Source: a virus. Taken from it: a stretch of DNA of 31,566 nucleotides. The notes under the pieces were generated by a model. It was not told where the DNA came from. It did not search any database and saw nothing but the letters and a program-made list of their open reading frames with translations. The position numbers were made by a program, and so were the translations under genes. Shown here piece by piece: positions 1 through 31,566 of the stretch (positions are counted from its first letter, which is position 1; every line of letters starts with the position of its first letter). The stretch is taken from the IMG/VR virus record IMGVR_UViG_3300030105_001312, positions 1 to 31,566 of that record. One strand, written 5' to 3'.

Positions 1-1289
1 GATAAATTAACTTGTATTTTGTGTGGAACTTGCATCATTTGTGGATCTTTTTCAATGTTAGTTTCATATGTTGTGTCTCCATCCATTAATGTGTAAGATA
101 CACTCTTCAATATAACAGGTTGTTGATTGAATAAGTCGCCTATTGTTATTCTCATCCATGGGGCAACTAAAGCAATATTATCATTGGTATATTCTGGTGC
201 AGTGTATCCTGCAAGTGCATTTAATTTTCGCCATATGGGTTTAACTTCATCTCTGTCAGTTGCATACACAATAAAATCTACATTTAAATCTCTGTTATAT
301 CCACCATATTGGTAATTATCATCGCCACGACCAATTAATTTAAATGAACTCCAATTGGCACTAAAACTATCTCCTAGTGAAGTTATAATAGCTCTAAACA
401 CAATAATATCATCTTTAACGCTGTCGTCTTCTTGAGTTCCTGCATGAAGCTTAGGACCAGTAAAGAAAAACTTTATAAAATCTGCAGTCTTACCAACTGC
501 ATCACCAAATGGAACATCTAATCCAAATATTTTAGGTTTAGGCAACCAACGATATGCATCTTTTAAAGATCTTTGGCTGAAATCTATAACACTGACTTTA
601 TCACCACGAAATGGTGTTGCTTTAGATACTAAATTTCTAGTTGGTGCCCATGAGCCTGGATTCTGATTAAATATTGCAAATCCCGGTGTTCCTAATGGCG
701 TTGATGGAATTATCGCTTTTATATCAACAGCACCACCTCTCCATTGTGTAGCTACATGACTTTGTGCTGTAAAATCACTTCTTAAAGCATATGGATTATC
801 ATGATCACCCATACCATATGTTGTTCCTACATTAAATAATGCATATGGGCCGAATGGTGTAATTGAAGCTGCACTATATGCTGCAGATCGAATTGAATTT
901 TGAAATCCACCACCATTTGTTTTTTTAGTAAACACGGTTCTTGCGGCAGCTGCAGCACCATCTAAACGTTTAGTGAACAATGCTGCAGGATTGTCACCAA
1001 ATTTTCTAGCTCTAAAATCCGGAAACTTTATTGCAGTTCCTATATTATTAGTAGCTTTTGTTGCACTTAATGACGCAACTGCATATGCTGATTTAACAGA
1101 ATAAGTTCCATTTGCATCAATTAAACTTTGTCCTATTTGTCCTACTAGAGGTATGCCAGATAAACTACCAATTGCACCTACACCAAATCCGGTAAGTTTT
1201 TGTTTAATACCACCTGCAGTAATATTTGTTGTTTTAGCTTGAAGCGGCGACCAATTGGAAGCATTTGGATATGTAGTGTTAATTGGCAT
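1..1289 (-). CDS. Baseplate / tail-tube-cap protein, 3' part cut by window
   Basis: About 429 residues are visible and the C-terminus lies beyond base 1. I translated this frame by hand: it opens with MPINTTYPNASNWSPLQ and stays open to the edge. The last 140 or so residues hold a recognisable tail domain, with FRAIITSLGDSFSANW, then GRGDDNYQYGGYNRDL, then PIWRKLNALAGYTAPEY, then ALVAPWMRITIGDLF and VILKSVSYTL. Domains of this shape occur in baseplate and tail-tube-initiator proteins of T4-like phages (gp48/gp54 or hub type); which one is not settled here. The ATG shares one base with the tape-measure stop (TAATG) and has GGAAGG upstream, so it is probably translated by coupling. Position after the tape measure fits a hub or tube-cap role. 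The structural call is fairly sure, the exact homologue is not. Confidence 0.6.
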   Translation of the reverse strand, partial: MPINTTYPNASNWSPLQAKTTNITAGGIKQKLTGFGVGAIGSLSGIPLVGQIGQSLIDANGTYSVKSAYAVASLSATKATNNIGTAIKFPDFRARKFGDNPAALFTKRLDGAAAAARTVFTKKTNGGGFQNSIRSAAYSAASITPFGPYALFNVGTTYGMGDHDNPYALRSDFTAQSHVATQWRGGAVDIKAIIPSTPLGTPGFAIFNQNPGSWAPTRNLVSKATPFRGDKVSVIDFSQRSLKDAYRWLPKPKIFGLDVPFGDAVGKTADFIKFFFTGPKLHAGTQEDDSVKDDIIVFRAIITSLGDSFSANWSSFKLIGRGDDNYQYGGYNRDLNVDFIVYATDRDEVKPIWRKLNALAGYTAPEYTNDNIALVAPWMRITIGDLFNQQPVILKSVSYTLMDGDTTYETNIEKDPQMMQVPHKIQVNL

Positions 1290-3079
1290 TATATTCTTTT
1301 CCTTCCGTTCATTGCAGTTTCACCCATTACATTACCACCGCCTGCTGTATTGCTAGCTATCATTCTCAATAAACTATTTGTTTCAGCCATTGATGTTACT
1401 GCACCTCCTGCAGCCATTTTTACTGGTGCATTGTTAATTTTATCTAATAATCCTCTATTTCTGCTTGTTGAAGCTGCATTGATAACATATTCTCCATCTG
1501 ACAGTCGGGCTGGTATACTGTCTGATGTTCCGGTTCCTGGGCCTGATATATATCCTCCTGATGCTAATGCTTCCCCTTCTGTTTTTTTAAATGTTGTTCC
1601 TCTAATCAAGTCCCCACCTCCTGCAGTTACACCTTTTGCCACGCCTAATTGATCTGCAAATAGTTTAATGCTACCCAGAGTTTTTAAAAGTTCTGGAGAT
1701 GACAATGATTTTTGTATATCCACTGCAAAACTCAATGTCCTGTTAATTTCAGCGTTAGCTTCTCTTACTGCTTTCGCTCCTCCACCATCTATTTGTCCAT
1801 CCCCGGTTATTTTTTTATCTAAACTTGTTAATTTATCTGCAGCAATTGCGGCTGGTGTTCTGGTATCAGAAGACTTTATAATTTTTGCAATTTCATCTTT
1901 ACTAACACCTTCTGCTTTTAATTGAGCTTGCAACACATCTAAATCACCTTGTGCATCTTGTACTAATTTTGTAACGCCTAAACGTTTAGTTAATTGCAAT
2001 GTGCCTTTCATTTCCATTAACTTGGCAGCATCAATACCAAATATTTCTGATGCTTTTTTTCTTGCAAGGAAATTGTTATCTAATTCATCACCATGGTCTT
2101 CTAAATATTGTTGCATTAACTCAGCTTGTTTAACACCATTTCCTTGAAGTTGTGCTGTACGAAATGCATTGGTTAAACTTTTACCATCTTGAGTTAACAT
2201 TCGTTTACCTGTTAATAGTTGGTATTCCATTTCTGCACCAACACTAGATTCAATGTTAAGCATTGTTTCACCAGATTTACTAAGATCCTCCATTGTTACA
2301 CCTAATAGTCTAGCTTTCATTGTTGCTTGTTCTAATTGACCAGGTATCCGTCCAAACTGTGCTACAGTGTCTGCACCCATATCTGCAATGTCTTTGCTTA
2401 TTTGTGTTATGACCTGTGTTTGATCCATTCCTAAAGCATCACTAAAAGTTGCTGCAACTTTGCCTATCATTCCTATACTTTCAGCACCAGTTCTTCCTAG
2501 ATTTGCAGCATTTAATTCAAACTTTTGAGCTTGCTCGTCAGATAATTTAAGATTATTTTGCAAGAAAGTTTGAGTTTTTACAAGTTCAATTTTAAAATCT
2601 TTATCGGCTTTTGTAGACGTAATATACCCACCAGTAAGTTTTCCTAGAGATGCTGCATATTTAAGTAATTTTTCATCTCCTATACTTACATCTATGTCTC
2701 TTAATGATTTTGAAAAATTATATGCACCTGCAGAACTCATCCCAAAAGATTCATTTAAATCTTTATTAGCGTCAAATATGGCGCTGATACTATCGGCTGC
2801 TGTTTGTGCTGATTTAGAAAATGTATCAAATCCTTGTCTTGCTTGACCAACACCTGCACTTAATTTAGAAGTTTCATTTGAAGCTGCCGTAAGATTTTTG
2901 GTGTATTTTTCTAATGCCGGGACAAGTTTTGTGTCTAAAGCTTTTGTCGCTTCTTGTTGATCTTTAGCTAATTGTTTTGCTGCTTTATCTTGTCTTTTCT
3001 GTTCTGCGTCTGAAATTCTACCAATTCTCGGTTGCTGTTTTAATTGATGTATTAATATGTTTGATAGAGTTTTCAACAA
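1289..3079 (-). CDS. Tail tape measure protein (gp29-like)
   Basis: 596 residues, close to the roughly 590 of T4 gp29. The N-terminal third is Ala/Lys/Gln-rich and helical. The middle is helical with Gly/Ala-rich stretches (GRTGAESIGMIGKVAATF). The C-terminus carries GGYISGPGTGTSDSIPARL followed by SDGEYVINAAS, a motif common at the end of tape measure proteins. It sets tail length by acting as a ruler inside the tube during tail assembly. The start is TTG (3079-3077) with no clear SD; it follows an ATATTTATA element at 3092-3100, and no ATG is available between element and frame. The gene lies between the gp26-like chaperone/hub genes and the baseplate gene, the usual place for a ruler. Function is secure from the C-terminal motif and context; the exact start is uncertain. 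Confidence 0.8.
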   Translation of the reverse strand: MLKTLSNILIHQLKQQPRIGRISDAEQKRQDKAAKQLAKDQQEATKALDTKLVPALEKYTKNLTAASNETSKLSAGVGQARQGFDTFSKSAQTAADSISAIFDANKDLNESFGMSSAGAYNFSKSLRDIDVSIGDEKLLKYAASLGKLTGGYITSTKADKDFKIELVKTQTFLQNNLKLSDEQAQKFELNAANLGRTGAESIGMIGKVAATFSDALGMDQTQVITQISKDIADMGADTVAQFGRIPGQLEQATMKARLLGVTMEDLSKSGETMLNIESSVGAEMEYQLLTGKRMLTQDGKSLTNAFRTAQLQGNGVKQAELMQQYLEDHGDELDNNFLARKKASEIFGIDAAKLMEMKGTLQLTKRLGVTKLVQDAQGDLDVLQAQLKAEGVSKDEIAKIIKSSDTRTPAAIAADKLTSLDKKITGDGQIDGGGAKAVREANAEINRTLSFAVDIQKSLSSPELLKTLGSIKLFADQLGVAKGVTAGGGDLIRGTTFKKTEGEALASGGYISGPGTGTSDSIPARLSDGEYVINAASTSRNRGLLDKINNAPVKMAAGGAVTSMAETNSLLRMIASNTAGGGNVMGETAMNGRKRI

Positions 3080-3091
3080 TCGTTTCTTTAT

Positions 3092-3100
3092 TATAAATAT
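3092..3100 (-). promoter_or_regulatory. ATATTTATA element before the tape measure gene
   Basis: The sense strand reads ATATTTATAATAAAG, 12 bases before the TTG start at 3079. It is one of 11 exact copies in the window and is probably a phage late promoter core. Confidence 0.5.
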
Positions 3101-3107
3101 TTATCAA

Positions 3108-3365
3108 CTACATTTTGATTCCAGGTGAGTGTATTTTATTTTTAGACCGTTGTATTTGTTCTTTATGTTCATCTGCTTCGTCTTTTCTGATTTTGTTAAT
3201 TCGACTTATCCACAGTTTTCTAATTCGAAGCGGCATAGTGTAAATATCTTCAAAACACCACCGACCTTCGCCAGCCCATAATAGATCAAACAATTGATTG
3301 TGAAAATGTATTTGATGTTCTGGTTTAAAACCAAAAAAGGTCTGCGTTAAATTGAAAGGTGGCAT
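3108..3365 (-). CDS. Small tail-assembly protein in a frame overlapping the gp26-like gene
   Basis: 85 residues from ATG 3365, or 92 from a GTG at 3386. The ATG is preferred because GGAG lies 8-9 bases upstream. It overlaps the end of the gp26-like gene by about 41 bases in another frame. The reading frame also joins the gp26-like frame at a run of six U (3333-3338), so it may instead be made as a fusion by +1 or -2 slippage. The protein has an aromatic-rich first half (HFHNQLFDLLWAGEGRWCF) and a basic helix (PLRIRKLWISRINKIRKDEA). Location just before the tape measure and the overlapping-frame layout match tail assembly chaperone pairs of many tailed phages. I do not recognise the sequence itself; it could also be a separate hub-assembly factor. 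Confidence 0.6.
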   Translation of the reverse strand: MPPFNLTQTFFGFKPEHQIHFHNQLFDLLWAGEGRWCFEDIYTMPLRIRKLWISRINKIRKDEADEHKEQIQRSKNKIHSPGIKM

Positions 3366-4107
3366 CGATAGTGTCTCCGTCTGCACCTATCACTTTTATA
3401 TTATAATCAATACTTGGAGCTGTTTCAATAATATGCTTTTTAAATTTTCTACTATCAATAGCTTTAAAATCATATTTTAAATAATCTTCTATTTCTTGTG
3501 GTGCATCATTTCCGTTGACAGATTGTATAGATAATTTTAAAAATGAAGATGTTAATTTCTCTGAGTTTACCTGAAAGCTTTCATATGAACTTAAATATTT
3601 AAATTTAATTACATCATTGGTAATTGGAACTGTGTAATTAAAACAACCGTTTTCATCTGAAATTTCATCAAATACTTTATGTTTTAATTTTGATAAATCC
3701 ATTTTACCAGTAGTTGGTTTATTTGTTTGTGGATTTGTTACTACTACATCATATTCTACACCATATCCTAATATTCTAGCAGATATTATCAACCATTCTT
3801 TATCTCCAGCTGTTAAATCATTGATATTAACGTCGGCAGTAATAATCAATGCTTCAAGAAGTTTATCAAATATAACACCTTCTTTGATATAACTACTATT
3901 AGATAGTATGTCTTCATCATATGCTGTCATATGACGCATTTCAACTTTACCAGATCTTAAAGCAGATGTTTCTGTATATACATTACCATTAGATGGTAAA
4001 GTTATTATATTTGCTGGAAATTTACTTGTTTGTTGTCGATTTTCGTATTGTTGTTTTGCTAATTCAACAATTTGTTTATTGTCTAAACGATCTGTAACTC
4101 TACTCAT
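3325..4107 (-). CDS. gp26-like baseplate hub / tail chaperone protein
   Basis: 260 residues. The N-terminal half has KFPANIITLPSNGNVY and a stretch on VEMRHMTAYDEDIL, a pattern I associate with the T4 gp26 baseplate family (ITLPS..G..Y, then MTA.DED.L). The rest is a mixed alpha/beta domain ending DATFQFNADLFWF. In T4-like phages this protein acts in baseplate hub assembly; by position before the tape measure it may also be the upstream member of a tail chaperone pair. It starts at ATG 4107 with AAGGGA seven bases before, and has an ATATTTATA element at 4133-4141. The last 60 bases overlap a second reading frame (see the neighbouring entry). Family assignment is by eye. Confidence 0.65.
   Translation of the reverse strand: MSRVTDRLDNKQIVELAKQQYENRQQTSKFPANIITLPSNGNVYTETSALRSGKVEMRHMTAYDEDILSNSSYIKEGVIFDKLLEALIITADVNINDLTAGDKEWLIISARILGYGVEYDVVVTNPQTNKPTTGKMDLSKLKHKVFDEISDENGCFNYTVPITNDVIKFKYLSSYESFQVNSEKLTSSFLKLSIQSVNGNDAPQEIEDYLKYDFKAIDSRKFKKHIIETAPSIDYNIKVIGADGDTIDATFQFNADLFWF
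3333..3338 (-). other. U6 slip site, possible programmed frameshift
   Basis: On the sense strand the 0 frame reads CTT TTT TGG TTT TAA, so the gp26-like protein stops four codons after entering the run. Slippage of +1 or -2 on UUU places the ribosome in the downstream frame (GGT TTT AAA). The fused product would be about 330 residues. The alternative is independent initiation at ATG 3365. Confidence 0.4.
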
Positions 4108-4132
4108 ATGTTGTCCCTTCTTATAACTTTAT

Positions 4133-4141
4133 TATAAATAT
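4133..4141 (-). promoter_or_regulatory. ATATTTATA element before the gp26-like gene
   Basis: The sense strand reads ATATTTATAATAAAG, 25 bases before ATG 4107. It lies just past the tail-tube terminator's neighbourhood and opens a new unit. Confidence 0.5.
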
Positions 4142-4149
4142 GTATAAAC

Positions 4150-4179
4150 ATAAAAAATGGGTAGAAATTAATCTACCCA
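4150..4179 (-). terminator. Rho-independent terminator near the tail tube gene
   Basis: Inverted repeat tgggtaga (4158-4165) and tctaccca (4172-4179) with a six-base loop, followed on the sense strand by TTTTTT (4157-4152). It lies 24 bases past the tail-tube stop codon and ends that transcript. Confidence 0.8.
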
Positions 4180-4203
4180 CTTAAATAATTATAATTGTTA
4201 TTT

Positions 4204-4743
4204 TTAGAAATTTAAGAATGCCCAATCGTAACGAAGACTTAAAGAAATTTCAACAACAGATTCTGCGGTCCAATCTAAACTACCAAAATTAGTACTAGTA
4301 ATAAATGCACCTTTTAAAATCCATTCCTCAACCTTTTCTCCAAGTGGTGAAAGTGATGTCAATGTTATTTCTTTTTTATACATTGAAGAATATCCATCTC
4401 TACCAGTAGCAGATTCATGATGTAAACGTACCCAATCCATAACAGCTTGACCTGCACTAGGAACAATTGGATCATATAAAGTTATTTCTAAAGAATTCCA
4501 TTTTGATTTACCTTTAACATATCTTTGCACATTAATGTGATCTAAAGTTATTTCACCATTTTCTAAACTAGGTTTATTAGACGATTTAATTAGATATGCA
4601 GGAATACCTTCAATTTCCATGATAAATTGATGTTGTTTTTTTGGTTCCCACGAATAAGCGTTTTGCCAAAAATTATTATCAATACCATAATCAGCAAAAT
4701 CGGTTCCAGGATTTGCGGTGTTTAATCTGTCTTCTAATGCCAT
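4204..4743 (-). CDS. Tail tube protein (gp19-like)
   Basis: 179 residues. It polymerises into the inner tube through which DNA passes. Supporting motifs are WEPKKQHQFIMEIEGIPAYL near residue 35, KPSLENGEITLDHINVQRYV (about 57-76), WNSLEITLYDP (about 82-92) and SLDWTAESVVEISLSLRYDW near the end. These match the T4 gp19 family order (hydrophobic strand, P-x-x-ENGEI-x-LDHIN, W-x-x-I-x-L-x-D, C-terminal strand with L-x-Y/D). The length is near T4 gp19 (163). The start has GAGG nine bases before ATG and an ATATTTATA element at 4766-4774. Terminators on both sides make it a single-gene unit, as expected for a very abundant protein. Very likely correct. Confidence 0.92.
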   Translation of the reverse strand: MALEDRLNTANPGTDFADYGIDNNFWQNAYSWEPKKQHQFIMEIEGIPAYLIKSSNKPSLENGEITLDHINVQRYVKGKSKWNSLEITLYDPIVPSAGQAVMDWVRLHHESATGRDGYSSMYKKEITLTSLSPLGEKVEEWILKGAFITSTNFGSLDWTAESVVEISLSLRYDWAFLNF

Positions 4744-4765
4744 ATTTTTATTCCTCGTATTTTAA

Positions 4766-4774
4766 TATAAATAT
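4766..4774 (-). promoter_or_regulatory. ATATTTATA element before the tail tube gene
   Basis: The sense strand reads ATATTTATATTAAAA, 22 bases before ATG 4743. It comes directly after the sheath terminator and an ACTGTT spacer. Confidence 0.5.
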
Positions 4775-4780
4775 ATCGAA

Positions 4781-4813
4781 CAGTAAAAAAGGCAGAACCG
4801 AAATCCTGCCTTT
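4781..4813 (-). terminator. Rho-independent terminator after the tail sheath gene
   Basis: On the sense strand the stem AAAGGCAG pairs with CTGCCTTT. The inner bases also pair (GAT with GTT, with wobbles) around a UUCG-type loop, and TTTTTTACTG follows. It sits 18 bases past the sheath stop. Confidence 0.85.
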
Positions 4814-4830
4814 TCTATATTTTTTTAATC

Positions 4831-7293
4831 CTATTCAGGAAATGCTGCACCCGTAGGTTGAATATTAAAGTCTAAGACAATAAACTCAGCCGTTCTAGTT
4901 GGTTGCAAAAATATCTGTCCGTACATGATATTTCTATCAATTACATCTGGAGTATTATTTGATTCATCCATTACTACACGGAATGCTGATAATCCTTGTT
5001 GTGCTCTTACTTGTTCTAAATAAGGATTTGCAATGCTTAAGAATCTTGTTCTTGTAGCCGATGTGTTTTGTTCGAATACTAAAAATTTTGTAGATGAAGC
5101 AATAAACTTCTTCACTGCAATAAGTAAACGACGAACATTAACACGATCTAATGCACTTGGGCGAGCTTGTAGTGTCTTTTGACCCCAAACACAAATTCCT
5201 TCATTAGGGAAGTTTGCTATAGGGTTAACACGGTTTTCATACAACTCATCTCTGTTTGCTTGAGTTAAGTTTTGATATGTTCCAATTGCAGTTGTTAATC
5301 CACCTCTAGTTAATCCTGCTGGGGCATACCATGGAGCAGTAACTGCATCATTAAATGCTAATACTCCTGGTAACACTACTGATGGTGGCACAAATATTGG
5401 TTTATTTTTTGAAACATCAATTATTCTTACCCATGGGTAATATGTTGCTGCATAATTGCTATCAATACTTGTTACTTGTTGAACCACGGTAGCAATATTA
5501 TCTGTCAATGCATTGCTGTCCATAATATAAAATGCATCTTGTCGCTCTTCTACTAAGTTACGAGCTGCACTAGTTACTAATGGATGTATGCTATCAATAA
5601 CACCTGGTGTAATCAACATGTTCATATCATAATAATCAGTGTTACCTAACAATTTAAATGCTTTATTATAAGACTTAGTTCCACCTGTACTTGTTGTGCT
5701 ACAATCAAATCCAAATGTATTAGTAGATTTTATATTTGTTCCTGACAGTTTAGGTAAATTAGGACGAGCTCCATCAAATCCACCTTGCAATGGTACTATA
5801 AATCTTCTAGTAGTAAGAGCAATGTTAGCTGTAAATGTGTTAGCATTTAACACCGTAGTCAATGATCCACTATATGCAGTTGTGGCAGTTGGAAAATCAG
5901 CTTCAGCGTCTTGAAGTATATCTCCTAGATAAAAGTCTGCATTGCTACCAGTAGTACTTCCAGCTGTTGGGGTTGGTGATAAATAATTCAAGTTATTTAA
6001 ATTATCAAAATTAAATCCAAAATAATTTTTACTGTTAAATGTAGTTTGAACTTGTGACGTTCTATTAGACGTAGCTGTAAGATTCAATGAACTACTATAC
6101 ATTGGTATTGGTGATGTCAATGCTTTGTAACCAAATGGTATTAATACTTCACTGTTTGTTTTTCCTGATACACCTGGATCTACTTCTACTCTAATAAATT
6201 TAGATAAATTTGGATAATCTCCATTTACAACTAATTCTCCGTCTGAACTTACTGTTTGGAATCTATCACCAATCACACGGGAAATATATCTAGGTGAATC
6301 TGGATCTAAATTTAAGTTAACAAATGCCTCTACTACATCAGGTGATGCATCTGTATCTTCTGAATCATATGGTGTATTAAAAAGATTATTTGTGTTTACT
6401 CGTCTTATTTCTATAGTAAATGTTCCATATCCATTTGGATCAGAAACTTCGCTAGCTAAACGCACATCTCTAATACCAATTTTAACTTCAGAACTAACCG
6501 ATGTACCATGCGATAACGTGTGAATTTTAAAAAGATTTTTTGCAGTGCTACCAATTTTTTGTGAAGTGATAAATGGTGTATTTGCAGTTTTAAAATCTTG
6601 CACGAATGAATATGCTGCTGATTGTTCCAATGATATAGTTACATCACCTAAATTGTTAAATAATGTAGATGCATTTTTATCTTCATACTGAACATATACT
6701 GGATAATCCAATGATTTTGGAGATCTACCATATGTTTTAGTTATATAGGTATTATCCGTAGATACAATTGACGCAGATACAGAAGCACCATTTCCTGCTA
6801 TGAATGCACTAAATCCTGGTACGGTAGAATCTGTAGCAAAAGTTCCTGAAACTTTAAGTTCGAATGATCCTGACGAATTGTTATTAATTAACGAATCTTC
6901 AAAATAATTTGCATTAACTACACTTCCTACACCTAATACTGCATCAGTTGGATGAAGAAGATGAGTTACTCTTTCTACAGAACCAGATTTTGCAACAACT
7001 GCTAGAGCTCCATTTGGAATAGAATAACCATCTTCATATAAAAGTCTAGTTACTGTTATTACATTTCCATTTCTTAAATAGTCATTGACTACAAATGGAA
7101 CATATGACTCATCTGTATACGATCCGAATATAGATTCAAAATCTCCAAAAGATGTAATTTGGGTTGGTATTAATGCAGGACCTTTTACTGTTGATCCTAC
7201 AATTGCAGCACCAATTTGTGCTACTCCGCCGGCTAAAAACGATTGATCTACCTCATTCGTAAATACACCTGGCGAAACTATTCTTTCTGCCAT
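4831..7293 (-). CDS. Tail sheath protein (gp18-like)
   Basis: 820 residues against 659 in T4; the extra length is in the middle. It forms the contractile sheath. The N-terminus SPGVFTNEVDQSF, then AAIVGSTVKGPALIPTQI and SFGDFESIFGS, is the standard start of phage sheath proteins. The C-terminal part has GICVWGQKTLQARPSALDRV, NVRRLLIAVKKFI and IFLQPTRTAEFIVLDF, the conserved polymerisation domain. The region of about residues 140-480 is a Ser/Thr/Asn-rich insertion with many beta strands, probably the surface-exposed domains. AGGAG seven bases before ATG gives it one of the best SD sites in the window. A single-gene unit with its own element (7319-7327) and terminator. Confidence 0.95.
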   Translation of the reverse strand: MAERIVSPGVFTNEVDQSFLAGGVAQIGAAIVGSTVKGPALIPTQITSFGDFESIFGSYTDESYVPFVVNDYLRNGNVITVTRLLYEDGYSIPNGALAVVAKSGSVERVTHLLHPTDAVLGVGSVVNANYFEDSLINNNSSGSFELKVSGTFATDSTVPGFSAFIAGNGASVSASIVSTDNTYITKTYGRSPKSLDYPVYVQYEDKNASTLFNNLGDVTISLEQSAAYSFVQDFKTANTPFITSQKIGSTAKNLFKIHTLSHGTSVSSEVKIGIRDVRLASEVSDPNGYGTFTIEIRRVNTNNLFNTPYDSEDTDASPDVVEAFVNLNLDPDSPRYISRVIGDRFQTVSSDGELVVNGDYPNLSKFIRVEVDPGVSGKTNSEVLIPFGYKALTSPIPMYSSSLNLTATSNRTSQVQTTFNSKNYFGFNFDNLNNLNYLSPTPTAGSTTGSNADFYLGDILQDAEADFPTATTAYSGSLTTVLNANTFTANIALTTRRFIVPLQGGFDGARPNLPKLSGTNIKSTNTFGFDCSTTSTGGTKSYNKAFKLLGNTDYYDMNMLITPGVIDSIHPLVTSAARNLVEERQDAFYIMDSNALTDNIATVVQQVTSIDSNYAATYYPWVRIIDVSKNKPIFVPPSVVLPGVLAFNDAVTAPWYAPAGLTRGGLTTAIGTYQNLTQANRDELYENRVNPIANFPNEGICVWGQKTLQARPSALDRVNVRRLLIAVKKFIASSTKFLVFEQNTSATRTRFLSIANPYLEQVRAQQGLSAFRVVMDESNNTPDVIDRNIMYGQIFLQPTRTAEFIVLDFNIQPTGAAFPE

Positions 7294-7318
7294 TGTGATT
7301 CTCCTATAATTATTTTCT

Positions 7319-7327
7319 TATAAATAT
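7319..7327 (-). promoter_or_regulatory. ATATTTATA element before the tail sheath gene
   Basis: The sense strand reads ATATTTATAAGAAAA, 25 bases before ATG 7293. Exact core copy. Confidence 0.5.
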
Positions 7328-7345
7328 GTATATGTATTGCCAAAC

Positions 7346-7615
7346 CTATGACTCTGTAAACGTGCCTGCTTCAATATCTATTGATCCATCACCATAACGT
7401 TCTTTTAATTTTGTCATTAGATCTGTTTCACGCATACGAATAGTTTCAAATTTAGCTAATTCTTCATCATGTAATCTTGCAATTTCGTCTAACCTTGTTC
7501 CCAATGTAAATTGTTCAATTGAAAGATTTCCTATAAAATTTGCATTGTCTGCATATTGTTGACGCAATGATTGTATTTGTTCTAAATGCTCTTTGTCCAG
7601 TTTTCTTGTTGCCAT
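7346..7615 (-). CDS. Small coiled-coil protein, unknown function
   Basis: 89 residues, almost wholly helical with heptad-like spacing: LDKEHLEQIQSLRQQYADNA, then LGTRLDEIARLHDEELAKFE and MRETDLMTKLKERYG. Charged, with no Cys and no membrane segment. Small helical proteins of this kind sit next to tail genes in many marine T4-like phages; I know of no assigned role. AAAGG lies nine bases before ATG 7615. The upstream gap holds TTTATTATAATATAAG, a weak relative of the ATATTTATA element. It could be a tail assembly factor, but this is position only. Confidence 0.75.
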   Translation of the reverse strand: MATRKLDKEHLEQIQSLRQQYADNANFIGNLSIEQFTLGTRLDEIARLHDEELAKFETIRMRETDLMTKLKERYGDGSIDIEAGTFTES

Positions 7616-7668
7616 ATTTATAACCTTTCTTATATTATAATAAATTAGTTATTATTATCCAAATTATT

Positions 7669-7842
7669 TTAAGAATTTTTTAGTATATTTACTTCGGCAA
7701 TTAATTCGTCTATCTTCGTTTGTAAAAAGACAACTGTTTCTTGTAATGGGTAGTTTAGTTCTTCCGCAGTTAGTATTTGTTCCGGATTCTTTAAAGATCC
7801 AGATGTTGCAAATTCTTGTGATGTTGTTCTTATGTCAGCCAT
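7669..7842 (-). CDS. Short helical protein, unknown function
   Basis: 57 residues, translated by hand: MADIRTTSQEFATSGSLKNP opens it and a helical tail (LQETVVFLQTKIDELIAEVN) closes it. It begins 12 bases past the fibre stop and has no SD (AAATAAATAACC before ATG), so it is probably reached by ribosomes that finish the fibre gene. Its pattern of short disordered N-terminus plus one coiled-coil helix suggests a small oligomeric structural or chaperone protein. The frame is clean and fills an otherwise empty gap between two genes, which is the main support. Confidence 0.6.
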   Translation of the reverse strand: MADIRTTSQEFATSGSLKNPEQILTAEELNYPLQETVVFLQTKIDELIAEVNILKNS

Positions 7843-7854
7843 GGTTATTTATTT

Positions 7855-10590
7855 TTATAATGGTTTTTTACAATAATGGACTATGTAATATATATTCCAA
7901 AGTAAGTTTTGTGAAGATCCATCAGCCATTTTTACTCTAGGCCATAACATTGCACCAGGAGCTAAGTCTACATTTATTGATTGAGTAATCAAGTAATTAT
8001 TAAATTTAACTAGGGTTTGACCTACTTGAGTTGTTACTACTGTTCCACCATGCCTTTGTGTAATACCGGTTGTTCCTGTTTGATTTAATCTTTCATCTAC
8101 ATCTGCTGCTGATGAGTACCATAGTGAAGCTGAAAGATGATCGGAGGCATCAATAGTTGCATTTGTAGCTCCGCCAACGTATACGTCTATAGATTTTATA
8201 CTAGCAGAGTAATTAGCTCCATGTGGTATTCTCCAACCAGTATTTATATTTGTTCGAGTTTGTACAATATTAGATGTTCCATCATATGCAGTTCCAAAAT
8301 CTTTACCCCAAGTTGTAGCTCCAATTAGACCTGTTGTTGATGGTCCTTGCCAATTGGTATCATCATCTGTATCAGCTTGTACAGAAACTTCCCATTGATG
8401 GTATGTTCCGTCGTATACTTGTGACGCTGATATATTTCCTGAAGCAGATATGTGGCCTGTTACATCAATATGTCCTGATTTGACATTCATAACTTCGGCA
8501 TTATCTGCGTCAAAATGTATTTCATTAGCAGTTTCAAAATCTATTTTAGTTTGTGCGTCTTCTCCTAAAACTAAGTCTTCTGCCAATACAGATGTTACCG
8601 TTGTTAATGAAGCATCTAAGTCATATTCTAAACTACCATCACCAACTGTAACAGTTAATCCATCTCCACCCGTAGGAACTGCTACTGCAGGACCATTTGT
8701 ACCTCCGATTAATAATTGACCGTTTGTTGACATTGCAACTGCGGCTAATGTATCTGTTCCAGAATCTTGAGTTATGATAACGGATTTATCAGCAAATGAC
8801 GTTGCTCCCGTCCCACCTTTAGCTACAGTTACTGTATCTGATAGAGTTGATCCTGCGGCTGTTACTGTTATATTAGCACTACCATTAAAACTTACACCAT
8901 TAATATTTCTTGCAGTATGCAGAGTGGTTGCTGTTGCTGATTGTAAATTAGTTACTGCAGTAGTTGATGCTACTGTAAATGGTGCTGTTCCGGTTGCTAT
9001 ATCTGATTGAAATGTTTCTGCTCTTAACCCATGAGCGCCTATATCTAAATCACCTCCTGCTGTTAAGCTGGTTATACCATCTACAGTACCACCATTAATG
9101 TCTGCTGTAGTAAGAACGGCTGCAGCTGCTGTAACAGTTCCACTTGAACTTATATTACCTGATGCAGTTATGTGACCTGTTACATCAATACCCGTTGTTT
9201 CAACTTCTAATGCCGTTGTGTTAGCCGGCTTTAATTGTATTTTATCATCTGTTCCAAAATCAATATAAGTGTCTGTAGTTCCTCTACCAACTTTTAATCC
9301 TGTATTTGTTACAGATGTTATTGTTGTTTGTGCAGCATCAATATCAAAATCTGCTGTATTCAATGTTAATCCATCACCTGCAGTTAAATTTGTGGCAATT
9401 GTTATTCCGCCATTTGCATTTGTTACTGCTATACCATTTCCGGCAGTTAAAGTTGCAATTGCTGGGCCGTCTGTTCCTCCTATTAAAAGTTCGCCATTGG
9501 CATCCATTGCCACAGCAGCTAAAGTGTCAGTACCTGAGTCTTGGGTTATTATAACTGATTTATCAGCAAATGAAGTTGCGCCTGTACCTCCTTGAGCTAC
9601 GGTAAATGTGGCATCTGAAGCTATTGATGCAGCTGTTACTACGCCACTCCCGCTTATATTACTACCTGTAATATTAGCAAATTGTACATTATCTGTTGTT
9701 CCTACCCCAATTGATGTTCTTAAGGTTGCACCACTTTCAGCTACTGGATCAGTCGAGCCATCGCCTACTATCATTTGTCCGTCTGTTAAGACAGCCATTG
9801 CAGTTATTGCTCCAGTCCCACTTCCTAATAAAACACCCCCGTCGGTAAGTGTCGAAACTCCTGTTCCCCCATCTGTTACTGGTACATCTGTTCCGCCGGC
9901 TCTATAAATTATATTACCTTCAATATTAACATCAGCTGCTGATGCTCTTGTTAAAGATGTGTCAGAAGCATGTCCTAATTCTATTTGACCTAATACTGTT
10001 AAATCGTCTGCAATAGAAGCATCGTCAGATATAACTAAACCTTCTGCCGTAATTATCCCACTAGCGCTTATATTACTTGAAGCTGTTACAGGTCCAAGTA
10101 ATTCTATATTTCTATCAGCTGATCCATTTCTTCCTATTTGAATATTTGTTATGCCAGCTGCGCCAAATACTCTACCTTGAACACTACCATCTGTACTAAG
10201 GGCTAATTGATTGTTTATATTAACTTGACTACCAAAAACACCATTCGATGCGCTTATATTATTAGATGCTATAATTGTTGCTCCGTTAATATTACCACTA
10301 GAACTTATGTTACCTGATGCTGTTATTTCTCCTAATACATTTAATGACGTAATTCCACTTCCGCTTAATACTAATGATCCGGTAATTTCAGCATCGCCGT
10401 TTCTTGTTCCATCCCATTCTGTGATTAGAGAAGATACATTTGTTAAACCACTCCCATCGCCAGAAAAAGCAGAAGCAGACACATATCCACTAGAGCTAAT
10501 GTTTCCAGTAACAATTAACGATCCTGAAACGCCAATTGTTCCCGAAACCCCTACAATTGGGGTAATATTATTTACATTTAAATTACTCAT
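7855..10590 (-). CDS. Large repetitive tail fibre / adhesin protein
   Basis: 911 residues, rich in Gly, Ser, Thr, Ala and Asn, with repeated short units such as SGNISSSG and GHITASGNIS throughout. This is typical of trimeric beta-helical fibres. A longer unit (GGTGATSFADKSVIITQDSG and the following 30 residues) occurs twice, near residues 331-380 and 591-640. The last 150 residues change character (WQGPSTTGLIGATTWG, DVYVGGATNATID, LWPRVKMADGSSQNLLW) and look like a globular C-terminal receptor-binding or tip domain. No S74 chaperone domain is present, unlike the fibre at the right edge. It is placed between the neck/sheath-terminator genes and the sheath. It probably binds the host surface. 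The SD is weak and an ATATTTATA element is at 10609-10617. Confidence 0.8.
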   Translation of the reverse strand: MSNLNVNNITPIVGVSGTIGVSGSLIVTGNISSSGYVSASAFSGDGSGLTNVSSLITEWDGTRNGDAEITGSLVLSGSGITSLNVLGEITASGNISSSGNINGATIIASNNISASNGVFGSQVNINNQLALSTDGSVQGRVFGAAGITNIQIGRNGSADRNIELLGPVTASSNISASGIITAEGLVISDDASIADDLTVLGQIELGHASDTSLTRASAADVNIEGNIIYRAGGTDVPVTDGGTGVSTLTDGGVLLGSGTGAITAMAVLTDGQMIVGDGSTDPVAESGATLRTSIGVGTTDNVQFANITGSNISGSGVVTAASIASDATFTVAQGGTGATSFADKSVIITQDSGTDTLAAVAMDANGELLIGGTDGPAIATLTAGNGIAVTNANGGITIATNLTAGDGLTLNTADFDIDAAQTTITSVTNTGLKVGRGTTDTYIDFGTDDKIQLKPANTTALEVETTGIDVTGHITASGNISSSGTVTAAAAVLTTADINGGTVDGITSLTAGGDLDIGAHGLRAETFQSDIATGTAPFTVASTTAVTNLQSATATTLHTARNINGVSFNGSANITVTAAGSTLSDTVTVAKGGTGATSFADKSVIITQDSGTDTLAAVAMSTNGQLLIGGTNGPAVAVPTGGDGLTVTVGDGSLEYDLDASLTTVTSVLAEDLVLGEDAQTKIDFETANEIHFDADNAEVMNVKSGHIDVTGHISASGNISASQVYDGTYHQWEVSVQADTDDDTNWQGPSTTGLIGATTWGKDFGTAYDGTSNIVQTRTNINTGWRIPHGANYSASIKSIDVYVGGATNATIDASDHLSASLWYSSAADVDERLNQTGTTGITQRHGGTVVTTQVGQTLVKFNNYLITQSINVDLAPGAMLWPRVKMADGSSQNLLWNIYYIVHYCKKPL
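8681..8826 (-). repeat. Internal duplication in the fibre gene, copy B
   Basis: Encodes GGTGATSFADKSVIITQDSG plus about 30 more residues, nearly the same as copy A. The copies differ at scattered, mostly synonymous positions. Confidence 0.8.
9455..9600 (-). repeat. Internal duplication in the fibre gene, copy A
   Basis: Same length as copy B and 774 bases away (258 codons). Protein identity is higher than DNA identity, so the duplication is not recent or is held by selection on the fold. Confidence 0.8.
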
Positions 10591-10608
10591 GTTTTACTGC
10601 CAATTTAT

Positions 10609-10617
10609 TATAAATAT
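10609..10617 (-). promoter_or_regulatory. ATATTTATA element before the large fibre gene
   Basis: The sense strand reads ATATTTATAATAAAT, 18 bases before ATG 10590. Exact core copy. Confidence 0.5.
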
Positions 10618-10654
10618 ATACATTTTAAGTTTCTATATATCAGTTTATATTAAT

Positions 10655-10891
10655 TTAATGGCTAATATTATGTATTACTACATCAGCCCCGGCGCTTATA
10701 GTATAATCTATCCCAGACGCTATTGTTATAGACGGATGAAATTTAGTTACAAAAAGCACTACATTATAATTTTCAGGTACAATTTGATTTTTATCAATTA
10801 TTCTAGAATTTCCAAAACCACCGTCTACACCTAATATTTCTGATGATAATACATCTGATGTTAATTGGTCGGATTTAATATGTCTTGCCAT
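10655..10891 (-). CDS. Small beta-rich virion-associated protein, unknown
   Basis: 78 residues from ATG 10891, which shares one base with the gp15-like stop (TAATG). GGGAGA upstream supports this start over a Met three codons earlier. Sequence: MARHIKSDQLTSDVLSSEIL, then a beta-rich part NVVLFVTKFHPSITIASGID and YTISAGADVVIHNI. The second half resembles a short trimerising or fibre-attachment domain (alternating hydrophobic strands, Gly/Ala turns) but I cannot name a family. It is coupled to the gp15-like gene and is followed by the large fibre gene, so a role in attaching fibres or completing the tail is possible. Confidence 0.7.
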   Translation of the reverse strand: MARHIKSDQLTSDVLSSEILGVDGGFGNSRIIDKNQIVPENYNVVLFVTKFHPSITIASGIDYTISAGADVVIHNISH

Positions 10892-12114
10892 TATGCCCAT
10901 CTCCCATTAATAATAACAGTGTCAGTGCTTTCAATATCATATTCTAATACAGTAGTATCAAATACAATTGTCTGTGTTGCACCTTCATCTGGAGTCCATG
11001 TATAAACTGCTTTGTCTATATACTGACCATTAATATACACATCAAACTCATTGATAGTTGCATATGCTAATGTAGTAGGATTAATTTTAGGTGTGCCGGC
11101 TACAGTAACTGTTGTAGCAGAAACAAACGTTGCAGTTTTGTCTGATAATCCTGTTAAGTATGCCATTGTATTATTGTCAACGGTTGTACTTGTTCCTCCA
11201 CTATTAACTATTACACTTCCACCACCAACTATTGTTTGTGATGCTTTTAATAATTGGGTAGGTATTTTAGTTGTTTCAAAAATACTACTATCCACATCAA
11301 CAACTGTTTGAAACACTAATTTTTTAATTGAATACATTTTCTTTAAGGTTGATATTTTTGTTTGATGCTCTGATAACAATGTTCCTTGTACAGTTAGTGG
11401 TATTGTTGCTCTAACTAAACGATCTTCTCCTACCGTGTTAACAGTTTCAAAACTAAAATTTCCTATAGAAGTTTCATATCGATTTTGTTCATTACCCCAC
11501 GCAAATCGACCATATGGTAAAATTTGGTCTACTAATTCATTCATTTGCGTTGTAAAATCACACCATAACATCATATCATATTCTATAGTAACATATTTAG
11601 GAATATCTACAACATATACTTTTTGTGAATTTTGTTTGATATTTGTAGGTATAGGAAATAATTCATCTTCATATCTATTTCGACTATTATATTTAGATCG
11701 ATATATTAATCGATTATCTGCTAATTGTCGATTAACATCTAACCCTTTCCTATTGTCTCGCTCTTGCATTGAATTTCTTTTAAGCATAATCAATGGTGAT
11801 TGAAGCATTCCCTTTTCATCTCGAATATATCCTAAACGACGTACGTTGTCCCATTTTTCGCCATTTGCAAATACAACAGGAACTTTTATTAAATTTTTGT
11901 TTGCAGTTAATTGAGGTTCTATTTCATTTTCTATATACCATTTAATTGCATAATCTATATCATATACTGTGCGTTGAGCACTTCGTATCACATCATCATC
12001 ACGCCTTTCTTGTTCAGCACGATTTAGTATTTGATCTGCCCCCAATCCTTCAGATCTAGCAGGACTAGGTTTATTTGTTTTACGATCGATATTTTTTCTG
12101 TTATATCTTGGCAT
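10891..12114 (-). CDS. Tail sheath stabiliser / completion protein (gp15-like)
   Basis: 407 residues; T4 gp15 has 272. In T4 gp15 caps the top of the tail and helps join it to the head. Key matches are NLIKVPVVFANGEKWDNVRR (the conserved VP-x-x-[FY]A-x-x-E-x-W block near residue 80), then PKYVTIEYDMMLWCDFTTQM and NELVDQILPYGRFAWGN, equal to the T4 EQILPYF region. The last 140 residues (from about SKTIVGGGSVIVNSGG-like Gly/Thr sequence onward) are an extra beta-rich domain absent from T4, containing NEFDVYINGQYIDKAVYTW. ATG overlaps the gp14-like stop as TAATG with AGAGGAGAT just before, so translation is coupled. Family by motif and order 13-14-15. Confidence 0.75.
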   Translation of the reverse strand: MPRYNRKNIDRKTNKPSPARSEGLGADQILNRAEQERRDDDVIRSAQRTVYDIDYAIKWYIENEIEPQLTANKNLIKVPVVFANGEKWDNVRRLGYIRDEKGMLQSPLIMLKRNSMQERDNRKGLDVNRQLADNRLIYRSKYNSRNRYEDELFPIPTNIKQNSQKVYVVDIPKYVTIEYDMMLWCDFTTQMNELVDQILPYGRFAWGNEQNRYETSIGNFSFETVNTVGEDRLVRATIPLTVQGTLLSEHQTKISTLKKMYSIKKLVFQTVVDVDSSIFETTKIPTQLLKASQTIVGGGSVIVNSGGTSTTVDNNTMAYLTGLSDKTATFVSATTVTVAGTPKINPTTLAYATINEFDVYINGQYIDKAVYTWTPDEGATQTIVFDTTVLEYDIESTDTVIINGRWA

Positions 12115-12635
12115 TAATCTCCTCTATATGCTGGAGAATTATTATCGCCTCCAAATCTTATATCACGAATACCTTGTGGTGTTTGTCTTGTTGCATGTGC
12201 ATCAACTACAATTGAAACACTATATCCATGATCTTCTCCATTTGGCCAAGTTTCTGGATTTTTGCCTGTAAAATATTGATTTGCATCTACGTTGTCTACT
12301 TCAAAGTATTCATTGTCCCAAAACACAATATCTCCAACTTCAGGATAAAAGTCTGATTTAACTAATATGTCTCTGGATATTGCAAATTTTGATGATCGTG
12401 TATATGTATGACCGTAATCATCCATATTAGCATTTTTATCATCTTTAGTAATTAAACAAGGAATTAAAATAGAATCATAATATGATTTGGATTCTGATTC
12501 GCCGTACATGTTTGAATTAGAAGATTCAACAACAAGTTTATAGAATTCAATTTCTGTATCAATTATGGCGTTAATAAGTTCTGAATTAATAGCGGCTAAA
12601 AATTTAGCATCTCGCTGGCCTCCAAACAATGCCAT
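12114..12635 (-). CDS. Neck protein (gp14-like)
   Basis: 173 residues against 256 in T4 gp14. Matches: LINAIIDTEIEFYKLVVES, NMYGESESKSYYDS (the NLYGE-type turn found in this family), then KFAISRDILVKSDFYPEVGD followed by IVFWDNEYFEVDNV, which parallels the T4 stretch with EGDLIYFP..NSLFEI. In T4 gp13 and gp14 form the neck that seals the filled head and accepts the tail. It starts with AAAGGAG seven bases before ATG 12635 and runs into the gp15-like gene with a one-base overlap. Shorter than T4 because a C-terminal part is missing. Confidence 0.72.
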   Translation of the reverse strand: MALFGGQRDAKFLAAINSELINAIIDTEIEFYKLVVESSNSNMYGESESKSYYDSILIPCLITKDDKNANMDDYGHTYTRSSKFAISRDILVKSDFYPEVGDIVFWDNEYFEVDNVDANQYFTGKNPETWPNGEDHGYSVSIVVDAHATRQTPQGIRDIRFGGDNNSPAYRGD

Positions 12636-12647
12636 AATTTATCTCCT

Positions 12648-13874
12648 TTATCCTATGTATATTTTCAATGGAACTTTTCCTAATATTTCCATTTGCTGTG
12701 TTGCTTCTGTACTTTGTCTAGTTAACATTTGTTCTTTAGTTAACTTATCTAAAAATTCTCGAAGTTGTGTTATTAATGCTTCCTTTTCTGATTGACCTTG
12801 TGTTACCAACTCTGTACCATTTAATGTTACTTCACCATTAGGAATTGGAACATTTGAATATTTACTACGAACATATCCTAATGTTTCTTTGACGCTAGCG
12901 GCACCGTATCTATATATCCAACTACGCCCCATATCATTAATATTAGCGTACTTTTGATATGAATATGGTATATTAGATGCGTCTGACACAACACCGTTTA
13001 GAAGTGCGCTATTACCAAATAACACCCCACTATTAGTTTTTTCTTTTTCGAACATGAATTCGAACCACACTGTATCATAAAATGGTGTAGCTACAGTACC
13101 TTGTGTTCCTGGTACTGGATATAATCTAATATCATCTCCGTGAATTTCAAAAGAAAAATGTGATTTTCTTATTCTATCATTAAATTCTATAGTTTGCAAA
13201 CGAAATAAATCCATATGCAATGGCATCATCATAAAATTGACGGATGGAGAAAATCCTCCAAAGTCAAATGCATCCATCATGTTCTGAGAACCCATCCCAG
13301 TTCCAACAAATGGATCAAAGTATCTAACAATTGCTGGAGGAGGATTATGAAGTACTCGTCGTATTTCAACACCATTTCCGTCAGTTACTTCTATACCTAA
13401 TGATGCAGATACTGCTTCTCTAATGCTATATGTTTGTTGACCATCTTTAACATCTATAGATGCAGAATGCCAACGTACATCGCCACCAGAGTCTGCTTCA
13501 GTACCATATGCTTTTGATAATCTAGTTATGTAACTTAAATTACCACCTACCAATGCTCCAGTAAGTCCGTCGTCAGTTAAAAAGCTAGAACCAGTTTCGA
13601 CACCTAAAGTATTTATTAAATTATTAACAATATTAATTTGATTTACTTGATTTGAATATTCTATTACTGCTGCTTCAAAAGCTGTAAAAAAATTAATATC
13701 AATTAATTCAACATCCATAATAGGATATCCAACATGTTGTGCTGCAAATTTTGCGAATCTATCAGCTTCTGATTGAAATGTAACATCTGCATCAAAAAAT
13801 CCAAATGGTGTTTTTCCAGCAGCAAATGAAGAGCTCCCAGGCCAAATTGGTTTATTTTCTGAATAGTCTGGCAT
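12648..13874 (-). CDS. Neck protein (gp13-like)
   Basis: 408 residues; T4 gp13 has 309. The N-terminal block FAKFAAQHVGYPIMDVELID, then FFTAFEAAVIEYSNQVNQIN, matches the family pattern of a helix with G-x-P, then a helix that follows 'L-x-x-x-x-x-x-A-x-x-x-A-x-x-x-Y'. Central beta-rich region includes GQQTYSIREAV-like and FSFEIHGDDIRLYPVPGTQG. The C-terminus has GRSWIYRYGAASVKETLGYV and a helix LITQLREFLDKLTKEQ. The protein joins the portal vertex to the tail. It opens a four-gene unit (13, 14, 15, small unknown), with AAAGGGA before ATG and an AT-rich element at 13891-13899. Confidence 0.72.
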   Translation of the reverse strand: MPDYSENKPIWPGSSSFAAGKTPFGFFDADVTFQSEADRFAKFAAQHVGYPIMDVELIDINFFTAFEAAVIEYSNQVNQINIVNNLINTLGVETGSSFLTDDGLTGALVGGNLSYITRLSKAYGTEADSGGDVRWHSASIDVKDGQQTYSIREAVSASLGIEVTDGNGVEIRRVLHNPPPAIVRYFDPFVGTGMGSQNMMDAFDFGGFSPSVNFMMMPLHMDLFRLQTIEFNDRIRKSHFSFEIHGDDIRLYPVPGTQGTVATPFYDTVWFEFMFEKEKTNSGVLFGNSALLNGVVSDASNIPYSYQKYANINDMGRSWIYRYGAASVKETLGYVRSKYSNVPIPNGEVTLNGTELVTQGQSEKEALITQLREFLDKLTKEQMLTRQSTEATQQMEILGKVPLKIYIG

Positions 13875-13890
13875 TTTTTATCCCTTTATT

Positions 13891-13899
13891 AATAAATAT
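13891..13899 (-). promoter_or_regulatory. Variant ATATTTATT element before the neck genes
   Basis: The sense strand reads ATATTTATTAATAAAG, 16 bases before ATG 13874. The core differs in the last base from the exact copies. Confidence 0.45.
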
Positions 13900-14564
13900 C
13901 AATACTTTTCATTTAGAAGGTTCAAAATCTCTTCTAAAGATTCATGTCGATGATTATCTGTTAAAATAATTTCATTAACGTACTTAGATTCTTTGATTTT
14001 TGGCACTTCATGTATTGCAGAATCATTTCTAAATTTTAAATCTATTTGATATCTGTCGCCACATAATATCATAATACTACGTTTTCCTAAACGACTTACA
14101 ACCATTTGTAGTTGTTGTTTAGTTAAGTTTTGAAATTCATCTACAATACATATCGAATCATCAAAAGTACGTCCTCGAAAGTGTGCTAATGAAACTAATT
14201 CAATATTTTCTTCCTTTTCCATTTTTTCTAATAGTTCTGGTTTATTGTAAACTTTTCTCATATTACTTCGTATTGGAACTAACCATTCACTCATTTTTTC
14301 TTCTAATGATCCTGGTAAAAATCCATTATCTTCTGTTGATACAGTTGGACGAGTAATTATAATTTTATTAATTTCACGTTTAAAATATTTATCCAATGCT
14401 ACTTGCACCGCTAACAATGTTTTACCACTACCAGCTTTACCTAGTATAAAATTAAATGGAGTTGTTAATATTGCAGCCTTTGCAAGTTTCTGTTCGTCTG
14501 ATAATGTAATTGAAAATCTAATACTATTTTTTGGAGGAGTTTTCACTCTATTTATTGTACCCAT
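13899..14564 (-). CDS. phoH: PhoH-like P-loop ATPase
   Basis: 221 residues. Walker A GKAGSGKT at 42-49, Walker B ICIVDE at about 138-143 followed by FQN, and the PhoH signature ITRPTVSTEDNGFLPGSLEE at 69-88 are all clear. A further motif MILCGDRYQID (about 165-175) fits the sensor region. Phage PhoH proteins are common in marine phages; the activity is ATP hydrolysis with a suspected role in RNA handling, but the true job is unknown. It lacks the KH or PIN domains sometimes fused to bacterial PhoH. It lies between the capsid unit and the neck genes and follows a small gene by 15 bases, with AAGG ahead of ATG. The stop overlaps the neighbouring promoter-like element. Family is secure, function is not. 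Confidence 0.93.
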   Translation of the reverse strand: MGTINRVKTPPKNSIRFSITLSDEQKLAKAAILTTPFNFILGKAGSGKTLLAVQVALDKYFKREINKIIITRPTVSTEDNGFLPGSLEEKMSEWLVPIRSNMRKVYNKPELLEKMEKEENIELVSLAHFRGRTFDDSICIVDEFQNLTKQQLQMVVSRLGKRSIMILCGDRYQIDLKFRNDSAIHEVPKIKESKYVNEIILTDNHRHESLEEILNLLNEKY

Positions 14565-14579
14565 ATTATAATAACCTTG

Positions 14580-14855
14580 TTAACTTAATTTAGTAAGAGT
14601 TGTTTGACGATATGACATATCTTTCAATGTTTCTATTTTACCCATGCATATTTGACGTATTGCTTCAAATGTTTGATTTGCTGGATATGGTGTTAGAACT
14701 TTAATTTTAATTAACTCTTTTTTATTTCCCAAGTCTTGTTCTATATGAACCATTAAAACTAAACGGATAGCTCGTATACGATCTAATACATCTACAAGAC
14801 GACCTTCATATCGAATATCTGTATACATTTCATATTTTATTCTTGGAACTGCCAT
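14580..14855 (-). CDS. Small alpha/beta protein of unknown function
   Basis: 91 residues: MAVPRIKYEMYTDIRYEGRL, then VDVLDRIRAIRLVLMVHIEQ and a pattern KIKVLTPYPANQTFEAIRQI. Strand-helix-strand-helix order suggests a small ferredoxin-like fold, but I do not recognise the family. It is the first gene after the capsid terminator and its ATATTTATA element (14871-14879) and precedes phoH. It has no SD (AAAAAAGAAATAAT before ATG). The pairing with phoH in one transcript suggests they act together, which is inference only. Confidence 0.7.
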   Translation of the reverse strand: MAVPRIKYEMYTDIRYEGRLVDVLDRIRAIRLVLMVHIEQDLGNKKELIKIKVLTPYPANQTFEAIRQICMGKIETLKDMSYRQTTLTKLS

Positions 14856-14870
14856 ATTATTTCTTTTTTA

Positions 14871-14879
14871 TATAAATAT
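14871..14879 (-). promoter_or_regulatory. ATATTTATA element before the phoH unit
   Basis: The sense strand reads ATATTTATATAAAAAA, 15 bases before ATG 14855, directly after the capsid terminator and ACTGTTTTC. Confidence 0.5.
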
Positions 14880-14884
14880 GAAAA

Positions 14885-14919
14885 CAGTAAAAAAGGGGAT
14901 GACCGAAGCCACCCCCTTT
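14885..14919 (-). terminator. Rho-independent terminator after the major capsid gene
   Basis: On the sense strand AAAGGGGGTGGC pairs with GTCATCCCCTTT (two G-U wobbles) around a UUCG-type loop, followed by TTTTTTACTGTT. It is the strongest hairpin in the window and sits 53 bases past the gp23 stop. Confidence 0.9.
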
Positions 14920-14971
14920 AAACTCAAATTATTGATTCTTTGAATTAAATAGTATATATACTAATTAACTA

Positions 14972-16636
14972 TTAAAGAGTCTCTAATCCTTTCACATATA
15001 CTTTTCCGTAGAATTCTGGACGAACTACTTTCTTCGCGTAACGTGTCATAACACCTTTACGTGGAGTGAAGTTTACCGGATCATATACTAATGGAGTCAT
15101 GATAAGAGGTACATATGGAGAGAAAACTGCTCCAGTCTCAAGGAATTGTGCTCCTCTGAATCCCATAAGGATTATATTCTCTTTCATGTATGGGTTTTTG
15201 TAAACTGTGTAACGATTATTGATTGCACCAATTTTCTGTACACCTGCCGCAAATTCCATAGAAGTTCCATCAGTGTCTGCAGCAAATCCAGGAATAGATT
15301 CAAGGATAGTTGCAACTGCAGGAGATGTAACTAAGAAGTTAGCACCACCACGCAATGTTTTTTGATGAATTTTGTTTGAAACTTTTTGCAGTTTAGTACC
15401 TAAAGTTTGGAACCATCCACCTTGAGTGTTATAAAAACCACCAGTAGTAGCAGATGTTTGTGTAAATGCACTAACACCATCATAAACTTCATTGTTTACT
15501 GCTGACCAATACTCAGTAGTTGGAGCAGATGAAATCAACATATCAAGAATCTCTAAATCGATCTCCATTGATACATACTCAGATAACATTGAAGTTAATT
15601 CTGCTTCAGCATCAATTGAGTGATAAGCGTTTAAATCTTGAGCAAACTCAGGAGTCCAAACAGCTTTTAGTTTTCTTGTCTTAGCAACAATTGGCTCAGA
15701 TTGAAGTTCCAAGTTAATTTCTGGAATCTCAATATCAGTACCGTCATCAATACCAGTACCAGAAGCAGAACCTTTAAATGGATCTTTATCTTCAAAGTCA
15801 CCTCTAGTAATGTCAGTAGGTTGTTTGCTATAAGATATATCAGTACCAGTATCAGTAGCAGCTTCTTGAGTTTGATTAGTTGCTGAACCAGATATTACAA
15901 ATACAATGTTTCCACCAGATACCACTGTAAATGCTGGGAATGTTGCTGCAAATTTTCCAGCTGTTGAAGATGTAATTGTAAATGATCTTATTGCTTCTGA
16001 ATCTATTCCAGGTAATGAAGATGTTGCAACTGTTACTGTGTGGAATGCTGTTGCAAAATTACTTAAACTTGTAATTTCAGAATCAAAATTAACAGATGCA
16101 GAAGTTATAGCTGCAACTGTGTTTGCAACGTCAGCTACTGCTACCGTAGGAATAGAATATCCAAATCTACCAGCACCATAAAGACCACCCGTTGGGTTAC
16201 CTGTTACAGATGTAGCACCAAATAGAGAGTCAGCGGCATTTGTAGTACCAAATGGATCACCCGTACGATTGTTGTTGTCATCATCAAATCCAGCAACACT
16301 TGTACCGTATTTAAAGTCTAAATAAAATATTAGACCCGATGGTAAATTCATTGGTTGTACAGAAACAAATTCTTTAGCTGCAAATTCAGCAAAGATTCTT
16401 CTTACCAATGGAAGAGCAACACCAGCCCACTCTTCTGAACCAGCTGCTGTACCTGTAGCAGTTGCTTCTTTTACTAATTGTCTTGCTTGATTTTCAAGCA
16501 ACGTAGCCATTCCGGCTTTGTCAGTCTCGCCTCGGAGACCTTCTAAAAGACCTGTTCTTTCCCATTTAGCAACGTGTTCTTTAACAACCGTTCTTTGAGA
16601 AGCGTCAGGACTTTGTAATAATGAATTAAGGCTCAT
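14972..16636 (-). CDS. Major capsid protein (gp23-like)
   Basis: 554 residues against 521 in T4. HK97-fold shell protein. The N-terminus carries the part expected to be removed on maturation; a likely gp21 cleavage site is QLVKE|ATATG near residue 57 (the T4 protease prefers I/L-x-E). Conserved blocks are WAGVALPLVRRIFAEFAAKE, PMNLPSGLIFYLDFKYG, EPIVAKTRKLKAVWTPEFAQ, AEAELTSMLSEYVSMEIDLE and FLVTSPAVATILE. The stretch near residues 140-260 is low-complexity Ser/Thr/Ala sequence, a surface loop or insertion compared with T4. AAGGGA precedes ATG. It follows gp22 by 31 bases and is closed by a strong terminator, so it shares the gp22 transcript. Confidence 0.95.
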   Translation of the reverse strand: MSLNSLLQSPDASQRTVVKEHVAKWERTGLLEGLRGETDKAGMATLLENQARQLVKEATATGTAAGSEEWAGVALPLVRRIFAEFAAKEFVSVQPMNLPSGLIFYLDFKYGTSVAGFDDDNNNRTGDPFGTTNAADSLFGATSVTGNPTGGLYGAGRFGYSIPTVAVADVANTVAAITSASVNFDSEITSLSNFATAFHTVTVATSSLPGIDSEAIRSFTITSSTAGKFAATFPAFTVVSGGNIVFVISGSATNQTQEAATDTGTDISYSKQPTDITRGDFEDKDPFKGSASGTGIDDGTDIEIPEINLELQSEPIVAKTRKLKAVWTPEFAQDLNAYHSIDAEAELTSMLSEYVSMEIDLEILDMLISSAPTTEYWSAVNNEVYDGVSAFTQTSATTGGFYNTQGGWFQTLGTKLQKVSNKIHQKTLRGGANFLVTSPAVATILESIPGFAADTDGTSMEFAAGVQKIGAINNRYTVYKNPYMKENIILMGFRGAQFLETGAVFSPYVPLIMTPLVYDPVNFTPRKGVMTRYAKKVVRPEFYGKVYVKGLETL

Positions 16637-16667
16637 TTTATTTTCCCTTTTTAGTTTTATTAATAAA

Positions 16668-17759
16668 TTAAATCATACCCGCTAATTTTTTCCAGCGGTT
16701 GGCTTGTTCAAAGCCTTCAGTTAATACTTGTGTAGTCTTTTTGCTTGGAGCAGTTCCTGAAACAGGTTTAGATGCTAATGATCTAGATTCTTTAACCATT
16801 TTCTTTCCTGATTTTCTTGTTTGGAAAGATTCTGCTAAAGTACTAAATACTAATTTTGCTTCTCTTGTGTTTGCGGCTCTGTCAAAGTTTTCGATTACTT
16901 TCATTTTTTGACCTTCGTTAAGATCAAAATTACGGAACAATTTGTTTGTGTAAAGAAGTTTTGCGTTTAAAAGATTAACTTCATTGATAACTGATTTAAG
17001 ATGTTTTACAGTGTTATAAGCTTCTGTTAATTCTGCTTCATAAACTGCATTAGAACTTGAATCAGCAGATGGTTCACCACCATCACCAATTTTTGAAGAA
17101 ACTAAAGCTTCGTCTTTTTTCTTGTCGCCATGCGCCATTTCATCAACGTCTTCTTCTTCTTCTGATAAGATTGCTTCGATAAGTTCATCAATTGATTCAT
17201 GCATATTTTCGTTATGTGCATCTTCATCAACTTCTTCAGAATATGATCCGTCAGCGTTGTTTTTGATTCCCTCAGGCATCATTCCTTCTTCTGGATCCAT
17301 TTCATCATACATCTTTTCGTCTTGCATCATGTCTTCTTCTAACTCTCTGATAATTTCTTCAAGCTCTAAGTCATCTTCTGCACCCATGTCACCCATTTCT
17401 GGTTCTGCACCCATGTCATCCATGTCATCCATTTCTGGTTCCATGTCTGATGTTGCCATGATGTCACCTGTAAAGTCTACATCGCCATCCATGTCAGTGT
17501 CAATTGATACATCACCTACATCCATTGGTTCACCTTCGTCAGCCATAGCATCCATTTCCATTTCATCGCCAGCTGGCTCCATGTCCATTTCATCATCCAT
17601 TTCATCATGTTCAAGCTCGTTCATTAATTCATTTTCGAGCATGTTTTTGATTCTTGGTTGAAAAGCTTCTTCTAGTGCAATCTTTGCATTAGCTAGTGCC
17701 GTTTCTTTAACAGCTTTAGCATCCGCAATTGCTTCTTTTAGCAAATCTGATTTTGCCAT
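16668..17759 (-). CDS. Prohead core scaffold (gp22-like)
   Basis: 363 residues. Residues of about 48-210 are strongly acidic, rich in D, E, M and G, with short repeats (MDDMGAEPEMGDMGAE). The C-terminal third is a helical domain (AYNTVKHLKSVINEVNLLNA, LLYTNKLFRNFDLNEGQKMK and FDRAANTREAKLVFSTLAES) typical of T4 gp22-type scaffolds. It ends FEQANRWKKLAGMI. The scaffold fills the prohead and is degraded by gp21 before DNA packaging. Its place directly upstream of gp23 is the conserved T4 order. AAGGAG lies about seven bases before ATG. The long 5' leader (about 100 bases) is unusual for this window. Confidence 0.88.
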   Translation of the reverse strand: MAKSDLLKEAIADAKAVKETALANAKIALEEAFQPRIKNMLENELMNELEHDEMDDEMDMEPAGDEMEMDAMADEGEPMDVGDVSIDTDMDGDVDFTGDIMATSDMEPEMDDMDDMGAEPEMGDMGAEDDLELEEIIRELEEDMMQDEKMYDEMDPEEGMMPEGIKNNADGSYSEEVDEDAHNENMHESIDELIEAILSEEEEDVDEMAHGDKKKDEALVSSKIGDGGEPSADSSSNAVYEAELTEAYNTVKHLKSVINEVNLLNAKLLYTNKLFRNFDLNEGQKMKVIENFDRAANTREAKLVFSTLAESFQTRKSGKKMVKESRSLASKPVSGTAPSKKTTQVLTEGFEQANRWKKLAGMI

Positions 17760-17785
17760 ACGTTTTTCTCCTTAAATTTTTTTGT

Positions 17786-17858
17786 TGGAAATAAGATTAT
17801 TTGAAATCTTAATATATTATAATTTTTTATAGACACTATATAGGGGATAGTGTATTTC
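17786..17858 (-). promoter_or_regulatory. Leader of gp22 with two hairpins
   Basis: Between the element at 17862-17870 and ATG 17759 lie inverted repeats acactat/atagtgt (17833-17839, 17847-17853; seven-base loop) and taagatt/aatctta (17792-17798, 17805-17811; six-base loop). Neither has a T-run, so they are not terminators. They may stabilise the gp22-gp23 mRNA. Confidence 0.4.
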
Positions 17859-17861
17859 CAT

Positions 17862-17870
17862 TATAAATAT
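17862..17870 (-). promoter_or_regulatory. ATATTTATA element before gp22-gp23
   Basis: The sense strand reads ATATTTATAATGGAA. It is about 102 bases before ATG 17759, much farther than the other copies, and starts just past a terminator. Confidence 0.5.
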
Positions 17871-17887
17871 AAGGTTAGTAAGAAAAC

Positions 17888-17920
17888 AGTAAAAAAGCCC
17901 TAACATTGCTGCTAGGGCTT
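17888..17920 (-). terminator. Rho-independent terminator before the scaffold-capsid unit
   Basis: The sense strand stem AAGCCCTA (17920-17913) pairs with TAGGGCTT (17902-17895), loop of ten bases, followed by TTTTTTACTGTTTTC. It ends the transcript of the 219-residue protein. Confidence 0.88.
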
Positions 17921-17967
17921 CTTAAATTATTATTTAATTAATTATCTTATTACTTAATCAATTATAA

Positions 17968-18627
17968 TTATACGGTTGAGAAAGCAACAGCATCAGAACC
18001 ATTACCAATAGCTTCTGCTCTTATTGCAAAGTGCCATTCGCCAGCGGCTACACACGTAAATACTGCCATAGATCCAATTCCCCAAGCAGAATTTGTAGCT
18101 GCGCCAGTAATTACAAGTCTATTATTAGCAGCTGCAGGTCTAGTTGCTGCAATTCTTAATCCAGCACCACCACTCATTCCAGAATAAAAACTATTCAATG
18201 AAAATGTATTTCCGGTATGAGCGTTAATTGTTAAAACACCACTTCCTACTAAGTTTGCGTCTTGCATAATAGTAACCTGAGTACCAACATCTGCAGCTGT
18301 CATAGAAGCTGGAAGATTAACTGTTTTAGCTGCGCCATCTAATACACATGAAAAGATCTTACCATGATCTGCTGCGACTAATGTTATAGCTGCAGTGTCA
18401 TCTGCTAATACTGTTCCGGTAGGATTAGAAACATTAGTTGTTTTTGCTAATCCACTAACTTGAAGTGTACCGTCTGCTACTACATCACCTAATGCTGATG
18501 TTAATGTGTCGATTGTAATTTTTTTAGTTGAGTTATTAGCTATGTCGACAATTGCTAATACATCATTTGCTGATACTAAATTTCCGGTGATTTGTGCCGT
18601 TAATTCTGTAATTTTTTTAGTTGCCAT
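17968..18627 (-). CDS. Fibre-like or head-decoration protein
   Basis: 219 residues. The start MATKKITELTAQITGNLVSA, then NDVLAIVDIANNSTKKIT, is a widespread phage virion N-terminal module (T-x-L-x-x-x-x-x-x-x-D-x-x-x-I-V-D), usually followed by a fibre-type domain. The rest is Gly/Ala/Thr-rich beta sequence (KIFSCVLDGAAKTVNLPASM; WGIGSMAVFTCVAAGEWHFA), like beta-sandwich or trimeric decoration domains. AAGGGA precedes ATG and its own terminator follows at 17888-17920. It sits in the head region rather than among tail genes, so an outer-capsid decoration or head-fibre role is as likely as a tail role. Which it is cannot be told from sequence alone. Confidence 0.7.
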   Translation of the reverse strand: MATKKITELTAQITGNLVSANDVLAIVDIANNSTKKITIDTLTSALGDVVADGTLQVSGLAKTTNVSNPTGTVLADDTAAITLVAADHGKIFSCVLDGAAKTVNLPASMTAADVGTQVTIMQDANLVGSGVLTINAHTGNTFSLNSFYSGMSGGAGLRIAATRPAAANNRLVITGAATNSAWGIGSMAVFTCVAAGEWHFAIRAEAIGNGSDAVAFSTV

Positions 18628-18675
18628 TTTTGACTTCCCTTTTTTATTTTATTATTATTATTATTTTATTTCTAA

Positions 18676-18987
18676 TTATCCGCCTTGATTTGTGGATAGA
18701 GTTGCTTCTGCACTTCCAAATAATTGTTCCGTTTCTAAAATTGATCCACCATCTTGCGTTTCAAGTTCAACCTCCGTTGTCATTTCTGGATCTAAAGGAT
18801 CTGAACCACCAACTGCAGCACCTGTCTGACTCACTGCATATGTAGCTTGATTAGCCTGTGCTTGTGCCATTACAGCCAATGCAAATTCTTCCTCAGCTTC
18901 ATTAAGAGCTTTCATGTATCTGCGTTTCTGCTCCATCAAAGGTAAATCTTTGATATAATTTTGTTTTGTAAATACTCTCCAATCCAT
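18676..18987 (-). CDS. Small protein, helical N-terminus and acidic tail, unknown
   Basis: 103 residues. N-terminal MDWRVFTKQNYIKDLPLMEQ and the helix KRRYMKALNEAEEEFALAVM are followed by a low-complexity Gln/Thr/Gly/Glu tail (DPEMTTEVELETQDGGSILE). No membrane segment. I do not recognise the family. AGGA lies six bases before ATG, with an ATATTTATA element at 19006-19014. It is probably co-transcribed with the fibre-like gene after it. A minor head component or assembly factor is possible. Confidence 0.65.
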   Translation of the reverse strand: MDWRVFTKQNYIKDLPLMEQKRRYMKALNEAEEEFALAVMAQAQANQATYAVSQTGAAVGGSDPLDPEMTTEVELETQDGGSILETEQLFGSAEATLSTNQGG

Positions 18988-19005
18988 AATATTCCTATTT
19001 TTTTA

Positions 19006-19014
19006 TATAAATAT
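19006..19014 (-). promoter_or_regulatory. ATATTTATA element after the bS21 gene
   Basis: The sense strand reads ATATTTATATAAAAAA, 18 bases before ATG 18987. A T-run without a stem lies just upstream, so bS21 transcripts may read through. Confidence 0.5.
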
Positions 19015-19046
19015 AGTGTTATTAAAAAAACCCTTATTTAAATATA

Positions 19047-19286
19047 CTAATCATATTGATGCATATCTTTGATTTTTTGTATATATTTTGCGTTAATTTT
19101 TTGTGCTCTGCGTTTCACACTAGGTTTTGTAAATGTTCTATTCTCTTTAACTGCATCCAATGTACCCATACGCTTCATTTTTCGTTTAAACGTTTTCAAC
19201 GCAAACGAAATGTCTTTGTCTACTACCGTAGTTGCTGATGAGTTACCTGGTACAATGCTGTTGTGTTGTTTTTCTTTTTTATTCAT
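19047..19286 (-). CDS. rpsU: Ribosomal protein bS21 homologue
   Basis: 79 residues. The core DISFALKTFKRKMKRMGTLD (24-43), then NRTFTKPSVKRRAQ (49-62) and INAKYIQKIKD (64-74), matches bS21: a helix with ALK-x-FKR, then the F-x-KPS-x-x-RR turn, then a basic helix. The FTKPSV/AKYIQ form is the Bacteroidota type rather than the proteobacterial FYEKPT type (from memory). bS21 sits at the 30S platform near the anti-SD. A 21-23 residue N-terminal extension (MNKKEKQHNSIVPGNSSATT) is longer than in cellular bS21. No SD precedes ATG 19286 (AAATAAGTTAT); the ATG is 11 bases past the stop of the gene before it. Placed inside the late virion cluster, so probably made late. Confidence 0.88.
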   Translation of the reverse strand: MNKKEKQHNSIVPGNSSATTVVDKDISFALKTFKRKMKRMGTLDAVKENRTFTKPSVKRRAQKINAKYIQKIKDMHQYD

Positions 19287-19297
19287 ATAACTTATTT

Positions 19298-19747
19298 TTA
19301 AAATTTTCTACGTTTCATTTGTTTAGGCTGTTTACTTCTTGGTGCTTTAAAAGCAAATTTTACAAGTTCAGGAAGTTGAGCAAAATAGCCTTGAATCTTT
19401 TGTGATTCTGATCCTGGATCTTCTCCTATTCGAAAATAAAAATATCCTGTGCGTCCTGAATTTGATTTTTTATGTGATATAATAGTAAAACCCTTTTTAG
19501 TAGTCCAACGTTGTATGTCTTTAGCTACAGCTGCAGCTTCTTGTGGGTCTCGTAATTGATACATAACATGACCATTATAATCTGATAAGTTATTAATAAG
19601 TTGAGCTTCTTCTAGTTCAGTTTCTGTTATATTAACTTCAACTTCAGGGGCAATCTTATCTTTAATTGCATCATACTTTTCCGCAGAAACATTAATTACT
19701 TCTTGTAAACCAAAAAAGCCTTTACATATGTTTTTGAACTTACTCAT
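19298..19747 (-). CDS. Conserved-looking protein of unknown function
   Basis: 149 residues from ATG 19747; a Met two codons earlier is less likely because AAGGA is spaced six bases from this ATG. N-terminus: MSKFKNICKGFFGLQEVINV. Middle has EAAAVAKDIQRWTTKKGFTI and SGRTGYFYFRIGED, a small alpha/beta domain. The C-terminus is basic (APRSKQPKQMKRRKF). No known motif. It is the gene just before bS21 and shares its transcript. The basic tail suggests nucleic-acid binding, which is weak inference. Confidence 0.65.
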   Translation of the reverse strand: MSKFKNICKGFFGLQEVINVSAEKYDAIKDKIAPEVEVNITETELEEAQLINNLSDYNGHVMYQLRDPQEAAAVAKDIQRWTTKKGFTIISHKKSNSGRTGYFYFRIGEDPGSESQKIQGYFAQLPELVKFAFKAPRSKQPKQMKRRKF

Positions 19748-19766
19748 TATCATCCTTCTTATATTA

Positions 19767-19779
19767 TATAAATAAATAT
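19767..19779 (-). promoter_or_regulatory. Variant ATATTTATTTATA element before the bS21 unit
   Basis: The sense strand reads ATATTTATTTATATAA, 19 bases before ATG 19747. It holds overlapping ATATTTAT and ATTTATA cores. Confidence 0.4.
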
Positions 19780-19792
19780 TTAAACGTCCAAA

Positions 19793-20203
19793 TTATCCAA
19801 CATTAAAATATTTTTGAATACCTTCTGCAATATCCTCAAATGCAGCTTCCATTCGACGTTCGTGAATCATCACCTCATTTGCTGATTTTTGAAATTCCTT
19901 TAAGGAAGCACCCACGTGTTTCATTTGTCGACCAGCTGATATACTATCTATCATATCTTCCTTTTCAGTAACAAGTTGTGTGGCAGTTTCTACTATGTTG
20001 GAAATGCGTTCTACAATTTCTTTTAATTTACCATTGCTATATACATTTTCGCCCATCAATGAAAATGTTTTAACTGCTTCTGAAAATTGTCTTTTTTGAT
20101 CTGTTGTTAATGGAGTAGGTCCTTCGCTAAACACTGTTTGCTTTGATGCATCTTCATTTAACAGATTTTGTAATGCGTTTAAATTTTTGTTTTCAAATTT
20201 CAT
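19793..20203 (-). CDS. Helical protein after the prohead protease, unknown
   Basis: 136 residues from ATG 20203, which is preferred over an upstream GTG because AGGG precedes it and it sits one base past the gp21 stop (TAATATG). Long helices (NGKLKEIVERISNIVETATQ; MKHVGASLKEFQKSANEVMI; HERRMEAAFEDIAEGIQKYF) and no membrane segment. The location between gp21 and the next unit suggests a head-assembly or core protein, possibly an internal protein. Not a recognised family. Confidence 0.65.
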   Translation of the reverse strand: MKFENKNLNALQNLLNEDASKQTVFSEGPTPLTTDQKRQFSEAVKTFSLMGENVYSNGKLKEIVERISNIVETATQLVTEKEDMIDSISAGRQMKHVGASLKEFQKSANEVMIHERRMEAAFEDIAEGIQKYFNVG

Positions 20204-20204
20204 A

Positions 20205-20828
20205 TTATACCCTACATTTACCATCTTCACATAGTATCGATGTGATTAGATTATTAACTTTTACGTATTTATTAGTTGTTATATTTTTATCTGTTGATTC
20301 TTTTAATCTACCCATAAAGGCTCCGTGAGTAGACGGATTTGAAACAAAGTCCCAACAGATTAATTCAAAATCATCTTGCACTTCAACAACACCTTCATTG
20401 CGTAGTTCTTTTACACTACCTAATCCTCTACTAGATATACCTAATGTTATACCTTCTTTAAATAGAGCTTTTAATATTTTACCTGATGGTGTATCTAGAA
20501 CTTGCACTGTACCCTTAAGATCATCACCATCCCACCATATTTTTAAAACATTGTGAGAAACATTGTTCAAGTTAACTACACTTGACTCTGGGTGATCTAG
20601 TTCGCCTAATGCTCTGTTTTGATTTATATATTCTTGTTGATATCTTTGACATTCACGCATTAAAATATTTTTAGGATATACTCTACCATTTTGATTTTTA
20701 GCTCCAGCTCTTTGTAAAACGCCTTGCACAATAAATCCACCAGGTACACCATGTTTTGCACCATTTGATTCTGTAAGTGAGCCAACTGGTGTAAATGGCA
20801 TATATTCTACTAGTAATGGTTTTGACAT
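20205..20828 (-). CDS. Prohead core protease (gp21-like)
   Basis: 207 residues, near the 212 of T4 gp21. Serine protease of the herpes/T4 assemblin clan (U9/S80), which cleaves scaffold and capsid precursors in the prohead. Catalytic His lies in ALGELDHPESS and Ser in GITLGISSRGLG; NQNGRVYPKNIL (about residues 39-50) is the standard N-terminal motif. The first residues MSKPLLVEYMPFTP match the family start. ATG 20828 is preferred over an earlier GTG because GGGAGAG ends five bases before it and other family members begin here. It starts just after the end of the preceding gene, with a short overlap of the upstream stop region. Confidence 0.94.
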   Translation of the reverse strand: MSKPLLVEYMPFTPVGSLTESNGAKHGVPGGFIVQGVLQRAGAKNQNGRVYPKNILMRECQRYQQEYINQNRALGELDHPESSVVNLNNVSHNVLKIWWDGDDLKGTVQVLDTPSGKILKALFKEGITLGISSRGLGSVKELRNEGVVEVQDDFELICWDFVSNPSTHGAFMGRLKESTDKNITTNKYVKVNNLITSILCEDGKCRV

Positions 20829-20829
20829 T

Positions 20830-21621
20830 TTACTCTCCCAACGTTCTAACACGTTCTGATATTTTAATTAATCTTTCTGATATCTTTCCTAATGCTTTAC
20901 TGGTGCTTGGACCAAACCCAGAATGAGATATTCCTGATTCTGTTTTTAATCGACTAGTATGTTTAATAGTTTCTTCAATTTCTTTTAATTGTTTAGCTAC
21001 ATTCTTAATAGATGCATTTACTTTTTTAGCTGGACTCATTTTAGAATCACTTAAAGCAAATGTCTTATATCCTTCAATAAGTTGTTCATATTTATGATCC
21101 ATTGCTTCTTGAACTAAGTTATATTCGGTATGAAGTTTAGTTTTTGAAGTTGGCTTATATCCAGTACTTTTATTTATATTGGGATTAGTTCGTTTACTAA
21201 ATGCATTTGGAGTGCTATAAGGTGCTACTCCAGCAGAAGTAGACATTTCATCTAAATGAGCTTCATCATATATACCCTTTAACCATTTAATAGTGTCTGC
21301 ATCTTTATTATACTTGTTACTATAATCAGGATCTTTAAAGAACATTTTAAGAAAATCTTTATAGTCTTTTGAATCTTTTGCTAATCCGTCAATATCTGAG
21401 ATACTAACTCCTGCAGACTTCATTGGTTCATTTGTATTGCCATCTTTATCTAAATCTAAAAAATCTGGTTTTGCATCTTCTTGTTTCAATGCCTTTTTAA
21501 TAGCTCGATCTTTTACACCCATATACTCTTCAGTATCAGATTCTTGTTCACCGTCACCATCCCAATCTCGTTCATCTATAGACTGAAAGCTTTCTTCTAT
21601 TTGTTTTAAGAATGATTTCAT
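20830..21621 (-). CDS. Unknown head-cluster protein with two DxDxDG-type loops
   Basis: 263 residues. Near the N-terminus are two calcium-loop-like stretches, DERDWDGDGEQES and FLDLDKDGNTNEPMKSA, separated by a helix; they look like EF-hand-type or dockerin-type loops (D-x-[DN]-x-[DN]-G). The middle is helical and the C-terminal half has coiled-coil-like helices (SIKNVAKQLKEIEETIKHTS; KISERLIKISERVRTL). A gene with similar DLDxDGN sequence sits near gp20-gp21 in other marine T4-like phages as far as I recall, with no assigned role. Its ATG overlaps the stop of the preceding gene by four bases (ATGA), with AGGG before it. Confidence 0.7.
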   Translation of the reverse strand: MKSFLKQIEESFQSIDERDWDGDGEQESDTEEYMGVKDRAIKKALKQEDAKPDFLDLDKDGNTNEPMKSAGVSISDIDGLAKDSKDYKDFLKMFFKDPDYSNKYNKDADTIKWLKGIYDEAHLDEMSTSAGVAPYSTPNAFSKRTNPNINKSTGYKPTSKTKLHTEYNLVQEAMDHKYEQLIEGYKTFALSDSKMSPAKKVNASIKNVAKQLKEIEETIKHTSRLKTESGISHSGFGPSTSKALGKISERLIKISERVRTLGE

Positions 21622-22469
21622 TTATGTACCCTATTTAATTCGTCTATTAAATCCATGTAACGCATTAAAGACACAATATGAGATTCTTTTAATCGTTTCA
21701 TAGTTTCTACGTTGCAAAGCATTTCAGATAAACGTTCCACTTTAATCTGTGTTACTTTGTCATCTATATGTTTAACGTGATCTGATAAACGTGCTTTTAA
21801 TGTTGGTATTACTTCAGAAACATATTCACGCAATGCTTCTGTATCATTAACGTTGGTTATATATTTATTTAATAACTGTTTTTGTGATTCTGATAATACT
21901 GAATATTTGTCATTAAATTTATCAATCATTAATTTATATGTTAATAATCTAGTAGAATTATCTTGTTTTGAAAATTCTTCAATAACAATATTTTTAGTTG
22001 GTTGAATTTTATTAACAGTTAATGTTTGTTCTAATACAGCATTTTTACATTCCATTAAACGTTTAGGATTATCTAAATCTTTATATTCAAATAACATGTA
22101 TATTGATGCTAATGCTTTATAATTATTAATATGTATTTTAGATACTCGTTCAAACATAAAATTTTCAGAAATTTCTTTAACTAAATTATATCGTTGTCTT
22201 TTTAATACACTTTGATTTAATCGATTATATGATTCTCTAATAGTTCTAATGTAATCTAATGCTCGTGCTTCTGATTTATGTTGCTCTTTAATTATTGAAT
22301 TATATAATTGAAGTTCTTTTGTTAGTTCCGTATTCTTTCCAAAATATTTTTTAATAATATCTATAGTTACGGTTTTATCAGAAGACATTGTTTCTGATGT
22401 TAGTTTTCTAACAAGCATCTCAAAAAGTATACCAGTATTTTTATATTTCGAATGTTTTAATTTTTTCAT
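21618..22469 (-). CDS. Conserved helical protein beside the portal, unknown
   Basis: 283 residues from ATG 22469. A longer frame exists from a TTG at 22508, but that would start upstream of the ATATTTATT element, so the ATG (MKKLKHSKYKNTGILFEMLV) is chosen. The N-terminus KYKNTGILFEMLVRKLT is a pattern I have seen in T4-like marine phages next to gp20. Mostly helical, basic/Leu-rich, no motif of known function. It begins the unit holding the gp21 gene, and a role in prohead assembly fits. Confidence 0.7.
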   Translation of the reverse strand: MKKLKHSKYKNTGILFEMLVRKLTSETMSSDKTVTIDIIKKYFGKNTELTKELQLYNSIIKEQHKSEARALDYIRTIRESYNRLNQSVLKRQRYNLVKEISENFMFERVSKIHINNYKALASIYMLFEYKDLDNPKRLMECKNAVLEQTLTVNKIQPTKNIVIEEFSKQDNSTRLLTYKLMIDKFNDKYSVLSESQKQLLNKYITNVNDTEALREYVSEVIPTLKARLSDHVKHIDDKVTQIKVERLSEMLCNVETMKRLKESHIVSLMRYMDLIDELNRVHK

Positions 22470-22493
22470 ACTGAACCCAGTAGTTTTTTTATT

Positions 22494-22502
22494 AATAAAT
22501 AT
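22494..22502 (-). promoter_or_regulatory. Variant ATATTTATT element after the portal gene
   Basis: The sense strand reads ATATTTATTAATAAAA, 24 bases before ATG 22469. This supports the ATG over the TTG start. Confidence 0.45.
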
Positions 22503-22510
22503 AGACAAAT

Positions 22511-24340
22511 TTATAAAATATTGTTTTCATCTAACATTGTACCAGAATCGTTATCTTTTGATTGTGAATTCATAGTTTCTGTTATAATTTTTTGTCCTTT
22601 TTGTTTCTTAAAATAATTTAATACGGTTTGAGCTTCAGACTTCATTGAAAATTTTCTTTGACGAACATCTGGTTGAAATGTGGTTTTTTGATTTGCAGCA
22701 TTAAATGCTTGATCAATGGTCTTTTTGCCGGTTGGATCCCATCCAAATGCATTTGCATGTTGTCCATATTTAATTCCTTCTTTAGGTCGACCGCCTGGAT
22801 CTTTATCTTCAACTTCGTCAGAACTCATATGCATTGAAGCTAAATCATGCGGTGTACCATATGATGCACCAGTTATAGTAGGATCATTACCCTCTTGCTC
22901 AATTTGATTTTGACGGAATCGTAATTTTAAATCTTCTATCACATTGGTTCTTTCTTGCAACCACTGTTCTTCATTCATGTTGAATATAAATTCATATACA
23001 TATTTATCAGACACTAATTTACTGTCTTTCATTGTATTAGCAAGATTTATTTTTTCATTCATCAATGCTACTTTTTGTTGATCATATATAATAGACGGTG
23101 ATGTTAAAGATAAGTCAAAATTAATTAAATCTTCGCCTTCATACCCTTGTGATGCTAAATGAACAATTGCAATCTTGTAAAGTTCAGAAACTATAATCTT
23201 TTGTATACGTTCTATTGTTCTAGCAAAACGAATATCCATGGATGCTAATGTAGTTTTTCCTTCTACACCTTCACCATATCCTAAAAATGGTTTTGGTATC
23301 TTAAGAGCAGCCATCATTTTATTCTTAACATATTCAATATCATCAGTACCAGTCCATGTCATTCCTGGCAATGTATCAATTTGTGTAGACGACTGACCTC
23401 CACGAACAGGTAGAAAGTAATCTTCAAGCATATTGTTAAGATTAAATTTTAAATTATAATCACCAGTTTTTTGATCTACGTGTGGAATCTTTTTCATTTT
23501 ATTGATGATTTGTTCCATAAATGTGTCAACTTCATTTGGTGGTATATTACCTATATCAATTTTAAATATACGTTTTTCAGGTGCTCGCATTATTCTGTGA
23601 ATAAGCATTGCATCTTCAAGCATTGTTAATTTTTGAAATTCTTGTCTAGCTCCTTCGAGCATTGATCTACCATATGGTAAAAAGTTTGAATCTGATAACA
23701 TTCTGAAATGTGCTATTTCAAAAACATCATACCATTCTTCTGCGTGTGAAATATGTTTAAATTTTATTTTATATTCACCAGTTTGATCATCATATTCTTC
23801 ATAACGTTCAATTTCATAACTAGATAATGGTCTTGCATTAATAATTCCAATACCATCAGCAATATCTAATTTTAAAAAGAAATCGCCATATTTTGTTACG
23901 TTACGAATCCATGACCACATATTAAAGTCAATGTTTAATATGTCATAAAATAAATTATAAAGTATTTTTTGTATTTTACTATCATTTGTTTTAATAGTTA
24001 ATATATCACCAAATTGATCTTCTAATGTAGATTCATCTGAATATATATCTAAAGCTGAATGAATTATTGGATCACGATCCATCATTTCATAATCAGTATA
24101 CAACTGTATACGATTTTGGTGCATATAATAGTTAGAATCATAGCCTCCATGGAGACCACCTATTTTATGTTTATTTGCACCATGTAATCTAGTATATCTG
24201 TCGGCTAATTTAGTAAATGCCATATTACCGTCAGATTGTAATCGATTACTATCAACAACACGAAGTCTATCTTTTCCTATTGTTCGAACTACTACATTCG
24301 TACGAAATAGATTTTGTAAACGTTTTCTTAAGGAAGCCAT
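22511..24340 (-). CDS. Portal protein (gp20-like)
   Basis: 609 residues against 524 in T4; the extra length is at the C-terminus. It forms the dodecameric vertex through which DNA is packaged. Motifs: MDRDPIIHSALDIYSDESTL (about residues 86-105), YGDFFLKLD (about 152), PLSSYEIERYEEYDD (about 172), APEKRIFKIDIGNIPPNEVD (about 253-272) and GGQSSTQIDTLPGMTWTGTD (about 314-333). The C-terminal tail (residues 490-609) is disordered and charged. Its ATG 24340 has no clear SD (AAAAGAAATACTAT). An ATATTTATA element is at 24357-24365. Confidence 0.94.
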   Translation of the reverse strand: MASLRKRLQNLFRTNVVVRTIGKDRLRVVDSNRLQSDGNMAFTKLADRYTRLHGANKHKIGGLHGGYDSNYYMHQNRIQLYTDYEMMDRDPIIHSALDIYSDESTLEDQFGDILTIKTNDSKIQKILYNLFYDILNIDFNMWSWIRNVTKYGDFFLKLDIADGIGIINARPLSSYEIERYEEYDDQTGEYKIKFKHISHAEEWYDVFEIAHFRMLSDSNFLPYGRSMLEGARQEFQKLTMLEDAMLIHRIMRAPEKRIFKIDIGNIPPNEVDTFMEQIINKMKKIPHVDQKTGDYNLKFNLNNMLEDYFLPVRGGQSSTQIDTLPGMTWTGTDDIEYVKNKMMAALKIPKPFLGYGEGVEGKTTLASMDIRFARTIERIQKIIVSELYKIAIVHLASQGYEGEDLINFDLSLTSPSIIYDQQKVALMNEKINLANTMKDSKLVSDKYVYEFIFNMNEEQWLQERTNVIEDLKLRFRQNQIEQEGNDPTITGASYGTPHDLASMHMSSDEVEDKDPGGRPKEGIKYGQHANAFGWDPTGKKTIDQAFNAANQKTTFQPDVRQRKFSMKSEAQTVLNYFKKQKGQKIITETMNSQSKDNDSGTMLDENNIL

Positions 24341-24356
24341 ATAGTATTTCTTTTAT

Positions 24357-24365
24357 TATAAATAT
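24357..24365 (-). promoter_or_regulatory. ATATTTATA element before the portal gene
   Basis: The sense strand reads ATATTTATAATAAAAG, 16 bases before ATG 24340. Exact core copy. Confidence 0.5.
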
Positions 24366-24390
24366 AACTAATTAAAGATCCAAGCAAATT

Positions 24391-25971
24391 TTATACTAAC
24401 CATGTTAAACCTTCATCATCTTTACCATTGTTCCAATCCCAACCAGTATTATCTGATTTACCTTTACCTGTATAAATAGTATTATTTGTTTTTTGAAACT
24501 GTGATAATGCTCGTTTATTTAAATCAATTCCTTGTTGTCTTAATTTTAAAGATGTATCACGCAACCAAAGTCCTATAGCAAAACTCATTACTAAATCGTC
24601 ATTGTAACCTGACTGAGATTGTGCTTTCCCATTTAACCATATAAACACTAATAGCTCTTGTATGAGTCGTTTACTGCGTATTACAGGTGTATTTTCACGC
24701 ATATACATTTCTAATGCTGATATCATTAATGGTCGTGTTCTACTTGTTGTAGATACACCAGGAACCATTTTTGATTTATCTTTCATGTCATAACCTTTCT
24801 GCAATTGAACGTCTACATCAACATAACCATCATCTTTATATGTATAAAATAAATTTTCATAGTTTCTGTCTAATGCAGGTTGTATTGCAGCCCAGCCTAT
24901 ATTTGCATTTTCTATTGCTAGCAATGCATTATTCCATTCTGTTGCAACAGTGACTAACATGTTACCAAAATCTTTAGGAGGTAATTTACCTTTATATTCA
25001 GCTACTTGTGTAACTGATTCTACTTCTATAACATGAAATGCAGACCAATCCGCACTATCTCCACGAGCAACATCAGCTACAACTATATAATTTTTTGAGT
25101 AGTCTGGATATTCCCATACCCAATATCCATTGTCAAATCCACGCTTTTCTATAGGATCACAGCATTTTTCGTCATAGCCTAGAAGTGTTTTACCATCAAC
25201 AACAGTATGACCAGAACTCACAAAGTCACAATCACACTCTTGAGCTGCACCACGTTCACCTAATAATTGAGTCTGTTCATTTCTCCAAACTGGATTTCTA
25301 TCAGGATGTACTCGCCAATGAAGTTTAATATTATGCCATTGAGTCTGTGGATTAGTTTCACTATCAACCCATGTTTTATGAAACCAATTACCTACACCAT
25401 TCGGAGTAGATAAAACTATTGCTCCACCACCCGTTGATAGCGTTGCTTGTGATGCTATCCATATCTCTTGAATGTTTCTAATAAAAGCAGCTTCATCTAT
25501 TATTAACAATGACAATGCTTCTGAACGTGCACCCGTTGTTGCTGAAGAAACTGCTTTAATTTGTGAACCATTTTTAAATTTTAAAGATAATTTATTATCT
25601 GCTTCAATAGTTCCTTTCAACCAACTTGGAAGATTATCATGCATTACACGAACTTTAGTAACTAAGTTTTTAGCTACTTCTTGTGTGGTTGCGATAACTA
25701 AAACATTGAAGTCTTCGTTAAACAACATGCTCCATAAAGCAAATCCTGCAGATAGAGTTGATATACCTAACTGTCTAGACTTTAAAATAACACTGTATCT
25801 ATTATCTCTAAGTTCTGATAATGAATCTTCTTGAAATGGATATAAGTTAAATTTTATTTTTCCTTGTTTAGGATGTTGTATGTAACAATATTGTCGCATA
25901 AAGAAAACAGGATCTTTAGCACACATTGTGTACTGCTGTTGTATGACTTCTTTTATGCTTGGTTGTGACAT
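24391..25971 (-). CDS. Terminase large subunit (gp17-like)
   Basis: 526 residues; T4 gp17 has 610. DNA-packaging motor: an N-terminal ATPase and a C-terminal RNase H-type nuclease. Walker A is SRQLGIST (65-72), Walker B LLIIDE (155-160) and the coupling motif STPNG (188-192). Nuclease acids appear at VVADVARGDSADWSAF (D300, D308) and in LLAIENANIGW. It starts at ATG 25971, which shares one base with the previous stop (TAATG) and has no SD, so translation is likely coupled. No small terminase (gp16) gene is recognisable next to it. The gene is followed by portal, as in many marine T4-like phages. Confidence 0.95.
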   Translation of the reverse strand: MSQPSIKEVIQQQYTMCAKDPVFFMRQYCYIQHPKQGKIKFNLYPFQEDSLSELRDNRYSVILKSRQLGISTLSAGFALWSMLFNEDFNVLVIATTQEVAKNLVTKVRVMHDNLPSWLKGTIEADNKLSLKFKNGSQIKAVSSATTGARSEALSLLIIDEAAFIRNIQEIWIASQATLSTGGGAIVLSTPNGVGNWFHKTWVDSETNPQTQWHNIKLHWRVHPDRNPVWRNEQTQLLGERGAAQECDCDFVSSGHTVVDGKTLLGYDEKCCDPIEKRGFDNGYWVWEYPDYSKNYIVVADVARGDSADWSAFHVIEVESVTQVAEYKGKLPPKDFGNMLVTVATEWNNALLAIENANIGWAAIQPALDRNYENLFYTYKDDGYVDVDVQLQKGYDMKDKSKMVPGVSTTSRTRPLMISALEMYMRENTPVIRSKRLIQELLVFIWLNGKAQSQSGYNDDLVMSFAIGLWLRDTSLKLRQQGIDLNKRALSQFQKTNNTIYTGKGKSDNTGWDWNNGKDDEGLTWLV

Positions 25972-26351
25972 TAATTAATTATTGCTACTATAAATTTACC
26001 AGTTAATACGGCAGTTAAAATACCGGCGCCAAAATAAAGTGCTTTATTATTATACCACTTTGGTTGTAATTTTTTTTGTTGTTCAACATATAAATTTATA
26101 TTGGCTTCTAGTAATTCTATTTGTTGTTGTTTATATACTATTTGTAAAGAATCTAAATTTATTAATTCTTCTTGTTTTTTTATAATTGATTCTTGTTGTG
26201 ATATCAATTCAATGTTAACAGAATCATTAAAATATAATTCATCTAATGTTTCTGATATATCATGTACTTCCTGTTCAGTAAAACAAGTGTCTGATGCTGT
26301 TTGACTGAAGCCAATTATTGGAAATAATAGTATAACAATTAACTGTTTCAT
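25971..26351 (-). CDS. Membrane protein: signal peptide, coiled coil, C-terminal TM (spanin-like)
   Basis: 126 residues. N-terminal signal peptide MKQLIVILLFPIIGFSQ (cleavage after GFSQ is likely), a form typical of flavobacteria. Residues of about 27-98 are a charged coiled coil (IKKQEELINLDSLQIVYKQQ). A C-terminal TM segment ALYFGAGILTAVLTGKFIVA (104-123) follows. The topology (periplasmic coil anchored at the C-terminus) resembles u-spanin or Rz-type lysis proteins, or a helper of a holin. There is no lipobox (first Cys is at residue 23, no [LVI]-x-x-C). It overlaps its neighbour by ATGA. Function is not proven. Confidence 0.7.
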   Translation of the reverse strand: MKQLIVILLFPIIGFSQTASDTCFTEQEVHDISETLDELYFNDSVNIELISQQESIIKKQEELINLDSLQIVYKQQQIELLEANINLYVEQQKKLQPKWYNNKALYFGAGILTAVLTGKFIVAIIN

Positions 26352-26680
26352 TTTTTTCTTTTAGTTTTTGAAACAATATTTTGTTTTGCTTGTGACGTTG
26401 TTTTTTTAGGAGATGGCTTACGTTTAGTTGTTTTAGTTTTTTTAGCCGTTTTCTTTAAATCAACTAAATCTTTTTTAACTTGACGTTTTTGAGTTTTAAC
26501 TTGATCTTCTCTACCCTTTACACGTTCAATCTTTTTTTCATTGTCGTCAATTTTTTCTTGTATTTTTTCGACAGTTTTTAATTTATTAGATTTTGTTAAA
26601 GCTGTGATAATTGCAAATAATGCAATAACTCCACCAGCTATCCATTTCCAATGTTTTTTAATTTTCTTCCAAATTTTCAT
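26348..26680 (-). CDS. Small basic membrane protein, coiled coil
   Basis: 110 residues from ATG 26680, which has AGGAG six bases before it; a frame from 26698 also exists but the SD fits this start. N-terminal basic stretch MKIWKKIKKHWKW then one TM helix IAGGVIALFAIITALT (about 14-29), then a coiled coil (VEKIQEKIDDNEKKIERVKG) and a very basic Lys/Thr-rich tail. It resembles a membrane-anchored small phage protein of the i-spanin or holin-helper type. Overlaps the preceding gene by about 23 bases and the next by ATGA, so it forms a chain with the terminase. Function is inferred from topology only. Confidence 0.65.
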   Translation of the reverse strand: MKIWKKIKKHWKWIAGGVIALFAIITALTKSNKLKTVEKIQEKIDDNEKKIERVKGREDQVKTQKRQVKKDLVDLKKTAKKTKTTKRKPSPKKTTSQAKQNIVSKTKRKK

Positions 26681-27329
26681 TTTTTTCTCCTGTAACATGT
26701 TTATTTAATTTATTTAAAAAGTCTTTTTCATATGACTCAAATCCTTTAGTAATCTTTTCATCAAACTCTTCTGGAGTCATTTTTGCTGCATATGAATCAG
26801 TTTCTCCGTCGCCATTGATTACTAATGTAGATGCTTTTGTATATGCTTCTCGTAATATCTCAACGTCTTGTTTAGCAGTTTCTAACCATGCTAATGCATT
26901 AGCTTCAATTCGTTTTTGAGCATATTCTTCAAATTTCCCTTGTTTTTTAAGTTCGTGTTCCATGTCAACGACACAGTTAAAACACATACCGTGTATAGAT
27001 CTCATTTTTTTATTTAAATAATAATTTGGATCTGCACCTTTACATGTTTCTGAACAATTTGGAAATAATCTTAGTTCTTCTCTAACTTTGCCTAAGACTG
27101 CAGAATTTTTTGATTTTCTTGTTCGAAAGCCGTCATGTTGTTCTACAACGTGAATATTGCCTTTAGCATCAACATCTTCCCACGTGTCGCCAATTTCATG
27201 ACGCTCATTGCGTTTCTGTGTTGCAGCTGTATCAGAAAATCCTACAGTTTTCTTAGTTTGAAATTTGTGTGTGCCATCCATCATTTGTTGAACGGCTTTA
27301 ATGTTTTGTAACTTGTTTGTTTTTGCCAT
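26658..27329 (-). CDS. Cys-motif protein in the terminase operon, unknown function
   Basis: 223 residues. A central Cys set, FPNCSETCKGADPNYYL then MCFNCVVDMEHELKK, gives C-x3-C ... C-x2-C and suggests a metal-binding (zinc-ribbon-like) site. After it comes a long helical region (RIEANALAWLETAKQDVEIL; KITKGFESYEKDFLNKLNKH). Sequences of this shape occur near terminase genes in marine T4-like phages as far as I recall, without a role. Could it act as the missing small terminase? It is helical with a binding motif, but no gp16 signature is seen. ATG 27329 lies six bases past the previous stop with no SD. Confidence 0.7.
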   Translation of the reverse strand: MAKTNKLQNIKAVQQMMDGTHKFQTKKTVGFSDTAATQKRNERHEIGDTWEDVDAKGNIHVVEQHDGFRTRKSKNSAVLGKVREELRLFPNCSETCKGADPNYYLNKKMRSIHGMCFNCVVDMEHELKKQGKFEEYAQKRIEANALAWLETAKQDVEILREAYTKASTLVINGDGETDSYAAKMTPEEFDEKITKGFESYEKDFLNKLNKHVTGEKNENLEEN

Positions 27330-27335
27330 AATTTA

Positions 27336-28331
27336 TTATGCTTCGTTTTCAGTATAGTCGTCTGACGGAGACGGTGTTGGTAATTTAATATCAGCATTAC
27401 GCATTGCTGTTGCAATAGCTTTTTTAAATTCTGTAGCTTTTTTAGTTGTCATACCTTTCATTAAATCTTTAATTGGTTGTACTACATCTGGTGCAACTTC
27501 TAATGGTGTTGCGTTAGCTAAATTTAATTTAATATCTGATACAAATGAATTAATTGATGATTTCATTTTTGATGCAGCATTTTGTGATGATGTATCTGTA
27601 GTTGTATCTGTGTCTGCTGCTGGAGCTACACTTGGTGATGGTGATGGGCTAGGAGAACTAGATCCACCGCCTCCAGTAAATGATGTTGTATCTCCTCCTA
27701 AATCAGGAGTTGCTGTATCAGTCTCAGGTGTGTCTGCATCTGCATCAATCTCAGGTGTGTCTGCATCTACATCTACATCGGGAGTATCTACATCTACATC
27801 TGCTTCAGGAGCATCTACTTCTACATCTTCTTGTTCAAATACATAATTTTCACGTAACACTTTAGCAATTTTATTTCGAACGTATTTTCTAATTACTTGT
27901 TCTTTTTCTGATTCAGATAATTTAGATACAGATTCTTTAATAGTTTCTTCATTTTCTGGCTTAACCAATGAATTGGTAATAGCTCCATGATTGATGCGTT
28001 CCAATTTTTTTAAGAATCCTTCTGTATCTGCAATTTGTAATTTTTCAAATACTTTGCGGGCATGTTCTGCAGTATATTCACCTTCCTCAACTTTTTTATA
28101 AAGTCTATCAGTAATCTTTGGCACCATGTTTTCAACGTCATCAATTACTTCGGTAGCATATTTTCTTGCTACTAATGATTGCATTTGTTTTGTTGAGTTA
28201 GGAACCATGCCATAATTATCTTCTGATGTATAATCTTTGATATCTTTACGTGTTTCTGGTTTTAAAGACTTTGATTGGTCTTTAGGTGCTTTGTATTTAG
28301 TTTTGTGTTTTTCTGCCATTGTGTTATCCAT
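27336..28331 (-). CDS. Acidic repeat protein, unknown
   Basis: 331 residues (from MDNTMAEKH; ATG 28319, four codons on, is an equal candidate). The N-terminal 150 residues are helical and charged (RKVFEKLQIADTEGFLKKLE; KLSESEKEQVIRKYVRNKIA). Residues of about 160-210 are Asp/Thr/Pro repeats (DVDVDTPDVDVDADTPEID), then a Gly/Ser/Pro linker (GGGGSSSPSPSPSPS), then a helical C-terminal domain (SFVSDIKLNLANATPLEVAP). The layout of two folded ends joined by an acidic flexible linker suggests a virion or scaffold-like protein, but I do not recognise it. It starts the terminase unit after a 28340-28348 element. Confidence 0.6.
   Translation of the reverse strand: MDNTMAEKHKTKYKAPKDQSKSLKPETRKDIKDYTSEDNYGMVPNSTKQMQSLVARKYATEVIDDVENMVPKITDRLYKKVEEGEYTAEHARKVFEKLQIADTEGFLKKLERINHGAITNSLVKPENEETIKESVSKLSESEKEQVIRKYVRNKIAKVLRENYVFEQEDVEVDAPEADVDVDTPDVDVDADTPEIDADADTPETDTATPDLGGDTTSFTGGGGSSSPSPSPSPSVAPAADTDTTTDTSSQNAASKMKSSINSFVSDIKLNLANATPLEVAPDVVQPIKDLMKGMTTKKATEFKKAIATAMRNADIKLPTPSPSDDYTENEA
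27722..27820 (-). repeat. Short tandem repeats encoding an Asp/Thr/Pro linker
   Basis: Copies of a unit near 27 bases long (tctcaggtgtgtctgcatct at 27722 and 27749, then decayed copies). The repeat is in frame and expands an acidic linker. Confidence 0.75.
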
Positions 28332-28339
28332 TTATTTTA

Positions 28340-28348
28340 TATAAATAT
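28340..28348 (-). promoter_or_regulatory. ATATTTATA element before the terminase unit
   Basis: The sense strand reads ATATTTATATAAAATA, eight bases before ATG 28331, and overlaps the stop codon of the gene upstream. Confidence 0.5.
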
Positions 28349-30417
28349 TACCTTGCGTATTTTAACGCTCCTAGTATCTGATTTACTGGTGCAAATGAGC
28401 CTGTTAGTTTATACGTGTTACCGCCATATGTAAACACAACACCTTCAATTGGTACTATGCTATCAAATCCGCCTATTGCTTCAATTTGTTTAAGATGAGT
28501 TTCTAATTTTTTAATAGTTTCTATATTATCCGATGTTTGTAATTCTTTAGTTAAACTAGTTAAATTGTTTTTTATTTGTTGCACAGCTTTGCTTGGGTTT
28601 GCTGCTAAGTAGTTTTTAATGTTTTTTAATACCACAGCACCTAGTCTTAAAAATATAGATTCAAATGGTTTTATGTTTTGTTTTTGATACAATTTAAAAT
28701 CTTTTTTATCAAATACAGATACCCATTCAACAAATTGTTCGTTGTCTATTAGCTTTTTAATTTTAGTTATACTAGTAGACTTATTGTTAAATGCCCAACG
28801 ATATATTAATAATTCTATTACTTCTTGTGGTATTGAATATCCTAATTGATTTGCCTTTTCTTGTATTACATTTTCCCACCATGCTTTATGATATTCTGAT
28901 ACTACATCAGTTTCCTTTAATCCAAATTGATTTCTTAAACTATCAATTTCAGCAAAGAATGCATCTTGACGATCTTCAAAATCTTCTATCTGTCCTAGTT
29001 GCATTTTATTAGGTGGAATAAATGAAAATGTTTTTTGTAGATGGGCATTTGCATCATGAATTACTTTTTGCAATGTAGTACCACCTGCTAAATCGGTTTG
29101 CACAACTTTGCCAGTTTCATCATATTCTACTAAATTATGAAATTGTAATACTGCTGCTTCATATGCAATAATATTTGTAGTAGCAGGGTAAATAATTTCC
29201 ATGTTTGCAAATACTTGACCATTTTTAAATATAGATTGTAATGTCCTTGGTGATAATTTACTTAACGCACTAGTTAAGTCTGCTGCAGTTTCTGTGTATG
29301 CATCTACAACTGATTTATATCCTTCTGCTGCATCTTCTCCACTTTCGTCGACTATTTTTTGATATTTTTCTTGAAAACTAGCAATAATGTCTGATGTTGT
29401 CATTGGGTTTCTAATTGTCTTAATCCCACGAGCAAATCCAGGTTCTCCATTTTTCCATGTAACTTGAATGTTTTGTCCGTCTGTCTTTTCAGTTACAGCG
29501 TCTTCCATATCCAATCGACCTTGCAATGCTCTAGACACTATTTCTTTCATGTCGTTGAAAGTTAATCCATAAGAATCATATGGGTGATTCATGTGTCCCC
29601 CTGCTCCGCCTTCTGTTAGCAAAGATTCTTTTATAGGTGCACCAAACACTGTTTTACTGAAATTAGTAAAATCATAAACAAATTCTTTGCCGGCGGATTT
29701 GTCTAGATGTTTTCTCAATGCTTTTATTTTTTTATTGTGAGCCTTTGCTAGTTTAGGATTTGGATAACCTCCTTCAAATAGTTCATCTATATCTTCAGAT
29801 AATGCATCACTCCACCATGATTTACTAAGCAATGATTCTTGAACACCCGTTAACATTTGCCATATGTTTTTAACTACAGCTTCGCTTGTTCCAGGATATG
29901 ATGCTGCAAACGTTTCATAGTCGTTGTCTGCAATTGATTTTCTAACAGTGCTAGCAGATATAGGATTACCATTAGCATATGTTAATGGATCTGCATCTAT
30001 CTCTAATGGATTAACGTTGATACCGGCAGGTATTTTTCGTCCTCCTTTATCTCCAACTGTTTTATATTTTTCTACGTTTCCAGCAAAACTCATAGTTCTA
30101 ACATAGTCATCGCCTTTTTTAGATGCAGCCATGGCATATGTTCCATTATCATTTTCTGGTAATGCAAATAGATATTCATATGCAGCCATTATTGGAGAGT
30201 TATAATCCGTAGGTTGCATTATAATTTTTGCGTTGCTATTAATCAGATTAAATATTTCTGCACTGTCTTTGCGACTAACACCATCTCTTTCTTTTGGTCC
30301 AATAAGCATTATTACTCGTTCTACATTGGAAGATTGAGCATAGCGGTTTGCTAATGCAATATGGGCTCCGGTTAAAGGTTTAAAACCGCCTGGGAAAAGT
30401 ACTGTAGTTTTATTCAT
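28348..30417 (-). CDS. Nucleotidyltransferase fused to a ligase-like domain
   Basis: 689 residues, two enzyme parts. Residues 1-190 look like a cytidylyltransferase-type fold: LFPGGFKPLTGAHIAL (7-22, the (H/T)xGH-type motif as TGAH) and ISASTVRK (153-160, the ISSTxxR motif). Residues of about 270-689 carry the motifs of covalent nucleotidyltransferases (DNA/RNA ligases): I, EKTDGQN with Lys 311; III, VFANMEIIYP with Glu 407; IV, IEGVVF (657-662); V, TYKLTGSF (668-675). The linker at 200-260 is helical and charged. I recall ligase-like sequences with GGHM-HP-D and EKTDGQN in other marine T4-like phages, with no proven activity. Its ATG is only five bases past the ATATTTATA element core, with no SD. 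Reaction is unknown; the fold call for each part is moderate. Confidence 0.8.
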   Translation of the reverse strand: MNKTTVLFPGGFKPLTGAHIALANRYAQSSNVERVIMLIGPKERDGVSRKDSAEIFNLINSNAKIIMQPTDYNSPIMAAYEYLFALPENDNGTYAMAASKKGDDYVRTMSFAGNVEKYKTVGDKGGRKIPAGINVNPLEIDADPLTYANGNPISASTVRKSIADNDYETFAASYPGTSEAVVKNIWQMLTGVQESLLSKSWWSDALSEDIDELFEGGYPNPKLAKAHNKKIKALRKHLDKSAGKEFVYDFTNFSKTVFGAPIKESLLTEGGAGGHMNHPYDSYGLTFNDMKEIVSRALQGRLDMEDAVTEKTDGQNIQVTWKNGEPGFARGIKTIRNPMTTSDIIASFQEKYQKIVDESGEDAAEGYKSVVDAYTETAADLTSALSKLSPRTLQSIFKNGQVFANMEIIYPATTNIIAYEAAVLQFHNLVEYDETGKVVQTDLAGGTTLQKVIHDANAHLQKTFSFIPPNKMQLGQIEDFEDRQDAFFAEIDSLRNQFGLKETDVVSEYHKAWWENVIQEKANQLGYSIPQEVIELLIYRWAFNNKSTSITKIKKLIDNEQFVEWVSVFDKKDFKLYQKQNIKPFESIFLRLGAVVLKNIKNYLAANPSKAVQQIKNNLTSLTKELQTSDNIETIKKLETHLKQIEAIGGFDSIVPIEGVVFTYGGNTYKLTGSFAPVNQILGALKYAR

Positions 30418-30421
30418 TTTA

Positions 30422-30430
30422 TATAAATAT
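30422..30430 (-). promoter_or_regulatory. ATATTTATA element before the nucleotidyltransferase gene
   Basis: The sense strand reads ATATTTATATAAAATG, where the last three bases are the start codon of the next gene. It fits wholly in a 16-base gap. Confidence 0.5.
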
Positions 30431-30433
30431 TCG

Positions 30434-31566
30434 TTAGTTGTTTTCTAGTGTAGTTATTCTTTGTTCTAGAGATTCAATTTTATCCATTGCTTCCTGTAAT
30501 GCTTTAATTGCCTTTAAATTGAGTATAGAATATTTAACTGATTTAACTGATTCTCCGTCGAGTTCTGAATTAAGTGCAATATGTGATTCGGTTGCAGGTT
30601 GGCTATTTACTAATCCAGACATTCCACTAGCTTCTAAATCTTGTGCTAATACACCTAATTGAGTTAAATCATCACCAATAACATTGAAATTTTTAAACTT
30701 TAAGTTTTTAATGTCATTCCATTGAGAACTACCAGTTATAATATTTTCTTTTAATCGGCTATCTGACAGAGCACCGTATGAATTGTTAGTATTATCAACA
30801 TCTCCATTAGAATGAATTACCAATCTTTCACTTCCTTGTCTTTGTACTGCAAAAGCTTTTACAGTGTCAAGGGCAGCTGTACTATTTACAATTGAAATAT
30901 AATCAAATGCAGTAGTAGTATGTTCTACATCTAATCTGCTTGAAGGGCCTGTTGTTCCTATTCCAACGTCACCGCTAGATTGTATTATCATCTTAGTAGA
31001 AATGGTTGTGTCGGTTGGACTAGAAAAACATCCAAGATGCATATCATCTGCATCATCCCAGCCTATACACATATCTCCGCCTGTAGCTTCAACGCCAATT
31101 CGTACGAATTCAGTGTCACTTTCTTCTATCGATATTTGAGCATTTGTACCTTTTACTGTTAACTGTTGATTTGGAGCTGTATCTCCTATACCAACTTTAC
31201 CGTCACTATCAATTCTCATTCGCTCGTCGCAATTATTACTAACGTTAGAGTTAGTCCAAAATGTTAAATCTGTGTCATTTGTTGCAACACTTGTAGTTGT
31301 TCTTATAGCTTTTATTGCTGCTCCATAATTATCAACATCACTTGTTAGCGTTCCATTTTTAAACACAATACCACTAAATGAATTATCTATTTGTGACTCT
31401 GTGTGTAAAGCCAATTGAAAATCATGATATGTGTTAGTATTTGCTGCTACAGTATCATTGACGTGAGATAAAACTACTAATGGTCGATCACTTGAACCTC
31501 CAAATGTAGTATCATGCCCAACAGTTAAATATGTGTTTCCAAATGGTAAATTTGATCCGGAAATAA
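30434..31566 (-). CDS. Tail fibre with C-terminal S74 chaperone domain, 5' end cut
   Basis: At least 377 residues are visible; the start is outside the window. The frame is open to the right edge (SGSNLPFGNTYLTVGHDTTF is at the edge), so a TTG-type start near 31414 is not needed. Beta-rich N-terminal repeats (NSNVSNNCDERMRIDSDGKV; SGDVGIGTTGPSSRLDVEHT) are typical of trimeric fibre repeats seen in marine phages and bacterial adhesins. The C-terminus has the peptidase_S74 signature SDSRLKENI with Ser and Lys as a likely catalytic dyad, followed by a helix (LKAIKALQEAMDKIESLEQR). In S74 proteins this domain folds the trimer and then cuts itself off. It lies 16 bases before the nucleotidyltransferase gene. 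Confidence 0.88.
   Translation of the reverse strand, partial: ISGSNLPFGNTYLTVGHDTTFGGSSDRPLVVLSHVNDTVAANTNTYHDFQLALHTESQIDNSFSGIVFKNGTLTSDVDNYGAAIKAIRTTTSVATNDTDLTFWTNSNVSNNCDERMRIDSDGKVGIGDTAPNQQLTVKGTNAQISIEESDTEFVRIGVEATGGDMCIGWDDADDMHLGCFSSPTDTTISTKMIIQSSGDVGIGTTGPSSRLDVEHTTTAFDYISIVNSTAALDTVKAFAVQRQGSERLVIHSNGDVDNTNNSYGALSDSRLKENIITGSSQWNDIKNLKFKNFNVIGDDLTQLGVLAQDLEASGMSGLVNSQPATESHIALNSELDGESVKSVKYSILNLKAIKALQEAMDKIESLEQRITTLENN

Follow-up and report, generated by a model that had tools for sequence, protein, structure and literature searches.

What would a phage gain from carrying its own ribosomal protein bS21 among its head genes, and which messages would ribosomes that take it up prefer? 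In Bacteroidia ribosomes the anti-Shine-Dalgarno (anti-SD) sequence is hidden by a pocket that bS21, bS18 and bS6 form, and the phage gene considered here appears to be of the Bacteroidia type. It lies at 19047..19286 on the minus strand of the window, by which we mean the whole 31,566-nucleotide stretch of IMG/VR record IMGVR_UViG_3300030105_001312 that was analysed. The open reading frame begins with ATG and is translated into 79 amino acids, of which residues 1-22 form a conserved extension region and residues from about 23 to 75 the core. A sequence-only reading had called the product bS21, and this is borne out by PF01165 (Ribosomal_S21), which matches residues 23-68 with 43.9 bits (E 2e-11) against a curated cut-off of 27, and by PHROG 21469, ‘ribosomal protein S21’, as a second family match. 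On these matches, and on a search of structure chains, the gene encodes a genuine phage bS21. Its AlphaFold model has three core helices (26-40, 42-49 and 57-78) and a low-confidence, unstructured extension.

The assignment to the Bacteroidota type, made in the same reading, is supported as well. Tyr68 of the phage protein pairs in the alignment with Tyr54 of Flavobacterium johnsoniae bS21, a residue reported to be unique to Bacteroidia and to stack on A1534 in the 3' tail of 16S rRNA (McNutt et al., PMC9976891); across 27 relatives the position is Tyr in 26 and Phe in one. The top solved relatives by sequence, F. johnsoniae 7JIL (E 1.4e-7) and Porphyromonas gingivalis 9I5V, are both from Bacteroidia, and a five-member phage bS21 profile scores these two chains at 54 and 51 bits, with the next chain at 35. 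A single profile scan of cellular genome contigs for bS21 yielded one locus, on a Gemmatimonadota contig.

The neighborhood of the gene is that of a T4-like head module. Pfam and PHROG place around it a prohead protease (Peptidase_S77, 20205..20828), the gp23 major capsid protein (MCP, 14972..16636) and the gp20 portal (22511..24340), all three on the same minus strand, along with a terminase and PhoH. A putative scaffold at 16668..17759 is named by its position beside the MCP and has no family match, and a putative tail sheath at 4831..7293 is assigned by gene order; both are also on the minus strand. The placement of bS21 inside a virion cluster is thus confirmed, and the terminase, portal, protease and MCP region in which it lies is the arrangement described by Chen et al. 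2022. The same placement had been called unusual, which is not supported: bS21 phages in the literature commonly have this gene two to four genes from the prohead protease and MCP (PMC9723584). The gene, its place and its extension all belong to a kind already known, in a T4-like phage that is probably one of Bacteroidota.

A profile scan of IMG/VR for bS21 found 80 loci, among which L014-L084 share the N-terminal extension and contain 45 distinct bS21 start regions. Four large genomes of this group (G014-G017) were found first through the prohead protease, with bS21 not the query, and all of them carry bS21, which therefore looks like a core gene of the lineage. The group is one lineage, so that SD use and the extension together amount to a single event and the patterns described below are not independent. 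The group genomes differ in their tRNA content, with an array of 23 tRNA genes at 12811-17318 of locus L173 (G002), and 4 and 0 in its relatives G015 and G007.

The extension (residues 1-22, codons at 19221..19286 on the minus strand) follows the consensus M-S/N-K-K-Q-K-x-H-x-x-I-V-P-G. All close relatives keep it with the same start, and K6, H8, G14 and V21 of the extension region are invariant in 27 relatives. The uncorrected pN/pS ratio has the same value, 0.48, in residues 2-22 and in the bS21 core, from which it follows that the extension is selected like the core. Judged by the shared start and these ratios, the extension is real coding sequence under purifying selection, and what is new here is that the motif M-x-K-K-Q-K-x-H-x-x-I-V-P-G is conserved as strongly as the core itself. 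The extension had been put at about 21 residues and considered unusual. Its reality and conservation stand, while its net length compared with F. johnsoniae bS21, whose residue 10 pairs with residue 24 of the phage protein, is about 14 residues. Nor is the view of it as unusual supported, since Al-Shayeb et al. (2020, PMC7162821) had already described N-terminal extensions of phage S21 and proposed that they aid binding to the ribosome or the initiation of phage mRNAs.

Directly upstream of bS21 in this phage group lies a partner gene (19298..19753, minus strand) whose product has an N-terminal FKxxYKxFFGLxE motif and a C-terminal ferredoxin-like domain. The motif resembles the capsid-targeting peptide of T4 with its [LI]xE site for the prohead protease. 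Fold matches of this protein to bS6, ACT domains and the internal protein Ip7 are weak. We considered a relationship to bS6 and rejected it: many bS6 chains appear in Foldseek, but none of the PDB matches attains E 0.001 and ACT domains match equally. Such an origin also finds no backing in Pfam or in a search of the genomes with a bS6 profile. A search of the genomes for bS18 also found none. The bS6 of this weak fold match is itself part of the Bacteroidia anti-SD pocket.

The partner gene and bS21 appear to share one promoter-like site, a feature new here, which matches TTGGAC-N17-TATAAT at 19763..19791 on the minus strand. The class TTGGA-N17-TATAAT precedes this gene pair in 56 of 62 unique relatives (0.9 in shuffled sequence) and is found before none of the MCP (0/36), protease (0/67), scaffold (0/43) or gene 14580 (0/32) copies; 14 of 38 portal genes match it. 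The same class occurs before genes for DnaB (3/5), DNA polymerase (2/3), PD-(D/E)XK (3/3) and a metallophosphoesterase (2/3). As the site is the unit's own and its class is seen at replication genes, expression of bS21 need not be late only, and the earlier suggestion that the gene is likely expressed late is weakened accordingly. With promoter classes read from sequence, bS21 seems to be more than a gene carried along with the late cluster. A second element, TATTTATA, lies ahead of the tube, sheath, neck, portal and 14580 genes and at 18 of 62 bS21 units; enriched in the lineage and in immuto, a T4-like Flavobacterium phage, it is a candidate late promoter element. There are 13 such sites on the minus strand of the window, close upstream of many genes (for example 30429-30422, 24364-24357, 14878-14871 and 4140-4133).

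Start regions were compared by their duplex energy with ACCUCCUUU; the near region ran from -20 to -4, and a stretch farther upstream served as control. One ORF caller was used for all phages, ORFs being called crudely as the longest from the first ATG; energies of -5 kcal/mol or below were counted as SDs, and gene counts refer to unique start regions. In six group phages (the window, G002, G007, G015, G014 and G016), 19-36% of genes reach this threshold in the near region vs 4-8% in the far one (OR 4.2-7.2, p 1e-2 to 1e-6). The same test gives OR 9-12 for T4, HTVC008M and S-PM2, and OR of at most 1 for phages with known Bacteroidia hosts (immuto, crAss001, phi38:1, phi14:2, B124-14, 11b, FCL-2 and phiST) and for the Polaribacter phage P12002S. 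SD enrichment is significant in none of the phages that have a Bacteroidia-like bS21 without the extension (G022, G023, G025, G026, LR756504, LR745206 and LR756501). By permutation, SD-type 5-mers near starts number 16 vs 4.6 and 12 vs 1.1 in crAss001 and B124-14, which are Bacteroides phages that lack bS21. Two loci with another type of bS21 (L086 and L087; IMG/VR 3300028194_000509 and 3300035216_000586) have a longer, different N-terminus and no Tyr54 equivalent, and occur in SD-rich phages. Phages of the L086 type were not counted in favor, as SD use may be ordinary in their host.

Within the group, the SDs are distributed by gene. They lead all copies of the MCP (28/28; AAGGGAA at 16643-16649 in the window), scaffold (29/29; AAGGAGA at 17767-17773), protease (41/41; 20834-20840), sheath (4/4; TAGGAGA at 7300-7306), tube (3/3) and gene 12114 (5/5), with the qualification that the SD of the protease gene reaches into the coding end of the gene before it, which may account for part of its conservation. 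The same genes in immuto, which has no bS21, lack SDs. The bS21 start region of the window, AAATTTTAAAAATAAGTTAT (19287..19306, minus strand), has a duplex energy of +0.1 and no SD; an extended SD of the host type (below -13 kcal/mol) is absent there, and none of the 45 unique relatives has an SD before bS21 even at -5 kcal/mol. The portal gene (0/25) provides a further SD-less contrast within the lineage; the counts are 0/21 for gene 14580 and 1/47 for gene 21618. Chance matches are ruled out by the near/far and permutation controls, and a clean division into early and late genes by SDs found on homologues of RecA, SSB and GroEL, which together with an exonuclease are SD-led in several group genomes. 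At about -5 to -9 kcal/mol, the phage SDs are weaker than that of host rpsU, which lies below -13 kcal/mol (PMC9976891). The finding that is new here, as read from predicted start regions, is that group phages place SDs on their main virion genes and never on bS21 or the portal.

How this pattern is interpreted depends on the host. Tyr54, the closest relatives, DUF4494 and a promoter class shared with immuto, where it occurs 7 times forward vs once in reverse, together point to Bacteroidota. Among 14 control genomes, DUF4494 was found only in Bacteroides; it is present in 4 of 5 group genomes, in immuto and in the phage Mel-JY01. The TTGGA-N17-TATAAT class itself resembles sigma-70 promoters and is against or neutral for a Bacteroidota host. 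Promoters of the Bacteroidota type (TTTG/TAnnTTTG) were sought in the group, where there was no enrichment and none was found; immuto also lacks them, so their absence says nothing about the host. Mel-JY01 (locus L199; PP395634, 100001-149000) has, ahead of its genes, ten TTG-N16 to 22-TAnnTTTG sites of the Bacteroidota promoter type, such as TTGCATAC...CGTATATTTG. Its recorded host is Microcystis elabens, but because it has these sites and DUF4494, and because a photosynthesis gene, sought as a cyanophage marker, was found neither in it nor in the group, its true host may be a member of Bacteroidota in the culture.

The best reading, in our view, is a bS21 for ribosome exchange: the phage protein most likely replaces host bS21 in the 30S platform of a Bacteroidota host. 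That this exchange also alters start-site choice is a tentative proposal to which we give somewhat less than an even chance. In such a scheme, bS21 would be made from an early- or middle-class promoter without need of SD recognition, and its extension, placed close to the 3' end of 16S rRNA and to the exit of the mRNA, would alter the choice of starts such that SD-led virion mRNAs gain. The sequence-only reading had likewise suggested that a phage bS21 could shift which mRNAs host ribosomes prefer, and the gene-by-gene placement of SDs lends this possible effect indirect support. Precedent comes from F. johnsoniae, where the Y54A substitution in bS21, deletion of its C-terminus or depletion of the protein improved translation of strong-SD reporters, although ribosomes without the bS21 C-terminus translated a weak-SD mRNA worse, not better (PMC9976891). 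The least certain step is the opening of the anti-SD for phage mRNAs by the phage protein, which is plausible. The most specific version, that the extended bS21 makes Bacteroidia ribosomes SD-reading with SDs placed on the most abundant virion genes and not on bS21, is doubtful; if true, it would be a mirror image of the host, in which rpsU is the one SD-led gene. Several observations count against an altered start-site choice: Tyr68, whose counterpart contributes to hiding the anti-SD, is kept; F. johnsoniae ribosomes need an extended SD, and those of the phages fall short of its strength; crAss001 and B124-14 have SD-type 5-mers without bS21, though negative in the energy test; and SDs on RecA and SSB leave no clean early/late split.

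The conserved SDs make sense only if some ribosomes read them, and those could be ordinary ribosomes. A host with an accessible anti-SD, from Bacteroidota outside Bacteroidia or from another phylum, would make the SDs unremarkable, with bS21 keeping up supply or competing, and we consider this the main rival reading, a substantial possibility if short of an even chance. In its favor, T4, S-PM2 and HTVC008M have SD-led genes as a matter of course, the group promoter is like that of standard sigma-70 and not TTTG/TAnnTTTG, and some replication genes are SD-led too; the Bacteroidia-type tyrosine, the closest relatives, DUF4494 and the promoter class shared with a Flavobacterium phage speak against it. 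It is also conceivable, if unlikely, that phage bS21 acts just as the host's does, leaving the anti-SD hidden and serving the late replenishment or competition already published, while the SDs are read by bS21-free ribosomes that arise during infection or are ancestral remnants. The retained Tyr54 equivalent fits this, as do the published late co-expression with virion genes (PMC9723584) and the SD-type motifs in two Bacteroides phages without bS21, but invariant MCP and scaffold SDs across divergent phages are difficult to view as remnants, and a promoter-like site belonging to the unit itself speaks against expression that is late only. Packaging of bS21 in the virion with the internal-type protein of 19298, for delivery to the next cell, has been proposed for bS21 (PMC9723584) and would suit a putative transcription unit shared with a protein that has a capsid-targeting-like N-terminus and an [LI]xE site; as the bS21 extension is unlike that N-terminus and has no conserved [LI]xE site, we regard it as very improbable.

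Start-site rewiring of ribosomes by an exchanged bS21 would bear on the question why phages carry bS21 more often than any other ribosomal protein. A bS21 gene that lacks an SD while the main virion genes are SD-led, in a host that probably hides its anti-SD, lends itself to a direct reporter test of such rewiring. Elsewhere among the loci, Vibrio phage 2.275.O (L172) has rpsU directly after an IF-3 gene and before an L7/L12-like gene, possibly a phage translation cassette.

The closest known systems include the Bacteroidetes myoviruses that Chen et al. described in 2022 (PMC9723584), whose bS21 is of the Bacteroidia type with a conserved aromatic residue at position 54, lies in the virion cluster beside terminase, portal, protease and MCP, and is expressed late. 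Their bS21 is on the strand opposite the virion genes, whereas here it shares their strand and has its own promoter-like site, and the text of that study does not report an RBS or SD analysis of phage genes. The rpS21 of the huge phages of Al-Shayeb et al. 2020 resembles ours in its basic N-terminal extension, but the SD analysis there centred on rpS1 phages (PMC7162821), and the huge phages LR756504, LR745206 and LR756501 have, in our analysis, a Bacteroidia-like bS21 without the extension and no significant SD enrichment. The bS21 of pelagiphage HTVC008M, a T4-like phage, was shown to enter Escherichia coli ribosomes (Mizuno et al. 2019, PMC6375957); the protein is of the alphaproteobacterial type, and the phage is SD-rich like T4. 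The annotated RpsU of Mel-JY01 has the same place between prohead protease and MCP, on the same strand, and the MCP, candidate scaffold, sheath and tube genes of that phage are SD-led as in the group; it differs in its N-terminus, in the replacement of Tyr54 by Arg, in an SD also on rpsU and in the lack of a 19298 gene in between. F. johnsoniae bS21 (7JIL) has the same core and Tyr54 and is about 14 residues shorter at its N-terminus, and its gene is the one with an obvious SD (PMC9976891), a pattern that the phages of this lineage reverse.
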